Origin: Actinomycetospora sp. TBRC 11914
GTDB lineage: Bacteria > Actinomycetota > Actinomycetes > Mycobacteriales > Pseudonocardiaceae
Assembly (NCBI RefSeq): GCF_012933465.1
Contig: NZ_JABBND010000005.1
Coordinates: 124,001-188,000 of the forward strand
DNA: 64,000 bases
Direction: 5' to 3'
Each line of letters starts with the position of its first letter. The first letter of the stretch is position 1. The notes under the pieces are model-generated. The model had not been told where the DNA came from, did no database searches, and saw only the letters and a list, made by a program, of their open reading frames with translations. A program made the translations under genes and the position numbers. Positions 1-64,000 of this stretch are shown here, in pieces.

Positions 1-225
1 GGCCACCACAGCAGGGAGTGACTCGTTCGCCGAGGATCTTCCCCGATCGGCGCTCTGCGACCGCACACGCATCCCGGGAACTACGCGACCCGGACATCCG
101 GGGCCGACGAGGTCGTCACCGGGTCAGCAGAACGACAAGGCTGTTCGGGCGACTCGATGGCGATCTCTCACGTCGAATTCCTACTCTTCGTAGTCATCTG
201 GGGATTTCATCAACAGGGGGACCCG

Positions 226-1914
226 ATGGCGAACACACCGGACGACTCAGGGCTCGTCCCACTCCCGGGAAGTGACCGGACGCCGGTCGTCGGTGCCGAG
301 CGCGTGGAGGACGTCGCACCCGACGACCGGGTGAGCGTCACCGTCGTGCTGCGCCGGCGCGCCGACGCCGACCTCGGCGCGGTGCGCGACACCGACCCGG
401 CGGAGCGGCGCCGCCGGTTCGCCGAGCTCGCCGGCGCCGACCCCCACGAGGCCGACGCGGTGGAGCGCTACCTCGAGGACGCGGGCCTCGAGGTCAGCAC
501 CGACCTCGCCCGTCGCACGGTGACCGCGACCGGCACGACGAGCCAGGCCCAGGCCGCGTTCGGCGTGAGCCTCGGCCGCTACCAGGCGCACGGGGCCACC
601 TACCGCGGGCGCGAGGGCCAGGTGCAGCTCCCGGCCCAGCTCGCCGAGTACGCCACCGCGGTGCTCGGACTCGACGACCGCCGCCAGGGCCGGGCGCACC
701 TGCAGCAGGGCGACACCCTCTCCGAGGACGATCTCCCGGACCTGGGGGCTCCCGCGAGCACGCTGCTGCCCGATCCGCCGGCCGTGGCCGCCCACGCCGC
801 CACCGTGCCCAAGCCCCAGCCGCTGTGGACCACGCAGGTGGCGGAGCTCTACGACTTCCCGACCGACGTCGACGGCTCGGGACAGACCATCGCCATCCTG
901 GAGTTCGGCGGGGGCTACACCGACCCCGACCTCGACGGCTACTTCACCAAGATCGGGGTGAAGCGGCCGAAGATCCTGTCGGTGGGGGTGGACGGCGGGA
1001 AGAACAGCCCCGGGCAGGACGCGGACGGCGAGGTGCTCCTCGACATCGAGGTCGCGGCCACCATCGCCCAGAAGGCCACCATCGCCGTCTACTTCGCCCC
1101 CAACTCCGACCAGGGCTTCGTCGACGCGATCTCCACGGCCGTCCACGACAGCGTCAACAACCCCTCGGTGGTCAGCATCAGCTGGGGTGGCCCGGAGGAC
1201 GACTGGACCGTCCAGGCGCGCACGGCGATGGAGGAGGCCTTCGCCGATGCCGCGGCGCTCGGCGTCACGGTGCTCTGCGCCGCCGGCGACCACGGCGCGG
1301 GCGACGCGTCACGTCGGCGCGACGGGGAGCGGCGCGTGGACTACCCGGCCGCCAGCCCGCACGTGGTGGCCTGCGGCGGAACGGCCCTCATCGGTGCCTC
1401 GTCGCAGATCACCGCCGAGACGGTGTGGAACGACCATGACGGCTGGGCGACCGGCGGCGGCGTCAGCCGCATCTTCCCGACGCCGCACTGGCAGCGCATC
1501 GACGAGCCGGGCCTGCTCCTCGTCGACGGGTTCGCCGGGCGCGGCGTGCCCGACGTCGCGGGCAACGCCGACATCGCCACCGGCTACGTCATCCTCGTCC
1601 ACGGGAACTGGGGGCCGGTCGGCGGCACGAGCGCCGTCGCGCCGCTCTATGCCGGCCTGGTCGCGCTGATCAACCAGGCCACGCCCACGCCGATCGGCGC
1701 CCAGTTCCCGATCTCGCTGTACGCCGCCAGCGCCTCGCAGCTCGACGGCCTCGTCCGCGACATCACCGCCGGGGACAACTCGACGCCGAAGACGGGCGAC
1801 CTCGGCCCGGCCGTCACGGGCTACCAGGCCGACAAGGGCTGGGACCCGTGCACCGGCCACGGCAGCGTCCGGGGGCGCGGACTGCGGGACTTCTTCGTGG
1901 GGTCCTTGGCCTGA
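226..1914 (+). CDS. S53 family (kumamolisin-like) acid serine peptidase
   Basis: Sedolisin-family endopeptidase, a class that usually works at acidic pH with a Ser-Glu-Asp triad. The 562-aa product has an N-terminal pro-domain (about residues 1-190) and a subtilisin-fold catalytic domain. Visible triad residues are Glu269 and Asp273 in GEVLLDIE and Ser469 in GGTSAVAP; the oxyanion region is ISWGGPEDD. The C-terminal block around DITAGDN to GWDPCTG fits the family calcium site. ATG 226 is preferred over the upstream in-frame start at 157 because a CAGGGGGA ribosome binding site lies 5 nt before it. No classical signal peptide is visible, as in kumamolisin itself, so the export route is unclear. 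The gene stands alone upstream of the kinase block. Confidence 0.93.
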   Translation: MANTPDDSGLVPLPGSDRTPVVGAERVEDVAPDDRVSVTVVLRRRADADLGAVRDTDPAERRRRFAELAGADPHEADAVERYLEDAGLEVSTDLARRTVTATGTTSQAQAAFGVSLGRYQAHGATYRGREGQVQLPAQLAEYATAVLGLDDRRQGRAHLQQGDTLSEDDLPDLGAPASTLLPDPPAVAAHAATVPKPQPLWTTQVAELYDFPTDVDGSGQTIAILEFGGGYTDPDLDGYFTKIGVKRPKILSVGVDGGKNSPGQDADGEVLLDIEVAATIAQKATIAVYFAPNSDQGFVDAISTAVHDSVNNPSVVSISWGGPEDDWTVQARTAMEEAFADAAALGVTVLCAAGDHGAGDASRRRDGERRVDYPAASPHVVACGGTALIGASSQITAETVWNDHDGWATGGGVSRIFPTPHWQRIDEPGLLLVDGFAGRGVPDVAGNADIATGYVILVHGNWGPVGGTSAVAPLYAGLVALINQATPTPIGAQFPISLYAASASQLDGLVRDITAGDNSTPKTGDLGPAVTGYQADKGWDPCTGHGSVRGRGLRDFFVGSLA

Positions 1915-2030
1915 GGTGAGGGCGGCGGTCGCCCAGTAGCCCGTCTCGCGCCGCTTCCGCGGCCCCGTCCCCTGGGCCACGGAGCGTCTATGATCCTGCG
2001 CGGTTCGGGGAACCTCGGCATGGGGCATGG

Positions 2031-3536
2031 ATGACGGAGCAGTTCGGCCCGTATCGGGTGGGGGTACGGCTCGGCCGTGGCGGGATGGGCGAGGTCCACG
2101 AGGCCTTCGATACCGTCCGCGAGCGCACCGTCGCGCTCAAGCGGCTGCTCGCCGGTGACCAGGACGACCCCGACGTCCGCGAGCGCTTCCGTCGCGAGTC
2201 CCGCATCGCCGCCCGGCTCGACTCCCCGCACGTCGTGCCGATCCACGACTTCGGCGTCATCGACGACCGCATGTTCATCGACATGCGCCTCGTCCGGGGC
2301 CGCGATCTGGGCTCCCTGCTCAGCGCCGAGGGGCCGCTGTCGGCGGAGCGCGCCGTGGCGATCGTCGAGCAGGTCGCGGACGCCCTCGACGCGGCCCACG
2401 AGGCCGGGATCGTCCACCGCGACGTCAAGCCATCGAACGTCCTGCTCGCCGCGCGCGACTTCGTCTACCTCGCGGACTTCGGCATCGTCCACGTCCGCGC
2501 GGCCACCGACCAGCCCCGGCTCACCGCCACCGGCTCCTCCCTCGGCACGCCGGCGTACATGGCGCCGGAGCAGCTGCGCGCCGAGCCGTTCGACCAGCGC
2601 CTCGACGTCTATGCGCTCGGCTGCGTCCTGTTCGAGACCCTGACCGGGCGCGCGCCGTTCGTCGGCGAGCGCATGGCGATCATGCTCAGCCACCTCAACG
2701 ACGATCCGCCGCGCCCGTCGTCGTTCGCCCCGGCCGTGCCGTCGGAGCTCGACGAGGTGGTGCTGCGGGCGCTGTCGAAGGAACCGGCGCGACGTCAGGG
2801 ATCGGCGGGCGAGCTGGCCGGGGACGCCCGATCCGTGCTGGAGCGACTGGCCTCCTCGACCGAGGCGCGCACCTACGACGTCCACACGATGCCGGGCCGC
2901 CCGGCGGAGCCCCGCGCCGCGGCCGTCGGTGCGCCGCGCCGACCCGCTCCCCCGGTGCGGATGCCGCCGCCGGCGGGTGCACCGGCGCAGGGTCCCGACG
3001 CTGCCCGACGGGCTCCCTGGGCGCCCCGCCCGGTTCCCGGCGACCGCACCGGCGCGCCCTCCCCCGCGCCCGGCTCCCTGCCGCCCGGGATCCCGCAGCC
3101 TCGTGCCGGCAGCGGTCCGGTCGTCCCTCCGCCGACGCCGCGGCCCGCCGACCGCGGTCGGCTCGGGCTCGTCGCGCTGGTCCACGCCGTGCTGGTGGCG
3201 CCGGTGGGCCTGGCGCTCGGGGTCGTCGCCCGCCGTCGAGGAGACCGGCGCGGGACCGTCGCGATCGTCCTCGGCGCGGTCCTGACGGTGGCCGCGGTCG
3301 GGGCCGGATACGTCCTGCTCAGGACGCCGGTGGTCTCGGCGAGCGCGGTCGCGGGCCAGATCGTGGCGCAGTCGGGCCTCGCACCCGGCCAGGTGACCTG
3401 CCCGGACTCGCTCCCGGCGCGGGTCGGCGCGTCGGTCGTGTGCACCGCGACCGGTGGCGGCGGCACGCAGTCGCTCCGGGCGACGGTGACGTCGGTGAGC
3501 GGGAACCAGGTCCGGTTCGACATCGTCGCGCAGTAG
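2031..3536 (+). CDS. PknB-type serine/threonine protein kinase with DUF4333-like tail
   Basis: Hanks-type kinase, 501 aa. The glycine loop LGRGGMGEV, ATP-binding lysine in VALKRL (about residue 37), HRDVKPSN (about 129-136), DFG (about 150) and GTPAYMAPE are all present, so it should be active. After a Pro-rich linker (about 280-375) come two hydrophobic segments (about 378-398 and 408-430) resembling DUF4190, then a C-terminal domain with two Cys resembling DUF4333. If both segments span the membrane the tail would return to the cytoplasm, so topology is uncertain. ATG 2031 has only a weak upstream purine run. It heads a block of FHA and kinase genes, which are its likely partners. Substrates are not determinable here. 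Confidence 0.92.
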   Translation: MTEQFGPYRVGVRLGRGGMGEVHEAFDTVRERTVALKRLLAGDQDDPDVRERFRRESRIAARLDSPHVVPIHDFGVIDDRMFIDMRLVRGRDLGSLLSAEGPLSAERAVAIVEQVADALDAAHEAGIVHRDVKPSNVLLAARDFVYLADFGIVHVRAATDQPRLTATGSSLGTPAYMAPEQLRAEPFDQRLDVYALGCVLFETLTGRAPFVGERMAIMLSHLNDDPPRPSSFAPAVPSELDEVVLRALSKEPARRQGSAGELAGDARSVLERLASSTEARTYDVHTMPGRPAEPRAAAVGAPRRPAPPVRMPPPAGAPAQGPDAARRAPWAPRPVPGDRTGAPSPAPGSLPPGIPQPRAGSGPVVPPPTPRPADRGRLGLVALVHAVLVAPVGLALGVVARRRGDRRGTVAIVLGAVLTVAAVGAGYVLLRTPVVSASAVAGQIVAQSGLAPGQVTCPDSLPARVGASVVCTATGGGGTQSLRATVTSVSGNQVRFDIVAQ

Positions 3537-3549
3537 CTGCGCTTCGCTC

Positions 3550-3589
3550 GTGAGCACGAAGTGTCGCGGTACCGACACGGGGTGCTCAC
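3550..3589. repeat. 40-nt extragenic palindrome, copy 1 (probable terminator)
   Basis: Directly seen: GTGAGCAC at 3550-3557 pairs with GTGCTCAC at 3582-3589, and GTGTCG at 3561-3566 pairs with CGACAC at 3573-3578, with symmetric 3-nt bulges and a 6-nt centre. It begins 14 nt after the kinase stop, so it may terminate transcription. A related 40-nt element lies at 53864-53903, matching at 29 of 40 positions by eye, which suggests a dispersed repeat and not a one-off hairpin. Confidence 0.75.
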
Positions 3590-3685
3590 AGCCTGCAGAG
3601 AATTGGGTCTCGGATGTAACTCGTTCGAGTGTCGGAGCGATGACGGCTCCGTGGCCCCGATCACGGGGTGCGAACGGGGGGATCC

Positions 3686-4864
3686 ATGACGCTGGCGAAC
3701 GGCGCACCCGGAGCAGCACGCCCCGGGGAAGGTGAGGGGCGCGGTACGCCGCAGTCGGGCATCCCGACACAGGGGGCGCCTCCCGCGAACTGGGGCTCGC
3801 AGCCGCCACGTCCGAGCGGGCCCTTCCCGACGCCGTTCGCCGCTCCCCCGGGGGCGGTCCCGCCGCCGCGGCCGACGCCGGCCCCCGACACGCCCGCCCA
3901 GCGCTCACCGCTGATCGACTCCCGCCCGCACCTCGACGACGACCGCACGTCCCTGGTTGAGCGCTCCGGCCCCTCGACGGCGGACCGGTGGACGACGGCG
4001 TGGGCCGTCCTGGCCCGTCGTGGCCCGGTTCGCTGGGGGCTGGTCAGCGTCCTGGCCCTGGCGCTGGCGTTCGTGCTGTTCAGCGCGGTGATGTGGTGGG
4101 TGGGGCCGAGCGCTCCGTCGGCGACGGCGACCGTCGCCCCCGTGACCTGGACCGGGATCGTCTACGACGTCGGCGCCGCCGGCGTGAACCTCCGCTCCGA
4201 CCCCCAGGTCCGGCCCGACGACGCCCGCGACACCGCCGCGCGCGGGGCTCGGTTGACTCTGTCATGCGGCGAGACCGGGGACGTCGTCGCCAAGGGATCG
4301 GTGAAGACGGCGACCTGGGTGAAGACGACCGACGGGCTCTTCGTCTCGATGCTCTACGTGCGGATCCCGGGACGAAGGTCGATCGCCACCTGCAGTGGTT
4401 CGAAGACCGATGAGCCCCTGCTCGCACTCGCCGACCCCAGCCACCCGGAATTGCCCCCGCCACCTGGGACGCGACTCGGGGCAGCCGATGGCCCGAGAGG
4501 TGCTTCGACGTCATCTGCAGGAGGAAGCTCCGCCGTCGCCGGCGGTGCGGGCATTGAAGCCTCAGGTCCAACCGCGCCTCCGGCGCTGTCTGCTGGTTCC
4601 CTTCCGGCTCCGAACCAACTCGCTATGACGAGTGGAACAGGGGTCGCTGCACCACAAGCCCAGGTTGGGTCGGGGGTGGTCTCGGCCGGCTCGAGCGGAG
4701 CGGGAGGCACGGACACCTCTGAAGGACGCAGCGCCACCGTGCCGCCAAAGCAATCAACGAAGCCGACGAAACCGACGCCTGCCCCCAAATCCACCTCGCC
4801 CGGGAGCGCGGGGAGCGCGACGGGGCCACTCCTCCCGAATCCCGACACCACGCCCGTTGGCTGA
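3686..4864 (+). CDS. Membrane-anchored protein with SH3b-like extracytoplasmic domain
   Basis: A 392-aa protein with a Pro/Gly-rich cytoplasmic N-terminus (about 1-100), one strong transmembrane segment (about 115-142) and an external domain of about 90 residues containing GVNLRSDPQ and repeated Cys. That pattern resembles bacterial SH3 (SH3b) domains that often bind cell-wall peptide. The last 150 residues are Ser/Pro/Ala-rich and probably disordered. ATG 3686 follows a GGGGGGAT ribosome binding site; an upstream GTG at 3668 would add six residues. Codon use from about 4400 onward is less GC-biased than its neighbours. Its place between a kinase and an FHA-ABC transporter suggests a sensor or wall-linked accessory role, which is inference. 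Confidence 0.7.
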   Translation: MTLANGAPGAARPGEGEGRGTPQSGIPTQGAPPANWGSQPPRPSGPFPTPFAAPPGAVPPPRPTPAPDTPAQRSPLIDSRPHLDDDRTSLVERSGPSTADRWTTAWAVLARRGPVRWGLVSVLALALAFVLFSAVMWWVGPSAPSATATVAPVTWTGIVYDVGAAGVNLRSDPQVRPDDARDTAARGARLTLSCGETGDVVAKGSVKTATWVKTTDGLFVSMLYVRIPGRRSIATCSGSKTDEPLLALADPSHPELPPPPGTRLGAADGPRGASTSSAGGSSAVAGGAGIEASGPTAPPALSAGSLPAPNQLAMTSGTGVAAPQAQVGSGVVSAGSSGAGGTDTSEGRSATVPPKQSTKPTKPTPAPKSTSPGSAGSATGPLLPNPDTTPVG

Positions 4865-4978
4865 CTGATCCATGACCGTGTCCATCAGACACTGTCCCTT
4901 GCCGGGGGATCGCACGACGCACGCCGAGAAGGCCGACGAAGGCCGGTCCGCGTCACCACCGAGCACGCCTCGGAGCCG

Positions 4979-5034
4979 GCCGGGACGAGTCCCGGCTGAA
5001 GTGCTGCGGACTAACCGAGTCCTCGAGACTCGGT
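4979..5034 (+). promoter_or_regulatory. Two hairpins in the leader of the FHA-ABC gene
   Basis: Two perfect inverted repeats precede the transporter gene. The first has 8-nt arms and a 2-nt centre (4979-4996). The second, ACCGAGTC at 5014-5021 with GACTCGGT at 5027-5034, has a 5-nt loop and ends 6 nt before the GGGGGA ribosome binding site at 5041. They could be an upstream terminator plus a protein-binding or translation-control site; the sequence alone does not decide. Confidence 0.5.
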
Positions 5035-5050
5035 CGCTTGGGGGGAATTT

Positions 5051-7477
5051 ATGACGCAGGTCGAAGAGGCCGGTGGCCGCCGGCCCGCACCACCGACGAC
5101 CGCGCTCGAGATCCGGACCGACGGCAACCACCGGCTCGCCCGACCCGGTGCCGAGTTCGTCGTCGGCCGGGACGAGACGTGCGACCTCCAGGTCCTCGGG
5201 CCGCAGGTCTCGCGCCGCCACCTCGTCGTCCGGATCGGACCGGTCGGGTGGGAGGTCGTCGACGAGAGCCGCAACGGCTCGTTCGTCGGCGGTCGCCGCC
5301 TGACCCGAGAACCGGTTCGCGGGCCCCTCGTCGTCCGGCTCGGCACCGACCACACCGCACCGACCGTCGAGCTCGTCCCCCGCCCCGTGCCACAGCCGCG
5401 GCCGACGCCCGCTCCGCCGGTGATCCCCGAGCAGCGCGGCGCCCCGTCGGCGGCGCAACGATCGGGGCGCCAGGGGAAGCTGTCGGCGGTCCACGACCTG
5501 CGCACCTCCCCGCAGCGCCTGACGATCGGTCGCGACGAGCGCAACGACGTCGTCATCGCCGACCTCCTCGCCTCGAGGCAGCACGCCGAGCTGGTCCGCG
5601 ACGGCCGGCGCTGGGTGCTGATCGACCTGGGCAGCGCGAACGGCACGTTCGTCAACGGGCAGCGGATCCGTCGGCAGGAGATCGGGCCCGACGACGTCGT
5701 CGGGATCGGCCACGTGCTCCTGCACCTCGAGGGCAGTCAGGACGGGTACGGCAGGCTCGTCGAGCACGTCGACACCGGTGACGTCGGGTTCCGCGCCGAG
5801 GGCATCGTCGTGCGGACCCCGACGGGGAAGCAGCTCCTCGACGACGTCGGGTTCGCGCTGGAGTCGAAGAGCCTGCTCGCGGTGGTCGGGCCGAGCGGGG
5901 CGGGCAAATCGACCCTGCTCAAGGCGCTGACCGGGTTCCGGCCCGCCGACGAAGGCCGGGTCGAGTACGCCGGCCGCGACCTCTACGCCGACTACGACGA
6001 GCTCCGTCAACGCATCGGGCTCGTGCCCCAGGACGACATCCTGCACCCGCAGCTCACCGTCCGACGGGCCCTGCGCTACGCCGCCGAGCTGCGGTTCCCC
6101 GACGACGTCGGGTCGGGCGAGCGGGAGCGTCGGGTCGACGAGGTGATCGCCGAGCTCGGGCTCACCGGGCAGGCCGACCAGGCGATCCACAGCCTCTCGG
6201 GCGGTCAGCGCAAGCGGACCTCGGTGGCGCTCGAGCTGCTGACGCGACCGTCGCTGCTCTTCCTCGACGAACCGACCTCCGGTCTCGACCCCGGGCTGGA
6301 CAAGTCGGTGATGCGCACGCTGCGGGGGCTGGCCGACGACGGGCGCACGGTCGTCGTCGTGACCCACAGCGTCGCCAACCTCGACCTCTGCGACCGCCTG
6401 CTGCTCCTCGCGCCGGGCGGGAAGGTCGCGTTCTTCGGGCCGCCGCAGGAGGCGCTCGCCCACTTCGGGCGGAACGACTTCGCCGATGTGTTCCTCGCGC
6501 TGCAGGAGGAACCCGAGGCCGACTGGGGAGGACGGTTCCGCCGCTCCCCCGCCTACGCGCGCCACGTCGGGCGGCCGGGAGCGACGCCGGGCCGCACCGA
6601 GCACCTGGGGTCGACGGCGGGCGCCGCCGCGACCCGCCAGCAGTCGGTGTGGCGCCAGCTCTCGGTGCTGTGCCGGCGCTACCTCGCGGTGATCGCGGCC
6701 GACCGGCAGTACCTGGTCTTCATGGCCGCGCTCCCACTGGTGCTGAGCCTCCTCGCCCACGCGCTCCCCGGGGACGCCGGGCTGTCGATGGCCGAGCAGC
6801 TCCGCGGCGCGGCCGGAGCGCCCAACAGCCTGTGGCTGGTGCTCGTGATCGGGGCGGCGCTGATGGGCTCGGCCGCATCCATCCGGGAGCTGGTGAAGGA
6901 ACGGGAGATCTACCGTCGGGAGCGGGCCATCGGGCTCTCCCGCGGGGCCTACCTGACCTCGAAGCTGCTGGTGCTCGGGGTCGTCGTCGGGCTGCAGGCG
7001 GTGGTGCTCGGCGTGCTCGGGACGGTCGGGCGGCCGCCGCCGGACGCGCCGGTGGTGTTCGGCTCGGCGACGTTGGAGATCGTCGTCGCGCTGGCGGTGC
7101 TGACCGTCGCGAGCATGGCGGTCGGTCTCGCGGTCTCGGCGCTGATCGACAACGCCGACCGCGGGATGCCGCTGCTCGTGCTGCTCGCGATGCTCCAGTT
7201 CATCCTCTCGAGCGCGCTGCTGCAGATCGGGGGTCGCCCCGGGCTGGGGCAGCTCGCGTGGCTGGTCCCGGCGCGGTGGGGGTTCGCGGCCGGCGCGGCG
7301 ACGATCGGGCTGCCGACCGGGCCGGACACGCACTCGCTCTACCAGCAGCACGACGCGCTGTGGGACCACGGCGCCGGGACGTGGCTGCTCGACGTGGCCG
7401 CGCTCGGCGTCGTCAGCGCTCTCTTCGTCGCGGCGACCTGGTGGTTGTTGCGCCGCCCCGATCCGCAGCGCCGGTAA
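5051..7477 (+). CDS. Double-FHA ABC transporter (Rv1747-like exporter)
   Basis: An 808-aa fusion of signalling and transport. FHA domain 1 (about 30-95) has GRDE, SRRHL and NGSFV; FHA domain 2 (about 155-220) has GRDE, SRQHAE and NGTFVNG. The ABC ATPase follows, with Walker A GPSGAGKST (about 279-287), signature LSGGQRKR (about 380), Walker B FLDEP (about 404) and the THSV switch. The C-terminal 260 residues form an ABC-2 permease of about six membrane segments. This order matches mycobacterial Rv1747, whose FHA domains bind phosphothreonine and which is a kinase substrate. Kinase genes on both sides support phospho-regulation here. The exported substrate is unknown. ATG 5051 has a strong ribosome binding site. 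Confidence 0.93.
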   Translation: MTQVEEAGGRRPAPPTTALEIRTDGNHRLARPGAEFVVGRDETCDLQVLGPQVSRRHLVVRIGPVGWEVVDESRNGSFVGGRRLTREPVRGPLVVRLGTDHTAPTVELVPRPVPQPRPTPAPPVIPEQRGAPSAAQRSGRQGKLSAVHDLRTSPQRLTIGRDERNDVVIADLLASRQHAELVRDGRRWVLIDLGSANGTFVNGQRIRRQEIGPDDVVGIGHVLLHLEGSQDGYGRLVEHVDTGDVGFRAEGIVVRTPTGKQLLDDVGFALESKSLLAVVGPSGAGKSTLLKALTGFRPADEGRVEYAGRDLYADYDELRQRIGLVPQDDILHPQLTVRRALRYAAELRFPDDVGSGERERRVDEVIAELGLTGQADQAIHSLSGGQRKRTSVALELLTRPSLLFLDEPTSGLDPGLDKSVMRTLRGLADDGRTVVVVTHSVANLDLCDRLLLLAPGGKVAFFGPPQEALAHFGRNDFADVFLALQEEPEADWGGRFRRSPAYARHVGRPGATPGRTEHLGSTAGAAATRQQSVWRQLSVLCRRYLAVIAADRQYLVFMAALPLVLSLLAHALPGDAGLSMAEQLRGAAGAPNSLWLVLVIGAALMGSAASIRELVKEREIYRRERAIGLSRGAYLTSKLLVLGVVVGLQAVVLGVLGTVGRPPPDAPVVFGSATLEIVVALAVLTVASMAVGLAVSALIDNADRGMPLLVLLAMLQFILSSALLQIGGRPGLGQLAWLVPARWGFAAGAATIGLPTGPDTHSLYQQHDALWDHGAGTWLLDVAALGVVSALFVAATWWLLRRPDPQRR

Positions 7478-7523
7478 CGGAGAGCAACTTCTCCTCGATC
7501 AACCAACCGGATATGAGGGCTGG

Positions 7524-9161
7524 ATGGGGGAGCTCGGGGTGTCGACAGAGACGTTCGGTGACTACGAACTGCACGAGCTGCTCGGACGCGGCGGGATGGG
7601 AGAGGTGCACCGGGCCTACGACACGGTGCGCAAGCGGACCGTCGCCCTGAAGCGGCTCCCGGTCTCGCTCGCGCGCGACGAGGCGTTCCGCCGCCGGTTC
7701 CGCACCGAGGCCGAGGTGGCGGCGCGTCTCACCGAACCCCACGTGCTCCCCGTGCACGACTACGGCGAGATCGACGGGCGGCTCTACCTCGACATGCGCC
7801 ACGTCGAGGGTCCCGACCTGGGCAGCCTGCTCGCCAAGCACGGCCCGCTCGGCCCGGACGAGGCCGTCGACGTCGTCGGCCAGGTGGCGGCCGCGCTGGA
7901 CGCGGCGCACGCCGACGAGCTCGTCCACCGCGACGTCAAGCCGTCCAATGTGCTCATCACCCTCGACGAGAACGAGCGCCCCGCGTTCGCCTACCTGACG
8001 GACTTCGGCGTGGCCCAGATCGGGGGCGCCGACACCGGGCTGAGCACCACGAACGCGACCGCGGGCACCGTCGACTACATGGCGCCCGAGCGGTACACGA
8101 GCCGCCGGACGGACCGGATGGTCGACGTCTACTCGCTCGGCTGCGTGCTCCACGAAGCCCTGACCGGTGACAAGCCGTTCCCCGCGGCCAGCATGCCCGA
8201 GGCGATGCACGCCCACCTGTACCTCGAGCCGCCGCGGGCCTCCGAGGGCCGTGACGGAGTCCCCACCGCGCTCGACGAGGTCGTGGCCGTCGCGATGGCC
8301 AAGGACCCGGCGGACCGCTACGCCACATGCGGCGCCCTCGCGTCCGCCGCGCGGGCGGCGCTGCAGCAGGGGGTGCCCCAGGCCGACGTCGCCACCGCCG
8401 TGCCGGCGTCGGCGGCGACCGAGCCCGTGGTGCCACCGGCGGTGACCGACCCGATGCCCTCCCCCGCGGTCCCGGCCCCGGGCGGGCCCCCGCCGCCACT
8501 CACCGCCCGCCGTCGTCCTCGCCGCAGGCTCGCGCTGGCGGCCGGAGCGGTCGCCGCCTGCGCACTGGGTGCCGTCGCCGTGGTCCCGTTCGCCTCGGCG
8601 GGCACGACGACCACGACCCCGCCGGCAGCAGCGCCCGCCCCCGCGCGGCCGGTCCAGACCCAGGGATGGGCGGCGACGCCCGCCGTGGCCGCCACCGTCG
8701 CCGACGGTGCCTTCACGGGGAGGACCAGCGGCAACGAGGTGACCGTCGCACTCGCCACGAAGGGCGGCCACGTCGCCGCGTACCTCTGTGACGGGAAGAA
8801 GGTCGAGGCCTGGTTCCAGGGCACGGTGTCGGGGACGACGGTGCACCTGACCAGCGGCGACGGGAGCCTCGTCGACGCGGACCTGTCCGCCGACAGCGCC
8901 CTGGGCACCATGACGGTGGACGGGCGGACACTCCCCTTCTCGGCCGAGCGCTCGGCACCGCCCGCGGGCCTGTACGAGGCCTCGTCGGGCAGCGCGAAGA
9001 TCGGCTGGATCGTGCTCGCGAACGGCAAGCAGGTCGGGATCCTCCAGGACGGCGCCACGGCGTCCCCGGCGCCGGCGCTGGACCCCGCCACCATGAGCAC
9101 CGTCGTCGACGGACGACCGGTCGGCGCGGCGCGCGTCGAGCCCGGCGGTGCGGCCTGGTGA
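7524..9161 (+). CDS. PknB-type serine/threonine protein kinase with extracytoplasmic domain
   Basis: Second kinase of the block, 545 aa. GRGGMGEV, VALKRL, HRDVKPSN, the DFG equivalent in TDFGVAQ and the TVDYMAPE activation segment are intact. A Pro-rich linker leads to one membrane segment (about 333-358) and an external domain of about 185 residues that I do not recognise, built of short beta-like repeats with one Cys. The kinase half closely resembles the product of 2031-3536, so the two are probably duplicates with different sensor tails. An alternative GTG start at 7539 has the better ribosome binding site (GGGGGAG, 7526-7532) and would drop five residues. The stop overlaps the next gene by 4 nt, implying translational coupling. 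Confidence 0.92.
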   Translation: MGELGVSTETFGDYELHELLGRGGMGEVHRAYDTVRKRTVALKRLPVSLARDEAFRRRFRTEAEVAARLTEPHVLPVHDYGEIDGRLYLDMRHVEGPDLGSLLAKHGPLGPDEAVDVVGQVAAALDAAHADELVHRDVKPSNVLITLDENERPAFAYLTDFGVAQIGGADTGLSTTNATAGTVDYMAPERYTSRRTDRMVDVYSLGCVLHEALTGDKPFPAASMPEAMHAHLYLEPPRASEGRDGVPTALDEVVAVAMAKDPADRYATCGALASAARAALQQGVPQADVATAVPASAATEPVVPPAVTDPMPSPAVPAPGGPPPPLTARRRPRRRLALAAGAVAACALGAVAVVPFASAGTTTTTPPAAAPAPARPVQTQGWAATPAVAATVADGAFTGRTSGNEVTVALATKGGHVAAYLCDGKKVEAWFQGTVSGTTVHLTSGDGSLVDADLSADSALGTMTVDGRTLPFSAERSAPPAGLYEASSGSAKIGWIVLANGKQVGILQDGATASPAPALDPATMSTVVDGRPVGAARVEPGGAAW

Positions 9162-9970
9162 CCGTCTCCACCGCCCGCGAGACGGCCCGGATCCGGGGTG
9201 GCGACCGGACCGTGGTGCTGCACGAGGACGGCCAGGCGATCATCGGGCGCGACGCGCAGTGCACTCTCGCGTTCCCCGACGAGGCCCGGCTGTCGCGCCG
9301 CGCGGCGCGCGTGCAGGCACTCGACACCGGAGTGATGATCAGCAACCTGAGTCGGACGCACGGCCTCGTCGTCGACGCGGAAGGCGCCCTGTCCCGGCTG
9401 CCCCCGGCCGCGCCGCAGGGCCCGAGGGGCAGCTACGTCCTGACCCATGGCACGGCGGTGATCACCGGACCGTCGTGGGACCGGTCGCCGTTCCACGTGA
9501 CCGTCGTGGTGCCGCAGGCCCCGTCCTCCAGCACCTCCACGCCGTCCGGGGTGGCGACCGGGACGGCCACGGAGGAGCCGCTCCAGCTCCGCACACGGAC
9601 GAAGGAGTTCCTCACCACGATGCTGCTGTGCCGCGGCCGGCTCCTCGACGCCACGGACCTCTCGGCGCCGCCGGCGGTTCCCCAGCTCACCCGCCAGGTG
9701 CTCGAGGCGACGAACAGCTGGCACCTGCTGCAGGCCTTCGACACCGACGAGACGACCCGGAACCGACTCACCGGGCGCGTCCACGAGCACCTCAAGGCGC
9801 TCCGGGCCAAGCTCCTCCGCGCCGGCCTCGCGCCGCGCGGGAGCCGCCTGACCCCGGCGATGATGGTCGATCTCCTCGTCGTGTCCGGCGTCGTCACCCG
9901 AGCACACCTCGCGCTGCTCGAGGACGAGGACTGGCTCCGTCACCAGGAGGCACTGTGGTGGGACGTCTGA
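9158..9970 (+). CDS. Small FHA-domain protein with degenerate phosphopeptide site
   Basis: A 270-aa cytoplasmic protein starting at GTG 9158, sharing GTGA with the kinase stop. Residues about 12-110 look like an FHA domain: IIGRD, then LSRRAAR and later SNLSRTHG. In canonical FHA domains the second block is SxxH; here the His is replaced by Ala, so phosphothreonine binding may be weakened or changed. The C-terminal 140 residues are alpha-helical and charged, reminiscent of the helical tail of FHA proteins in actinobacterial kinase operons, but I assign no function. The overlap makes the upstream kinase its most likely partner. Confidence 0.8.
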   Translation: MTVSTARETARIRGGDRTVVLHEDGQAIIGRDAQCTLAFPDEARLSRRAARVQALDTGVMISNLSRTHGLVVDAEGALSRLPPAAPQGPRGSYVLTHGTAVITGPSWDRSPFHVTVVVPQAPSSSTSTPSGVATGTATEEPLQLRTRTKEFLTTMLLCRGRLLDATDLSAPPAVPQLTRQVLEATNSWHLLQAFDTDETTRNRLTGRVHEHLKALRAKLLRAGLAPRGSRLTPAMMVDLLVVSGVVTRAHLALLEDEDWLRHQEALWWDV

Positions 9971-10033
9971 CGGCGGCGCCACCCCCGAGCTCGGGGATGG
10001 GGCGGGCGGTCCGATCTTCCTAGCGTCGTCGTC

Positions 10034-10705
10034 ATGACCACGCTGCTGGACCCCACCCGTTCCCGCACCACCGCCTTCCCCGCCGCCCGCCGATCGGACC
10101 CGAGCGGGATCCGGACCGCGTCGATCGCGCCACCGCCGACCACCGAGCCCGAGCCACCCGTGCGCTCGACGCCGCCGTGGCCCCGTCGCGGAGCCCTGCT
10201 CCTCGGCGCGGCGGTGGCGATCGCCGGCGCCGCGGCAGTCGTCGCCTTCACCACTCCTGCCCCGCTGCCACCGCTCCCCCCGGCTCCCACCGTCACCTCG
10301 ACGCCGTGTGGCGGCGGTTCCTGCGAGGGACTCGACCCGACCACCACGGGCTGCCAGCAGGACGCCCGCACCGTCGGGAGCCGCGTCGTCACGGCCGAAC
10401 GGCGTGGTCTCGAGGTGCCCGTCGGCCTCGTCGAGCTCCGGGCCTCGGCGTCGTGCCGCGCGGTGTGGGGCCGCTACACCGTCGACCCGACGGCGCCCGT
10501 CGGCGGCGTCGCGGTCGAGAGCCGCGACGGTCGCACCGAGCAGGCCCCGATCGCCGCCGTTCCCGGCCACCGGCACCTCGGCTACGGCACCACCCCGATG
10601 CTCGTCGCGTCCGCCGACGATCTCCGCGTCGTCGTCACGCCCGCGGCCGGTGGAGAGCTCCCGAGCGCGGCGACCGGCTGGACGTCCGGCACCGGTCGGC
10701 CGTGA
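10034..10705 (+). CDS. Membrane protein with DUF2690-like domain
   Basis: A 223-aa protein with a Pro-rich cytoplasmic start, one transmembrane segment (about residues 54-76), a short Pro linker and an external domain. The external part has the DUF2690 pattern: paired Cys near CGGGSCEG, then LDPTTTGC, VELRAS, a fourth Cys and VWGRY. DUF2690 proteins are common, poorly understood actinobacterial envelope proteins. ATG 10034 has no clear Shine-Dalgarno sequence, so a leaderless or weakly translated message is possible. It follows the FHA gene after 63 nt and may belong to the same signalling block. Confidence 0.75.
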   Translation: MTTLLDPTRSRTTAFPAARRSDPSGIRTASIAPPPTTEPEPPVRSTPPWPRRGALLLGAAVAIAGAAAVVAFTTPAPLPPLPPAPTVTSTPCGGGSCEGLDPTTTGCQQDARTVGSRVVTAERRGLEVPVGLVELRASASCRAVWGRYTVDPTAPVGGVAVESRDGRTEQAPIAAVPGHRHLGYGTTPMLVASADDLRVVVTPAAGGELPSAATGWTSGTGRP

Positions 10706-10834
10706 GCCGACGACGCCGCGGCCGGGCCCTCCTCCTGGGGACCGGGGGACCTCCGGCCCTGGGCCGCGCAGGGCGCCCGGGTGGGTCATCGCACCTCCAG
10801 GACGTCGAGGACGTCCAGCCCGAGGGGAGACGAG

Positions 10835-11056
10835 ATGTCCACGATCCACGCGGAACGGCCCGCCACGGACCGCGACGCCGACCGGCGCTTCGTCGTCGAC
10901 CGCTACGCGGAGGGCTCGAGCCTCCGGGAGATCAGCGCCCGGCTCGGACGCAGCTACGGCTACGTCCGGCGGCTGTGCCTCGAGGGCGGGATCGCCATGC
11001 GGCCGCGGGGAGGTCCCAACCGGCACCGGCGTCCGCCGGACCGCGACACGTCCTGA
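10835..11056 (+). CDS. Small helix-turn-helix DNA-binding protein
   Basis: A 73-aa basic protein. The central segment (about residues 18-50) reads as a helix-turn-helix: RYAEGSSLREISARLGRS, then YGYVRRLCLEGGI. Small proteins of this kind, with a resolvase-type HTH and a basic Arg/Pro tail, are frequent in actinobacteria and are assumed to bind DNA. ATG 10835 follows a GGGGAGA ribosome binding site at 10824-10830. No partner gene is obvious; the next gene is convergent. Confidence 0.7.
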   Translation: MSTIHAERPATDRDADRRFVVDRYAEGSSLREISARLGRSYGYVRRLCLEGGIAMRPRGGPNRHRRPPDRDTS

Positions 11057-11135
11057 CCGCGGGCTGATGTGGTGCCGAGCGACCGGGTCGCGACGACTCG
11101 GTCGTCCGACACCGCTCCGGGCCGGCGTCGGCCGG

Positions 11136-11915
11136 TCAACGCAGCAGGAGCTGGACGAAGGCGGCGAGGCCGACCACGACGATGACCCCACGCAGCACCA
11201 CCGGCGGCAGCCGACGGCCGATCAGCGCGCCGAGGACGCCGCCGATGATCGACCCGCCCGCGATGAGACCGACGACGGGCCACGACACCGGCGCGACGAT
11301 CGCGAACACGATCCCCGAGACGAGGTTCGCCAGCGACGCGAGGACGTTCTTCACGGCGTTGTGCCGCTGCAGGTCGTCGTCGAGCAGGATCCCGAGGAAG
11401 CCCATGAGCAGGACGCCCTGCGCCGCGCCGAAGTAGCCGCCGTACACGCCGGTGCCGAACACCGCGGCGAGCAACGGGGGACGCACCTGGGTCCGGCCCT
11501 CCCCCGACGGGCGCCGCGCGGCCACCCGGCGTGACACCCACGGCCCGATCACGACGAGCACGACGGCGAGCGCCACCAGCACCGGCACGACCGCGTCGAA
11601 CGCGGCCGAGGGCAGCACGAGCAGCAGCAGGGCGCCGACGAGGCCGCCGAGGACGGTCGGGACGGCCAGCCGCAGCACCCGTCCCCGCAGGCCGGAGAGC
11701 TCACGGCGGTACCCGATCGCGCCGGTCACCGAGCCCGGCACCAGACCGAGCCCGTTCGAGACGTTGGCCGTCAGCGGTGGGAAGCCGAGCGCGAGCAGCA
11801 CCGGGAAGGTCACCAGGGTGCCCGAGCCGACGACGGTGTTGATCATCCCGGCCCACACCCCGGCGACCGCGATGATGGCCGCTTCGCCGATCGTCACCGG
11901 GGGATGATCGCCCAC
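11136..11915 (-). CDS. TauE/SafE family membrane transporter
   Basis: A 259-aa polytopic membrane protein with about eight hydrophobic segments in two halves. The N-terminal GMINTVVGSGTLVTFP motif and the second-half GVYGGYFGAAQGV are characteristic of TauE/SafE permeases, which export sulfite, sulfoacetate or related organic anions. The start is GTG 11915 with a weak ribosome binding site. It stands alone, 42 nt upstream of the Wzz-like gene's 3' end on the same strand; no sulfur-metabolism gene is nearby, so the substrate stays open. Confidence 0.87.
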   Translation of the reverse strand: MGDHPPVTIGEAAIIAVAGVWAGMINTVVGSGTLVTFPVLLALGFPPLTANVSNGLGLVPGSVTGAIGYRRELSGLRGRVLRLAVPTVLGGLVGALLLLVLPSAAFDAVVPVLVALAVVLVVIGPWVSRRVAARRPSGEGRTQVRPPLLAAVFGTGVYGGYFGAAQGVLLMGFLGILLDDDLQRHNAVKNVLASLANLVSGIVFAIVAPVSWPVVGLIAGGSIIGGVLGALIGRRLPPVVLRGVIVVVGLAAFVQLLLR

Positions 11916-11957
11916 CGTCGGGGCGGGCGCTGAGCCCGGTGGCGAGCGCGGCGGCCG

Positions 11958-12728
11958 TCAGTCGCGGCCGCGGAGCTTCTTCAGCCAGTGGCCGGCCACC
12001 TTGGCCAGGGCCTGTTCCGGGTCGTCGCGGCGCTCGCGGATGTCCGGCGCGGGGATGCGGGCCAGCTCGGCGTCCGACGGCCGGCGGAACAACCACGCCG
12101 AGAAGCGTCGCCACCCGCGCTGGGGCAGCGTCGTCGCCCACGCCACGGCGCCGAGCAGCACGAGGAGCGCCCCGACCACCGCACCAGCGACCGTCAGCGC
12201 CCCCATCGGCGGCACGAAGCGCGCGGCGGGCGTGGTCGGCGGCGTGCTGGTGGTGACGACGACCCGGGACTGCTGACCGGCGGGCGTCTCGAGCCGGGTG
12301 ATCGCCCCGCTGAGCGACTGCACCACGGCGTTCGCCTCGGAGCTCGCCGCCTCCGGGGTGGCGGCGCGGACGTCGAGGTCCAGCACCGTCGAGTCCGAGA
12401 CCGCCGTGGCGGTGACCTCCTGGCGCAGCAGAGCGACCGTGGTCCCCGACCCGTTCGCCGCGGGCGCGAGGACGTTGTCGCTGGTGGCGAGCGCGGCGTA
12501 GGTCGGCATCTGGTTGGTGATGTAGGAGGTCATCGTCTGGGCGGAGTCCGAGTTCGCCGGCGCACCGCTGGCGTCGGAGACCGTGAGCTGCGCGGTGGAG
12601 CTCACGGCGGAACGGTCCAGGTGGAGGTCGAGCAGCAGCCCGCCGAGGGCGCCCACCAGCACCACGACGACGAGCACCCACCGGGCCGACCGCAGCGCCG
12701 CCCTGACATCCGTCCACCGCATCTTCAT
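11958..12728 (-). CDS. Wzz/YveK-like polysaccharide chain-length or capsule protein
   Basis: A 256-aa protein with the two-membrane-segment hairpin layout of chain-length determinants: segment 1 at about residues 19-38, a periplasmic-side domain of about 130 residues with a helical ATPEAASSEANAV block, and segment 2 at about 170-195. The cytoplasmic tail (about 195-256) is basic and lacks a Walker motif, so it has no built-in BY-kinase. ATG 12728 (MKMRW) is preferred over an upstream TTG at 12740. It lies just outside the polysaccharide arms and is a second Wzz-type protein beside the one at 30118-31272. Confidence 0.75.
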   Translation of the reverse strand: MKMRWTDVRAALRSARWVLVVVVLVGALGGLLLDLHLDRSAVSSTAQLTVSDASGAPANSDSAQTMTSYITNQMPTYAALATSDNVLAPAANGSGTTVALLRQEVTATAVSDSTVLDLDVRAATPEAASSEANAVVQSLSGAITRLETPAGQQSRVVVTTSTPPTTPAARFVPPMGALTVAGAVVGALLVLLGAVAWATTLPQRGWRRFSAWLFRRPSDAELARIPAPDIRERRDDPEQALAKVAGHWLKKLRGRD

Positions 12729-12869
12729 CAGTGTGCCCAACGAACCTGTCCACGCCCTGAGACGGTCCCCACCGGGGGATCCCTGACCTGGTCGGCGTAA
12801 CGACCGGCGGCGACCGCGCGATCGTCAGACACCAGCCGCGTGTGGCGGCCGTGAACCGCGGGGGAAGCC

Positions 12870-13703
12870 ATGACGCAGGGTGTGATCGTCCGACCCGGGA
12901 CCGTGACCGCGGCCCAGGTGATCATCTGGGTGGTCAGCGCGATCGCCGCGCTGGGGAGCGCCCTGCTGCTGGTGCTCGGCGTCGTCGGGCTCGTCTCCGG
13001 GGCGTCCGTCGCCGCGAGCGCCGCCGGCACGGAGTCCTCCGGGTTGGGGACGGCGTTCGGGGGGCTGATCGGGTTCTTCTCCGGCGGCCTCATCGTGATC
13101 GCGGTGATCTCCCTGGCCTTCGTCGGGCTGTGGTTCTGGATCGCCTCGGCGCTCGGACGTGGGAGCCGCCCCGCCCGGATCGTCGCGACCGTCTTCTGCG
13201 GCATCGACCTGGCCTTCGGGCTCATCGCGCTCGTCGGCTCGCTCGCCGACCGCGACGGCGCGCCGGTCCTCGGCGGCCTGCTGGGGCTCGTCATCCCCGC
13301 GGTCCTCATGGCCCTGCTCTGGGGTGCCGAGAGCTCGCGGCGCTTCTTCGACGGCGCGCCGGCGGTGCCCACCCAGGGCGGACCGGCGCCGATGTCCCCG
13401 CCGGCCGGGTTCGGCCGGCCCCAGTGGGGTCAGCAGCCGTGGGGTCAGCAGCAGGGGACTCAGCAGCGGTGGGGCCAGCAGTGGGGCCCGCAGCAGTGGG
13501 GCCCGCAGTCCGGCCCGCAGCAGTACCGGGCGCAGCAGCCCTACGATCACCCGCAGGTGGCCCAGGTCCCCGAGGGCGTGACCGCGCCCATCAAGCTCCC
13601 GTCCCAGCGCTGCGGTACCTGCCAGGCCGAGGTCCGTCCCGGCTCGCCGTCCTGCAGCGGATGCGGTGCGCCGATGACGCCGCCGCGTCCGGTCGGCGCC
13701 TGA
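12870..13703 (+). CDS. Four-helix membrane protein with WGQQ repeats and zinc ribbon
   Basis: A 277-aa protein with about four membrane segments in residues 14-165, then a low-complexity region (about 185-235) of repeated WGQQ and WGPQQ units, then a C-terminal zinc-ribbon-like motif with two Cys pairs (CGTC and CSGC, about 247-265). Similar layouts occur in uncharacterised actinobacterial membrane proteins. ATG 12870 has a strong GGGGGAAG ribosome binding site. Function is not recognised; the tail suggests a protein-interaction role at the membrane. Confidence 0.65.
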   Translation: MTQGVIVRPGTVTAAQVIIWVVSAIAALGSALLLVLGVVGLVSGASVAASAAGTESSGLGTAFGGLIGFFSGGLIVIAVISLAFVGLWFWIASALGRGSRPARIVATVFCGIDLAFGLIALVGSLADRDGAPVLGGLLGLVIPAVLMALLWGAESSRRFFDGAPAVPTQGGPAPMSPPAGFGRPQWGQQPWGQQQGTQQRWGQQWGPQQWGPQSGPQQYRAQQPYDHPQVAQVPEGVTAPIKLPSQRCGTCQAEVRPGSPSCSGCGAPMTPPRPVGA

Positions 13704-14007
13704 CCCGGCCGGGCCGCTGGGCCACCCGTGTGGTGACCTAGTCCCCCGACCGGGCACCCCGCCGACTACACATCGCGTCACGCTCCTCGTCGTGGGCGGC
13801 TCCTGAGCGCTGAAGCACCCACTCGTACGCGTCGTCTCTCACGTTCTGTTCATCGTCGGTTGTCCAGATAACCCGATCCGGTGCCTTCCGCGTCCCCCGC
13901 GCCTGTGAAGCCGTTGTAGCGATCAGCGCCGGTGCCGCACGGGGGAACAACGACGGCCCACCTGGCTGTGCGCATGCGGATCGACGGACGACGATCGTGG
14001 GGGACGC
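13704..14007. other. Intergenic region upstream of the + strand polysaccharide arm
   Basis: About 300 nt with no convincing gene. The stretch 13800-13930 is clearly less GC-rich than the surroundings and carries TTGTCC near 13859 and GATAAC near 13867, so the promoter of the glycosyltransferase operon is most likely here. I cannot define -35 and -10 boxes with confidence. Confidence 0.5.
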
Positions 14008-15261
14008 ATGGCAGGGAAGCTGGACATCCTCGTCCTGGGGATCAACTACGCCCCCGAGGTCACGGGGGTCGCGCGGTACACCACCGGCGTCACCCGCCGG
14101 CTCGCCGCGGAGGGTCACCGGGTCCAGGTGCTCACGGGCTTCCCCCACTACCCCGCCTGGTCGTTCTCCCCGGGCTACGAGTCCGGGTGGCGCCGGCGCG
14201 AGGAGCACGGCGCGGTCGAGGTCGTGCGGCTGCGCCACCCGCTGCCCCGCAACACCCGCGGGCCGGCCCGGGTGGTCATGGAGGCGGTGTTCGCCGCTCA
14301 GGCCCGGTTCGGCGGGATGCGCGACCCCGACCTGATCCTCGTGATGAGCCCCGCGATCCTCGCCGTCGCGACCGCGCTCTCCCGCCGCGGCGCGAAGGAC
14401 GCGCCGGTCGGGGCGATGGTCCAGGATCTCTACTCGCGGGCGTTCCCCGAGACCGGCGCGATGTACGGGCACGGCGGCCGCGCGGTCGCCCGCCTCGAGC
14501 GTGGACTCTTCCGGCGGGCCGACGGCCTCGCCGTCATCCACCAGCGGCTCAAGGACACCCTCACCGACCTCGGGGTGGACGGCGAGCGCATCGAGGTCAT
14601 CCGCAACTGGTCGCACATCACGCCACCCTCCGGGGCGCTCCGGGCGGAGACCCGCTCGGCGCGGGGGTGGCGCCGCGACGAGATCGTCGTCCTGCACGCC
14701 GGGAACATGGGCCACAAGCAGGGGCTGGAGAACGTCGTGGAGGCGGCGCGGCTGGCCGACGAGGCCGGTGCGCCCGTGCGGTTCGTCCTGCTCGGCGACG
14801 GGGCCCGCCGGCCGGCGCTCGAGGACCTGGCCCGCGGCGTCGCCCGGATCGAGTTCCTCGACCCGCTCCCGGCGACCGCGTTCACCGACGCGATGGCCGC
14901 CGCGGACCTGTGCCTGCTCAACGAGAAGCCCGGACTCGCCGAGATGTGCGTGCCCGGGAAGCTGACCTCGTACTTCGCGGCCGGGCGGCCCGTGCTCGCC
15001 GCCACCGACCCGCGCAGCGGCGGCGCCGCCGAGATCACCGCGGCCGGGGCCGGGGTCCTGGTACCCGCCGCCGAGCCGGCGCTGCTGCTCAAGGCCGCGA
15101 CGGCGGTCTGCGAGGACCGGGCGCAGTACGAGGCGATGAGCCGGGCCGGGCTCGCCTACGCCGAGGCCACGCTGGACGAGGACGAGGCGCTGGGCGCCTA
15201 CGTCGACTGGGCGCTGTCCCTCGTCGACCGGCGCCGCACGCTCGTCGGGAGCGCCCGGTGA
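14008..15261 (+). CDS. Family 4 glycosyltransferase, WcaI-like
   Basis: A 417-aa GT-B glycosyltransferase. The N-terminal Rossmann half contains ILVLGINYAPEVTGVARYT and TGFPHYPAW, typical of WcaI-like enzymes of colanic-acid-type clusters. The C-terminal half has HAGNMGHKQGLENV and the donor-site region LLNEKPGLAEMCVPGK, with GT4-type Glu residues. It presumably adds a sugar to a lipid-linked intermediate at the cytoplasmic face. It is the first gene of the + strand arm and overlaps the next gene by 4 nt. ATG 14008 follows GGGGGAC. Confidence 0.9.
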   Translation: MAGKLDILVLGINYAPEVTGVARYTTGVTRRLAAEGHRVQVLTGFPHYPAWSFSPGYESGWRRREEHGAVEVVRLRHPLPRNTRGPARVVMEAVFAAQARFGGMRDPDLILVMSPAILAVATALSRRGAKDAPVGAMVQDLYSRAFPETGAMYGHGGRAVARLERGLFRRADGLAVIHQRLKDTLTDLGVDGERIEVIRNWSHITPPSGALRAETRSARGWRRDEIVVLHAGNMGHKQGLENVVEAARLADEAGAPVRFVLLGDGARRPALEDLARGVARIEFLDPLPATAFTDAMAAADLCLLNEKPGLAEMCVPGKLTSYFAAGRPVLAATDPRSGGAAEITAAGAGVLVPAAEPALLLKAATAVCEDRAQYEAMSRAGLAYAEATLDEDEALGAYVDWALSLVDRRRTLVGSAR

Positions 15262-16244
15262 CCACCACGGTGACCACCACGGTGCCCACCCCGGCTCCCC
15301 CGGCCCGCCGCGCCGGCCTGCGCGACCGGGCCCGGGACGCGTCGAAGGCGCTCATTCCGCGGGTCAACCGGCTCACCGAGCGGCTCGGCGTCCGCGTGCA
15401 ACCGGTGCACTACTACTCCGAGGTCCCCGACCGCCGTGCGCTGCGTCGGGACCGCGGCTGGGCCCGGCGCATCGACGTGTCCGGCCACGGCTGGGACCTC
15501 GACGCCCAGTTGGCCTGGCTCGGGGAGGTCTGCGGGCCGTACGTGCCGGAGGTCGCGGGGCTCGACGCGTGGCGCGACCTCGGGTCGGACCGCGGACCGG
15601 GCTACGGGCCGGTCGAGTCCCAGGTGCTCCACGGCGTGGTCCGCTCGCTGGCACCCGCCCGGATCCTCGAGGTCGGCAGCGGCGTGTCCACGGTCATCGC
15701 CCGCGGGGCCGCGGACCGCAACGTCGCCGAGGGCCGCCGCCCGACCGCCATCACCTGCATCGAGCCGTTCCCGCGGGACGCGCTGCGGGCCCTGGCGGGC
15801 GTCCACGTCGTCGCCGACCGGGCCCAGGACGCCGACCGTGCGCACTTCGACGCCCTCGGCGCCGGCGACGTCCTGTTCATCGACTCGACGCACGCCCTGC
15901 GTACCGGCTCCGAGCTCGCCCGGCTGTACCTGGAGATCCTGCCGCGCCTCGCCGAGGGCGTCGTCGTGCACATCCACGACGTCTACCTGCCCTACCTGCA
16001 CACCCCCGACGTCCTCGACAACGTCTTCGACTGGCAGGAGACGACGCTGCTCGCGGCCCTCCTGACCGACAACCCGCGGTTGCGGGTGCTGGCCTGCGAG
16101 TCGGTGCTGCACCACGACCGCCCCGAGGCCCTGGCCGGCGTCCTCCCCGACTACCGGCCGCGGCGCATGCACGACGGGCTCTACACCGACGGGTCCGCCG
16201 ACCACTTCCCGTCCAGCATCTGGCTCACGAGGGTCGGGCCGTGA
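15258..16244 (+). CDS. Class I SAM-dependent methyltransferase
   Basis: A 328-aa protein starting at GTG 15258 within the stop of the preceding glycosyltransferase. The SAM-binding motif ILEVGSGVSTVIA lies at about residues 135-147, followed by an acidic strand end in CIEPFPRD and a post-motif DVLFIDSTHALRTGSE resembling the Methyltransf_24 type. A first domain of about 120 residues precedes the fold and begins with a VTTTVTTT repeat. It probably methylates a sugar or another small group during polysaccharide assembly. The overlap chain with its neighbours supports one operon. Confidence 0.85.
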   Translation: MTTTVTTTVPTPAPPARRAGLRDRARDASKALIPRVNRLTERLGVRVQPVHYYSEVPDRRALRRDRGWARRIDVSGHGWDLDAQLAWLGEVCGPYVPEVAGLDAWRDLGSDRGPGYGPVESQVLHGVVRSLAPARILEVGSGVSTVIARGAADRNVAEGRRPTAITCIEPFPRDALRALAGVHVVADRAQDADRAHFDALGAGDVLFIDSTHALRTGSELARLYLEILPRLAEGVVVHIHDVYLPYLHTPDVLDNVFDWQETTLLAALLTDNPRLRVLACESVLHHDRPEALAGVLPDYRPRRMHDGLYTDGSADHFPSSIWLTRVGP

Positions 16245-16288
16245 GGTCGCGGCACCGCTCCCCCAGCACCCCTCGTCAGGAGACCGCC

Positions 16289-17323
16289 ATGCCCGCGCTC
16301 CCCGCCGGCCCGCTCGCCGTGCCGGACAACGCCGACACCGCCAGACCGGCCCTCGTCGCCGGCGCCGGCGGCTTCATCGGCGGGCACCTCGTCCGCACGC
16401 TGCGCCGCCAGGGCCGGGAGGTCCGCGCGGTGGACGTCAAGCCCGTCGACCAGTGGTACCAGCTGGTCGACGGTGCCGAGACCCGCACGCTCGACCTCTC
16501 CCGCCGCGAGGCGTGCGAAGCGGCCGTCGACGGCGTCGGGGAGGTCTACAACCTCGCCGCGGACATGGGCGGGATGGGTTTCATCGAGAACAACCGCGCG
16601 CTCTGCATGCTCTCCGTGCTCATCAACACCCACCTGCTGCAGGCCTCGCGCGACGCGTCCGTGGGCCGCTTCTTCTACGCCTCCTCGGCGTGCGTGTACG
16701 CCGCGGGCAAGCAGACCTCCCCCGACGTCGTGCCGCTGGTCGAGTCCGACGCCTACCCGGCGATGCCCGAGGACGGCTACGGCTGGGAGAAGCTGTTCTC
16801 CGAGCGGATGTGCCGCCACTTCGCCGAGGACTTCGGGATGGAGACCCGCGTCGCGCGCTTCCACAACGTCTACGGGCCGCACGGCACCTACCGCGGCGGC
16901 CGGGAGAAGGCCCCCGCCGCGATGTGCCGCAAGGTGATCGAGGCGGTCCTCGACGGCACCGGCGAGATCGAGATCTGGGGCGACGGCGAGCAGACCCGCA
17001 GCTTCATGTACGTCGACGACTGCATCCGTGGCATCCAGACGATCATGGCCGGCCCGGCGGTCGAGCCGGTCAACCTCGGCAGCGCCGAGCTCGTGACGAT
17101 CAACCAGCTGGCCGACGTCGTCGAGGACATCGCCGGGACCCGGCTCCGCCGCCGCCACCGGCTCGACGCCCCGCAGGGCGTGCGCGGTCGTTCCAGCGAC
17201 AACACCCTCCTCCGCGAGACCTACGGCTGGGAGCCCTCGACGGCGCTGCGGACCGGGATGGCGCGGACGTACGCCTGGATCGCCGAGGAGCTGGAGACCG
17301 AGTACCAGCTCGTGGCGGTCTGA
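16289..17323 (+). CDS. GDP-mannose 3,5-epimerase-like NAD-dependent epimerase
   Basis: A 344-aa short-chain epimerase. The NAD-binding GAGGFIGG is at residues 25-32 and the YxxxK pair is Tyr163/Lys167. It has the features that distinguish GDP-mannose 3,5-epimerase (GME): AADMGGMGFIENN, the catalytic-type Cys134 in SSACVY, and Lys206 in GGREKAPAA. GME converts GDP-mannose to GDP-L-galactose through 3,5-epimerisation, so the polymer may contain L-galactose or a derivative. The exact nucleotide sugar is inferred from motif match only. ATG 16289 has a CAGGAGA ribosome binding site. It sits between two methyltransferases in the + arm. Confidence 0.87.
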   Translation: MPALPAGPLAVPDNADTARPALVAGAGGFIGGHLVRTLRRQGREVRAVDVKPVDQWYQLVDGAETRTLDLSRREACEAAVDGVGEVYNLAADMGGMGFIENNRALCMLSVLINTHLLQASRDASVGRFFYASSACVYAAGKQTSPDVVPLVESDAYPAMPEDGYGWEKLFSERMCRHFAEDFGMETRVARFHNVYGPHGTYRGGREKAPAAMCRKVIEAVLDGTGEIEIWGDGEQTRSFMYVDDCIRGIQTIMAGPAVEPVNLGSAELVTINQLADVVEDIAGTRLRRRHRLDAPQGVRGRSSDNTLLRETYGWEPSTALRTGMARTYAWIAEELETEYQLVAV

Positions 17324-17328
17324 GCCCG

Positions 17329-18111
17329 GTGGTGACCACGACGGCGCCGACCGGCGCGCCCGAGGCCGGTGCCGGGATGTACGAGGGGCTGCTGCGCGAC
17401 CTGCTCGCCACCGGGGCGATGCGGCGGGACGACACCGTGCTGGTGCAGTTCGCCGGCGCATTCGACCGCGACGTCGCCGCCCGGCTCGGGCTCGAGCGCG
17501 CGACGTTCGTCAACCTCGCCCCCGACTCGCCGTCGGCCCGGCTCGACGACGCCGTCCAGGGCGACGCGCACCGCATGGACCTGCCCGACGGCGGGTTCGA
17601 CCACGTCGTCGGGCACGCGGGGCTGCACCACTGCAGCCGCCCGCACCAGGCGCTGCACGAGATGTACCGGATCGCGCGCGGGACCGTGGTCGCCGTGGAG
17701 AACCAGGACTCGGTGCTGATGCGGGTGGCCCAGCGGGCCGGGCTGGCCGGGACCTACGAGTTCGACGCGGTGGCCGACGGCGGCGGCACCACCGGCGGGG
17801 TGGACGGCACCGGGGTGCCCAACCACGTGTACCGCTGGACGCGCCGCGAGGTCCTCAAGACGGTGCGGACGTTCGACCCGGGCCGCGAGGTGCCCGTGGA
17901 GTTCCACGCCCACTGGCTCGTGGGTCCGGAGCGGGCGCTGACCCCGGGGATGCGGGCGGTGCTGGGCGAGCGCGGCGCGGCGCCCCGCGGTGTGCGCGCC
18001 TGGGCGGGCACGGCGCTCAACCGCGGCCTGAACACGCTCGCCCGCGGCCAGGGCAACATCTTCGGGTTCGTCATCCGCAAGGACCTCGCCCGACCCCACC
18101 CGTGGATCTGA
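17329..18111 (+). CDS. SAM-dependent methyltransferase (Methyltransf_11-like)
   Basis: A 260-aa protein. The block DAHRMDLPDGGFDHVVGHAGLHH, with HQALHEMYRIARG after it, is the typical second half of a Methyltransf_11 fold. The first motif is unusual: where GxGxG is expected it reads QFAGAFDRD, so SAM binding should not be taken for granted. Tandem GTG codons at 17329 and 17332 are possible starts. Only 5 nt separate it from the epimerase gene upstream, so it is probably co-transcribed and modifies the same glycan or its precursor. Confidence 0.75.
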   Translation: MVTTTAPTGAPEAGAGMYEGLLRDLLATGAMRRDDTVLVQFAGAFDRDVAARLGLERATFVNLAPDSPSARLDDAVQGDAHRMDLPDGGFDHVVGHAGLHHCSRPHQALHEMYRIARGTVVAVENQDSVLMRVAQRAGLAGTYEFDAVADGGGTTGGVDGTGVPNHVYRWTRREVLKTVRTFDPGREVPVEFHAHWLVGPERALTPGMRAVLGERGAAPRGVRAWAGTALNRGLNTLARGQGNIFGFVIRKDLARPHPWI

Positions 18112-18119
18112 GACCGACG

Positions 18120-18818
18120 ATGAGCCGCCGGCGGGCGCTCGCGGTCGGGGGCGCGGCGGCCGTGACCGGTCTGGCCGCCGCCTGCAGCGCGCACGCCGCG
18201 ACCGGTTCGCCGGTGCCGCCGCCGCCCGACGTCCCGCTGCGGGTGCGCACCCGGTGGACGGCCCGGCCCGACGGACCGCTCCCGGCCCGCGGCGACGAGG
18301 GCGTGCCGTTCACGCTGACCGGCCCGGACATCGAGCCGCCCCCGTCGGTGGCCGGCGGCGCGCTCGTCGGCCACCTGCCCGACCGGCACGGCGCGGCGTA
18401 CGTCCTGCAGACCCCGGGCGGCGGGCTGCGACGGATCGGGGCGACCTTCGGGTTCGGGCCCGGGACGACCGACGGCTCGCTCGCGCTGGTCCTGTTCAGC
18501 CCCGGGCGGCCCTTCTCCGGACCGTGTCACCTGGCGATCGCCCCCGACCGGTGGGTGGCCGGGACGCTCGTCGACGCCGCGGTGACCGAGATCGGCTCGG
18601 GCACCTTCGCGACCCCGATCCCGCAGGACGGACGCCCGGTCCGGGTGGACGCCGTCGTCGTCGGGGACGCCCTCGTGGTCCGGCTGCCCGACGGCAGCCT
18701 CGTCGGGCCCCGCGGCCCCGACGTCGCGGCGCTGCCGGCCGCCACCGCCTGCTGGGAGTTCTTCCGCGACGCCGCCGGCGGCGCGGACGTGCACCTCTAC
18801 GACACCTGGGCGGGATGA
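18120..18818 (+). CDS. Probable Tat-exported lipoprotein, unknown function
   Basis: A 232-aa protein starting SRRRALAVGG with a lipobox LAAAC at about residue 22, so a twin-arginine lipoprotein signal is likely. The mature part is beta-rich, with a jelly-roll-like pattern and repeated GPGTTDGS and DGRPVRVDAVVVGD elements; it could be a glycan-binding or lyase-like fold such as a concanavalin-type domain, but I see no catalytic signature. ATG 18120 gives the proper signal; an upstream GTG at 18102 would overlap the methyltransferase. Its position suggests it acts on the exported polysaccharide. Confidence 0.65.
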   Translation: MSRRRALAVGGAAAVTGLAAACSAHAATGSPVPPPPDVPLRVRTRWTARPDGPLPARGDEGVPFTLTGPDIEPPPSVAGGALVGHLPDRHGAAYVLQTPGGGLRRIGATFGFGPGTTDGSLALVLFSPGRPFSGPCHLAIAPDRWVAGTLVDAAVTEIGSGTFATPIPQDGRPVRVDAVVVGDALVVRLPDGSLVGPRGPDVAALPAATACWEFFRDAAGGADVHLYDTWAG

Positions 18819-18850
18819 CCCGCCCGCATCTCCTCGGAGGAGGAACCGCC

Positions 18851-19570
18851 ATGACCGTCGTGCAGCTGCTGCTCGGCCTGCTCCCGCCCTCACGGCTGAA
18901 GAACCGGTTGCTGGGCCTGACCTCGCGCCGCTGGCGGATCGCGCCCTCCGCGCGGATCCACCCGGTGGTCCTCTGGCGGATCGGGACGTTCCGGGTCGGC
19001 GAGGACGCCTACGTCGGAGCGGGGAACGCGTTCCGCGAACTGCTCGTGGTCGACCTCGGCGAGCGGGCGGACGTCGGCCAGTTCAACTGGTTCTCCGGGC
19101 AGGCCCTGTACGTGGCCCACGAGGACGCGAGCCTGGCGGGCACGCTGGTCCTCGAGGCCCGGGCCGCGATGACCTCGCGGCACTACGTCGACTGCTCCGG
19201 GGGTGTCCGACTGGAGGAGTTCTCGGTGATCGGCGGAGTGCGCAGCACCGTGCTCACCCACTACGCCGATCTGCACGACTGGGAGCAGCGGGGCGCGCCC
19301 GTGATCCTGCAGCGCGGCGCGGTCACGCTGACGAACTGCACCCTGCTCGCCGGCACCACGGTGCCGCCACACAGCGTCGTCGCGGCCGGCGCCACCACCG
19401 CGAAGCCGCTGACCGAACCCCGCAAGGTGTACGGCGGCGTGCCGGCCCGCATCGTCTCCGACCTCTCCGAGGCGCACGAATTCGTCGGACGGACAGAGAT
19501 GCGTCTATTGTCCAGAGAATACGCGCAGAGCAAGCTCGACGACGCCCGTCGGCGGCACGCGGAGGTCTGA
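18851..19570 (+). CDS. Left-handed beta-helix (hexapeptide) acyltransferase
   Basis: A 239-aa protein in the LbetaH family: repeated short beta strands from about residue 40, then ILQRGAVTLTNCTLLAGTTVPPHSVVAAGA and VYGGVPARIV, the usual end of acetyltransferases that modify sugars. It probably O- or N-acylates a sugar of the polymer. The - strand arm encodes a dehydrogenase and an aminotransferase of the kind that work with such an acyltransferase, so it might complete a 3-acylamino sugar. ATG 18851 follows a perfect GGAGGAGG at 18836-18843. Confidence 0.83.
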   Translation: MTVVQLLLGLLPPSRLKNRLLGLTSRRWRIAPSARIHPVVLWRIGTFRVGEDAYVGAGNAFRELLVVDLGERADVGQFNWFSGQALYVAHEDASLAGTLVLEARAAMTSRHYVDCSGGVRLEEFSVIGGVRSTVLTHYADLHDWEQRGAPVILQRGAVTLTNCTLLAGTTVPPHSVVAAGATTAKPLTEPRKVYGGVPARIVSDLSEAHEFVGRTEMRLLSREYAQSKLDDARRRHAEV

Positions 19571-19681
19571 GCCCGTCCCGCTGACCCTGTGCCATCCGGT
19601 CGGCGCCTGACCCGACCGGCTCAGCGGATCCACAGCTTCACGCATGGATCTGCTCAGCTTCGGCCGGAAAGGTGGGGGACC

Positions 19682-20194
19682 GTGGACCCCGTGAAGACCG
19701 GTTGGGTCGTGGAGCGCTGGCACCGCGCCGCGTCCGCCGAGGTCGCCGCGGACCCCACCGAGCAGCCCGGCGACACCGCGGACGGCAGCGCACGCGCCGC
19801 GGAGGTGGACACCGACCGGCTGCTGGTCCAGGTGGTGGGCATCCCCGGCCTCGCCGCGGCCCTGGCGAGGGAGCTGTCGCCCGCGGTATGGGAGGTCCAC
19901 GAGATCGACGCCGACCGCGCCGTGTCCGCCGCCGCGGACGCCGTCGTGCTCGACGCCCCGCGGACCACCCAGGTCGCGCGGGTACGCCGCGCCGCTCCCC
20001 GGGCCCGGTTGCTCGCCGCGTTCTCGGGCCCGGCCCCCGGCCCGCTGCGCGAGGCGGCGCTGCAGGCCGGCGTCGACGCCTGTGTGGAGGGGACCTCGGC
20101 CGCGGTGGTGGCCAGCTACCTCGGGTGGGTGTCGGGCCCCCTCGCCGCGCCCGACGGCGACCCGCAGCTGCCCGACGTGCAGCGCGGCGGGTAG
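19682..20194 (+). CDS. Uncharacterised protein, receiver-like fold possible
   Basis: A 170-aa protein starting at GTG 19682 after GGTGGGGGA. The alternating pattern from about residue 45 (LLVQVVGIP, AVVLDAPR, RARLLAAFSG, GVDACVEG) resembles a response-regulator receiver or other Rossmann-like fold, but the phospho-acceptor Asp context and the conserved Lys are not convincing. It could be a pseudo-receiver. An upstream start at 19589 would add 31 residues without a better ribosome binding site. It closes the + arm just before the LysM gene. Confidence 0.5.
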   Translation: MDPVKTGWVVERWHRAASAEVAADPTEQPGDTADGSARAAEVDTDRLLVQVVGIPGLAAALARELSPAVWEVHEIDADRAVSAAADAVVLDAPRTTQVARVRRAAPRARLLAAFSGPAPGPLREAALQAGVDACVEGTSAAVVASYLGWVSGPLAAPDGDPQLPDVQRGG

Positions 20195-20289
20195 GCCGGT
20201 CCGGTCCGGCGGGACCTCCGCCCCTGGCCCCGGGTCCTCCGGCCGTCCGACCCTGGCGCCTGGGTACGCGGCCAGGAGGGGGGACGGAC

Positions 20290-20748
20290 GTGCAGACCTA
20301 CACGGTGCGCTCGGGGGATCTCATCGACAGCATCGCCCGCCGCTTCGGGACCACCCGGGAGGTCCTGCTCGAGCTCAACCCGACGCTGTCCGGCCCGTAC
20401 GCCCTGCACGTCGGCCAGACCCTCCGGGTCGACCCAAGCAGCGTCGTGCCCGCCGTCGTCGAGTTCACGGTCGGTGTCGACCCGACCGGGCAGGTGACCC
20501 GGCGCTCCGAGTACCGCGTGGCCGCCCGGCGCGAGGAGCGCGGGCTGTACACGGCCCTCTTCCCCGTCGAGGTGTCCTCGTGGACGTGGCAGGCGACCGT
20601 GGTCGGCGACGGGGACCGGGTGCCGGCGCCGGGCGTGATCACCCTGGCCCCGGCGCCGGAGGACCCGACGGCGCTGCGGGTCAGCATCGTGGACCTCTCC
20701 GGCGCGCCCGCGGACCGCGCGTTCCACCTGCGGGTCAGTCCACGCTGA
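20290..20748 (+). CDS. LysM-domain protein
   Basis: A 152-aa protein. Residues 3-48 form a LysM domain (YTVRSGDLIDSIARRFG, LNPTL, VGQTLRV), which binds peptidoglycan or GlcNAc polymers. The remaining 100 residues are beta-rich and unassigned. No signal peptide is visible from GTG 20290, although the ribosome binding site (AGGAGGGGGG) is very strong. Its 3' end overlaps the convergent glycosyltransferase gene by 14 nt, so the two arms of the polysaccharide locus meet tail to tail inside coding sequence. Confidence 0.8.
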   Translation: MQTYTVRSGDLIDSIARRFGTTREVLLELNPTLSGPYALHVGQTLRVDPSSVVPAVVEFTVGVDPTGQVTRRSEYRVAARREERGLYTALFPVEVSSWTWQATVVGDGDRVPAPGVITLAPAPEDPTALRVSIVDLSGAPADRAFHLRVSPR

Positions 20749-21970
20749 CGCCGCTCTCCACCTCGGCCACCTCTCGCCCCGCGAGGAGGTCGGCGACGAC
20801 GGCGAGGTAGCGCAGCCGCTGGCGCTCCCAGCGCAGCGGGCGGCTCCGGGCGTGCGCCGCGGCGACGAGCTCGGCGCGGCGCGCGGGGTCGTGGTGGAGC
20901 GCGCGCACGGCGCGGGCGAGATCGGCGGGATCGTCGGAGGTGAACAGCTCGACGCCGTCGCCGAACGTCTCGGCCATCGACCGGGTGCGCGACGCCACCA
21001 CGGGCAGCCCCATCGCGATGAAGTCGAAGATCTTGCCGGGGAGGGCGACGTCGCGGAACGGGTCGCGGCGCACGGCGAGGACGCCGAGGTCGGCCCGGCC
21101 GAGGGCGTCGACGAGCTCGGCCTCGGGTACGAACCGGCCGCTGAACCGGACGGCGTCCCCGAGCTCGAGGGTGTCCGCCAGCGCCCGCAGCCGTGGAAGG
21201 TCCGGGCCGTCGCCGTAGACCTCGAGACGCAGCTCGGGGATCTCCTCGCGCAGCAGCGCCACGGCCCGCAGGACGGTGTCGAGTCCGTAGTGCTCCGCCA
21301 CCGTGCCGTGGCTGACGAGCGTGAAGTGCCGGTCGCCGGGCAGCGGCCGCGCCCCGGCGGGACGCACGAATACCGAGGGATCGGCTCCGTCCATGATCGT
21401 CGTGATGCGCTGCGGGTCGGCCCCCCGGGCGACGAACACGGCCCGCATCTGGTCGGTCGGGGTCACGGCGTGGTCGGCGAGCGTGATCGCGCGCTGCTCG
21501 AGGCGTTCGAGCAGCCGCACCACCGGGTGCGTCGGCCCCACCCCGAACTTGGTCGCGAAGAACTCCGGCATGCACTCCTGGAGGTCCAGCAGGACCCGGG
21601 CGCCCAGCAGGCGCGGGACGAGGCCGGCGAGGACCAGGACGTCGGGCAGCGAGTGGATCTGCACGAGCCGGTACCGGGCGACCAGGTGGCGGGCCGCGAC
21701 CACGGCCGTCGCCGCGACGAGGAACGCGGCGTACTCGACGGCGTAACCCAGCGCCCCGCCGCCCTGCCGGTGCCGCAGCGGCAAACGGTGCATGCGCAGC
21801 AGGCCGAGCTCCTCCCGGGCGGGCTCACCGGGGGCGCGCAGGCAGACGACGTCCACGGCGAAGCCCGCCTCGGTGAGGGCGCCGACGGCTCGGGCCACCC
21901 GGGTGTCGCGGGGCACGTAGTGCTGCCGGACGACGCACACCCGGGTGGGCCGGGTCCCGTTCAGTGCCAT
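20735..21970 (-). CDS. Family 4 glycosyltransferase
   Basis: A 411-aa GT-B enzyme. The N-terminal half has RVCVVRQHYVPRDTRVAR and IHSLPDVLVLAGLVPRLLGARVLLDLQE; the C-terminal half has VSHGTVAEHYGLDTVLRAV, YGDGPDLPRL and the donor region LGVLAVRRDPFRDVALPGKIFDFIAMGLPVVAS, all typical of GT4. It starts at ATG 21970, 10 nt inside the end of the transglycosylase-like gene. An apparent longer frame upstream of this ATG is only the shadow of that neighbour. It is the last gene of the - strand arm. Confidence 0.9.
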   Translation of the reverse strand: MALNGTRPTRVCVVRQHYVPRDTRVARAVGALTEAGFAVDVVCLRAPGEPAREELGLLRMHRLPLRHRQGGGALGYAVEYAAFLVAATAVVAARHLVARYRLVQIHSLPDVLVLAGLVPRLLGARVLLDLQECMPEFFATKFGVGPTHPVVRLLERLEQRAITLADHAVTPTDQMRAVFVARGADPQRITTIMDGADPSVFVRPAGARPLPGDRHFTLVSHGTVAEHYGLDTVLRAVALLREEIPELRLEVYGDGPDLPRLRALADTLELGDAVRFSGRFVPEAELVDALGRADLGVLAVRRDPFRDVALPGKIFDFIAMGLPVVASRTRSMAETFGDGVELFTSDDPADLARAVRALHHDPARRAELVAAAHARSRPLRWERQRLRYLAVVADLLAGREVAEVESGVSVD

Positions 21971-22836
21971 TGCAGCCACGGCCGGTCGGCCAGGGCGTGC
22001 TGGACCCGGGCGATGTAGTTCTGCGCCGTCGGGTTGTGCCAGGCCCCGGCGTTCCACCGGCCGACGCAGCCCCACAGGTCGCCGGGCTGGTAGGTGGGGC
22101 CGAGCCACGTCTCCCAGCCCTCGTAGCAGGCCCGGATGATCGCCCCGTAGGTGTCGAGGGCGTACGCGGTGGAGTTCTCGGTCCAGGGCCAGCCGCCGTA
22201 GCCGGGCTGGGTCGGGTCGTTCAGCGTGCACCACTTGGCTTGCATGATGCCGAAGCTGGCCGGGCCGTCGGGGCCGTAGGGAGCGGCGCCGGGCGAGCCG
22301 CCGCAGTCCCCGAAGTCGCCGTAGCCCTGCTGGTCGATCGGCTTGCCGTCGGGGTCCTTGTGGTTCTGGTACCAGCCCGACTCGGCGACCGCCTCGGCGC
22401 GGATCAGCTCGTCGGGCAGCCCCCACTTCGCCGCGGTCCACTGGATGATCTCGTCGGTGGTGCCGGTGAAGTTGCCGGTCACCCGGCCGAAGACCGCCGC
22501 CTCGTTGACCATCCCCGGGTAGCCCGCGGGCCGGAAGTCCGGCGGCGGGACGGTGTGGTTGGCCTGGGTGTTGGCGGGCCGGGGCTCCCACGAGGAGCGC
22601 CGCACCATCTGGGCGGCGGCGAGGTCGTCGGGCAGCGACGCGAACGCCCCCGCCGGGCGCAGCGCGAAGTACCCGTCGAGCGGCGGCGGGCCGTGCGAGA
22701 CCGCGTCGTCGGGGGCCCCGGCGGCGGGGCGCGGCGCGGGGGTGAGGTTCGGGTCGACGGCCGCCGGGGGCGAGGAGCACGCGACCACGAGCGCCCCGAC
22801 GACGACGAGCACCGCCAGCAGTGATCGACGGCCCAT
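21961..22836 (-). CDS. Lipoprotein with lytic-transglycosylase-like domain
   Basis: A 291-aa lipoprotein: hydrophobic signal with lipobox VVAC at Cys20, then a Pro/Ala linker and a domain of about 170 residues. AEAVAESGWYQ carries a probable catalytic Glu152, and ASFGIMQAKW resembles the GLxQ block of SLT-type transglycosylases. Such enzymes cut or remodel peptidoglycan, plausible for threading or anchoring a polymer through the wall. ATG 22836 has a strong GGGGAGGAG ribosome binding site and shares one base with the preceding stop (TGATG), so translation should be coupled to the monooxygenase gene. Confidence 0.75.
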   Translation of the reverse strand: MGRRSLLAVLVVVGALVVACSSPPAAVDPNLTPAPRPAAGAPDDAVSHGPPPLDGYFALRPAGAFASLPDDLAAAQMVRRSSWEPRPANTQANHTVPPPDFRPAGYPGMVNEAAVFGRVTGNFTGTTDEIIQWTAAKWGLPDELIRAEAVAESGWYQNHKDPDGKPIDQQGYGDFGDCGGSPGAAPYGPDGPASFGIMQAKWCTLNDPTQPGYGGWPWTENSTAYALDTYGAIIRACYEGWETWLGPTYQPGDLWGCVGRWNAGAWHNPTAQNYIARVQHALADRPWLQWH

Positions 22837-24110
22837 CACCGCTCCTCCCCCACGGTCGCGCGCGGACGCGCCGGGCCCGCGGACAGCGGGACCGACCACC
22901 GTCGGCGTCGGGCCCGCACGTGGCGCCGCAACGTGCCGGCCGACGTCCGGACCCGGCGCATCGGCGCGTGCTGGCTCGCGCGGTGCAGGTACCACCGCCA
23001 CGCCGGGGCCCGACGCCGCCGCTGCCAGAGCGACCAGCCCAGCCCGAGGTCGTCGCCCTGCTCGAGCAGCCCGACCGGGTCCTCGAACCAGGCGCTGCTG
23101 CGCAGCGCCTCGTCCTGCAGCGGCCGGATCTCGGGTCGGCGCCGGGCGTCGTAGCTCGCGAGCGCGGCGGCCAGGTGCTCGTCCAGCTCGACCTCACGTA
23201 CGTGCTCGGCGAGCGCGACCGCGTCCCCCAGCGCCAGGCGCGTCCCCGAGCCGATGGCGAAGTGGGTGGTGTGCGCGGCGTCGCCCGCGAGTGCGAGCCG
23301 GCCGTCGCACCAGCGCTCGTTGGTCACGCGCCGGAACGTCTGCCACGGCGCCCGCGCGTCCTCGCTCCGCCCCGCGAGGAGCGGGGCGCCGTGCAGCACC
23401 GGGTCGAAGATCTCGGCGAGGAGGTCGAGGCAGGCCGGGGTCGCGAGGTCGGCGAACCCCAGCGCGGCCCAGGTGTCCGGCGGGGCCTCCACGATGAACG
23501 TGCTCGTGGTCTCGTCGAACCGGTACGCGTGGCACCAGATCCAGCCGGAGCCGGTGTCGACGAAGCCGAAGGTGAACGTCGAGAAGAGTGCCGGAGTGCC
23601 CGACCAGAGGTAGCGGTTCCGGCCGGCCGCGAGCCGGGTGCCCAGTTCCTCGGTCCGACGACGACGCAGCCCGCTGCCCGCGCCGTCGGCGGCGACGACG
23701 AGTGACGCCGGCTCCCCGGCCCGCAGGCCGGGCCCGGCGAGGTCCTCCGGCGCGGCGGTGGCGTAGCGCAGGTCGACGCCGAGGGCCTCGGCCCGGTCAC
23801 CGAGCAGCGTCAGGAGGCGCTGCCGGCCGATCGCGTAGCCCGCCCCGCCGAGGAACACCGGGGAACGCCGGCCGACCTGCACGGCCTGGCCGTCCCAGAC
23901 GACGGCGGCGTCGCGGACGGCGCTCGCCGAGGCCGGGTCGACCCGGTGCATCTCGTCGAGCAGGTCGTCCCAGAAGACCACGCCCCACCCGTGCGTGACG
24001 CCGCGGGCGTTGCGTTCCCACACGGTCACGTCGTGCCGGGGGTCCTGGCGCTTGAGCGCGATCGCGGTGTAGAGCCCGGCCGGGCCGCCGCCGATGCACT
24101 GCACTCTCAT
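22836..24110 (-). CDS. FAD-dependent aromatic monooxygenase-like protein
   Basis: A 424-aa flavoprotein. CIGGGPAGLYTAI is the FAD-binding fold, followed by GVTHGWGVVFWDDLLDEMH, which resembles the N-terminal monooxygenase of 2-aminobenzoyl-CoA and salicylyl-CoA hydroxylases. The second FAD motif LALAGDAAHTTHFAIGSGTRLALGDA is intact. The Arg-rich last 50 residues are unusual. These enzymes hydroxylate CoA thioesters or indole-type aromatics with NAD(P)H and O2. Its place inside a polysaccharide operon, coupled to a transglycosylase, is unexpected; it may decorate a lipid or aromatic substituent, which is inference. Start ATG 24110. Confidence 0.8.
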   Translation of the reverse strand: MRVQCIGGGPAGLYTAIALKRQDPRHDVTVWERNARGVTHGWGVVFWDDLLDEMHRVDPASASAVRDAAVVWDGQAVQVGRRSPVFLGGAGYAIGRQRLLTLLGDRAEALGVDLRYATAAPEDLAGPGLRAGEPASLVVAADGAGSGLRRRRTEELGTRLAAGRNRYLWSGTPALFSTFTFGFVDTGSGWIWCHAYRFDETTSTFIVEAPPDTWAALGFADLATPACLDLLAEIFDPVLHGAPLLAGRSEDARAPWQTFRRVTNERWCDGRLALAGDAAHTTHFAIGSGTRLALGDAVALAEHVREVELDEHLAAALASYDARRRPEIRPLQDEALRSSAWFEDPVGLLEQGDDLGLGWSLWQRRRRAPAWRWYLHRASQHAPMRRVRTSAGTLRRHVRARRRRWSVPLSAGPARPRATVGEER

Positions 24111-24241
24111 CCTCGGGCCTCCTGCTCGTGGGTGTCGGCGACACAAGGGCCGTTCGGCCCGGGTCCGTCGGGGGGTGGTGATGTCAGGCTGGGCGCGTGC
24201 CGCGCCGTCAGCCGGGGCCGGCCACGGGGGGCGACAGCGAC

Positions 24242-25360
24242 ATGCAGGTGGTGCACGGGCTCGATCCCGCGTCGGCGCGGGAGTGGGATGCGCTGGTCGC
24301 CGCGACCGCGGGCACGGACGTCAACCAGCTCACGGCCTGGGCGCGGGTCCGCGCCACCGTGGGGTACTCGGCCCACCACCTGCTGGTGCGCGAGGGCGGC
24401 GCCGTGGTGGCCGGGGCGCAGCTGCTGCTCCGTGCCCGGGTGGGGCCCGCCGGTCTCGCCTACCTGCCGTCGGGGCCGGTGATCTCCGCGTCCGTGGCCG
24501 ACCGCGCCGCCGTCGTCGAGGTGCTGGCCGACGCCCTCGCCGGGTGGTCCAACCCGGTGCGGCCGCTGTTCGTCCAGCCCCCCGACGGCGGCGAGGACGT
24601 CAGCGCCGCGCTGGCCGCCCGCGGGTTCCGTCGCTCCGAGGCCGGGGTGGCCCCCGCGGGCACCCTGCGGCTCGACCTCGCGGTCGGGGAGGAGGCGCTG
24701 CGAGCCGGGCTGGGACGCCGGCTGCGCTACTGGACCGGCAAGTGGGCCGAGCGGGGCGTCGCGGTGCGCCGCGGCGACGAGCGCGACCTCGGCCTGCTGA
24801 GCGAGCTCATGGCGCACACCGCCCGCCACCAGGGCTACGAGCCGCTCCCCCGCCACTACGTCGAGGCGTTCTACGGCGAGCTCGCCCCGGGTGGGCACGC
24901 GGTGGTGTTCGTCGGCGAGGTCGACGGCCGCCCGGTGGCCGCGGACCTGCTCACCGGGTGCGGCGGGGTGATCAAGGGTCGGCTGGGTGGGTTCGACCGC
25001 TCCGGGCCGGCCGGCAAGCTCAGCGTGCCCGGCGCGATGCGCTGGACGGCGATCCGCTGGGCCCGGGAGCAGGGCTACCGGTGGTTCGACTTCGGCGGGA
25101 TCGACGCGGAGATGCTCGCGGACCTGCTGGCCGGCCGGAGCGAGAACGAGGAGTCCTGGCCGGGCGCCGACCGCGCGAAGCTGTCCTTCGGGGGCACGGC
25201 GTACGCCTACCCGCCCGCCGTCGAACGGGTCGCCGCCCCGGCCCGCTGGGCCTACGACGCCGCGCGGCACAGCGAGACGGGTCGCCGACTGCTCTCGACC
25301 GCGACCGAGCGGCTGCGGGGGGCGCGTCCTGGTCATGGCGGGCCGGCTCAGCAGAAGTAG
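24242..25360 (+). CDS. FemAB/GNAT-like peptidyl- or aminoacyl-transferase (first copy)
   Basis: A 372-aa protein of the FemAB-type tandem GNAT fold. Features are AWARVRATVGY near the N-terminus, LRLDLAVGEEALRAGLGRRLRYWTGKW, LMAHTARHQGYEPLPRHYVEAFYGEL and the YRWFDFGGI block shared with FemX/FemAB proteins. Family members add amino acids to peptidoglycan stems, or occur in exopolysaccharide clusters with unknown substrates. ATG 24242 is chosen for its GGGGGG tract upstream; GTG 24197 would add 15 residues. It lies on the opposite strand to its neighbours and its end overlaps the second FemAB-like gene by 13 nt. Confidence 0.75.
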   Translation: MQVVHGLDPASAREWDALVAATAGTDVNQLTAWARVRATVGYSAHHLLVREGGAVVAGAQLLLRARVGPAGLAYLPSGPVISASVADRAAVVEVLADALAGWSNPVRPLFVQPPDGGEDVSAALAARGFRRSEAGVAPAGTLRLDLAVGEEALRAGLGRRLRYWTGKWAERGVAVRRGDERDLGLLSELMAHTARHQGYEPLPRHYVEAFYGELAPGGHAVVFVGEVDGRPVAADLLTGCGGVIKGRLGGFDRSGPAGKLSVPGAMRWTAIRWAREQGYRWFDFGGIDAEMLADLLAGRSENEESWPGADRAKLSFGGTAYAYPPAVERVAAPARWAYDAARHSETGRRLLSTATERLRGARPGHGGPAQQK

Positions 25361-26412
25361 CGGTAGAGCTCACGCCCGGCGCGGGCGGTGAGCTCGTCGG
25401 GGACGAGGGGGTCGGTGAGCAGCGCGGTCACCGCGCCGAGCAGCCGGTCGACCGGGACCGACGACGACGGCGGGCCGAGCCGGAGCGCGGTGACGTGGCG
25501 CTCGTCGTCGGCCCACTTGCGCTTGAACCCGACGAGGCCGGGCTGGTCGAGGTCGCTCACGCCCCAGTCGAGCGCGCCCAGGCCGCGGTCGACGGCGTGG
25601 CGGAGCCCGGCCCAGAAGAGCGCGTCGTTGGGGCGCAGCGGCAACGCCCCGGCGCGGGAGGCGCCGAACTTGTAGTAGAGGACGCCGTCCCACTCGAGGA
25701 ACAGCGCTCCCGCGACCGCCTGCCCGTCGACCTCGGCGAGCAGCACGGTCATGGTGTCGTCCGGGTCGAACTCCGCGGCCAGCTCGTCGAAGAGGTCGAC
25801 CGGCGGGGCGAGCATCCCGTAGCGCTCGCGGCGCCGCTGGACGTGCAGCGCGTGCAGGGTGTGCAGGTCGGCCGCGGAGGTCCCGCGGCGGACGTGGACG
25901 CCCCGCCGCGCCGCGACCCGGATGTTCCGCCGGGCCGTCGGGTGCAGCCGTGCGGAGAGCGTGTCGTCGTCCGCGTCGATCGTCGTGGCGTGCCAGGCCG
26001 CCCGGCCGGTGACCTCGCCGCCGGGCGGGAGGAACGGGCCGTCGGGCTCGAGGAGGCGCAGCGTCCAGGGCGCGTCGTCGGGCCGGTCGGCGAGCAGGCG
26101 GGCCAGCACCGCCGGGTCCCGCGGGAGCGGGTCGGCGCGGTCGGAGAACGGCAACGACACCCGGCGGGGCCCGCGGACGTCGTCGACGGGCACCCACGCG
26201 ACGCCCCCCTCGACGGCGCCGTCGACGGCTCCGGACGCGAGGAGCAGCCGGGCGTGCGCGGTGAAGCCGTAGGTCCGGCACACCGCACGCAGCCACGGCG
26301 GGGAGCTGAAGAGGCTGCCGCGCCCACCGGCGATCCACGCGGCCCACCGCGGGTCGTCGCGCGGGTCGACCTCGACCAGGTCCTGCCGGCTCCCCAGCGC
26401 TGCGGCGCTCAC
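25348..26412 (-). CDS. FemAB/GNAT-like acyltransferase (second copy)
   Basis: A 354-aa protein with a BcsL/FemAB-like acyltransferase layout: SLFSSPPWLRAV at the N-terminus, ARRNIRVAARRGVHVRRG, LHVQRRRERYGMLAPPVDLFDEL, then LLAEVDGQAVAGALFLEWDGVLYYKFGAS and ALDWGVSDLDQPGLVGFKRKW, the most conserved part of the GNAT_6 family found in exopolysaccharide clusters. It probably transfers an acyl or aminoacyl group to the glycan precursor. GTG 26412 shares GTGA with the upstream polymerase-fusion stop, so it belongs to the - strand arm. Confidence 0.78.
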   Translation of the reverse strand: MSAAALGSRQDLVEVDPRDDPRWAAWIAGGRGSLFSSPPWLRAVCRTYGFTAHARLLLASGAVDGAVEGGVAWVPVDDVRGPRRVSLPFSDRADPLPRDPAVLARLLADRPDDAPWTLRLLEPDGPFLPPGGEVTGRAAWHATTIDADDDTLSARLHPTARRNIRVAARRGVHVRRGTSAADLHTLHALHVQRRRERYGMLAPPVDLFDELAAEFDPDDTMTVLLAEVDGQAVAGALFLEWDGVLYYKFGASRAGALPLRPNDALFWAGLRHAVDRGLGALDWGVSDLDQPGLVGFKRKWADDERHVTALRLGPPSSSVPVDRLLGAVTALLTDPLVPDELTARAGRELYRYFC

Positions 26413-28517
26413 CGGGCCCCCTCGCCGCGGATCAGCACCGGCACCGTGCGCAGGAGGATCTCGAGGTCGACACGCCAGCCACGGTGGTTCACGTACTCGA
26501 GGTCGAGGCGCAGCATGTCGAGGGTGCCGAGCGTGCTGCGGCCCGTCACCTGCCAGAGGCCGGTGAGGCCGGGCTTGACCGTGAACCGCTGCCCGTAGGG
26601 CTCGGGGAACAGCGGCGCCTCCCACTCCAGGCACGGGCGCGGGCCGACGAGCGTCATGTCGCCGCGCAGGACGTTGAGCAGCTGCGGCAGCTCGTCGAGG
26701 CTGGTGCGGCGCAGCACCCGACCGACCCGGGTGACCCGGGGATCGTCGGGCAGCTTGGTGCTGCCGTCGACCACGGTGTCCTCGCCGCGGAGCTCGGCGG
26801 CGATGAGCGCCCGGAGCGCGGCGTCGGAGCTCCCGACGCGCATGGTGCGGAACTTGAGGAGCACGAAGGAGCGGCGGTCCAGCCCGACCCGCCGCTGCCG
26901 CCACAGCGCCGGGCCCGGGCTGCTCACCCGCACGGCGGCGGCGATGAGTAGCAGCGGGATCGCGAGGACGAGGAGCGCGACCGAGGCCGCGGCCACGTCC
27001 GTCGCGCGGCGCAGCACGGCGCCGACGCCTCCCGTCGCCGCCGCCACGCCGGCCGGGAGGGCCGGAGCGGCCTCGTCGTCGAACCTCCGGGGCACGCGGG
27101 TCGCCGCGCGGAGGGGCGCGACCCCGACGGCGAGCGCCAGCATCACGAAGAGCAGGTCGCCGGTGCCGCGCAGGGTCAGGTGCGCGTCGATGACCGAGAC
27201 GACGATCAGCGTCCACCAGCAGATCCCGAGCGCCTGCGCGACGGCGCCCCGGGCGCCCGGACCCGCGGCCGCCTCCCGCGCGGTCCGCAGCACCCCCCAG
27301 GAGAGCCAGCAGAAGCCGAGCAGCAGCGGGATACCGCCGATCCAGAGCAGGTCCAGGTAGCCCGACTCGAGGTAGATCACGTCGCGCCAGGTCTCCGGCG
27401 CGGCCAGCACCGAGTTCGGGCGGATGCCGAGCACGAAGCGGAAGTCACCGAGCACAGGCAGGTAGAAGCTGGACAGGTTGTCCCACCGCGTCAGCCAGCT
27501 GATCGGGATGCCGGACGAGCTGGTGTCCTGTAATCGGGCGCCCAGTGCCGGGATGCCGGCGACGAGCAGCACGACGGCGAGCACGAGCCAGCGGCCCAGC
27601 CGGCGGCGCAGGGCGGGGAACGCGACCAGGAGGAAGCCGGCCGCCACGATCGCCGAGAGCCAGGCCGTGATCTGGCCGGTCGCGAGGATCCCGGCCAGCA
27701 GCACCGATCCCGCGACGATCCGTTCCCGCCGGCCGAGCATGCCGCGGGCGGCGCAGCACAGCAGGATCACCCCGGCGATCACCAGCACGTCCCCGGTCGC
27801 CAGGGGGGAGCCCAGCGTCGTGGTGCCGCGTTCCTGCAGATCCGCGGGCGAGTCCTGGCTCGCCCAGAAGAGCTGGAGCAGCCCCAGGACCGGCCCGACC
27901 TGCAGGGTCTGGAGCACCGCGATCACCGCCACCACGACCGCGGGCCAGATCACGAGGCGGACGAGCCGCTCCACCTGCCGGGCCTGGCGCACGGTCACCC
28001 GCACCAGCACGTAGAGCGCGGCGAGCTTGACCATCGGCAGCGTCGCGGCCAGGTCCGTGGTGGTGGGGGTGAGCCCGCGCAGCATCATCGAGGCGACCGG
28101 CCACACCGTGGCGAGCACGACGAACGCCGCCAGCGGGCCGTCGACGGGGTGCAGGACGGGGCGGGGGACGGCACCGGTGCGGATCCAGCGCAGGAGCCAC
28201 CCGAGGCCGGCGCCCGTCAGCCCGAGCACGAGCACGGCCTCGTTGGGACGCACCAGCGGGAGGAGCGTCGACCGGTCGATCCCCGCGAGGAACGGCAGCG
28301 TCACCACGTAGAGGTAGACCGCGGCGACGGGCCGCAGCGCGGTCACGACGACGATGCCGCCGACGAGCAGTGCGATCAGTACGGCCTCGACGGTCGGGGT
28401 GGCGACGGCGGTGTCCAGCCGCGTCGCGAGCAGCGCCAGACCGGCGGCCCCGAGGCCCCCGACCAGGAGGGTCGCGACGGGCACCCCCGCGCGGGCGCGC
28501 CTGTCCAGCGTCACCAT
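26409..28517 (-). CDS. Polysaccharide polymerase-like domain fused to polyprenyl-phosphate sugar-1-P transferase
   Basis: A 702-aa fusion. The first 450 residues are a polytopic membrane domain with about ten segments and a long external loop (WLTRWDNLSSFYLP to LGIRPNSV), like O-antigen ligase/polymerase (Wzy/WaaL-type) proteins. From about residue 500 to the end is a complete bacterial sugar transferase (WcaJ/WbaP catalytic part): a membrane helix, RRVGLDRRSF, KFRTM (about 553), SLDELPQLLNVLRGDM (about 605-620), LVGPRP and VKPGLTGLWQVTGRS. The protein would thus combine starting and polymerising the lipid-linked glycan. ATG 28517 has a GGGAGG ribosome binding site and overlaps the flippase gene by 7 nt. 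Confidence 0.88.
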   Translation of the reverse strand: MVTLDRRARAGVPVATLLVGGLGAAGLALLATRLDTAVATPTVEAVLIALLVGGIVVVTALRPVAAVYLYVVTLPFLAGIDRSTLLPLVRPNEAVLVLGLTGAGLGWLLRWIRTGAVPRPVLHPVDGPLAAFVVLATVWPVASMMLRGLTPTTTDLAATLPMVKLAALYVLVRVTVRQARQVERLVRLVIWPAVVVAVIAVLQTLQVGPVLGLLQLFWASQDSPADLQERGTTTLGSPLATGDVLVIAGVILLCCAARGMLGRRERIVAGSVLLAGILATGQITAWLSAIVAAGFLLVAFPALRRRLGRWLVLAVVLLVAGIPALGARLQDTSSSGIPISWLTRWDNLSSFYLPVLGDFRFVLGIRPNSVLAAPETWRDVIYLESGYLDLLWIGGIPLLLGFCWLSWGVLRTAREAAAGPGARGAVAQALGICWWTLIVVSVIDAHLTLRGTGDLLFVMLALAVGVAPLRAATRVPRRFDDEAAPALPAGVAAATGGVGAVLRRATDVAAASVALLVLAIPLLLIAAAVRVSSPGPALWRQRRVGLDRRSFVLLKFRTMRVGSSDAALRALIAAELRGEDTVVDGSTKLPDDPRVTRVGRVLRRTSLDELPQLLNVLRGDMTLVGPRPCLEWEAPLFPEPYGQRFTVKPGLTGLWQVTGRSTLGTLDMLRLDLEYVNHRGWRVDLEILLRTVPVLIRGEGAR

Positions 28518-30121
28518 CCCGGCCTCCCGCGACCGACCAGGGCGAGCCCGCCGCGCAGCACGCCGGCGAAGGCGGCGACGACGACGAGGCCCGCCGCGGC
28601 CAGCACGGCGTACGCGCCGAGCCCGCCCGGGTCGACCGCGACGAACCCCTCGCGGGCCAGGAGGGCGACCGGCACGGCGACCGCGGTCGCGACCAGCACC
28701 GCGGTCAGCGTCCGACGGGGCAGGAGGGCCCGCGGCCGCAGCGCCCCCCGCAGCCGCGCGAACACCACCGCGGTCGCGGTGGCGTCGCGGGCCACGACGG
28801 CGAGGCAGAGCAGCGCCGGGCGGTCCGCCGGCGCGGCGAGGAGGGCGGCGAGACCGACGGCGATCCCGAGCAGCGTCCCCCAGTCGGTCGCGCGGCGGGC
28901 GCCCCGCACGTCGAGGCGGGCGAAGAGGGCCTGCCGCCCGATCTCGTAGGCACCCCCGAAGATCTGCGACACCCCGATCACCGCGGTGCACAGGGCGAGC
29001 TGCTCGACGACCAGCGGGGTCCGGAGCTCACCGGTGGCCAGCACCCCGGCGATGGGGCCCGCGAGGACGACCAGCACGACGGCCGCGGGGGCGCTGACGA
29101 ACGTGGTGTACCCGAGGGCGCGGCGCCAGCCGACGGCGAAGGCGTCGTGCTCGTCGCGGTCCACGGCCCGGGAGAGCTCGGGCAGGACCGCCGTGGTGAC
29201 CGCGCGGGCGCCGAGCGCGGTGGGGACGGCCCCGATGCTGTAGGCGAGCCAGAACACGGTGACCCCGCCGGGCGACGTGGCCGCCACCGCGAGGAGGACG
29301 AAGACGCCGAGCGCGGGCAGCGCGGCCACCCGCACCGAGCCCCGCAGCCGGCGCGCGACGACCTGCAGCTCTGGGTCACGGCGCCGGCGCGGGCGCAGCC
29401 GGGTCCCGGCGCGGGCGGCGCCGACGACCTGCAGCCCGGCGTGCACGGCGACCGCCGCCGTGCTGCCGATCCCGAGCAGCAGGACGAGCGACAGCGGGAC
29501 GGTGCCCACGTCCACGCCCGGGGCGGTGGCCCGGCCGAGGAGGAGGACGACGGCGATCAGGCCGACGTTCTCCACCGCGGGGGCGGCCGCCGCGAGGGCG
29601 AACCGGTGCCGGGCCTGCTGGGCGGCGGCGCCGAGGTAGGCCAGCGCGTACAGCGGCACCTGGGGGGCCACGCAGCAGAGCAGGAGCACGGCGAGCCAGA
29701 AGGCGCGAGTCCGTTCGGCGGAGTCCCCGATGCCCGCGGTCAGCGCCCACGCCGCGAGCGGCGACGCCACGACCACCACGACCGCCAGGAGCCCCGCGGC
29801 GGCGAGCAGCAGACCGGTCAGCCCCTCGAGGAGCCGCTGGTGGTCGCCCCCGCTCCCGGGCGCCCGGGCCCGGACCACGGCGGGGACGACGACCAGCGCC
29901 AGCACCGGCCCGGCCATCACCTCGTAGATGAGGTTCGGGACCTGGTTGGTGGACTGGAAGACGTTGGTGAAGAAGGTCGGGCCGAACACCGCCCCGACCG
30001 CCAGGATCCGCAGCAGGCCGGTGCCCCGGCTCACCACGGTCCAGCCGGCCACGGTGATCGACCCCCGCGCCGGGCCGGGCGGGGCGGCCCCGGCCTCCGG
30101 GCCGGCCGCGGCGTGGGTCAC
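28511..30121 (-). CDS. MurJ/Wzx-like lipid-linked oligosaccharide flippase
   Basis: A 536-aa MOP-superfamily transporter with about 13-14 hydrophobic segments. GLLRILAVGAVFGPTFFTNVFQSTNQVPNLIYEV at the N-terminus is characteristic of the MurJ branch, and PELSRAVDR recurs midway. In this locus the likely job is flipping the polyprenyl-linked repeat unit made by the adjacent glycosyltransferases, although a lipid II role cannot be excluded. GTG 30121 lies in the stop of the Wzz-like gene (4-nt overlap), so expression is coupled. Confidence 0.85.
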   Translation of the reverse strand: MTHAAAGPEAGAAPPGPARGSITVAGWTVVSRGTGLLRILAVGAVFGPTFFTNVFQSTNQVPNLIYEVMAGPVLALVVVPAVVRARAPGSGGDHQRLLEGLTGLLLAAAGLLAVVVVVASPLAAWALTAGIGDSAERTRAFWLAVLLLCCVAPQVPLYALAYLGAAAQQARHRFALAAAAPAVENVGLIAVVLLLGRATAPGVDVGTVPLSLVLLLGIGSTAAVAVHAGLQVVGAARAGTRLRPRRRRDPELQVVARRLRGSVRVAALPALGVFVLLAVAATSPGGVTVFWLAYSIGAVPTALGARAVTTAVLPELSRAVDRDEHDAFAVGWRRALGYTTFVSAPAAVVLVVLAGPIAGVLATGELRTPLVVEQLALCTAVIGVSQIFGGAYEIGRQALFARLDVRGARRATDWGTLLGIAVGLAALLAAPADRPALLCLAVVARDATATAVVFARLRGALRPRALLPRRTLTAVLVATAVAVPVALLAREGFVAVDPGGLGAYAVLAAAGLVVVAAFAGVLRGGLALVGRGRPGW

Positions 30122-31272
30122 GGCTGTGGGCCGCGGCGCACCCACCGCCGGGCGAGCAGCGCGACGGTGACCAGGGCGACCAGGAGCCCGCAGACGGCGC
30201 CGGTGGCGGCACCGAACCCGGGCCGCGGGCTCACCGCGCCGCCCGCGTACGGCGGGACGACGATCTGGGCCTGCGGCTGCGCGACCTGGGCCAGCATCAG
30301 CGTGTCGACCTGGGAGGCGAGGCTGCCGGCGCGGTCGGCCACCGCCGGGAGCTGCGCGAGGGCCGGGGCGCTGCCGTCGACCCGCAGCTGCTGCATCTGG
30401 GCCTGCGCCGCCGTGAGCTGCCCCTGCAGGTAGCGCATCTGGTCCGACTGCGGCTGGGACGACGCGCTGATCTGCAGGTACTGCTTGGTGACGGCGTCGG
30501 CCAGCCGGACGGCGAGGTCCTGGGACGGGTCGCGGACCTCGAACTCCAGGATCTCGCTCCCGTCGGGCACGACCACGGTGAGCTTCTGCGCGAGCCCGGG
30601 CGCGGTGAGCCCGTACTGTGCGGCCACCGGGGCCAGGACGGCGTTGCTCTGCGCGAGCATCGCCTGCGTGGTCAGGTTCCGGTCCTCGCGGAGGAAGCCG
30701 GTCGGCTGGTCCTGGCTGATGATGTAGAGCACCGAGGCCCGGCCCGCGTACTCGGTGGGCCATAGCAGCGAGGCCCCGAAGCCGACGAGCGCGCCGAGCA
30801 CGATGATGACCACTCCCACGACCGCGAGCCGGCGGATCCGGTCGGCGCCGAGCGCGGGGGGACCCGGCGGCCCACCCTCGTCGTCGCCGGGCTCGCCCGC
30901 CGGCGCCGTGGTGCCCGCTCCCCCGTTCCCGTTGCCACGGGGGTCGGTGGGGCCTCCGGGGGAGCCCCGCCGGACGGGGCCGGTCAACCCGGCCGGCTCC
31001 GTGTCGGTCCCGGTCGGGGTGGCGGTGTCGGTCCCGGTCTCGGCCGGGGTGTCGGTCGCGGTCGGGATGTCCTTCGCGGTCGGGATGTCCTTCGCGGTCG
31101 GGATGTCGGACACCGTGTCGGGCTCCTCGCTCCTGGGCGCCGGGGTGGGCCGGGGGAACGTCCCGCGCGGGGTGGGGATCAGGGCGACGGTCCGGGTCCG
31201 TTCGCGGTCCGGGTCCGAGGCGGTGTCGTGGGGGGCCGGGGTGGGCTCGGCGTCGTCCCGGTGGTCGGTCAT
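30118..31272 (-). CDS. Wzz-like chain-length determinant with repeat-rich N-terminal tail
   Basis: A 384-aa protein. Residues 1-145 are cytoplasmic, acidic and low-complexity, including tandem DIPTAK repeats. A first membrane segment (about 148-170) ends at PTEYAGRASVLYI, the classic start of a Wzz domain. A helical periplasmic-side region rich in Gln/Ala (about 230-330) follows, then a second membrane segment near the C-terminus. It should control polymer length or stabilise the export complex. It lacks a C-terminal BY-kinase. ATG 31272 has a GAGGAGGAACCG ribosome binding site, 70 nt after the aminotransferase gene. Confidence 0.82.
   Translation of the reverse strand: MTDHRDDAEPTPAPHDTASDPDRERTRTVALIPTPRGTFPRPTPAPRSEEPDTVSDIPTAKDIPTAKDIPTATDTPAETGTDTATPTGTDTEPAGLTGPVRRGSPGGPTDPRGNGNGGAGTTAPAGEPGDDEGGPPGPPALGADRIRRLAVVGVVIIVLGALVGFGASLLWPTEYAGRASVLYIISQDQPTGFLREDRNLTTQAMLAQSNAVLAPVAAQYGLTAPGLAQKLTVVVPDGSEILEFEVRDPSQDLAVRLADAVTKQYLQISASSQPQSDQMRYLQGQLTAAQAQMQQLRVDGSAPALAQLPAVADRAGSLASQVDTLMLAQVAQPQAQIVVPPYAGGAVSPRPGFGAATGAVCGLLVALVTVALLARRWVRRGPQP
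31061..31109. repeat. 18-bp tandem repeat inside the Wzz-like gene
   Basis: Two exact 18-bp units (31061-31078 and 31079-31096) and a partial third (to 31109) encode DIPTAK/DIPTAT in the protein's cytoplasmic tail. The unit is a multiple of three, so copy-number change would keep the frame. Confidence 0.85.
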
Positions 31273-31342
31273 CGGTTCCTCCTCGGAAACCGCGGGGGTT
31301 CCGGCGCGGTCGTCGCGCCGCGGGGGCAGGGCCGGCGTCGCG

Positions 31343-32500
31343 TCACGGGGCCGGGAGGGAGTGGTCGCGGAACCTCCCGACCGCGCTCGCGAGGACGTCC
31401 GCGACGCGCTCGACCTGCTCGTCGGTCGTGTGGGGCGAGCACGGCAGCGAGAGGATGCGTCGGGCGGCGGCCTCGGCGACGGGCAACGACGGTGGCGGGG
31501 TGCCGTCGGCGAAGGCCGGCTGCCGGTGGCACGGCACCGGGTAGTGGATCCCCCACCCGATCCCGGCCGCCGTCAGCACGGCGCTCACGTCCTCGCGCCG
31601 GTCGACCTCGACGACCACGAGGTGGTGGACCGGCTCCCCGCGCGGCTCGAGACCCACCAGCCGGCACCCGTCGGGGAGCAGCTCGCGGTACCGCTCGACG
31701 ACCCGCCGCCGGGCGGCGTTGTCGTCGTCCAGCCGGCGCAGGCGCACCCGCAGCACCGCGGCCTGGAGCGTGTCGAGCCGGCTGTTGCGCCCGGAGACCT
31801 GGTGGACGTGGCGGTCCCGCGGGTCGCGGCCGTGGTCCGCCAGCCGGCGCACCCGCTCGACGAGGCCGGTGTCGGTGCTGGTCACGGCCCCGCCGTCGCC
31901 GAGGGCGCCGAGGTTCTTGCCGGGGTAGAAGGAGAACGCCGCGGCATGCCCGGCGCTGCCCGCGCGATGCCCGCCCAGGCGGGCGCCGTGGGCCTGCGCG
32001 GCGTCCTCGACCAGGGCGAGGCCGTGACGCCGGGTCAGCACCTCGAGGGCGGGCACGTCGGCGACCTGCCCGAACAGGTGCACGGCCACGACGGCGGCGG
32101 TCCGCGGCCCGATCGCCGCCTCGACCGCGGCCGGGTCGACGAGCAGGTCGCCCGGCCGGACGTCGACGAACCTCGGGGTCGCCCCCGCCGCCAGGACCGC
32201 CTCGGCAGTGGCGACGAAGGTGTTCGTCGGGACGAGGACCTCGTCTCCCCGCCCGACGCCGAGAGCGCGCAGCACGAGCTCCAGTGCGTCGGTGCCGTTC
32301 GCGACCCCCGCGCAGGCCGCGGCACCGACGTACTCGGCGAACTCCCGCTCGAACCCGGCGACCTCGGGTCCGCCGATGTAGTGCCCGTGGGCGAGCACCC
32401 CGGCCCAGGCCGCGTCGAGCTCGCCGCGGATCCGGGCGTGCTCGTCCCGCAGGTCGAGGAACGGCACGCCCTGCGGGCGCCCGGTCGCGAGGGTGGTCAT
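31343..32500 (-). CDS. DegT/DnrJ/EryC1/StrS family sugar aminotransferase
   Basis: A 385-aa PLP enzyme. The cofactor lysine is Lys195 in FSFYPGKNLGALGDGGAV, with Asp166 in VEDAAQAHGA; VPTNTFVATAEAV and FVDV are further family marks. Such enzymes transaminate keto-sugar nucleotides. Its gene starts 4 nt inside the end of a Gfo/Idh-type dehydrogenase gene, the same pairing as WlbA/WlbC-type pathways to 3-amino sugars, so a C3 transamination is likely. The substrate is inferred from context. Confidence 0.9.
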   Translation of the reverse strand: MTTLATGRPQGVPFLDLRDEHARIRGELDAAWAGVLAHGHYIGGPEVAGFEREFAEYVGAAACAGVANGTDALELVLRALGVGRGDEVLVPTNTFVATAEAVLAAGATPRFVDVRPGDLLVDPAAVEAAIGPRTAAVVAVHLFGQVADVPALEVLTRRHGLALVEDAAQAHGARLGGHRAGSAGHAAAFSFYPGKNLGALGDGGAVTSTDTGLVERVRRLADHGRDPRDRHVHQVSGRNSRLDTLQAAVLRVRLRRLDDDNAARRRVVERYRELLPDGCRLVGLEPRGEPVHHLVVVEVDRREDVSAVLTAAGIGWGIHYPVPCHRQPAFADGTPPPSLPVAEAAARRILSLPCSPHTTDEQVERVADVLASAVGRFRDHSLPAP

Positions 32501-33519
32501 GAGGCGGTGCCCAGCGAACGGAACCGGCCCGCCGTCGCCGGGGCGGCGGCCTCGTCGGTCGACGCCAGCACCCGCACGACCTCCAGTCCCCGCTCACCGG
32601 GCGTAGCCGGGGCACGGCCCGTGGTCAGGCTCTCGACGAAGTGGGTGTCCTGCACCAGCAGTGGCTCGGCGTGCTGGATGTAGGGCGAGACGATGTCCCC
32701 GGTGCGGTACGAGACCGGCATGGCGTGCACGTCGTCGGACTCGAGGGCGTCCACCCCGATGTCGTAGACCCGCACCCGCTCGTTGTCGGAAAGGTCGTTG
32801 TAGACCGCCATCTTGCGTTCCCCGACGACGGTGACGCGCCGGACCTTGCACGGATCGAGCCAGCTCACGTGCACATAGGCGCTCACCTCCCGGCGGGGGA
32901 AGGTCATGCGCAGGTAGGCCACGTCGGCGTGCCGGCGCCCGATGTGCCGCCGCGCCCACACCGAGGTCTCGTCGGGCATTTCGTCGAGCAGGTAGGAGAC
33001 GATCGAGATGTCGTGCGGAGCGAGATCCCAGATGACGTTGCAGTCGTTCTGGTAGCGACCGAGGTCGAGCCGCGCGGTATCGATGTACAGAATCTTACCG
33101 AGTTCCCCCGAATCGATGATCTCCTTCAGTTTCCAGACCGCGGGGTTGTATTCGAAGGTGTGACCGACCATCAGGCAGCAATTGCGGGCGCGGGCACGCT
33201 CGACCATCGTCTCGGCGTCGGCGACGGTCGTCGCGAGCGGCTTCTCGACGAGCACCCCCTTCCCGGCGTCCAGCGCCGCGAGCGCCAGCGGGGCATGGGC
33301 GGCGGGCGGAACGGCGACGACGACGCCGTCCAGCTCGTCCAGGCACTCGTCCAGGCTGCTCACGGCGACGATCGGGCCGTGGACGCGCTGGGCCTCCGCG
33401 AGCCTGCTCTCGTCCGCGTCGACGACCGTCACCTCGACCCCGGGCAGGCCGCTCAGCACGCGGACGTGTTTGGACCCCCAGTATCCGTATCCCGCGACGC
33501 CGATTCGCAAACTGTACAC
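32497..33519 (-). CDS. Gfo/Idh/MocA-family sugar dehydrogenase
   Basis: A 340-aa NAD(P)-dependent oxidoreductase. GVAGYGYWGSKHVR gives the dinucleotide fold at the N-terminus, the family EKP is Glu92-Lys93-Pro94, and WDLAPHDISI supplies the Asp165/His169 pair. The sequence is close in style to WlbA/WbpB-type enzymes that oxidise C3 of a UDP-amino-sugar, and the coupled aminotransferase supports this. GTG 33519 follows AGGGGGTGCG. It is the first gene of the - strand polysaccharide arm, so its promoter should lie between 33520 and about 33800. Confidence 0.88.
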   Translation of the reverse strand: MYSLRIGVAGYGYWGSKHVRVLSGLPGVEVTVVDADESRLAEAQRVHGPIVAVSSLDECLDELDGVVVAVPPAAHAPLALAALDAGKGVLVEKPLATTVADAETMVERARARNCCLMVGHTFEYNPAVWKLKEIIDSGELGKILYIDTARLDLGRYQNDCNVIWDLAPHDISIVSYLLDEMPDETSVWARRHIGRRHADVAYLRMTFPRREVSAYVHVSWLDPCKVRRVTVVGERKMAVYNDLSDNERVRVYDIGVDALESDDVHAMPVSYRTGDIVSPYIQHAEPLLVQDTHFVESLTTGRAPATPGERGLEVVRVLASTDEAAAPATAGRFRSLGTAS

Positions 33520-34152
33520 CGCACCCCCTGGTTGCCCGTGCCCCCGACCAAAGTCCCCTTCAGACGAGGTGGGAAGTGAAGCACGATGGGAGTGCACTGT
33601 CACTACTTTCCCGTGAAATGGGGACCAAGGTCCCGGAGATTCGCTCGGCCAGCGCCCGAGGAAAGTCGCACAGAACCGGAGAGACTTTCCCGGGCACTCA
33701 TTGGACGTATGAAGTGTTTGCGGGTTGCTCACCGGTGGGCATCGATGAGGTACCAGGAAGATATCGATGAGTGACATTAGATCGGTATCCTGACAGTTGC
33801 GTCCGCACACCATTCGGGACCTTCGACGGGAAATGGGGGCCGGACGTCCCTGTCTCGACGAGCCGATCTCGGCGGTACCGCCCGAAGGGCTCCGCGGCGG
33901 GGACGCTCCTCCCGCGGTGGTGTCCCGGCGGGGCCCGTCGACCTCGCCGCCGACCCGGAACTCCCCGGGATCATCGTCCGCACGAGACGGTTGACCCGCT
34001 CGCAGTGATCCGTCACTCGTCCGGGCCAGGAGGACCCCGGATCACGACGGGTCGTCACCGAATCGTTGGGGGCTCGGCGCTCCCGGGCCCTGTGCCCCCT
34101 CGACCGGTTCCTCCACGATGGGGCGGTCGTCGAGGCAAGTCCGTCGGGGGGC
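33520..34152. promoter_or_regulatory. Low-GC divergent intergenic region with repeated GAAATGGGG elements
   Basis: About 630 nt without a convincing gene, the least GC-rich stretch nearby. At 33611-33634 a GTGAAATGGGG sequence runs into an inverted repeat (GGGACC-AA-GGTCCC, 33621-33634). A similar element at about 33828-33850 has GGGAAATGGGGGCC and a nearby GTCCC, and 33547-33559 holds a related GACCAAAGTCCCC. It probably holds the promoter of the - strand polysaccharide arm and perhaps one for the + strand genes. The frame at 33771-34448 looks non-coding. Confidence 0.5.
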
Positions 34153-34428
34153 GTGGTGAAGGTGCTGGTGGGGGCGCTCGTGGTGGCCGGAGCGGCCGGG
34201 ATCGCGTGGATCGCGGCCCCCTGGGTGTCGATGGCCCGTCACGGCACCCTCGACGACCAGGCGCTCGACGAGATGCGCCGACCCGTGATCCCCCGGCCGC
34301 GCCGACCGCGGGAGGACACGGTCGTCAGGCCGGCACCGGCACCACGAGGCCGGGCCGCTCCGGCTCGGCACCGGGCACCGCGGACCCCGGTGCCCCGGAA
34401 TCGTCGGGTCGGATCACCGCGCCCGTGA
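34153..34428 (+). CDS. Possible small membrane protein
   Basis: Tentative 91-aa gene. From GTG 34153 (or 34156), preceded by CGGGGGG, the product begins with one hydrophobic segment (VLVGALVVAGAAGIAWIAA), then a short charged stretch and an Arg/Pro-rich tail. The composition suits a single-span membrane peptide, but there is no family match I recognise and the tail could be read-through of GC-rich DNA. It lies 178 nt before the ParA gene. Confidence 0.35.
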   Translation: MVKVLVGALVVAGAAGIAWIAAPWVSMARHGTLDDQALDEMRRPVIPRPRRPREDTVVRPAPAPRGRAAPARHRAPRTPVPRNRRVGSPRP

Positions 34429-34606
34429 GCGGGAGCGCGTGGCGGTGAGCGGCTCGCGGGCTCGCCGGGGGTGACGCCGCCGAATGCTCCGCACCCGGAT
34501 GCCGGTGTCCGGGCCGGTCCGTCCTGGGCCGTCCGCGCCGCCGGCTCCGGCGCCCGGCCCAACTCCGCCGGGCGGCCGTGCGTCGACTTGTGCCCGGCGG
34601 GGTCGG

Positions 34607-35566
34607 GTGGTCACCCTCCGCGCCGTGGACGGAGGTGGCGCGGGTCGGGCCCACGCGCTGGGCCGGGTCATCGCGATGGTCAACGACAAGGGCGGGGTCG
34701 GGAAGACCTCGTTGGTCGCGAACCTGGCCGGCCAGCTCGCGGCGGCCGACTACCGCTGCCTGGTGGTCGACCTCAACCGCCAGGCCAACCTCGCCGACGA
34801 CCTCGGCTACCGCGACGACGAGGACGACGACCAGGGCGCGGGCCTCGTGCTCTCGATCCTCACCGAGAGCCCGCTGACCCCCGTCGAGGACGTGCGCCCG
34901 GGCCTCGACGTCGTACCCGGCGGCGCCCGCCTCGCCGACCTCGTCCCGCTGATGGTGTCGCGGCTGCAGGAGCGCGGCCGCGCGGCGTTCGACGTCCTCG
35001 CCGAGGTCCTGGCGCCGACCGCGGAGCCCTACGACGTCGTGTTCGTCGACTGCCCGCCCGAGTCGACGATCCTCACCGACCTCGCGCTGACGGCCGCCCG
35101 CTGGATCGTCATGCCGACCAAGTCCGACGTCGGCGGGCTCGTCGGGATGCGGCTGGTCGCCGAGCGCTTCGCCGTCGCGCGCGAGCGCAACCCCGACCTC
35201 GCGCTCCTCGGCGCCGTCCTCTTCGCGACGGGGACCCGCTCGCGGCGCGTGCACGCCGAGCTCCGCGGGGCGGTGGCGGCGGCGTTCGGCGGGCACTCGC
35301 CGCTGTTCGCCACGGTCATCCGGCACGCCGAGCGCAGCGCCCAGGACGCGCGGCGGCTGGGCCGGCTCGCCCACGAGCTCGAGCTCGAGGTGGCCGCGCA
35401 GCCCGCGTGGTGGGCCTCGCTGCGGGCCGGCAGCACCGCCACCCCCCGCCTGTCGACGGCCGCGGCCGGGGTCGCGGCCGACTACCGCGACCTCGGCGTC
35501 GAGCTGCTGACGCTGCTGCGCGCCGCCGAGGAGTCCACCACCGGTCGCGACGTGGAGGCCATGTGA
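34607..35566 (+). CDS. ParA/MinD-like positioning ATPase
   Basis: A 319-aa ATPase. The deviant Walker A KGGVGKT is at residues 28-34 with signature Lys28, followed by VVDLNRQANL and VFVDCPPES (Walker B), then PTKSDVGG. These are hallmarks of ParA-type ATPases that pattern on the nucleoid to partition plasmids or position protein cargo. The start is uncertain: GTG 34607 has a GGCGGGG site, while ATG 34484 would add a 41-residue Pro-rich leader. The stop overlaps the next gene by 4 nt. The two downstream genes are not parB, so a chromosome or plasmid partition role is unlikely; cargo positioning is inferred. Confidence 0.85.
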   Translation: MVTLRAVDGGGAGRAHALGRVIAMVNDKGGVGKTSLVANLAGQLAAADYRCLVVDLNRQANLADDLGYRDDEDDDQGAGLVLSILTESPLTPVEDVRPGLDVVPGGARLADLVPLMVSRLQERGRAAFDVLAEVLAPTAEPYDVVFVDCPPESTILTDLALTAARWIVMPTKSDVGGLVGMRLVAERFAVARERNPDLALLGAVLFATGTRSRRVHAELRGAVAAAFGGHSPLFATVIRHAERSAQDARRLGRLAHELELEVAAQPAWWASLRAGSTATPRLSTAAAGVAADYRDLGVELLTLLRAAEESTTGRDVEAM

Positions 35567-36171
35567 CGATCCAGGACCTCAGCCACGCCTTCGGGCAGCC
35601 GGCGACGGCGAGCCTGCGGGGCCTGCTCCCCCACCGCGACGGCGGGGACCGCACCGACCGCACGGTGCCCGCACCACGCGAGCCGGAGGACGACCCCCGC
35701 GACGACGACGGTGCCGGGGCGGCCGCCGAGCCTGCCCGCGAGGAGGCTCCCGAGCCGACCCTCGAGGGTGACGACGAGCCCGAGGAGGAGCGCCCGAGGA
35801 CCCGCGCCCGCCGGTCCCCGGACGCGGCGCCGGCCCGACGCCGCAGCATCGCCCGCGTCGCCGGTCGCGACCAGGTCGACCTCCTGGTCCTGCTCGCCCT
35901 GCGGCAGGGCCCGACGGACGGGCGAGGCGTGATCACGCGGGTCCGGGAGAGCAGCGACGGGCACCTGGACGCCCCCGAACGCACGGTGCACGTCACGCTG
36001 CACCGCCTCACCCGCAACCGGTTGCTCGGCCGCCGGCCCGACCCGCGGTCGGGCCGGCAGTTCTACGCTCTGACCGAGGCGGGCGAGCGGTCGATCCGCG
36101 CCCGACTGCGGGAGTGGCAGGCACTCACCCGCGGCGTGGAGGCCGTCGCCCGGCGAGGAGGCGCGGTGTGA
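35563..36171 (+). CDS. Acidic linker plus winged-helix (PadR-like) protein
   Basis: A 202-aa protein. Residues 1-95 are disordered and strongly acidic (runs of Glu, Asp and Pro). Residues about 100-190 form a winged helix: [19 protein letters not shown], then [16 protein letters not shown] and [16 protein letters not shown], which fits the PadR fold. It could be a regulator of the trio or, given the ParA gene coupled upstream, a DNA-binding or adaptor partner stimulating that ATPase. Start GTG 35563 shares GTGA with the parA stop, and its own stop shares GTGA with the gvp gene. Confidence 0.72.
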
Positions 36172-36560
36172 CGGTCGCACGGGGCCCGCAGTCGGGCGGC
36201 GTCCGCAGGTCCCCGCAGGGCGGGCTCGCGGAGGTCCTCGACCTCGTCCTGGACAAGGGCCTGGTCATCGACGCGTTCGTGAAGGTCTCGGTGGTCGGCA
36301 TCGAGATCCTCACCATCGACGCCCGCATCGTGGTGGCGAGCGTCGACACCTACCTGCGGTTCGCCGAGGCCACCAACCGGTTGGACCTGCACGCGAAGGG
36401 CGGCAAGCCCCTCGACGAGTTCGTCGGCAGCATGACCGAGAACACGATGCACGGCGCAGCCAAGGGGATCACCAAGGGCGCGCTCGACGCGGTGCACGAG
36501 ACGTGGCGCGAGGTCCGCGGGAAGGACGAGCCGCGGCGTCGTCGTCGGAGGCGCTCCTGA
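36168..36560 (+). CDS. Gas vesicle structural protein, GvpA/GvpJ family
   Basis: A 130-aa protein. Residues about 19-78 carry the conserved GvpA core: [36 protein letters not shown] and [15 protein letters not shown]-terminal extension of about 50 residues ends in a run of Arg, as in some GvpJ/S-type minor shell proteins. GvpA makes the ribs of gas vesicles, but no other gvp gene (F/L, G, K, N) is in this window, so it may be a remnant, a dispersed member or a repurposed shell protein. GTG 36168 has a GAGGAGG site and a 4-nt overlap with the winged-helix gene. Confidence 0.88.
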
Positions 36561-36588
36561 CGGCGGGTGGGGTGGTGGGCGCCCTAGG

Positions 36589-36692
36589 CGGTTGATCATG
36601 CCGAGTGCACCGCAGGCCGGGCTCGGGCGCGAGGGGCACAAGGGGCAGGCCAGACCGGCCCCGCGCCTGCCTTATGTGCCCCTGATCAACCG
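36589..36692. terminator. Imperfect long inverted repeat between convergent genes
   Basis: The right arm, 36665-36692, pairs with a split left arm: CGGTTGATCA at 36589-36598 and AGGGGCACA...GGGCAGGC at 36632-36650, interrupted by about 33 nt. It lies between the convergent gvp gene and the DUF1636 gene, so a bidirectional terminator is the simplest reading. The interruption could be a small insertion into an older perfect hairpin. Confidence 0.6.
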
Positions 36693-36705
36693 GCCCGGGG
36701 CGGCT

Positions 36706-37038
36706 CTAGACGACCCGCTTCGGCGTCACCGCCGTGAGCCGGTCGCGCAGCGCGGGCGGGACCTCCCACCCGTCGTCGGGCATGCCGGTCGGGCTGGCGT
36801 CGTAGGCGGCCGCGGCGGCGAGGAGCGGGCCCGCGTCGTCGTCGGTGAGGGAGGAGAAGCGCACCCGCGGCTTGCCGGGCCCGTCGACGGCGGCGTTGCC
36901 CGCGTTCGGGCAGCCCCCGAGGCACGGCACGTGCCGCACCCGGACGCCGTCCGCACAGAGCGCACGATCGAGGGCGACGCCGAAGGAACCGCTGTCGGGG
37001 TGGTCGCGGGGGCAGGTGCGGCAGACGAGCAGCGGCAC
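36706..37038 (-). CDS. DUF1636 family protein, possible metal-binding
   Basis: A 110-aa protein with the DUF1636 signature: LLVCRTCPRD at the N-terminus, VPCLGGCPNAG in the middle and FSSLTDDDAGPLLAAAAAYDAS toward the end. Four Cys in two CxxC-like pairs suggest an iron-sulfur or metal site, as in thioredoxin-like ferredoxins. The family has no settled function. GTG 37038 has a GGAAGGAC site. It follows the permease gene on the same strand, separated by a hairpin. Confidence 0.8.
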   Translation of the reverse strand: MPLLVCRTCPRDHPDSGSFGVALDRALCADGVRVRHVPCLGGCPNAGNAAVDGPGKPRVRFSSLTDDDAGPLLAAAAAYDASPTGMPDDGWEVPPALRDRLTAVTPKRVV

Positions 37039-37069
37039 GGACGTCCTTCCGGTGCTGGGGACGCGCGAC

Positions 37070-37099
37070 GGGCGCCGTCCCCGGCGAGGGACGGCGCCC
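37070..37099 (-). terminator. Perfect 12-bp stem hairpin downstream of the permease
   Basis: GGGCGCCGTCCC (37070-37081) and GGGACGGCGCCC (37088-37099) form a perfect stem with a 6-nt loop, 16 nt past the permease stop. There is no U-run, but GC-rich actinobacterial terminators often lack one. The stem sequence is shared with the hairpin at 38819-38865. Confidence 0.7.
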
Positions 37100-37115
37100 G
37101 CGACAACGCCAGGGG

Positions 37116-38741
37116 TCAGGCGCGCGGGGTCTCGGCGGCGACGGCGTCGAGGAACGCCGTCGAGGTGGCGCACGCCGCGCAGATGGCCGCGTGGTCGTGG
37201 GCCGGATCACGGTCCATCTCGACGGCGACGTAGGACCGGTGGCAGACGTGGCAGCGGACCCGGTCGGTCCAGACGTCGTCGACCTCGTCGCGGGGGTCGT
37301 GCGGGCGGGTCGCGATCCCGGTGGGCCGGCCGTGGCGCAGCGCCTTCCCGACGGCGGCGATCACCACGGCGAGCACGAACGTTCCGACCAGGGCCCACGT
37401 GCTCGCGATCGCGCTGCCCGTGGCGATCAGCGTGATGCCGACCCCGGACGCGATCACCCACGCGAGGACGCCGGCGACGTCCACCCGCGGCACCCGGCCC
37501 GGCCGGAACTCGAACGCGACGTCCTGCGCGCGGCCCCGGCGGCGCGCGTCGGCGACGGTCACCAGCGCGATCCCGACCCACGCCACGAGCACCGCACCCT
37601 GGTAGGAGAGCCAGGTGTTGATGAACGTGAAGATGTTCAGCGTCATCACCGCGAAGGACAGCGCGCCGACGATGAACACCCAGGTCGTGCGGGAGAGCGT
37701 GAGGTTGAACGTCCGCGAGAACAGGCCCTGGAAGTTGGTCGAGGCGACGTAGAAGTTCGCCGTGTTGATCTTCAGCTGGGTGGCGACGATGAACACCACG
37801 CCCAGGAGCCCCATCATCTGCACGATGCCCACGACCAGGCCCGACTCGCTGACCTCGGCCAGTGGGATGGTGTGCACCAGGTAGATGCCGACGGCGCCGT
37901 TCACCAGGATCGTGAAGAAGTAGAACGTGTAGCCGAAGGTGTGCAGGCCGTTGACCCGGTGGTCCTGCGGCCGGCCCATGCGGGCGAAGTCGAACGAGTA
38001 GAGGACGTTCGAGAAGACGCCCATGTAGATGGCGAAGACGTAGAGCCAGCCCGGTCCGGCCATCGTCGTCGGCGTGCTGGGCGGGGCGGTGAGCCAGGAA
38101 CCGTCGTACCCGTGGACCACGGTGGCCCAGACGACGGTGAGGACCAGCCCGGCGGCGAACACCGGCAGCAGCCAGGCGTTGACCTTCTCGATCGCCTGCC
38201 GGACACCGCCGATGACGAGCGGGATGCACACGAGCGTGACGACGAGGTACCAGATCCAGACGGGCCCGCCGAACTCCGCCTGGGCAGCCACCGCGAGCAC
38301 CGACCCCTCGAACACGGCGAACCACGTGCCGGTGAGGCCGAGGGCCAGGGTGGCGATCGCGGCGCCGCGGTATCCGAACATCGCGCGGGAGAAGAGGCCC
38401 ACGGTCTGGCCGGAGTCGGCGGCGGTCCGCGACATCACCAGGCACAACGTGCCGTGCACGACGACGGCCGCGGCGAGCCCGACGAGGGCCTGCACGGTGC
38501 CGACGACGAGCGAGGCGCCGGCGGCGACGACCACCCAGAACATCGCCGACATCAGCGCCGACCAGGCGAGGGCCATCTTCGGGGCGCGCAGGCGCCAGGA
38601 GCGCGGGACGACGTGCAGCGAGTAGTCGTCGCGCGCGGCCTCGGCGAGGACCTCGGGGTCGTCGGTGCGGGAGAGCTCGAGGGGCGGGAGGCCGGAGGTG
38701 GGGGGCTGGAGGGAGGCCGGGGTGTCGGCGTCGGACGTCAT
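37116..38741 (-). CDS. NCS1-like purine/cytosine permease with Cys-rich C-terminal tail
   Basis: A 541-aa transporter with about 12 membrane segments; the N-terminal VVPRSWRLRAPKMALAW, FSRAMFGYRGA and the later YSFDFARMG suit the NCS1/purine-cytosine permease superfamily. Uniquely, about 35 cytoplasmic C-terminal residues contain CHVC and CAAC pairs with HDH between, a likely zinc or iron-sulfur knuckle. The clustered amidohydrolase suggests uptake of an N-heterocycle, hydantoin or related compound. ATG 38741 has a CAGGAG site. It is separated from the amidohydrolase gene by a strong hairpin, so it may have its own promoter. Confidence 0.82.
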   Translation of the reverse strand: MTSDADTPASLQPPTSGLPPLELSRTDDPEVLAEAARDDYSLHVVPRSWRLRAPKMALAWSALMSAMFWVVVAAGASLVVGTVQALVGLAAAVVVHGTLCLVMSRTAADSGQTVGLFSRAMFGYRGAAIATLALGLTGTWFAVFEGSVLAVAAQAEFGGPVWIWYLVVTLVCIPLVIGGVRQAIEKVNAWLLPVFAAGLVLTVVWATVVHGYDGSWLTAPPSTPTTMAGPGWLYVFAIYMGVFSNVLYSFDFARMGRPQDHRVNGLHTFGYTFYFFTILVNGAVGIYLVHTIPLAEVSESGLVVGIVQMMGLLGVVFIVATQLKINTANFYVASTNFQGLFSRTFNLTLSRTTWVFIVGALSFAVMTLNIFTFINTWLSYQGAVLVAWVGIALVTVADARRRGRAQDVAFEFRPGRVPRVDVAGVLAWVIASGVGITLIATGSAIASTWALVGTFVLAVVIAAVGKALRHGRPTGIATRPHDPRDEVDDVWTDRVRCHVCHRSYVAVEMDRDPAHDHAAICAACATSTAFLDAVAAETPRA

Positions 38742-38818
38742 CGGGGCTCCTGGAGGCGCGCGGACAGGGCCGACGCGCGGCGGCGCGACGGCTGGGGGGT
38801 GAGGGAGGCGAGAGGCCT

Positions 38819-38865
38819 CGACGTCGGGCGCCGTCCCCCGGGAGCGGGGACGGCACCCGACGTCG
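38819..38865 (-). terminator. 20-bp stem hairpin downstream of the amidohydrolase gene
   Basis: Arms 38819-38838 and 38846-38865 match at 19 of 20 positions around a 7-nt loop. It lies 48 nt past the amidohydrolase stop on the - strand and before the permease gene. A TCGGGCGGTCAGGGAGGG direct repeat (two copies) follows at about 38862-38899. Termination or attenuation is likely. Confidence 0.75.
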
Positions 38866-38912
38866 GGCGGTCAGGGAGGGGTCGGGCGGTCAGGGAGGGC
38901 GGCGGGACGTGC

Positions 38913-40211
38913 CTACGGCCGGGCCTCGACGTACTCGCGGGTGGCCCCGCTCAGCTGGCCGGCCGGGGCGTCGAGGCCGCTGTGCGGCGCGATCGGGCTG
39001 TCCTGCTTGTGGAACTGCCCGTCCTTCATGATCGCGTGCAGCTTGTCGTGGTCCTGCAGGATCGTGATGTCGGCGAGCGGGTCGCCGTCGACGAGGATCA
39101 GGTCGGCGAGGTAGCCGGGCTGGACCTTCCCGAGCTCGTCGGGACGCAGCATGATCTCCCCGCCCCAGGCCGTGGCCGAGATGATGGCCTCCATCGGCGT
39201 GAAGCCGAGGCGCTCGACGAAGTGCTCGAGGTCGCGGGCGTAGGTGCCGTGCGGGGTCCACGCGAACCCGTAGTCGCCGCCGGGCAGCAGCTTGATGCCG
39301 CGACGGTGCATCTCGCGCAGCCCGTCGGTGGCCATCTCCAGTTCCTTCTTGTACCCGACGGCCTCGGCGGCCTCCTGCGGGAACCCGAAGGCCTCGGCCT
39401 CGTAGAGGGTCGCGATGAGCCAGTTGATGCCGGGCGCGACGAACACCCAGTCCTTGTTGGCCTCGAGCATGTCCATGCCCTCGGCGTCGGTGAAGCTGGC
39501 GTGGTAGATGATGTCGACCCCGTTGCGCAGGCACATCTTCACCGACTCCGCGGAGCGGGCGTGCGCGCAGACCCGCTTCCCCCGCCGGTGCGCCTCGGCG
39601 ACGGCGGCCGCGGTCTCCTCGTCGGAGAAGTAGGTGTCTTCCGCGCGCTGGGTGCCGGTGATCTCCTCGCCGGTCATCGACAGCTTGATCTGGTCGACGC
39701 CGAGGTCGATGAGCTCGCGGACCGCGAGCCGCATGCCCTCCGGGCCGTCGGCGAACTTGGTGATCGACTTGATCAGCGCGCCGCCGGTCACCGCGATCTC
39801 CGGGCCGTTGGCGAGGTAGCGGGGGCCGGGGATGCGGCCGGCGTTGATGGCGTCGCGGCAGACGACGTCGAGGCGCTCCTTCGCGGAGGCGGCCCCGAGG
39901 CACATCGTGTAGCCGGAGTCGATGTACTTCTTCGCCGACTCCATCGAGAAGAGCAGGTGCTCCTCGACCGGCATCATGCCCAGCCCGTCGAGGTCGGCCG
40001 AGTTGTTCCAGCTGAAGTGGGTGTGCGCGTCGCACAGGCCCGACATGAGGGTGCGGCCGCGGCCCTCGACGACCTGCGCGCCCTCGGCGCGCGAGCCGTC
40101 GACGGTGCCGACCGCGGCGATGCGGTCGTCCTCGACGAGCACGTCGCCCGGGTACGGGTCGGCGCCGGTGGAGTCGAGGATCGAGACGTTGCGGAACAGG
40201 ACCTTGCTCAT
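38913..40211 (-). CDS. Metal-dependent amidohydrolase (imidazolonepropionase/prolidase-like)
   Basis: A 432-aa TIM-barrel amidohydrolase. Metal ligands are visible: HTH at His63/His65, a candidate carboxylated Lys176 in QIKLSMTG, His217, His237 and Asp313 in GGDYGF. The layout matches subtype enzymes that hydrolyse cyclic amides or N-acyl/peptidyl bonds (imidazolonepropionase, Xaa-Arg dipeptidase groups). With the NCS1-like permease and ring-opening type hydrolases next to it, a heterocycle or amide substrate is likely, but motifs cannot name it. ATG 40211 has a GGAGGACTC-type site upstream. It lies 37 nt after the alpha/beta hydrolase gene. Confidence 0.87.
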   Translation of the reverse strand: MSKVLFRNVSILDSTGADPYPGDVLVEDDRIAAVGTVDGSRAEGAQVVEGRGRTLMSGLCDAHTHFSWNNSADLDGLGMMPVEEHLLFSMESAKKYIDSGYTMCLGAASAKERLDVVCRDAINAGRIPGPRYLANGPEIAVTGGALIKSITKFADGPEGMRLAVRELIDLGVDQIKLSMTGEEITGTQRAEDTYFSDEETAAAVAEAHRRGKRVCAHARSAESVKMCLRNGVDIIYHASFTDAEGMDMLEANKDWVFVAPGINWLIATLYEAEAFGFPQEAAEAVGYKKELEMATDGLREMHRRGIKLLPGGDYGFAWTPHGTYARDLEHFVERLGFTPMEAIISATAWGGEIMLRPDELGKVQPGYLADLILVDGDPLADITILQDHDKLHAIMKDGQFHKQDSPIAPHSGLDAPAGQLSGATREYVEARP

Positions 40212-40248
40212 GGGAGGACTCCTCGTCGTCGAGGCTTGCGGTATCGGG

Positions 40249-41013
40249 CTAGAAGAACTTGAGGAGGTGCTCGGTCACCTCGACCGGGCGCTCCAGGGCG
40301 GTCCAGTGGCCGCAGTCGGCGAGGACGTCGAGCGTCGCCGCGCCGTGCGCCTCGGCGAGGGCCTGGCTGACCTCGGGGCGGCCGACGCCGTCGTCGGCTC
40401 CCGTCAGCAGCAGGAGCGGCAGCTCGGGGTCGACCGGCCCGGGGTCGGGCGCGGCGGCGAGCGCCTCGCAGGACCGGGCGTAGCCCTCGGGGTCCTGGCG
40501 CAGCACGAGCTCCCGGACGGCGGCCGCGGTGGCCGGGTGGTCGCGCCGCGTGGCCTCGGCGGTCGCGTTGCCCATGACGGCGTCCGCGATCGCGGGCATC
40601 TCCCCCGCGCGGGCCTTGGCCGCGCGGTCGTGCTGGCCCTGCTGGCCGGCCTCGGGCAGCGGGGCGGGGACGGCGCCGAGGAGCGCGAGGTGCGAGACCA
40701 GCTCGGGATGTGTGGCCGCGAGCAGCCGGACGGTGATGGTCCCCATCGAGTGGCCGACGACGCGGGCCGGGCCGGCGTCGAGCGACGTCAGGAGATCGGC
40801 GAGGTCGTTCGCGAAGCCCTGGATGGTCAGCCGCCCGCGGACGGTGCTGCGCCCGGAGCCCTCCATGTCCGGCCGCACGACGGTGAAGCGCTCGGCGAGC
40901 GCGGCGACCTGCGGCTGGTAGAAGTTCGACGTGCCGCCGAGGCCGTGGACCAGCAGCACCACCGGGCCCTCTCCGGTGACCTCGACCGCCAGTTCCTTGC
41001 CGTTGACCTTCAC
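40249..41013 (-). CDS. Alpha/beta-fold hydrolase
   Basis: A 254-aa hydrolase. HGLGGT is the oxyanion loop, Ser89 in GHSMG the nucleophile, Asp207 (TGADDG) the acid and His236 (CGHW) the base. The MhpC-like style suggests C-C or ester hydrolysis in ring-cleavage pathways. GTG 41013 with GGAGGACGAG upstream overlaps the FAH gene stop by 4 nt, so they are coupled and likely act in sequence. Confidence 0.9.
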   Translation of the reverse strand: MKVNGKELAVEVTGEGPVVLLVHGLGGTSNFYQPQVAALAERFTVVRPDMEGSGRSTVRGRLTIQGFANDLADLLTSLDAGPARVVGHSMGTITVRLLAATHPELVSHLALLGAVPAPLPEAGQQGQHDRAAKARAGEMPAIADAVMGNATAEATRRDHPATAAAVRELVLRQDPEGYARSCEALAAAPDPGPVDPELPLLLLTGADDGVGRPEVSQALAEAHGAATLDVLADCGHWTALERPVEVTEHLLKFF

Positions 41014-41924
41014 GTGCTCGTCCTCCTGGTGGGGGTGTCGGGGGTCGTTGCGCGGACGGTGTTGCGCAGCGCGCCGAGGCCGGTGATCGCGCACTCGACG
41101 ACGTCGCCGGACTGCAGGAAGCGCGGCGGGTCGAAGCCGATCCCGACGCCGGCCGGGGTGCCGGTGGCGATGACGTCGCCCGGCAGGAGCGTGATGCCGG
41201 CCGAGATGACGCGGATGAGCTCGGGGATGTCGAAGATCAGGTCGGCGACGGGGGCCTTCTGGCGCGGCTCGCCGTTGACGGTCGAGGACACCTCGAGGGC
41301 GGTGACGTCGCCGACCTCGTCGGCGGTCACGGCCCACGGGCCCATCGGCGCGTGGGTGTCGAGGGACTTCCCGAGCAGCCACTGCTTGTGGTCGCGCTGG
41401 ACGTCGCGGGCGGTGACGTCGTCGACGATCGTGTAGCCCCAGACGTGCGCGAACGCGTCCTCGCGGGAGATGCCGCGGCCGCCCCGGCCGATGATCACGG
41501 CGAGCTCGGCCTCGTAGTCGAGCTCGGCGGTGATGCCGGCGTGGGCCTCGACGTCGTCGTAGGGGCCGGTGACGCTCGTGGTCGCCTTCGAGAAGACGAT
41601 CGGCTTGTCCGGGAGGTCCTCCGAGCGCTGCGGGGTGTCGTAGCCCGAGCGCCCGAACTCGGCGACGTGCTCGCGGTAGTTCTTGCCGACCGCGAAGAGG
41701 TCCCGACGCGGCCGCGGGAACGGGGCGCGCAGGGTGGCGCCGACGACGCTGGGCAGGTCGCGCGTGTCGCGGATCGCCGGCGCGAACCGCTCCCAGTCCT
41801 CGACGACCTCGAGCAGCGACCGGTCGCCCACCACGGGCACCAGGTCGAGCACCCGGGTGTCGTCGGCCGGGTCGACCAGACCCACGGCCTCCCGGCCGCC
41901 GACGGCGTACGTCACCAGCTTCAC
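41010..41924 (-). CDS. Fumarylacetoacetate hydrolase (FAH) family protein
   Basis: A 304-aa FAH-family enzyme. FAVGKNYREH near residue 90, the metal-binding ELDYEAELAVIIG (Glu/Glu/Asp), VWGYTIVDDVTARDVQR, LGKSLDTHAPMGPW and GDVIATGTPAGVG are all present. Members hydrolyse or decarboxylate acyl-pyruvates and related 2-hydroxy-dienoates at the end of aromatic ring-cleavage routes. GTG 41924 follows AAGGAG. It is the first gene of the - strand catabolic operon, divergent from a FadR-type regulator gene. Confidence 0.92.
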   Translation of the reverse strand: MKLVTYAVGGREAVGLVDPADDTRVLDLVPVVGDRSLLEVVEDWERFAPAIRDTRDLPSVVGATLRAPFPRPRRDLFAVGKNYREHVAEFGRSGYDTPQRSEDLPDKPIVFSKATTSVTGPYDDVEAHAGITAELDYEAELAVIIGRGGRGISREDAFAHVWGYTIVDDVTARDVQRDHKQWLLGKSLDTHAPMGPWAVTADEVGDVTALEVSSTVNGEPRQKAPVADLIFDIPELIRVISAGITLLPGDVIATGTPAGVGIGFDPPRFLQSGDVVECAITGLGALRNTVRATTPDTPTRRTST

Positions 41925-41975
41925 GCAGACTCCTTCCCGAGGTGCGCCGCACGCTCGGGCGGAGCGCACCTTTGC

Positions 41976-42094
41976 GGACCAATCAGGACCATTGCGAGGG
42001 AGTGGTACCTCACCTCGCGGGCTTCCCCGACCATATGACGCCGCGTATGCGATGCCAATACCGACGGCTCGCCGTCATTGGTCTAATATTGGTC
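41976..42094. promoter_or_regulatory. Candidate GntR/FadR operators in the divergent promoter region
   Basis: Two sites each hold TGGTC half-sites repeated about one helical turn apart: 42076-42094 (ATTGGTC then ATTGGTC) on the + strand, and 41976-41995 carrying the same motif on the - strand. They lie 50-80 nt from the FAH gene start and immediately before the regulator ATG. A hairpin (GGTGCGC/GCGCACC, 41941-41970) is also present. Binding by the regulator encoded here is inferred. Confidence 0.6.
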
Positions 42095-42096
42095 GC

Positions 42097-42789
42097 ATGG
42101 CAGCACCGGCGAGCACCGCACCCGTCGTCACCCGCCTGCGGCGGCTGCTCGACGAGGCCGTCGCCGACGGCACGCTCGGGACGGGCGCGAAGATCCCCAC
42201 GGAACGCGCGCTGTGCGAGTCGTTGCAGGCCTCGCGGACGGCGGTGCGCGGGGCCCTCGCCGAGCTCGAGCGCGAGGGCCGGATCACCCGCCACGTCGGG
42301 CGCGGCACCTTCCTCGCCGAGCTCGAGGCGGAGCCGGGCCTCCCCGCGGCGGCGCGCGGCACCCTGCAGACCAGCCCGGCCGAGATCATGGCGACCCGCC
42401 TGGTCCTCGAGCCCGAGATCGCGGCGCTCGCGGCCCGGCACGCCACGCAGTCCGACATCGACCACGTGCACCACTGCCTGCGCCGGGGGAACTCCACCGC
42501 GACCTACGAGGAGTTCGAGGCCTGGGACTCCGCGCTGCACCGCGCGATCGCCGCCGCCGCGCACAACGGCCTGCTGCTGCGGCTCTTCGACACCATGAAC
42601 GCCGCCCGCGACCTCCCCGTCTGGGGCAGCATCAAGCGCCGCTCCGCCACCCCGGAGCGCCGGCACGGCTACGAGTGCAGCCACGGCGAGATCGTGGCCG
42701 CGCTGGTGGAGCGCGACCCCGACGCGGCGCGCGAGCACATGCGCGGGCACCTCGTCGACGTGCGGACGAACCTGCTCGGCCCGCACTGA
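42097..42789 (+). CDS. FadR-subfamily GntR transcriptional regulator
   Basis: A 230-aa regulator. The winged helix (about residues 10-75) has KIPTERALCESLQASRTAVRGALAELEREGRI and the wing HVGRGTF. The C-terminal FCD domain (about 90-225) has ATRLVLEPEIAALAA, AWDSALHRAIAAAAHN and the late HGEIVAALVERDPDAAREHMRGHL, with the His/Asp residues that bind metal and ligand. It most likely represses the divergent FAH/hydrolase/amidohydrolase operon until a pathway acid is present. ATG 42097 lacks a strong Shine-Dalgarno sequence because an operator-like site sits there. Confidence 0.9.
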   Translation: MAAPASTAPVVTRLRRLLDEAVADGTLGTGAKIPTERALCESLQASRTAVRGALAELEREGRITRHVGRGTFLAELEAEPGLPAAARGTLQTSPAEIMATRLVLEPEIAALAARHATQSDIDHVHHCLRRGNSTATYEEFEAWDSALHRAIAAAAHNGLLLRLFDTMNAARDLPVWGSIKRRSATPERRHGYECSHGEIVAALVERDPDAAREHMRGHLVDVRTNLLGPH

Positions 42790-42884
42790 GCCCCTCCCCC
42801 GGCGGGCACCCTTCCCCGGCGCAAGCGAAGCGTCGTTGCTGGCAACCAGTGGGAGGAAAGCCGCATCGTCGCGGCTCGCCGGCG
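42790..42884. terminator. Short hairpins between convergent regulator and LLM genes
   Basis: The 95-nt gap holds GTTGC-TG-GCAAC near 42834 and AGCCGC-N6-GCGGCT near 42859. Both are small; together they probably end transcription from both sides. Confidence 0.4.
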
Positions 42885-43874
42885 TCAGGAGCGCGCCGCC
42901 TCCAGGAACCGCTCGAGCTCGCCGCGGGTGTCCGGCCCGCACGGCTGGAACACGATCTCGGTGACGCCGTGCCCGGCGAGGTCCTCGATCCGCCGGCCGA
43001 CCTGCGCGCGGGTGCCGCTGATCGTCACGTCGGGGAGCATCGAGTGACCACCCGCGTCCCAGGCCGCCCGGTCGGCGTCGCTGAGCTCGACGCAGTGCCC
43101 GGAGTGCACGGCGAGGTGGCGCTGGTCCTCTGGAGACTTCTCGACCGTCTCCAGCCACTCGGCGCCCCCGGGCAGGCCCCGCACGGCGTCGGGGCCGCCG
43201 AACTCGTAGGCCCCGTGGTACGCGAGCGCCCAGCCCGGTCCACCCGCCACCCGCGCGTGCTCCGAGTCCGGCGGCTCCCCCTCGTCGAGCACGGTCCCCC
43301 AGGCCAGGTAGGGCACCCAGGACCACTCGGGCAGGAAGTCCGGGAGCTGCAGCGTCGCGAAGAGCCCGTCGCCGTGCTCCCGCGCGACCGCGTTCCCCTT
43401 CGGCCCGAGGGCCCCGACGAGGAGCGGGACGTCGACGGGGCGGGCAGGCGCGTGCCCGTCGGGGTGGAGCATCTGCATCTGCGCGCCCTCCCACTCCACG
43501 ACCTCGCCGCGCAGCAGCCCCCGGAACGCGCGGAGGTAGGCGTCCATGAACGACCACGTGATCGCCCGGTAGCCCATCGCGCGACGCCCGGTGAAGCCGG
43601 TGCCGAAGGAGACGGCGGTCCGGCCGGGGGCGAGCGCCGCGAGCGTGGCGGTGGCGGCGGCGTTGACCATCGGGTGGCGCAGGCTCGGGACCAGCACGCC
43701 CGGACCGAGCCCGATGCGCTCGGTCCGCTCCGCCGCGAGCGCGAGGGTCATCCACACGTCGGGGCTCTGCTGCGGGGTGTCGTAGACCCAGGCGCGGTCG
43801 TAGCCGAGCTGTTCCGCCAGGGCGATGTCGTCCGGGGAGTGCAGGGCGGTCGGGAACGCGCACGAGACCTGCAT
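42885..43874 (-). CDS. LLM class (luciferase-like) flavin-dependent oxidoreductase
   Basis: A 329-aa protein of the F420/FMN luciferase-like fold: ALAEQLGYDRAWVYD, TERIGLGPGVLVPSLRHPMV, LAPGRTAVSFGTGFTGRRAMGY and a late GTRAQVGRRIEDLAGHGVTEIVFQP. Members oxidise, reduce or oxygenate small molecules with F420 or FMN. It could supply an oxygenase or reductase step for the neighbouring catabolic operon. ATG 43874 has GGAG upstream, and a 16-bp perfect palindrome lies 17 nt before it, which suggests its own operator. Confidence 0.87.
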   Translation of the reverse strand: MQVSCAFPTALHSPDDIALAEQLGYDRAWVYDTPQQSPDVWMTLALAAERTERIGLGPGVLVPSLRHPMVNAAATATLAALAPGRTAVSFGTGFTGRRAMGYRAITWSFMDAYLRAFRGLLRGEVVEWEGAQMQMLHPDGHAPARPVDVPLLVGALGPKGNAVAREHGDGLFATLQLPDFLPEWSWVPYLAWGTVLDEGEPPDSEHARVAGGPGWALAYHGAYEFGGPDAVRGLPGGAEWLETVEKSPEDQRHLAVHSGHCVELSDADRAAWDAGGHSMLPDVTISGTRAQVGRRIEDLAGHGVTEIVFQPCGPDTRGELERFLEAARS

Positions 43875-43890
43875 GGGGAGCTCCTCCGTC

Positions 43891-43906
43891 TCGTCACCGG
43901 TGACGA
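43891..43906. promoter_or_regulatory. 16-bp perfect palindrome upstream of the LLM gene
   Basis: TCGTCACCGGTGACGA is a perfect palindrome 17 nt upstream of the LLM start. Its position overlaps the expected leader or promoter, so a dimeric regulator may bind. A looser inverted repeat (ACCGGG...CCCGGT) follows near 43924-43943. Confidence 0.5.
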
Positions 43907-44091
43907 TCGGCTGTGATCTGGGTTACCGGGCGCATGCTCCCGGTCACGGCGCGGCGTGGGCAAGTCACCTGTGCGCGGACACCGTCACGGTGCCGGCCGG
44001 CCGAGGGAGGGGTGGACGTAGCGCTGCCGCCGGGGGTGCTGGTGGACCGCGTCGCGCGGACCCGGCTGCTCGCCGACGCGCTCCCGCGGCA

Positions 44092-44523
44092 TCACGGGTC
44101 GAGGGGGTGCCGGAACCGGAGACCCGGATATCGGGCGAATCCGCGATCAGCCGACATCCAGGTGCAGCCGTGCTCGATCGCCAGGGCGGCGAGGTAGGCG
44201 TCCGGGACCGCGTTGCCCCGGGCGCCGGTGCGCCGGCAGAGATCGTCGAAGAGGGCCCAGTGCCGGTCGCCCGGCTCCATCGGCACCACCGCGGGCGCGG
44301 CTCGCAGATCGGCCAGCCGCTCCAGGGCGTCGACGACGGCGAGCGGCTCGGCCAGGACCTTGGGGTGGGTCACCACGCGGACGAAGCCGCTGGCCACCAC
44401 CGAGGCCAGCCCGAAGGGCTCGGGGCCGGCCGCGGCTCGCTCGAGCCACGCCCGGTAGGGCTCGTGCGCCGCGTCGTCGGCGTTGAAGGCGTGCACGAGG
44501 ACGTTGACGTCACAGGCGATCAC
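44092..44523 (-). CDS. vapC: PIN-domain toxin, VapC family
   Basis: A 143-aa PIN-domain ribonuclease-type toxin. Acidic residues Asp5 (ACDVNVLVHAF), Asp108 (AVPDAYLAALA) and Asp126 (SADRGF) match the metal site. The fourth acid, often just before the GFVRV block, is not evident: the segment reads ASGFVRV. Activity may rely on another acid or be reduced. The gene starts 4 nt inside the antitoxin gene end, the normal VapBC arrangement. Confidence 0.88.
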   Translation of the reverse strand: MIACDVNVLVHAFNADDAAHEPYRAWLERAAAGPEPFGLASVVASGFVRVVTHPKVLAEPLAVVDALERLADLRAAPAVVPMEPGDRHWALFDDLCRRTGARGNAVPDAYLAALAIEHGCTWMSADRGFARYPGLRFRHPLDP

Positions 44524-44756
44524 CGCTCGTCCAGGACCTCGAGCAGCGCACCGTTGTCGTCGAGGTCCACTCCCGGACGGAGCCGCCCTCCTCGGAACGC
44601 CCGCACGCGGAAGCCGGCGGCCTCCTGATCGTCACGGCGCAGCAGTTTCTCGCGCACGCTGTCCTCGATCACCTGGCTCACCGTCTGGCCGAGCTCGGCC
44701 GCGCGACGCCGAACCTGCGCCAGGAGGCCGTCGTCGATGGTGATCGTCGTGCGCAT
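44520..44756 (-). CDS. vapB: Ribbon-helix-helix antitoxin, VapB family
   Basis: A 78-aa antitoxin. MRTTITIDDGLLAQVRRRA and LGQTVSQVIEDSVREKL form a ribbon-helix-helix DNA-binding domain; the C-terminal half (FRGGRLRPGVDLDDNGALLEVL) should wrap the toxin. It is expected to neutralise the overlapping PIN toxin and, with it, repress the operon. The start ATG 44756 lies within ATGCATGC, and a 12-bp palindrome sits 22 nt upstream. Confidence 0.88.
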   Translation of the reverse strand: MRTTITIDDGLLAQVRRRAAELGQTVSQVIEDSVREKLLRRDDQEAAGFRVRAFRGGRLRPGVDLDDNGALLEVLDER

Positions 44757-44777
44757 GCATCACAGCATACCGAGTGT

Positions 44778-44789
44778 GCATCATGATGC
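44778..44789. promoter_or_regulatory. Candidate VapBC autoregulatory operator
   Basis: GCATCATGATGC is a perfect 12-bp palindrome directly upstream of the antitoxin start, where VapBC complexes usually bind. It also precedes the divergent molybdoenzyme genes by about 100 nt. Confidence 0.6.
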
Positions 44790-44885
44790 GTGGCGTCTCG
44801 GCCGCGGCTTCCTGGGACCGACGGTCCCATGCTCGGAGATCGACACCGTGGAACCGTGGAGTGCACGACACCCCCCGGGAGCGAC

Positions 44886-45437
44886 GTGACCACCACCATC
44901 CCCATCGGACTCACCGTCGACGGCCGCCACCACGACCTCGACGTCGACCCGCGCACCACCCTCCTCGACGCGCTGCGCGAGCGGCTCGGCAACACCAGCC
45001 CGAAGAAGGGCTGCGACCACGGCCAGTGCGGCGCCTGCACGGTGCTCGTCGACGGGCGTCGGGTGCTGTCCTGCCTGACCCTCGCCGTCGCGAAGGACGC
45101 CGCCGAGGTCACCACGGCGGACGGGCTCGCCCCCGACGGTGCGCTCCACCCGGTCGCCGAGGCGTTCCTGGCCCACGACGCGTACCAGTGCGGCTTCTGC
45201 ACCCCGGGTCAGGTCTGTTCCGCGGTCGGCGTCCTCGACGAGGCCGCGCACGGCGCCCCGAGCGCGGTCACCGACGACCTCACCGGCCCGACGGTGCTCG
45301 ACCGCGCCGAGATCGCCGAGCGCATGAGCGGCAACCTGTGCCGCTGCGCGGCGTACACGAACATCGTCTCCGCCGTCGCCGAGGTGGCGGGAGACGCCGC
45401 ACGGCGGGGCTCGACCGTCGAGGGGGCCGACCGATGA
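44886..45437 (+). CDS. Molybdoenzyme iron-sulfur subunit (PaoA/CoxS-like)
   Basis: A 183-aa [2Fe-2S] protein of the xanthine dehydrogenase family small subunit. The plant-ferredoxin-type cluster ligands are Cys43, Cys48, Cys51 and Cys63; the second cluster ligands are Cys102, Cys105, Cys152 and Cys154. It passes electrons from the molybdenum centre toward FAD. GTG 44886 is chosen for GGGAG upstream; a Tat-type leader as in periplasmic PaoA is not seen. It shares ATGA with the next gene. Confidence 0.92.
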   Translation: MTTTIPIGLTVDGRHHDLDVDPRTTLLDALRERLGNTSPKKGCDHGQCGACTVLVDGRRVLSCLTLAVAKDAAEVTTADGLAPDGALHPVAEAFLAHDAYQCGFCTPGQVCSAVGVLDEAAHGAPSAVTDDLTGPTVLDRAEIAERMSGNLCRCAAYTNIVSAVAEVAGDAARRGSTVEGADR

Positions 45438-46498
45438 GGCCGTTCACCTACGCCCGTCCCGACGACGCCGAGGCCGCGGTCGCCACGGTCGGCGCCGACC
45501 CCGGCGCCGTGTTCCTGGCCGGGGGCACCAACCTGCTCGACCACCTCAAGCTCGGCGTCGCGACCCCGTCGTCCGTCGTCGACCTGGGCCGGGTCACGAG
45601 CACCGCGATCACCGAGCTCGACGACGGCGGGGACGGAGACGGAGACGGGGACGGAGACGGAGCAGCGCGGAGCTCGACCACGAGGAGCGGTCTGCGGATC
45701 GGCGCGGGCGCGCTCAACAGCGACGTCGCGGCCCACCCGCTGGTACGCCGCCGCTACCCCGCGCTGGCCCAGGCCCTGCTCGCCGGCGCCTCGGGCCAGC
45801 TGCGGAACATGGCCACCACCGGCGGCAACCTGCTCCAGCGCACCCGGTGCGTCTACTTCGCCGACACCACCACCCCGTGCACCAAGCGCGACCTCACCCA
45901 GCCGTGCTCGGCCCGGGAGGGCTGGACCCGCTACCACGCGATCCTCGGCGCGTCCGAGCACTGCCTCGCGACGCACCCGTCGGACATGGCGGTCGCGCTG
46001 GTCGCGCTGGACGCGACGGTCCAGGTGCTCGGCGCCGACGGCACGCGCACCCTCCCGGTCGCCGAGCTGCACCGGCTCCCCGGCGACGACCCCACCCACG
46101 ACACCGTGCTGCGCCACGGTGAGCTCATCACGGCGGTGGATCTGCCGGCCTCGCCGATCGCGGCGCGCTCGGCCTACCGCAAGGTGCGCGACCGGGCCTC
46201 GTACGCCTTCGCCCTCGTCTCGGTCGCCGCGGCGCTCGGGGTGCGCGAGGGCACCGTGGCCGACGTCCGGATCGCGCTCGGCGGGGTCGCCCCCAAGCCG
46301 TGGCGCGCCACCCGCGCCGAGGACGCCCTGCGGGGAGCCCCCGCCACCGACGAGTCGTACCGCGCCGCCGCCCGCGCCGAGCTCGCCGACGCCGACCCGG
46401 TCGAGAGCCCGCTCGGCGGCAACCGCTTCAAGCTCGACCTGGTCGTCGGCGCGCTGACCGACACCCTGCGCCGACTCACCGAGGAGCAGCACTCGTGA
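45434..46498 (+). CDS. Molybdoenzyme FAD-binding subunit (PaoB/CoxM-like)
   Basis: A 354-aa flavin subunit. FLAGGTNLLDHLKL and GNLLQRTRC give the FAD site; the Cys-rich loop RCVYFADTTTPCTKRD...PCS...HCLA resembles the extra [4Fe-4S] cluster of PaoB, a feature absent from plain CoxM. A GDGDGDGDG run at about residues 64-75 comes from a 6-bp tandem repeat and probably lies in a surface loop. It is translated by overlap with both neighbours. Confidence 0.9.
   Translation: MRPFTYARPDDAEAAVATVGADPGAVFLAGGTNLLDHLKLGVATPSSVVDLGRVTSTAITELDDGGDGDGDGDGDGAARSSTTRSGLRIGAGALNSDVAAHPLVRRRYPALAQALLAGASGQLRNMATTGGNLLQRTRCVYFADTTTPCTKRDLTQPCSAREGWTRYHAILGASEHCLATHPSDMAVALVALDATVQVLGADGTRTLPVAELHRLPGDDPTHDTVLRHGELITAVDLPASPIAARSAYRKVRDRASYAFALVSVAAALGVREGTVADVRIALGGVAPKPWRATRAEDALRGAPATDESYRAAARAELADADPVESPLGGNRFKLDLVVGALTDTLRRLTEEQHS
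45623..45661. repeat. 6-bp tandem repeat in the FAD subunit gene
   Basis: Imperfect repeats of GGAGAC/GGGGAC encode a Gly-Asp run. Length variation by slippage would keep the reading frame. Confidence 0.75.
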
Positions 46499-48555
46499 CC
46501 GTCCTCGACGCCCGCGTCATGGGCACGTCGGTCCGCCGGGTCGAGGGCCCGGACAAGGTCACCGGCACCGCCCGGTACGCCGCCGACCAGCCGGTCGACG
46601 CCCCGCTGCACCTGCACCCGGTGCAGGCGACGGTCGCCCGCGGCCGGATCACCGGCCTGGACACGGGCGCGGCGCGGGCCGTGCCCGGCGTCGTCGGGAT
46701 CCTCACCCCGGACGACGCGCCGCGGCTCGCGGACCTCGGCGACCCCGAGCTCCGGGTGCTGCAGCACCACGAGATCCACCACCGTGGCCAGTACGTGGCG
46801 GCGGTGCTCGCCGAGACCCCGGAGGTCGCGCGGGAGGCCGCGGGCCTCGTCGTCGTGACCGTCGCGGAGGAACCGCAGGTCACCGCGTTCGACGAGCACT
46901 CCCCCGCGCGGCACCCGGCGGCGACGCTCGCGAACTACGCGCCGCCGACCAGCGGGATCGTTGATCCCGACGCCGCGCTCGACGCGGCCGCGGTCACCGT
47001 CCGCGCCACCTACACCACCCCGGTGCAGCACCACAGCCCGATGGAGCCGCACGCGACGGTCGCGGCGTGGGACGGCGATCACGTCGTGCTGTACGAGTCC
47101 TCGCAGGGGGTGGCGGGCGCGCGGGACACGGTCGCGGCGCTGTTCGGGCTGGGCGAGGACGACGTCGAGGTGGCGTCGCCGCACGTCGGCGGCGGGTTCG
47201 GCGCCAAGGGCTCGCTGCACGCCGGGACGGTGCTGACGGTGCTCGCGGCGCGCACCGTGCCGGGCCGGGCGGTGAAGCGGGCGCTGTCGCGGCGGGAGAT
47301 GTTCGAGACGGTCGGGCACCGGCCGGCGACGGTGCAGCACCTCGCGCTGGGGGCGACGGCCGACGGGCGGCTGGAGGCGATCACGCACGACGTCGTGGCG
47401 TCCACCGCGCGGATCGAGGAGTTCGGCGAGCCGACCGCGACCGGTACCCGCGCGATGTACGCGGCGCCGCACCGGCGCACGTCGCACGACCTGGTGCCCC
47501 TCGACGTCGACCCGCCCACCTACATGCGAGCCCCCGGGGAGGCCCCGGGCAGCTTCGGGCTCGAGTGCGCGATGGACGAGCTCGCGGTGGCGCTGGGCCT
47601 CGACCCGATCGAGCTGCGGGTGCGCAACGAGCCCGAGGTGCATCCCGAGTCGGGGGTGCCGTTCTCCACGCGGAACCTGGTCGCGTGCCTGCGGCGCGGG
47701 GCGGAGCGGTTCGGGTGGTCGGCGCGACCACCGCAGCCGCGGGCCTCACTGGTCGACGGCTGGTGGCACGGCACCGGGGTCGCGGCGGCGACGTTCCCGG
47801 CGATCCGCTTCCCGGGCTCGACGGCGGTGATCCGGTTCCGCCACGGGCGCTACGAGGTGGAGATCGGGGCGACCGACATCGGGCAGGGCGCCCGGACGGT
47901 GCTCACCCAGATCGCGGCCGACGCGCTCGGGGTGCCCACGGACCGGATCGAGGTCGCGATCGGCGACACCGCGCTGCCGCGGGGGACGGTGGCGGGTGGC
48001 TCGTCGGGCACGGCGTCCTGGGGGTCGACGATCAGCGAGGCCGCCGACCGGTTCCGGGACAAGTGGGGCGACGACCCGGAGGAGGGCGCCGAGGCCGACG
48101 CCGCCACCCCGGACAACCCGTGGGCGGGCGAGCTGTCGATGGCCGCCTACGGGGCCCAGTTCGCCGAGGTCGCGGTGCACGCCGACACCGGCGAGATCCG
48201 GGTGCCGCGGCTGCTCGGGGTGTACGCGGCCGGCCGGATCCTCAACCCGACCCTGGCCCGCTCGCAGTTCCTCGGCGGCATGGTGTGGGGGCTGTCGATG
48301 GCCCTGCACGAGCGGAGCGTCGTCGACCCCCGCTTCGGCCACGTGGTCAACCACGACCTCGCCGGCTACCACATCGCCGCCCACGCCGACGTGCGCGAGA
48401 TGACGGCGGAGTGGATCGACGAGGACGACCCCTACGTGAACCCGATGGGCTCCAAGGGCATCGGCGAGATCGGCATCGTCGGGACGGCCGCCGCCATCGC
48501 CAACGCCGCGTACCACGCGACGGGGGTGCGACGCCGAGAGCTGCCGCTCATGTGA
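46495..48555 (+). CDS. Molybdenum-cofactor catalytic subunit (PaoC/XdhB-like)
   Basis: A 686-aa large subunit of the xanthine oxidase family. HVGGGFGAKG is the Moco-binding loop, YMRAPGEAPGSFG another substrate/cofactor segment, and GSKGIGEIG carries the catalytic base Glu658. QGARTVLTQIAADALG is also conserved. The set PaoABC-like indicates an aldehyde or N-heterocycle hydroxylase; the substrate is not given by motifs. No XdhC/PaoD-type maturation gene is in view. GTG 46495 overlaps the FAD subunit gene by 4 nt. The gene ends inside a perfect inverted repeat. Confidence 0.92.
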   Translation: MTVLDARVMGTSVRRVEGPDKVTGTARYAADQPVDAPLHLHPVQATVARGRITGLDTGAARAVPGVVGILTPDDAPRLADLGDPELRVLQHHEIHHRGQYVAAVLAETPEVAREAAGLVVVTVAEEPQVTAFDEHSPARHPAATLANYAPPTSGIVDPDAALDAAAVTVRATYTTPVQHHSPMEPHATVAAWDGDHVVLYESSQGVAGARDTVAALFGLGEDDVEVASPHVGGGFGAKGSLHAGTVLTVLAARTVPGRAVKRALSRREMFETVGHRPATVQHLALGATADGRLEAITHDVVASTARIEEFGEPTATGTRAMYAAPHRRTSHDLVPLDVDPPTYMRAPGEAPGSFGLECAMDELAVALGLDPIELRVRNEPEVHPESGVPFSTRNLVACLRRGAERFGWSARPPQPRASLVDGWWHGTGVAAATFPAIRFPGSTAVIRFRHGRYEVEIGATDIGQGARTVLTQIAADALGVPTDRIEVAIGDTALPRGTVAGGSSGTASWGSTISEAADRFRDKWGDDPEEGAEADAATPDNPWAGELSMAAYGAQFAEVAVHADTGEIRVPRLLGVYAAGRILNPTLARSQFLGGMVWGLSMALHERSVVDPRFGHVVNHDLAGYHIAAHADVREMTAEWIDEDDPYVNPMGSKGIGEIGIVGTAAAIANAAYHATGVRRRELPLM

Positions 48556-48594
48556 ACGGATGTGGTCGCCGGGACGACCACATCCGTTCACATG
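48549..48594. terminator. Perfect 20-bp inverted repeat shared by two convergent stop codons
   Basis: Arms 48549-48568 and 48575-48594 are perfectly complementary with a 6-nt loop. The left arm contains the ATG-TGA end of the molybdoenzyme gene and the right arm contains the mirror-image ATG-TGA end of the convergent reductase gene, so both proteins end in Met. It should act as a bidirectional terminator. Confidence 0.85.
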
Positions 48595-49469
48595 CTGCGG
48601 AGCAGCGCCAGCATCGTCGCGTTGAGCGGGGTCGGGACGCCGTGGCGCGCGCCGGCCGCGACGACGGCGCCGGAGAGGTACTCGTGCTCGGTCGGCCGCC
48701 CGGCGAGCCGGTCGTAGAGCATCGAGGTGCCGGTGCCGGCGGGCATCGTCGCGTAGTGCCGCCGCAGCGCGGTGACGTCGTCGTCGGAGATGTCCGCGCC
48801 CTCGGCCCGGCCGACGGCGACGACCTCGCGGGAGAGGCCGAGGACCAGGTCGGCCAGGTGGTCCTCGGCGAGCACCTCGTTGCGGCGCATGGTCAGCGCG
48901 GTGATCGGGTTCGCGACGGCGTTGCTGATGAGCTTGCGCCACGCGTCGGTGCGGTAGTCGGTGGAGCCGGCCACCTCGACGCCGTCGTCGCCCCCGCCGA
49001 CCAGCGCGGCGAGGCCGTCGACCCAGGGACCGTCGGGCACGGTGAGCCGCCCGTAGCCGTGGTGGACGATCCGCCCGGGCTCCACCGCCTCGGCGCCGAG
49101 CACGACGACGGCCGGGACCGCCGTCGCGTCGGGGTGCACGAGGCCCTCGACGCGGCGCTCCTGGTCCACGCCGTTCTGGGCGACGACGACGACGCTGCCG
49201 GGGCCGGTCGTGGCCTTGAGCCAGTCCGCCGCGGACGCGGTGTGGTGGGCCTTCGTCGTGAGGACCACCCAGTCCGCGGGGCCGAGGTCCGCCGGGTCGG
49301 TGTGCACCGCCGCCGGCACCTCGCGCTCCTCGCCGTCCGCCCCGGTCCGCACCCGCAGCACGTCGAACGGGGTCCGGACGGCGAGGGCCACGTCGTGCCC
49401 CCGCTCGTGCGCCAGGGCGGCGAGCACGCCGCCGATCGCTCCGGGACCGATGACCACGAGGCGCGCCAT
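48588..49469 (-). CDS. Ketopantoate reductase (ApbA/PanE) family protein
   Basis: A 293-aa oxidoreductase. VVIGPGAIGGVLAA is the NADP-binding fold, with TKAHHT and QNGVDQ later in the Rossmann half, and the C-terminal helical domain has WRKLISNAVANPITALT (the catalytic Lys region) and SMLYDRLAGRPTEHEYLSGAVV. Family members reduce 2-ketopantoate or other 2-keto acids. It need not be the housekeeping PanE. ATG 49469 has a GGAG site. Confidence 0.88.
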   Translation of the reverse strand: MARLVVIGPGAIGGVLAALAHERGHDVALAVRTPFDVLRVRTGADGEEREVPAAVHTDPADLGPADWVVLTTKAHHTASAADWLKATTGPGSVVVVAQNGVDQERRVEGLVHPDATAVPAVVVLGAEAVEPGRIVHHGYGRLTVPDGPWVDGLAALVGGGDDGVEVAGSTDYRTDAWRKLISNAVANPITALTMRRNEVLAEDHLADLVLGLSREVVAVGRAEGADISDDDVTALRRHYATMPAGTGTSMLYDRLAGRPTEHEYLSGAVVAAGARHGVPTPLNATMLALLRSM

Positions 49470-49617
49470 GACTCCGATCCTCACCCCACGCCGGGCGGTC
49501 AGCGGCGTGGGCCCCGTCTCAGGTCCGGCCGTCGTCGCACCGCCGGGCAGCAGAGTCGGCCTTTGACTCTGGTGGACCGTCGTGCATAGTCTCCTCGGCG
49601 GCGGGAGGAGGTGGGCC

Positions 49618-50172
49618 GTGGCCATCCGCGTCAAGCTCGGGCGCTACGAGCGCGCCGACGACGATCCGTTGGGTCGCGCCCGCCTCGGGTGGTTCCCGCG
49701 CATGACCGAGCAGGAGATCTGGGACGCCGGCCGCGGTCTGTGGCGCCTGAACCAGAACGTCGCCGGACGGGAGCGCTTCGCGCTGGTCGTCACGCCGGAG
49801 GGGCTGGTCGGCGCCGCGGCGGAGATCCGCTCGGTGACCCCCTACGGCGACCGCAAGGCCCTCGACGGCGCGGTGCTGGGCCCCGGGCACCCGCTGCGCG
49901 ACGCGTACGTCGGCCGGCCCGACCCCCTCGCCAACAACTCGCAGAACCGCATCACCTACGGGGCGCTGCCCGAGGAGGCCGCCCTGCGCGACCTCACCTG
50001 CGCCTGCGGCTGCGGGACACCCACCACGGCGGAGTTCGTCGCCGGGCACGACGTCCGCGCCGTCCGGGACCGCGTCCGCCGGCACTTCGCCGGGTCCACC
50101 GCCGACTTCCTCACCTGGCTCGACGACGCGCTGGCCGGCCCCACCCCGAACCCCAGCAGCAGGACGCGCTGA
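49618..50172 (+). CDS. Uncharacterised protein with CxCGCG and GHD motif
   Basis: A 184-aa protein not assigned to a named family. The N-terminal 110 residues are globular and basic. Residues about 133-165 contain CACGCG followed by EFVAGHDVRAVRDRVRRHF, a Cys-cluster plus Gly-His-Asp block seen at the ends of several unrelated bacterial proteins and suggestive of a small metal site. GTG 49618 has an excellent GGGAGGAGGTGG site. A second small gene follows in 23 nt and is probably co-transcribed. Confidence 0.6.
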   Translation: MAIRVKLGRYERADDDPLGRARLGWFPRMTEQEIWDAGRGLWRLNQNVAGRERFALVVTPEGLVGAAAEIRSVTPYGDRKALDGAVLGPGHPLRDAYVGRPDPLANNSQNRITYGALPEEAALRDLTCACGCGTPTTAEFVAGHDVRAVRDRVRRHFAGSTADFLTWLDDALAGPTPNPSSRTR

Positions 50173-50195
50173 CACCGCGCGGCAGGGAGGCCCCC

Positions 50196-50459
50196 GTGCC
50201 CGACAACCTCTTCACCGTCTGGATCTACCCGACCGTCGGCGAGCCGATCACGGTCACGACGCTGGACTTCGACTCCGAGGACGCCGTGCTCGCCGCGGTC
50301 GAGGCGAGCTTCGCCGGCGGCACCCCGTTCCGGGTCCGCGAGCACGAGCGCGCGGGCGACGTCCCGGCCACGACGCTCACGGTGAACCCGGCCAACGTCG
50401 TCGCCATCCGGGTCCGGGCCCCCGAGCCGGCGGACACCTCGACCGGCCAGTACCTCTAG
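50196..50459 (+). CDS. Small uncharacterised protein
   Basis: An 87-aa protein starting at GTG 50196 after AGGGAGG. It is predicted mixed alpha/beta (LFTVWIYPTVGEPITV, then VLAAVEASFAGGTPF and TLTVNPANVVAIRV), the look of a compact single domain like small actinobacterial ligand- or partner-binding proteins. No family is recognised. It lies just after the CxCGCG gene and ends 14 nt before a convergent transporter gene. Confidence 0.55.
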   Translation: MPDNLFTVWIYPTVGEPITVTTLDFDSEDAVLAAVEASFAGGTPFRVREHERAGDVPATTLTVNPANVVAIRVRAPEPADTSTGQYL

Positions 50460-50477
50460 ATCCGGCAGTACCTCTAG
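50448..50477. repeat. 18-bp-period duplication supplying both convergent stop codons
   Basis: CAGTACCTCTAG occurs at 50448-50459 and again at 50466-50477. The first copy gives the TAG stop of the small + strand gene; the second, read on the other strand, gives the stop of the transporter gene. Confidence 0.8.
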
Positions 50478-52321
50478 GCCTGTCCCTGGAGGGCCTCCGC
50501 CCGCCACCGGCCGTCGCCCTCGAGGTCGAGCCGCCGGGAGTGGAACGCCTCCAGGCTGCTGCGGTGCCCGACGCTCACCAGCACCAGGTCGGGCAGCTCG
50601 CGCCGCAGCAGGGTGTAGAGCTCGTACTCGAGGCCCTCGTCCAGGGCCGCGGTGGCCTCGTCGAGGAACACGACGTCGGGCCGGGCCAGGAGCAGCCGCG
50701 CGAACCCGACGCGCTGCTGCTCGCCGGGCGAGAGCACCCGCCACCAGACCTCGTCGTCGTCGACCCGGTCGACGAGGTGGGCGAGCGCGACCGCCCGCAG
50801 GACCCGGGCCGCGTCGTCGACGGCGACCGCCTCCGGGGGTTCGGGGTAGGCCAGCGCCGTGCGCAGCGTCCCGAGGGGCAGGTAGGGCTGCTGGGCGAGG
50901 AACACCGCGCCGGAGCCGACGGGGCGCTCGACGTGGCCCTCGGCGTAGGGCCAGAGGTCGGCGAGGCTGCGCAGCAGGGTGGTCTTGCCGGTGCCCGAGC
51001 GACCGGTGACCAGCAGCGACTCGGCGCGGTCGAGCTCGAGCGACAGGTCGCTGACGAGGGTCTCGCCGTCGGGCTTGTTCACGGTGAGGTCCCGGACGAC
51101 GACGCCGCCGGTGCGGTCGGTGACGTCCAGCAGCGGCAGCTCGCGGGCCTCCTCGTCGGAGTCGAGCAGCCCGGTGAGGCGGTCGAGGACGGCGCGGTAG
51201 GCGGCGAACTGGTCGTAGGCGTTGCGGAAGAACGAGAGCGCGTCGTGGACCTGGCCGAACGCCTGCGCGGTCTGCTGGATGTCGCCGAGGCTGATCGCCC
51301 GGGCGAAGAACCGCGGCGCCTGGATGATGATCGGGAACACCACGGAGATCTGGGTGACGCCCAGGTTGAAGCCCTGGAACTTCAGCGTCCGGATCACGAT
51401 GCGCCAGTAGTTGGCGATGACGTCGGAGAACCGGCGCTCGAGGGTGAGGCGCTCCACGGGCTCGCCGCGGGCGAACGCGATGTTCTCGGCGTTGTCCCGC
51501 ACGCGGACCAGCCCGTAGCGGTAGAACGCGCCGAGGCCCTCGTTGAGGAAGTTCAGGCGGATCAGCGGCTTGCCGATCCGGAACGCGAACACCGACGCGA
51601 CGATCACGTAGAGGAACGCGATGAACGTCATCGCGCGGGGGATCTGGAGCCCGAACACCGACAGCGGGCCGGAGAGCTGCCAGAGCACGATGGTGAAGGA
51701 CGGGATCGTCACCAGGGCGCTCACCGCACCGCTCGGACCGATCGAGAGCGTGTACGAGGTCTGGGCGAAGGACGCGATGTCCTCCTGGATGCGCTGGTCG
51801 GGGTTGTCGACCTGGGTCCGCGAGAACCGTTGGCGGTGGTAGACGCGGTCGCCGAGCCAGTCGCCCAGCAACCGGCCGTTGAGGTCCTCCCACAGCCGGA
51901 TCACGAAGGACTGCCCGACGTAGTACGTCACGAGCGACGACGCGACGTACACCGCCGCGATCACCGCGAAGATCCCGATGGCCCGCCAGAACGCGGCCGC
52001 GTCGAGGTTCTGCAGCGCGGTGTAGAGCTCGTTGGTGTTGTAGGAGAGCAGCAGGTTGATGCGCACCGACAGCACGACGAGCAGCAGCAGGACCAGGATG
52101 AACAGCGTCGGCCGCCAGGACGCCCGGTCCCCGCGGGTCGGGCGCACGAACGGCCCGGCCAGGCGCCAGAACTGCCGGCCCCACGTCGTGTACCGGACGA
52201 TGAGCACGGCGACGATGCCGAGCACGATCACCGTCGCGACCCACACCCCGAGGATCCACAGCAGGCTGGTGAGCCACTCCGTGCTCCAGTCGACCGATTC
52301 CACCGCCGCCTCCTCGGGCAC
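50474..52321 (-). CDS. SbmA/BacA-like ABC transporter (Rv1819c type)
   Basis: A 615-aa membrane-ATPase fusion. The membrane half (about 1-400) has six segments with the SbmA_BacA signature region (INLLLSYNTNELYTALQNLD, WRAIGIFAVIA, LNFLNEGLGAFYRYGLVR). The ATPase half has Walker A TGRSGTGKTT (about 437-446), signature LSPGEQQR (about 526) and Walker B FLDEATAALD (about 550). Relatives import vitamin B12, bleomycin and antimicrobial peptides. It ends a - strand run with DUF4239 and exported-protein genes. Confidence 0.9.
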   Translation of the reverse strand: MPEEAAVESVDWSTEWLTSLLWILGVWVATVIVLGIVAVLIVRYTTWGRQFWRLAGPFVRPTRGDRASWRPTLFILVLLLLVVLSVRINLLLSYNTNELYTALQNLDAAAFWRAIGIFAVIAAVYVASSLVTYYVGQSFVIRLWEDLNGRLLGDWLGDRVYHRQRFSRTQVDNPDQRIQEDIASFAQTSYTLSIGPSGAVSALVTIPSFTIVLWQLSGPLSVFGLQIPRAMTFIAFLYVIVASVFAFRIGKPLIRLNFLNEGLGAFYRYGLVRVRDNAENIAFARGEPVERLTLERRFSDVIANYWRIVIRTLKFQGFNLGVTQISVVFPIIIQAPRFFARAISLGDIQQTAQAFGQVHDALSFFRNAYDQFAAYRAVLDRLTGLLDSDEEARELPLLDVTDRTGGVVVRDLTVNKPDGETLVSDLSLELDRAESLLVTGRSGTGKTTLLRSLADLWPYAEGHVERPVGSGAVFLAQQPYLPLGTLRTALAYPEPPEAVAVDDAARVLRAVALAHLVDRVDDDEVWWRVLSPGEQQRVGFARLLLARPDVVFLDEATAALDEGLEYELYTLLRRELPDLVLVSVGHRSSLEAFHSRRLDLEGDGRWRAEALQGQA

Positions 52322-52382
52322 CAGTCGTGTGATCGGGTCCGGAAGGTAGCGGGAGGTCGATCACGGCGGCCGGGCGGGCCGT

Positions 52383-53147
52383 TCAGAAGTCGGCGAGGAC
52401 CCGCTGGAGCGGGTCGGGCGTGACGGCCACGTCGCCGACGAACGGGTGGTCGATCGCGACCGCGACGAACAGCAGGATGCCGATGAGCAGCGCGATGCTG
52501 CCCGTCATGAGCGTCTGCAGGAACCGGTCGCGCAGCGCGAAGACCATCGAGAACCCGATCGTCACCACCGCGCCCACCACCAGCGCGGCCCAGAGCACCG
52601 CGGGCGCCCCCTGCGGCACGTAGTCGAGCCGGGCGGACCGGGCGGTCACGAGGTCGTGGAACCGCTCCACCTCGGCGCCGACGATCTCCGTGCGGGCCGG
52701 GCTGTCGGCGGGCAGGGCCTCGAGGTCGACCGAGAGCCGGTCGAGCGTCGGGCCGACCGTGGGTGAGCCGGGCTCGCCGCGCGACATCGCGGGCCACTCG
52801 TCGTCGATCACGGCGTGGGCGTAGGCGACGACGTCGGCGTGGATCCGGGCCCGGGCGTCGGCCGGGAACGCGGCGGCGGTGCGCTCGATGGTCCGCAGCG
52901 CGCTGGCCTCCTGCCCGACGGTGTCGCCGGCGGCGCTGAACTGCTCCCAGCTCACGATGACGACGAACGCGAGCAGCACCGCGTAGATCACCCCGACGAC
53001 CGCGATGAGGAAGCCCGCGACCTCGTTGTGGTCGCCCTCGCTCAGCACCGACCACCGGCGCCGCAGGAACCGCTGGGTCACGATCGCCAGGAGCGGCACC
53101 CCGAGGACGAGCAGCAGGCCGCTGCTCCACAACGGCCACGCGCTCAT
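52383..53147 (-). CDS. DUF4239 family membrane protein
   Basis: A 254-aa protein with about four membrane segments: one at the start, one in GFLIAVVGVIYAVLLAFVVIV, and two near the C-terminus (AVLWAALVVGAVVTIGFSMVF and SIALLIGILLFVAVAI). A helical region between them contains ALRTIERTAAAFP. This is the layout of DUF4239, a bestrophin-like family of unknown role. ATG 53147 is 21 nt downstream of the preceding gene's stop, so they are probably co-transcribed. Confidence 0.78.
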   Translation of the reverse strand: MSAWPLWSSGLLLVLGVPLLAIVTQRFLRRRWSVLSEGDHNEVAGFLIAVVGVIYAVLLAFVVIVSWEQFSAAGDTVGQEASALRTIERTAAAFPADARARIHADVVAYAHAVIDDEWPAMSRGEPGSPTVGPTLDRLSVDLEALPADSPARTEIVGAEVERFHDLVTARSARLDYVPQGAPAVLWAALVVGAVVTIGFSMVFALRDRFLQTLMTGSIALLIGILLFVAVAIDHPFVGDVAVTPDPLQRVLADF

Positions 53148-53168
53148 CGCCGGCTCCCTCCGGGTCGT

Positions 53169-53810
53169 TCAGTGACCGTAGGTGAGCTGGGCCCCCGTCG
53201 TCGTCAGCTCGTCGTGGCTGAAGGAGACCGTGTCCGACCGGTCGCCGTCGAGACCGACGCGGTAGGAGGCGTCCCCGGACGCCACGTCGGGGACGGTGAA
53301 CGCGAACCGGCACGCGTCCGCGAACGGCGAGACGGTGTGCCACTGGTCGACCGCGGTGCCCTCGCCCGGCAGCGCGGCGGTCCCGACGACGCGGCCGTCC
53401 GCGCCGAACACCGTCACCGAGTGGCCGGGCATCGTCGAGATCGAACAGCTCGCCCCGGTCGACAGCGCGCCCCGCCCGGCGACGACGAGGGACCCCTGCA
53501 CCGTCATGGTCCGCGGCGTGAGCGCGACGACCCCGCCGACGGCCACGACGCCGACGACGACGAGCACGACGGCCACGAGGAGTGCGATCCGCGCCCGGCG
53601 GGGACGGCCCGGGGGGACGTCGCCGTCGAGCCCGGCCGGTGGGACGCCGGCGGCCGGGCGCGGGTCCTCGGGGGCGTCGAGCCAGCGGATACCGCGCGGC
53701 GCGCTCCGCTGGGCGGGGATGTCGGGCGACCACGGGGCGAGGGCGTCGCGCTCCGGGGACCGTGGCCCGGGGACGAGGGGCGAGCCCGCGTCGGTCTCCG
53801 TGCTGCTCAT
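53169..53810 (-). CDS. Exported single-span membrane protein, paralogue A
   Basis: A 213-aa protein: Pro-rich cytoplasmic N-terminus, one membrane segment (about 74-98) and an external domain of about 115 residues with two Cys, probably a disulfide. The external domain reads like the product of 55671-56249 (shared: GASCSISTMPG/GTGCSMTSMEG, VFG..G.VVGT, QW, ADACRF/ADGCRF, GAQLTYGH/GAQITYGH). ATG 53810 has a GGGGGAGG site. The function is unknown; the pair brackets the 534-aa gene. Confidence 0.7.
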   Translation of the reverse strand: MSSTETDAGSPLVPGPRSPERDALAPWSPDIPAQRSAPRGIRWLDAPEDPRPAAGVPPAGLDGDVPPGRPRRARIALLVAVVLVVVGVVAVGGVVALTPRTMTVQGSLVVAGRGALSTGASCSISTMPGHSVTVFGADGRVVGTAALPGEGTAVDQWHTVSPFADACRFAFTVPDVASGDASYRVGLDGDRSDTVSFSHDELTTTGAQLTYGH

Positions 53811-53845
53811 CCTGGTCCTCCCCCGACGACCGACCGCTGCGATAG

Positions 53846-53921
53846 TAGGTGGCCTTCGGCCTCGTGCGCAGAAAGTGCCGCTATACCGACCTTTTGTGCT
53901 CACGAGGCCGGAGGCCACCTA
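53846..53921. repeat. 76-nt near-perfect inverted repeat holding extragenic palindrome copy 2
   Basis: Outer arms 53846-53866 and 53901-53921 match at 20 of 21 positions. They enclose a 40-nt palindrome (53864-53903) related to the one at 3550-3589. The right arm contains the stop codon of the 534-aa gene; the left arm ends 35 nt before paralogue A. It may terminate or attenuate transcription between the two genes. Confidence 0.8.
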
Positions 53922-55523
53922 GGAACGGGTGTTGCGCAGGTGCCGGCCGAAGTAGGCCACGTGCACCTTCCCGGTCCGCTCCACCCACGTGAAGTAGATC
54001 CGCGGCGCCATCCCCGCCGACGAGATCTTCACGTGCGACTGGACCGCCTGCTCCTCGCCGTCGACGGTGAACGTCCGCGACTCCGGCCAGCGGTCCATCA
54101 CCGTCTTCGACTCCCGCATCGCGAGCTTGCGGGGGTTGGCCGGCCACGCCATCGGGTGCCGGGAGTTCCAGCACCACTGGAAGAAGTCGCCGTCGTACCC
54201 GTCGCGGGTCCGCGCCCGGGAGTAGAACGCCAGCGCCCGCAGCGCCCGCCACGCCTGCTCGCCCCAGGCCGGCCCCGCCGCCTGCCGGTCCAGCAGCTCC
54301 AGGTCGACCCCGGCCTCCGTCGGGAACTCCAGGTAGGTCGCGAGGTGCTTGCGCGCGAGGGCCGCCGCGTCGCTGCAGTCGCGGGCGTGCGGCGGCGCGA
54401 GGTCGATCGCCTCGAGGCCCTCCCCGGTGCGCTCCCCGCGGAGCCGGGCGAGCTCGGCGGAGGCGGCGGCGAGCCGGTCGCGCAGGTCGGTGACCTCGTG
54501 CTGCAGGTCGCCGAACTCCTCCAGCACCTCCTCGGCGATGCGCCGCTCCGCCACGAGCTCGGACTCCAGGTCGGTGACCCGCGCCGCCTCCCGCGCGACC
54601 TTCTCGACCATCCCGCCCGGCGTGGCCTCGTCGAGACGCTGCGCGGCGCGGTCCCAGCTGTCGGGGGCACGGCGCACGCTCGACGGCGGCGCGAGCTGGT
54701 TGACCGCGATCCGGCCCGCGAGCGCCGGGCGGTCGCGGAAGCGCTCGGCGCGGAACTCGAGGTGGCGGGTGGTCGCGTCGCCGGCGGGGTCGAGCGCGGG
54801 GAGGTAGAGCCGCATCGCGCCGGGGTGCACCTCGAACCCCGCGCCGAGGGCCGCCCCGAGCGCGTCGAGGTCGGCCGCGTCGACCACGGCCACCATCGCC
54901 AGGCCCGCCACGTCGCGCGTCGTGCGCTGCACCGCCGCGTCGAACACCCGCAGCGCGTCCTCGTCGGCCCCCGGCCCCAGCCCGCCGAAGACGACGACGG
55001 GCACGTCCCGCTCCGGGAGGGTCAGCAGGCCGGCGAGGTCCTCGGCCCCGTCGTCGCCCTGGAAGTGCACCGCCCGGGGGTGCAGCGAGACGCCGCCGTG
55101 CGCGGCCGCCGTCGTCGTGAGCAGGTCTGCGACGAACGCCGGGGGCTTCGCGAACAGGGGCTCGGTGACGTCGCGGGCGTCGGCCTCGACGTCGATCCAC
55201 ACCCACGCCTTGGCGCCCTCGCCGGTGCAGCTGCCGCCCGACCAGGCGCGCACGGTGGTCGTCCACCGGCTCCCGTCGCGGTTCGACTCGACGAACACGA
55301 CCCGGACCGCCTTGCCGATCTTCGTGTCGTCGGGGTCGTGGTGGGCGTCGCGGCGCAGCACGTAGCGGTACTGCTCGCTCGCTCGGGTGCGGGCGTCGCC
55401 GGACGGGAGCGGGCGGTGGTGGCGTGCGGCGACGCCCTCGCCCCAGGCGACGACGGCGCGGTCGACCACGTCGACGGCGTCCGGGTCGTCCGAGGCCCAG
55501 ATGCTGCGGTAGAGCGTCGCCAA
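53919..55523 (-). CDS. Uncharacterised 534-aa coiled-coil protein
   Basis: Not assigned to a named family. Residues 1-290 are a mixed alpha/beta region (VRVVFVESNRDGSRW, VPVVVFGGLGPG, MVAVVDAADLDALG, GAMRLYLPALDP). Residues about 300-350 form a coiled coil (ESELVAERRIAEEVLEEFGDLQHEV). The C-terminal 150 residues contain AMRESKTV, RTFTVDGE, SHVKIS and APRIYFTWVER followed by VAYFGRHLRNTR, a block I recall from other uncharacterised actinobacterial proteins. The start is TTG 55523, with GAGGAGG upstream; no ATG or GTG fits. It lies between the two exported paralogues on the same strand. Confidence 0.65.
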   Translation of the reverse strand: MATLYRSIWASDDPDAVDVVDRAVVAWGEGVAARHHRPLPSGDARTRASEQYRYVLRRDAHHDPDDTKIGKAVRVVFVESNRDGSRWTTTVRAWSGGSCTGEGAKAWVWIDVEADARDVTEPLFAKPPAFVADLLTTTAAAHGGVSLHPRAVHFQGDDGAEDLAGLLTLPERDVPVVVFGGLGPGADEDALRVFDAAVQRTTRDVAGLAMVAVVDAADLDALGAALGAGFEVHPGAMRLYLPALDPAGDATTRHLEFRAERFRDRPALAGRIAVNQLAPPSSVRRAPDSWDRAAQRLDEATPGGMVEKVAREAARVTDLESELVAERRIAEEVLEEFGDLQHEVTDLRDRLAAASAELARLRGERTGEGLEAIDLAPPHARDCSDAAALARKHLATYLEFPTEAGVDLELLDRQAAGPAWGEQAWRALRALAFYSRARTRDGYDGDFFQWCWNSRHPMAWPANPRKLAMRESKTVMDRWPESRTFTVDGEEQAVQSHVKISSAGMAPRIYFTWVERTGKVHVAYFGRHLRNTRS

Positions 55524-55670
55524 CGCCGCGTCACCTCCTCAGCGAGTGTCCCGACGCTGCCCGCAGCATGCCTGGTGATCCGGCCCGGCGTCAGGGGCTC
55601 GACCCGACCATGATCACCGGGACGTCGTGGTTCCGCGCGCCGCGACCCGGCAGCCATGGCGTCCCGGTCG

Positions 55671-56249
55671 TCACGAGTGCCCGTAGGTGATCTGGGCGCC
55701 GGAGGTCTGCAGCTGCTCCTTGCTGAACCCGACACCCTTGCTCGCGTCGTTCCCGACGGCGACCGTGTAGTAGTCGTCCGCGGCGCTCACGTCGGCCAGC
55801 GTGAAGGTGAACCGGCAGCCGTCGGCGTAGTTCCCGTAGCCGTAGGTGTTCCACTGGTTGACGGCGACCCCGTCGGTCCCGTTCAGCATCGTCGTGCCGA
55901 CCAGGTCGCCCCGGGACCCGAAGACGGAGATCGACTTGCCCTCCATGGAGGTCATCGAGCAGCCGGTCCCCGGGGTCAGGGTGCCGTACCCGGAGGCCAC
56001 GACCGACCCGTTGATCGTCATCTTCGCCGTCTTCTGCGCGACGGTGCCGATGATCGCCACCGCGACGATCGCCGCGACCACGCCGAGGACGATCCAGCCC
56101 CACCGCATCCCGGAGTGCCGCTGCGGGGCCGGCGCGCCGTAGCCCGGCCAGCCCGCGGGTGGCTGCGTCGCGACCCAGTGGACCTCGGGCTGCGGGGGCG
56201 CCCACGGGGCTCCGGCGGCGAGGTGGCGCTCCGGCTGGGTCTGGGTCAT
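55671..56249 (-). CDS. Exported single-span membrane protein, paralogue B
   Basis: A 192-aa protein with a Pro/Trp-rich cytoplasmic start, one membrane segment (about 49-70) and an external domain of about 120 residues containing two Cys. It is clearly related to the product of 53169-53810. The two may bind the same external ligand or each other. ATG 56249 has a GGGGGAGCC site. It is the first gene of the - strand run down to the BacA-like transporter. Confidence 0.7.
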   Translation of the reverse strand: MTQTQPERHLAAGAPWAPPQPEVHWVATQPPAGWPGYGAPAPQRHSGMRWGWIVLGVVAAIVAVAIIGTVAQKTAKMTINGSVVASGYGTLTPGTGCSMTSMEGKSISVFGSRGDLVGTTMLNGTDGVAVNQWNTYGYGNYADGCRFTFTLADVSAADDYYTVAVGNDASKGVGFSKEQLQTSGAQITYGHS

Positions 56250-56470
56250 GTCGGCTCCCCCGAGGACGTGGTCGGTCCGCGTCCACGCGGTCCGTCGGCC
56301 GTCATCTCGCCGCTTCGGCGCAGAGCGTTACGACGATCGACACGTTCGAGTGCTCACAACCGAAGCGCCTTCGCCAGCGATAACACCCGGCCGCGAGACG
56401 CGATGACACCGGCGAGCTCGCGGGGGCCGCTCCTCCGCGACCGGCCCACCACATCCCGGAGCATCCGACG

Positions 56471-57466
56471 ATGACCACTCCCCCGGCCGAGCGCCTGCCC
56501 GATCTCGCGGTCCTCTTCCCCTTCCGCGCCTGGCTGCGCCACCCGGCGCTGCGGGCGTGGACGACGTGGCTGTTCGTCGCGCTCGTCGCCGTCCCGCCGG
56601 CCGCCCTCGCCCTCTTCGCGGGGTCCGCGAGCTACGAGGCTCCGGCGATCATGTTCGCGGCATACTTCGCCGCCGCGTGGTTCCTCGTCCTCTGGGTCCT
56701 CGTGCGTCCCCAGAACGTCGGTGGGGCGCTCCTGGCCCAGGTCGTGCTCCTCGCACTGCTGCTCGAGGGCCCGATCGCCTCGGGGATGGAGACCGTGCTC
56801 GGCGGCGATTTCGACAACCTGCTCACGAGCGTGGTCGGAGCCGGCATCCCGGAGGAGCTCGCGAAGATGCTGCCGGTGGCGATCATCGTGCTGGCCCACC
56901 GCCGGCGCGGGTTCGCCCCGCGGGACACGCTCTTCCTCGGCGCCGTCAGCGGTCTCGTGTTCGGCGCCGCCGAAGCCGTCACGTACGTGACGGTCTACAT
57001 GCCCGCCTTGGGCCAGACCGGCGTGACCGGGTCCGTCGAGGCCGTGTGGCGGTTCGTCTCGGACCCGGTCGGTCACGCACTCTGGGCCGGTGTGGCCGGG
57101 TACTTCCTCGGGCTGGCGGCCCAGTACCGGCGCCCGGGGCCGTGGCTCGCGTTGGCCGGCCTGGGGCTCGGCGTGCCCGCACTGCTCCACGGGCTGAACG
57201 ACTGGGACGTGATCACGGGCAACGTGCTCTGGGTCGTCCTCCAGGTCGTGAGCGCGCTGCTGTTCCTGGCCTACGCCCGCATCGGCCTCGTCGCGACGCC
57301 CCGGCCGACTCCGCCCGCCGTCGTGCCGCCGCGGTCCTGGGGGCCGCCGGCGTCGGTGACCCCGGAGCCCGTGGCCCGGCCGACCGCCGCCCCCACCGCC
57401 GGGCGTCACGCGGCGTCCGACGACCCGGTCACGGCGCCGATCGCGCTCGGCGCGCTCGCCCGGTGA
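56471..57466 (+). CDS. PrsW-family intramembrane metalloprotease
   Basis: A 331-aa protein with about eight membrane segments. Active-site marks of the PrsW/Abi-type family are Glu128-Glu129-x-x-Lys132 (PEELAK), Glu168 in FGAAEAV and His202 in VGHALW. PrsW proteases cut anti-sigma factors or modify envelope signalling. The cytoplasmic tail (about 285-331) is Pro-rich. ATG 56471 has no strong ribosome binding site. Confidence 0.87.
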   Translation: MTTPPAERLPDLAVLFPFRAWLRHPALRAWTTWLFVALVAVPPAALALFAGSASYEAPAIMFAAYFAAAWFLVLWVLVRPQNVGGALLAQVVLLALLLEGPIASGMETVLGGDFDNLLTSVVGAGIPEELAKMLPVAIIVLAHRRRGFAPRDTLFLGAVSGLVFGAAEAVTYVTVYMPALGQTGVTGSVEAVWRFVSDPVGHALWAGVAGYFLGLAAQYRRPGPWLALAGLGLGVPALLHGLNDWDVITGNVLWVVLQVVSALLFLAYARIGLVATPRPTPPAVVPPRSWGPPASVTPEPVARPTAAPTAGRHAASDDPVTAPIALGALAR

Positions 57467-57571
57467 GGCGCTCGCCGACCACCTGCGGCTGCTGACGGTC
57501 CCGAAGCCGCCGGACCCCGACCGCGCCTGCGACGATCGAGGAACAGGGCGACGACGACGAGGGAGTGGGTC

Positions 57572-58477
57572 ATGCGGGCGTACGGGTTCACCACGGTCGG
57601 CGGGCCGGAGCACGAGGCGTTCCTCGACGTCCCCGTGCCGGAACCGGGACCCGACCAGCTGCTCGTCGCCGTTCACGCGTCCGGCGTGAACCCGGGCGAC
57701 TGGAAGCTCCGCAACGGGTCCTACGGCACCGAGGGGCCCGCGGTGCTGGGCCGGGAGGTCGCCGGCCGCGTGGTGGCGACGGGTCCCGACGTCGAGGGGT
57801 TCGCGGTCGGCGACGAGGTCTTCGGCGGGTGCCCGGGCATGGTCGGCGGCTGGGCCGAGCAGGCGATCGTCACGGCGAGCTTCGCCGCGCACCGGCCCGC
57901 GGGCGTGACGCCGGAGCAGGCGTGCGTGCTCCCCGTCGCCGCCGGGACGGCCCACGACGCGCTGCGCCAGCTCGACCTCTCCCCCGGTCGGACGCTCCTG
58001 GTCAACGGGGCCGGCGGCGGGGTCGGCGTCGTCCTCGTCCAGCTGGCCGCGGCGCGCGGGCTGCACGTCGTGGCGACGGCGAGCCCCGGCAAGCACGACC
58101 TGATCGCCCGGCTCGGCGCGACGCCGGTGGCCTACGGCGACGGCGTGGCCGACCGCATCTCCGAGGCCGCTCCCGACGGCGTCGACGCCGTGTTCGACCT
58201 CGTCGGCGGCGACCCGCTGCGCACCGTCGCCGGGCTGCTGCGCGACCCGCACCGTCTGATCTCCGTCGCCGACTACGGGTTGTCCGTCGAGCTCGGCGGG
58301 CAGCAGCTCCAGCGCGACCGCAGCACCGCCGTGCTCGACGAGCTCGCCGGCCTCGTCGCGAAGGGCGCCCTCGACCCCCACGTCACCGACGTCCGGCCCT
58401 TCGCCGACGCCGCGGCCGCGCTCGCGCTCGTCGAGCAGGGCCACGCGACGGGGAAGGTCGTCCTCGACGTCGGGTGA
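57572..58477 (+). CDS. NADPH:quinone oxidoreductase-like MDR family enzyme
   Basis: A 301-aa zinc-free medium-chain dehydrogenase/reductase: VHASGVNPGDWKLRNGSYG, VLGREVAGRVVATG, AGTAHDALRQLDL and LVNGAGGGVGVVLVQLAAARG (NADPH site) are family typical. It probably reduces quinones or enones. ATG 57572 has GAGGGAG upstream. No operon partner is evident. Confidence 0.9.
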   Translation: MRAYGFTTVGGPEHEAFLDVPVPEPGPDQLLVAVHASGVNPGDWKLRNGSYGTEGPAVLGREVAGRVVATGPDVEGFAVGDEVFGGCPGMVGGWAEQAIVTASFAAHRPAGVTPEQACVLPVAAGTAHDALRQLDLSPGRTLLVNGAGGGVGVVLVQLAAARGLHVVATASPGKHDLIARLGATPVAYGDGVADRISEAAPDGVDAVFDLVGGDPLRTVAGLLRDPHRLISVADYGLSVELGGQQLQRDRSTAVLDELAGLVAKGALDPHVTDVRPFADAAAALALVEQGHATGKVVLDVG

Positions 58478-58529
58478 GGCCGGGCGTGCCGGGCTGGTCG
58501 CACGACGCCGGGCGTGGTCGGCTGGGTGC

Positions 58530-59267
58530 ATGAGCGCGCGCGGACAGCTGCCGGAGGGGGATCCGGACGAGGCGCCGTGGTGGCCCGCGGACGGCCCGTG
58601 GGGCGGCCGGGGGCGCTCGTCGGTGCTGCTCGTGGTGGGCGGGCTCGTTGTGGTGGTCGTCGTCGTGCTCGCGGTGACGCTGTGGGGCGGGCTGTCCGGC
58701 GACGACTCCGGCGCGGGCTCGGCGGCCGTCGGCGGTCCGCCCGCGGCGGTGCCGGCCGACGACGGCCTGGCGCCGACCACGCGCGTGGTCGTCGACGGCG
58801 TGCCCTACGACGTCGGGGTCGGCCCGTTCACCCCGAGCGCGCGGGCGGCCCCGAGCGGGTCGCACCTGCTGCTCGCGTCACTGGTGGTGCGCAACGGCGG
58901 GACGGCGCCGGTCGCCGACCCGCTCTCCGGTGCGGCCGGGCTGCTCGTCGCGGTCGGCCTGCACGCGGTGCCGGACTCGGTGCTGCGCGGTCCCTCGGCG
59001 CTGTTGTGCCGCAACACCCCGGCGACCTCGCCGCTCGCGACCCCTCCCCCCGCGTTCCCCGGCCTCGACCCCGGCGCGTGCGTGCTCGACGGCCGGACCG
59101 CGGCGTCCGGTGCGGCCGCCCCGACGCTCGGGCCGGGCGAGGAGGCGCGGGGGCTGCTGCTCTCGTCGCCGGTACCGGACGTCGTCACCGACCCGGCGCC
59201 GTCGGTGTGGGTGCAGACGGCGCCGGGCCCACCGGCGCAGTACGCGCGCGTGGGTCCCGGGGGCTGA
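58530..59267 (+). CDS. Uncharacterised single-span exported protein
   Basis: A 245-aa protein: a short Pro/Trp-rich cytoplasmic N-terminus, one strong membrane segment (about 31-52), then an external beta-rich domain (LLLASLVVRNGGTAPVADPL, LGPGEEARGLLL) with two Cys about 28 residues apart. The external part resembles DUF4352-like immunoglobulin folds, but the match is weak. ATG 58530. Hairpin repeats follow the gene. Confidence 0.6.
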   Translation: MSARGQLPEGDPDEAPWWPADGPWGGRGRSSVLLVVGGLVVVVVVVLAVTLWGGLSGDDSGAGSAAVGGPPAAVPADDGLAPTTRVVVDGVPYDVGVGPFTPSARAAPSGSHLLLASLVVRNGGTAPVADPLSGAAGLLVAVGLHAVPDSVLRGPSALLCRNTPATSPLATPPPAFPGLDPGACVLDGRTAASGAAAPTLGPGEEARGLLLSSPVPDVVTDPAPSVWVQTAPGPPAQYARVGPGG

Positions 59268-59272
59268 TCCCG

Positions 59273-59455
59273 CACCGAGTGGGCCCCGAGGGCTGCGGCG
59301 GCGACCGTGGCGGGGCGCCGCCCCCACCGAGTGGGCCCTAAGGGCTGCGGTGGCGACCGTGGGAGCCCACTCGAGGCCCGAGGCCGGGCGCCGCCCTCAC
59401 CGAGTGGACCTCGAGGGCTGCAGCGGCAGCCATGAGGGCCCACTCGGCGCGGGCG
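59273..59455. repeat. Three hairpin repeats with CGAGTGGGCC arms
   Basis: Units begin at 59273, 59325 and 59398. Each carries CACCGAGTGG-CC, an AGGGCTGC core and a GGCGACCGTG or GGCAGCCATG tail; the second and third close with a GCCCACTCG inverted arm. They fill the gap between the convergent genes ending at 59267 and 59462 and may be terminators or an extragenic palindromic repeat family. Confidence 0.8.
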
Positions 59456-59461
59456 CATGCC

Positions 59462-60265
59462 CTAGACGGCCATGATCGGTTCCTTCACGGGCGTGGCGGG
59501 AGCCGAGCTCTGGCTCGGAGCGTCCTGGGCGGGCGGGTTCGTGGCAGCGGTGTTCGCCTGCTCGCCGCCCTCGGACTGCTCGGCGGCGGGGGTGGTCCGC
59601 TCGCTGCCGTCGGTCTGGTCGCCGGCGTCGGTCATGCCGCCGTCCCGGGTTGCGGTCTGATCGCCGTCGAGCGAGGGCAGCCCGTCCTCGTCACCGCTGG
59701 TGGGGCCATCGGTCGCGTCGCCCGCACCGCCGTCTTCCTCCGACGCCGTCCCGTCCGCCGGGTCAGAGTTCTCGCTCGAGCCCGTGTCGTCGGTCGAGCC
59801 GGCGTTCTCGGACGACCCGGCGCCCTCCTCCGTGCCGGCGGCCGGGTTCGTCGACTCCCCGCCGTCGTCGCCCGTGACCTGCCCCTCGTCCGACTCACCG
59901 AGGCCCGGAACGGACGAGAGCGGGTCGTCCGAGTCGCCGCCGTCCCCGTCCTGACCGCCGTGGTGCTCGTCCCGGGAGCCGTCGTGGCCGTCCCACCCGC
60001 CGTACCCGTGCTCGCCTCGGCTGTGCTTGCCGTGCGCGTGCTCGCCGTGCTCGTGGTGGGCGCCGCAGGAGCAGTCGTGGTCCTGACCCTGATCCTGCGA
60101 CGAGCTCGCGGACGAGTCCTGGCCGGAGTCGGTCGGGGCATCTCCCGCGAACGCGACACCGGCACCCCCGCCGGCGAGCGCGAGCGCGGCCGCGGCGGTC
60201 AGGGCCCCGCGGCCGACGAGGCCGGTGATGCGGTCGTGCTGGTGCGGCGCATGGTGAGCACCCAT
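59462..60265 (-). CDS. Secreted low-complexity acidic protein, paralogue 1
   Basis: A 267-aa protein. The N-terminus GAHHAPHQHDRITGLVGRGAL and a hydrophobic run (TAAAALALAGGGAGVAFAG) form a likely Sec or Tat-independent signal with cleavage near AFA-GD. The mature part is disordered: a His/Cys/Gly-rich segment (about 70-115), then repeated Ser/Asp/Glu/Gly/Thr. No enzyme fold is seen; a surface, matrix or metal-binding role is possible. The start region matches the product of 60526-61011. ATG 60265 has AGGGGAAG upstream. Confidence 0.68.
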   Translation of the reverse strand: MGAHHAPHQHDRITGLVGRGALTAAAALALAGGGAGVAFAGDAPTDSGQDSSASSSQDQGQDHDCSCGAHHEHGEHAHGKHSRGEHGYGGWDGHDGSRDEHHGGQDGDGGDSDDPLSSVPGLGESDEGQVTGDDGGESTNPAAGTEEGAGSSENAGSTDDTGSSENSDPADGTASEEDGGAGDATDGPTSGDEDGLPSLDGDQTATRDGGMTDAGDQTDGSERTTPAAEQSEGGEQANTAATNPPAQDAPSQSSAPATPVKEPIMAV

Positions 60266-60525
60266 CGGACTTCCCCTCTGTTCCGGGCGTCTTCGGCGGC
60301 GGGGAACCAGGTGTTCTCCCCGACCCGGCGCCAACGAGGACATGTCAGCACAGGTCACGGGACCATCACGTCGAATGTCCGATACATGACCCGCACGAGT
60401 ATTGCGAATAGCGAAGCGCCATCGCGTTTGCGCGTGGGACCGGCGGGTAGCACCCGGGTCCGGACATGCGTCGGCGGGCGGAGCCGACCCGGCCCCGCCC
60501 GCCGACGACGCAGCGCTGCGTCAGC

Positions 60526-61011
60526 TCAGAGCAGGCTCGAGACGATCGGCGCGCTCGAGGCGGCGCCCTGCAGGGCGGCCGGCGCCTGCTGCAGCGCAGC
60601 CGCACCCGAGGAGATCGGCAGGCCCGAGATCGGCAGCGCCGACAGCGGGGTGCCCGCCAGCGGGTTGCCCTCGTCCGAACCCGACTGGTCGGACCCCGAC
60701 TGGTCCGAGCCGCTCGAGCTCGAGTCGCCCTGCGAGGAGCCCTTCGAGGAGGAGTCGTCCGAGCTCTTCGAGCTGGAGTCGCCCTGCGACGAGTCGCCCT
60801 TCGAACTCTGGTCGCCCGAGTCCTTCGAGCTGTCCTGGTGCTGCGACTGCGACTGGGTCGCGTCGTGGCCGACGTCGGCCGGGGCCTCGTCGGCGAGCGC
60901 GACGCCGGCGCCGCCGCCGAGCAGCGCGAGCGCGGCGAGGCCGGTCATCGCGCCGCGGCCGACGAGGCCGCCGAGCCGGTCGTTGTCCTGGTGCGTGCTG
61001 TGGTGACCCAT
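60526..61011 (-). CDS. Secreted low-complexity Ser/Asp/Gln protein, paralogue 2
   Basis: A 161-aa protein sharing the start pattern (GHHSTHQDNDRLGGLVGRGAM, then ALALLGGGAGVALA) with paralogue 1, so the same export signal is likely. Residues 45-115 are almost entirely Ser, Asp, Gln, Lys and Gly (repeated QGDSSS and SDQSG); the C-terminal 45 residues are hydrophobic and Ala/Pro/Leu-rich (LSALPISGLPISSGAAALQQAP). This disordered-plus-hydrophobic layout could associate with the envelope. ATG 61011; a low-GC promoter region lies upstream. Confidence 0.68.
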   Translation of the reverse strand: MGHHSTHQDNDRLGGLVGRGAMTGLAALALLGGGAGVALADEAPADVGHDATQSQSQHQDSSKDSGDQSSKGDSSQGDSSSKSSDDSSSKGSSQGDSSSSGSDQSGSDQSGSDEGNPLAGTPLSALPISGLPISSGAAALQQAPAALQGAASSAPIVSSLL

Positions 61012-61306
61012 GGGGAGCGTCTCCTCGACTGTCGGAACGTCATCGCTCGGCAGGGAGGAGTCCGTGGTGGTTCCCCCGAACCGGCATGGCCTCGGTCGCG
61101 GACCGTTGCCTGAATCCCGTAACGAGGTGATCGTCTACGAGGTCACGGGTAGATAACGGCAAATTCGGCCGAAGCGTTCCGCCACACGCAACCGAAGCGC
61201 TGAGCAGCGAATCTATAGCGATATCCGAGCAGATCACGACTCGATAACGACCCCGACGAGCTAATGGCGTTTGACATCTCCCGGCGAGGGGTAACGCCCG
61301 GCGCTC
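61012..61306. other. Low-GC intergenic region upstream of the secreted paralogues
   Basis: About 295 nt without a gene. The part at 61130-61270 is markedly less GC-rich than the rest and contains CAACCGAAGCGC near 61190 and CTATAGCGATA near 61213. The motif CAACCGAAGCGC recurs near 56358, and GCGAAGCGCC near 60411. The promoter of the 161-aa gene is expected here; exact boxes cannot be assigned. Confidence 0.5.
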
Positions 61307-62257
61307 TCAGACCAGCAGCCGGGCCAGCACGCCGCGGTGATCGCTGCCGGGCACGTCCAGGACCTCGACGCCGCGCACCCCGATCGGCCCCGCCACCAGC
61401 ACGTGGTCGATGGTCACCCCGCAGGCTCGCCGCCACCACGCCGGCCAGGTCGCGGCCGCCCTCCGCGTCACGGGCCGCGCCCCGCCCAGGGCGCGCTGCA
61501 GGGGCGCGTGCTCGAGGGTGGCGTTGAGGTCGCCGAGGACGACGGTGGGCCGGGCGGGGTCGGAGAGCCAGGGCCGCAGCAGGGCCAGCTCACGCACCCA
61601 GTCCGGGGTGGAGGCCGGGAGCAGCACGGCGGGGTGCACCCCCACCACCCGGACCGGCCCGAGGCCGCCGCCGCTCACCACCACCCACCCCGAGCGGGTG
61701 TCCGTCGACGCCACGGCCACCTCGACCTCCCCCAGGGCGGCCGCCGTGAGCACCGTCAGGCACGGCCCGTCCGGTGCCCCCGACGCCTCGACCGCCGGAC
61801 GCTGCGGGGCGCACGACCAGGCCCGGTAGCCCTCGAGGCCGTCGAGCAGCCGCTTGCGGAACCGGTCGCCGGCCTCGGGCAGGACGACCACGTCGGGCCG
61901 CCGGTCCGCGATCGTCGCCGCCAGCGCGGCCGGGTCCGCCCGCCCCAGCCACACGTTCGCGCCCAGCACCGTGAGCTCCCGCGTCCCGACCCCGACCGGC
62001 TCCCGCCGCCGCCGGTGACGAAAGAGCGAGAGGCCCAGGGCTCCCCCGGCCACCGACGCGGCCCCGAGCGCCGGCGCCCGCCCGCGCCCCCGCCGCGCCG
62101 CGACGGCCAGCCCCGCGAGCCCGGTCCCGACGGCGAGGCGGCGCCGGAAGGCGACCACGAGCGGCCAGGGCGGCGTGCGGTCGAGCCCCAGGACCTCCGG
62201 GAGCAGCACGAGCGCCCCCGCACCTGCTCCGACCAGGGCACCCGTCGTCGCCCGCAT
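61307..62257 (-). CDS. Endonuclease/exonuclease/phosphatase (EEP) family membrane protein
   Basis: A 316-aa protein. Two or three hydrophobic segments cover residues 1-80, followed by an EEP domain: LGANVWLGR, VVVLPEAGD (metal Glu), VVLGDLNAT (Asp/Asn), IDHVLVAG and PGSDHRGV (catalytic His). Such membrane-tethered EEP proteins hydrolyse phosphodiesters or lipids outside or at the membrane; the substrate is not clear. ATG 62257 has GGGAGGAGG upstream. Confidence 0.85.
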   Translation of the reverse strand: MRATTGALVGAGAGALVLLPEVLGLDRTPPWPLVVAFRRRLAVGTGLAGLAVAARRGRGRAPALGAASVAGGALGLSLFRHRRRREPVGVGTRELTVLGANVWLGRADPAALAATIADRRPDVVVLPEAGDRFRKRLLDGLEGYRAWSCAPQRPAVEASGAPDGPCLTVLTAAALGEVEVAVASTDTRSGWVVVSGGGLGPVRVVGVHPAVLLPASTPDWVRELALLRPWLSDPARPTVVLGDLNATLEHAPLQRALGGARPVTRRAAATWPAWWRRACGVTIDHVLVAGPIGVRGVEVLDVPGSDHRGVLARLLV

Positions 62258-62382
62258 GCCGCACCTCCTCCCGACGATCATGCGCCTCGCGTCGTGGCCC
62301 GCGTGTCACGTGCACGCGAAAGGATGGGGAAAGGCCGGTCGGCTTCGATCAGGACGTGGACGACGGTGGGGCGGAGGCGCGG

Positions 62383-64000
62383 TCAGCGCACCGGCCGGAG
62401 TCCCAGCGGCGGGTTCGGTGCCGGCGTGGCGGGGGGCGACGCCGGCACCGTGCCCACGCCGTCGTGCCGGTGGGCGAGGCTCTCGGCCGCGTCCGCCCAC
62501 GGCGTCCAGCCCAGGCGGGCGGCGGTCGACCCCGCGGCACGGAACAGCGTGACCGCGTCCCGGGCGGCCCCGTCGCCGAGAGCCGCCGTCGCGAGGCCCC
62601 GGTAGAGGTCGAGGGGTCCGAAGAAGGCGGCACCGATCCCGACGACGACGGTGGACTCCGGGTCCTCCGGCAGCGCGTCGAGCACGAGTCGCGCGGTGAC
62701 CGCGTCGCCGACGGCGTAGGCCGCGCACGCCGCGAGGCACAGGCCGGTGCGGTCGAAGAGCCCACCCTCGCGTCCGGCGCGCTGCTCGTGGAACTCGGTC
62801 AAGCGGGTGCGGGCGGTCGCCGCGTCGCCGCCGTGCACCGCGTCGACGGCCGCGCAGGCACGCCAGGCCGAGACGCGCGGGTACATCCCGGCCGCGGTGG
62901 CGGGCAGGCCGCCGAGGACGGTCATGTCGCCGGTGAGCAGGTGCCGCGCCACGAGGTGGCAGAAGAAGGCGCCGAGGGCGTCGGGGATGCCGAGCTCCTG
63001 ACCGCGGGCGAGCGCGTCCTGGGCGGCCTCGTCGGAGTCGGAGACCTTGCCCATCCCGAGCAGCAGCGCGGCGTCGACGAGCCGGGTCGCCCACATCGTG
63101 CGCGGCCGGTGGCGGCGCTCGGCCTCGGGGGCGAGATCGGCGTGCCGGGCGAGGGCGTCGTCGAGCCGCCCCGCGGTCACCAGCGCCGCGACCAGCAGCT
63201 CGTCGGCCTCGAAGCGCAGGGTGAGCTCGCCGGCGGCCTCGGCGAGCTCCCGCGCCCGCAGGCAGGTCCCGACGCGCTCGGCGGCCGGGACGGCCGCGTC
63301 GAGCTGCAGGAACGCCGTGGCCACGGCGACCTCGGCGGCGAGGTGGGGGTCGGCCTCGGCGCGGGAGTCGCCCAGCGCCATGAGCTCGGCCACCAGCGAG
63401 GGCGTCTCGGTGACGCCCACCAGCTGCTGCTCCTCGGTGATCATCCCGCGCAGCACGCGGGCGCGCTGCCGGTCGTCGAGGTCGAGGTCGCGCACCCGGC
63501 GCAGCCGCTCCAGGCGCCGCGGCCGGCCGGCGACCGAGGGCCCCTGGGCGTCGTCGCCCATGGCGGCGGCGACGGCGTCCGCGACGTCCGCGGTCGGGTC
63601 GGCGACCACCGCGTCGAACTCCTCCGCGGCCTCGTCGACCCGGCCCCGGGCCTCGAGCACCAGCCCCCGCAGCAGCCGCACCCGCCAGGGCCGGGTCGCG
63701 TGCTCGAGCCCGGTGTCGAGGAGCCGCTCCGCGTCGGCGAGGGCCCCGTCGCGGTAGGCCGCGAGGACGGCGGGCAGGTGCGCGTCGGCGACGGTGGCGG
63801 GCGGGAGCAGCGCGGCCGCGCCCACCGCGTGGCGCAGGACCGTGAACGGCGCCGCGTCCGCGGGCAGCGCCTCGTGGCGGGCCAGGTGCAGCTGGGCGGC
63901 GACGACCGCCGGCACGGTGTCGAGCACCGCGGCCGCGGTGAGCTCGTGACGGAAGGCGAAGCCGTCGGCCGTCGGTTCGACGAGCGTGTGGCTGACCGCG
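62383..64000 (-). CDS. C-terminal part of a large ATPase/TPR transcriptional regulator (truncated by window end)
   Basis: At least 538 residues; the gene continues beyond 64000. The visible upstream end reads LVEPTADGFAFRHELTAAAVLD, which matches the segment linking the AAA/STAND ATPase to the helical repeat region in LuxR/MalT-type regulators. The rest is TPR-like alpha helices (AAYRDGALADAERLLDTGLEHA, LARGQELGIPDALGAFFCHLVA). It ends in a Pro-rich tail, and no terminal LuxR helix-turn-helix is seen, so DNA binding may lie elsewhere or be absent. Confidence 0.72.
   Translation of the reverse strand, partial: AVSHTLVEPTADGFAFRHELTAAAVLDTVPAVVAAQLHLARHEALPADAAPFTVLRHAVGAAALLPPATVADAHLPAVLAAYRDGALADAERLLDTGLEHATRPWRVRLLRGLVLEARGRVDEAAEEFDAVVADPTADVADAVAAAMGDDAQGPSVAGRPRRLERLRRVRDLDLDDRQRARVLRGMITEEQQLVGVTETPSLVAELMALGDSRAEADPHLAAEVAVATAFLQLDAAVPAAERVGTCLRARELAEAAGELTLRFEADELLVAALVTAGRLDDALARHADLAPEAERRHRPRTMWATRLVDAALLLGMGKVSDSDEAAQDALARGQELGIPDALGAFFCHLVARHLLTGDMTVLGGLPATAAGMYPRVSAWRACAAVDAVHGGDAATARTRLTEFHEQRAGREGGLFDRTGLCLAACAAYAVGDAVTARLVLDALPEDPESTVVVGIGAAFFGPLDLYRGLATAALGDGAARDAVTLFRAAGSTAARLGWTPWADAAESLAHRHDGVGTVPASPPATPAPNPPLGLRPVR

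Follow-up and report, generated by a model that had tools for sequence, protein, structure and literature searches.

A ParA ATPase, a PadR-ended adaptor and an orphan GvpA in one Actinomycetospora operon: a candidate positioning module for gas vesicles

Introduction

What might a ParA-type ATPase be doing in one operon with a gas-vesicle shell protein? ATPases of the ParA/MinD kind position plasmids, chromosomes, chemotaxis arrays and carboxysomes. In the available portions of the papers concerned, positioning of an organelle by such ATPases is described for carboxysomes (PMC13052382, PMC10241942), and the partner proteins are described as contacting the ATPase through an N-terminal, often basic, peptide (PMC12204374).

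We analyzed the window, a stretch of 64,000 nucleotides (contig C45) from the 6.5 Mb assembly of Actinomycetospora sp. TBRC 11914, which is G000 in our genome comparison. Its three genes of interest resemble a machine for plasmid segregation that has been put to another use, with a ParA motor and its adaptor coupled to a gas-vesicle shell protein.

Results

The trio consists of parA, a winged-helix adaptor gene and gvpA2, in that order on the + strand and joined by two 4-nt GTGA overlaps. At 35563-35566 the parA stop overlaps the GTG start of the adaptor gene, and at 36168-36171 the adaptor stop overlaps the GTG of gvpA. The features of the locus are as follows.

34587..34617, + strand: promoter-like block CTTG-N21-CACCCT, 7 nt before the likely parA start
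34625..35566, + strand: parA, deviant Walker-A ParA ATPase of 313 aa with a GTG start at 34625 (Pfam AAA_31, 1e-25)
35563..36171, + strand: adaptor of 202 aa, with an N-terminal partner motif, a disordered acidic arm and a PadR winged helix
35575..35637, + strand: putative ParA-binding peptide, adaptor residues 5-25, containing the L-x2-3-F-G motif
35644..35853, + strand: disordered arm, adaptor residues 28-97, whose most acidic 30-aa stretch has a net charge of -13
35866..36162, + strand: PadR/LmrR-type winged helix with a long C-terminal helix (block pLDDT 88-97)
36168..36560, + strand: gvpA2, a GvpA shell-protein paralogue of an orphan class (Pfam, NCBIfam, tree)
36522..36557, + strand: basic C-terminal tail of GvpA2, 12 residues, net +6
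36632..36683, no strand assigned: possible terminator, an inverted repeat with 19-nt arms, 84% complementary, between the trio and the opposing gene

An earlier note on this DNA had described an overlapping trio made up of a deviant-Walker ParA with KGGVGKT, a protein with a long acidic disordered arm plus a winged helix, and a GvpA core protein. That description holds throughout: the overlapping trio is confirmed by sequence, Pfam and NCBIfam, the ATPase by its AAA_31 match, the second protein by its PadR match, its acidic counts and the low model confidence of its arm, and the third by the Pfam Gas_vesicle domain and the NCBIfam GvpA model. KGGVGKT is invariant among six aligned ParAs, and the window protein has both the Walker A motif and the ParA-type domain that define ParA/MinD ATPases. 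It is 78-81% identical to five ParAs that adjoin gvp clusters, and its top PDB sequence matches carry the annotations ParA family protein and Soj.

The same 4-nt overlap of the ParA-PadR pair was found in nine cluster-linked congeners. In the usable comparisons dN was below dS for all three trio genes, with ratios of about 0.3 to 0.4 (dN/dS of 0.14/0.47 for parA and 0.34/0.83 for the adaptor gene, both against A. endophytica, and 0.21-0.24/0.54-0.76 for GvpA in four usable comparisons out of seven), and purifying selection is therefore indicated for all three. Because the pair recurs with the same overlap and dN lies below dS in every gene, we regard the trio as more than a chance arrangement.

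The promoter-like block is largely confined to parA. In 777,948 strand-bases from 20 sources (the window and 19 loci), CTTG-N19-22-CACCCT occurred 12 times, and 11 of these occurrences lay just upstream of parA, namely in the window, in nine Actinomycetospora loci and in one Pseudonocardia locus; the remaining match falls within an SRPBCC gene. The parA start had previously been placed at 34607. The gene is where it was said to be, but GTG 34625 is the likelier start and is preferred here because 34607 falls inside this block, which is conserved in relatives. As judged from the sequence, the parA transcript would be nearly leaderless. A promoter common to parA and the main gvp clusters was considered and rejected, since across the 20 sources the block stands at parA and not at gvp-cluster starts.

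We found no shared palindrome and no ATGT-ACAT site, which we take to be the PadR site, in the 500 nt upstream of parA in 17 sequences. Centromere-like repeats, which a DNA cargo requires and a protein cargo does not, were likewise absent from these 500 nt in the 17 sequences. A shared operator or centromere by parA was also sought and none was found, the 10-mers common to 8 of 10 Actinomycetospora surrounding the parA start itself. In the window, an inverted repeat at 34558-34607 (16-nt arms, 88%) overlaps the promoter-like block, and the stretch GGCGCCCGGCCCAACTC, just before this repeat, is common to the window and A. endophytica and is a candidate autoregulatory operator.

The C-terminal part of the adaptor has the hallmark of PadR regulators, a winged helix with a long C-terminal helix, according to Pfam, the structure model and the PDB match alike. 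Pfam PadR matches residues 109-179 at 5e-8, and the best PDB match of the winged helix is LmrR 4zzd (E 1.5e-6). The arm that precedes it has 17 D/E and 4 K/R at residues 41-80 and a pLDDT of about 55, a low model confidence that we read as disorder. In acidity the arms show a weak contrast (p about 0.02 to 0.03), to which A. endophytica is an exception. That the protein is a plain PadR repressor, the finding that the earlier note had named as telling against its idea, is not what we observed: its N-terminus is conserved and of the partner type, its arm is long, and the adaptor reads, by its sequence, as a ParB-like protein with a swapped DNA-binding domain.

Likeness between the adaptor N-terminus and those of ParA partners had been raised before and was indeed seen, L-x2-3-F-G being common to partners of the ribbon-helix-helix (RHH) type. 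The partner gene lies directly 3' of parA, and contact with ParA is putative for both types. Counting each pair once, the pattern, which was picked after the alignment had been inspected, is present in 26 of 30 PadR-side pairs (12/12 Actinomycetospora and 14/18 Pseudonocardia). In the first set it lay within the first 32 residues of 15/16 PadR-type and 6/6 close RHH-type partners versus 0/7 partners of distant ParAs, and in a named set it was present in 27 of 30 partners (7/7 RHH-type, 20/23 PadR-side); the rate in shuffled sequences was 0.0044 per sequence. Both aligned subsets, A2 with 19 PadR-type and A3 with 7 RHH-type partners, conserve L, F and G without exception. Four of the 18 Pseudonocardia pairs are without the motif (G218, G286, G278 and G292); G218 and G292 are gvp-adjacent, and a usable partner start is absent near parA in G286, G278 and G292.

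A motif HMM built from 12 PadR-type N-termini and tested on 13 RHH-side and 4 held-out PadR-type partners gave weak evidence, with one clear match (G165, 1e-7), while among the matches listed the others were no better than the best shuffles (0.05). At the level of sequence, the pattern counts and invariant columns are the better evidence. Profile comparison of the N-terminal blocks yielded an E of 2e-10 and is circular for the motif because its blocks were chosen by it. Since other ParA/MinD partners, in the available part of PMC12204374, contact the ATPase via an N-terminal peptide, we read the adaptor motif, by analogy, as a probable ParA-contact site.

The nearest outgroup ParAs, 56-66% identical to that of the window (G009, G165, G150, G066, G166 and G097), have a downstream partner of another kind. 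An AlphaFold model of one such partner (L171, same contig as G165) has two beta-alpha-alpha units, at residues 87-137 and 165-204, as in tandem RHH proteins, with a mean pLDDT of 70. Its best structural match was to F-plasmid relaxosome chains, presumably including TraY, a tandem RHH protein; this match was weak (E 0.03), and none was found at 0.001 or better. Pfam RHH_1 stayed below cut-off on the RHH-side partners, and a PDB profile search gave weak O-methyltransferase matches only. The RHH fold of the outgroup partners is thus a predicted one, taken from the model and the weak relaxosome match. Three of the RHH-partnered ParAs (G066, G166 and G097) are encoded on second contigs whose lengths, 200-376 kb, are in the plasmid range. 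At loci L171-L177, plasmid-type ParA partners with an N-terminal L-x3-F-G follow parA; those scanned fell under Pfam cut-offs, and together they seem to be a ParB-like family that has been little catalogued.

ParAs with a PadR partner group together in the ParA tree (88/80), with the RHH-partnered lineages outside this group, and the window ParA has the A. endophytica ParA as its sister (100/97). The simplest history would be a single replacement of the DNA-binding domain with the N-terminus retained. Because the tree was midpoint-rooted and flagged for long branches, the direction of this change, from RHH to PadR, is one that we infer.

We also asked of the whole genome what the earlier note had asked of the window, where it had seen no other gvp gene. 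The window does hold a single PF00741 match, but the genome holds five: three on contig C1, one on contig C13 and the one in the window. By Pfam, the C1 cluster comprises SRPBCC, gvpA, gvpF, gvpG, gvpO, a GvpJ-like gene, gvpL, a second GvpJ-like gene (S) and gvpK, where the letters F versus L and J versus S are our own assignment. Accessory gvp genes are present in the genome and were not found at the trio locus, and no ParA was found in the 20 kb taken around the C1 cluster. Given this full cluster, the usual vesicle genes are present apart from the trio locus, and the suggestion of a shell protein put to a new use in the absence of a gvp cluster is not supported. The C13 gene, a second lone gvpA (L007:9535-9993), has a different tail and groups with a lone gvpA of G015 (99/92); its neighbours by Pfam are a large LuxR/AAA regulator (L007:6501-9524), which it immediately follows, and a patatin-like gene, which comes next.

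A ParA with a PadR-type partner was found in 11 of 18 Actinomycetospora genomes (G000, G001, G003, G004, G006, G007, G008, G012, G014, G015 and G016). In nine of the ten other pair-bearing congeners a gvp cluster immediately follows the pair, with both on one strand; in G015 the gvp cluster beside the pair is cut by the contig end, and G014 has two pairs on short contigs with no gvp matches there. The second pair of G014, an uncultured Actinomycetospora (L089:1389-3120), is followed by an Amphi-Trp domain gene (PF20068, 1e-8). At L083:6934-7923, between adaptor and SRPBCC, lies a gene whose product begins GLKLALAVIGGYLLGRTKK... and has a long low-complexity tail and no Pfam match; similar ORFs occur in L080 and L081. 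The ParA of G009 is 61% identical and has an RHH-type partner, and that of G017 is 48% identical (45% over the tblastn segment). The 7 of 18 genomes without the pair each have at least one PF00741 match (G010 is 59% and G011 84% complete), and the pair is therefore not required for gvp genes to persist.

Among 62 Pseudonocardia genomes, 24 had a ParA at E<=1e-90, of which 18 were at least 68% identical. No PadR partner was found for P. kunmingensis (G278), whereas the other 17 all had one. Five of the 18 pairs have a gvp cluster at a distance of about 3 kb or less, and three arrangements occur: convergent (G218, G298 and G292), upstream on the same strand (G272) and downstream on the same strand (G275). 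In P. dioxanivorans (G179) the pair is 2.8 kb from a lone gvpA, and for 12 of the 18 no gvp genes were found near the pair in the stretch taken. Genomes with a ParA at least 68% identical had gvp genes in 17 of 18 cases versus 22 of 44 others (p=0.001), a co-occurrence that is partly a clade effect; the exception among the 18 is G233, a 90% complete MAG with the pair and no PF00741 match. Constant proximity to a complete gvp cluster, which had been put forward as evidence against a positioning mini-system, was thus seen by half, in nine of the ten congeners but in only 5 of the 18 Pseudonocardia. As for the mini-system itself, with ParA, adaptor and GvpA cargo, the tie of the ParA-PadR pair to gvp genes is borne out in relatives.

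A tree of five concatenated cluster proteins from 16 congeners and G218, which is a gvp tree and not a species tree, splits the genus with 99% support into nine genomes with the pair beside the cluster versus seven others (G000, G002, G005, G009, G010, G013 and G017, with G010 only 59% complete). Within these seven, the host alone has the pair and alone has GvpA2, both in one operon. Joint transfer and joint retention both fit this pattern, and either ties the three genes together.

GvpA2 itself clears the GvpA family cut-off: its Gas_vesicle domain scores 1.4e-13 in Pfam, the NCBIfam GvpA model NF006872 gives 155.4 against a cut-off of 151, and the core is nearly identical to that of cluster GvpA. 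In the tree it groups with 11 orphan GvpAs (99/96) and not with the cluster type, and it has RRSPQG, AKGITKG and the basic tail in common with the lone gvpA products of congeners. The charge of the last 12 residues is +2 to +3 in 16 cluster GvpAs and +1 to +6 in 14 lone GvpAs, the GvpA2s of G001 and G003 being without the arginine-rich end. In 10 of these 11 the lone gvpA2 is found at one and the same chromosomal site, away from the gvp cluster; in A. endophytica it lies elsewhere. The class is present in 11/11 pair-bearing Actinomycetospora, the host included, versus 1/7 without the pair (p=0.0004), much of which is a clade effect; the sole bearer without the pair is G011 (84% complete). By eye, the lone gvpA2 of A. 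endophytica (G006, L137) adjoins genes for putative small GTP-binding and roadblock-like proteins on the opposite strand, kinds of protein that form part of actinobacterial conservons.

Discussion

We put at about an even chance the reading that the trio encodes a positioning (partition) module of the ParA type whose cargo is gas vesicles or other GvpA assemblies, in a host whose vesicles are predicted from its genes. Gene order, the N-terminal motif, the difference in domain, the linkage and co-occurrence with gvp genes, the orphan GvpA class and purifying selection, each read from sequence, argue for it; from these we infer that ParA is stimulated, that vesicles are bound and moved, and which domain replaced which.

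In such a module ParA-ATP would coat the nucleoid, and the N-terminal peptide of the adaptor, DLSxAFG...LRGLLPxR, would dock on ParA and stimulate it. The winged helix would dimerise and/or bind DNA, for example in autoregulation, and the acidic arm would link the adaptor to the vesicle shell, perhaps via the basic tail of GvpA2, a contact at which we are guessing. GvpA2 would be a minor shell subunit supplied by the same operon, and ParA gradients would space vesicles along the nucleoid or share them out at division. The ancestor may have been a plasmid-type partition cassette of ParA and a tandem-RHH partner, in which PadR replaced RHH before the cassette settled beside gvp genes; in the host the cassette lies away from the main gvp cluster, with gvpA2 carried along. 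The fuller version, in which gas vesicles are positioned or partitioned by a ParA system of their own that arose by the RHH-to-PadR swap with the ParA-binding N-terminus kept, and that uses the basic-tailed GvpA2 as its vesicle handle, is more tentative, and we hold it at somewhat short of even.

Several observations count against vesicle positioning. The winged helix suggests DNA as the ligand, 12 of 18 Pseudonocardia pairs had no gvp gene near them in the stretch taken, G233 has the pair without a PF00741 match, two gvp-adjacent adaptors are without the motif, and 7 of 18 congeners have gvp genes without the pair.

The alternative that survives best is that the PadR protein regulates transcription of gvp genes or gvpA2 and that ParA tunes its DNA binding, with no cargo moved. 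Such a regulator would suit a PadR fold closest to LmrR and a pair that, in congeners, heads the gvp cluster, but a plain PadR leaves the long arm and the RHH-partner-type N-terminus unexplained. Regulation would also suit the presence, where parA begins, of inverted repeats and the promoter-like block, yet the block is not found at gvp-cluster starts in the 20 sources, and no shared palindrome was found in the 500 nt upstream of parA; we consider this account unlikely.

It is also conceivable, though in our estimate slightly less likely still, that the pair is a chromosomal leftover of a DNA partition or nucleoid-anchoring cassette, that its gvp linkage reflects the hitch-hiking of two mobile modules, and that gvpA2 is a passenger. 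The gvp linkage in two genera and several arrangements, the co-occurrence at p=0.001, the presence of pair and GvpA2 together in the host, alone in its sampled gvp clade, and the failure to find a conserved repeat in the 500 nt upstream of parA all weigh against this history, whereas the three RHH-partnered ParAs on plasmid-size contigs, the 12 unlinked Pseudonocardia pairs and the G233 pair without gvp are what it would lead one to expect. That GvpA2 builds a non-vesicle assembly, a filament or cap, which is the ParA cargo apart from gas vesicles, is very improbable: in 10 of 11 congeners the orphan class sits at a fixed chromosomal site of its own, and its tail is mostly more basic, but its core is nearly that of cluster GvpA, above the family cut-off, and it accompanies a gvp cluster in all 10 GvpA2-bearing genomes with a mapped cluster.

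If the positioning module is what the trio encodes, such soil actinobacteria may actively control where their gas vesicles lie or how these are shared, and gas vesicles, an organelle used as an imaging agent, would gain a genetic handle for placement. The domain-swapped adaptor would then show a plasmid partition cassette turned to a protein cargo, and the N-terminal ParA-contact motif would become testable across two unrelated adaptor folds. The ParA-plus-adaptor principle is known; what would be new is the putative gas-vesicle cargo and the domain-swapped adaptor. Our literature search covered open-access work, and among the matches listed there was no report of ParA with gas vesicles. The term 'gas vesicle' is absent from the available text of PMC13052382 and PMC10241942, and ParA and partition are absent from that of a Serratia gas-vesicle paper (PMC4982088).

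Of known systems, McdAB is described in the available parts of PMC12204374 and PMC13052382 as a ParA-type ATPase with a small partner, whose N-terminal peptide contacts the ATPase, and with a protein organelle as its cargo. The trio resembles it in its ATPase and partner, and would do so in its putative ParA-contact peptide and proposed vesicle cargo. It differs in that its pair is linked, in relatives, to gvp genes and that its partner ends in a PadR winged helix. The plasmid-type ParAs with RHH partners of Pseudonocardiaceae and Streptosporangiaceae share with it a ParA 56-66% identical and an L-x3-F-G N-terminus, but the C-terminal half of their partner is modelled as two beta-alpha-alpha units, whereas the trio adaptor is modelled as a PadR winged helix. 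AspA has a PadR-like fold, and it is by this fold that we liken it to the adaptor. In the available part of PMC9178275, AspA is the centromere-binding partner in the ParA-ParB-AspA system of pNOB8 from Sulfolobus; in contrast to the trio, this is an archaeal three-part DNA partition system without GvpA. Finally, the gvp clusters of actinobacteria share with the trio a GvpA protein and, in congeners, a pair within the cluster neighbourhood, whereas here ParA, the adaptor and one GvpA make up a stand-alone operon away from the cluster.
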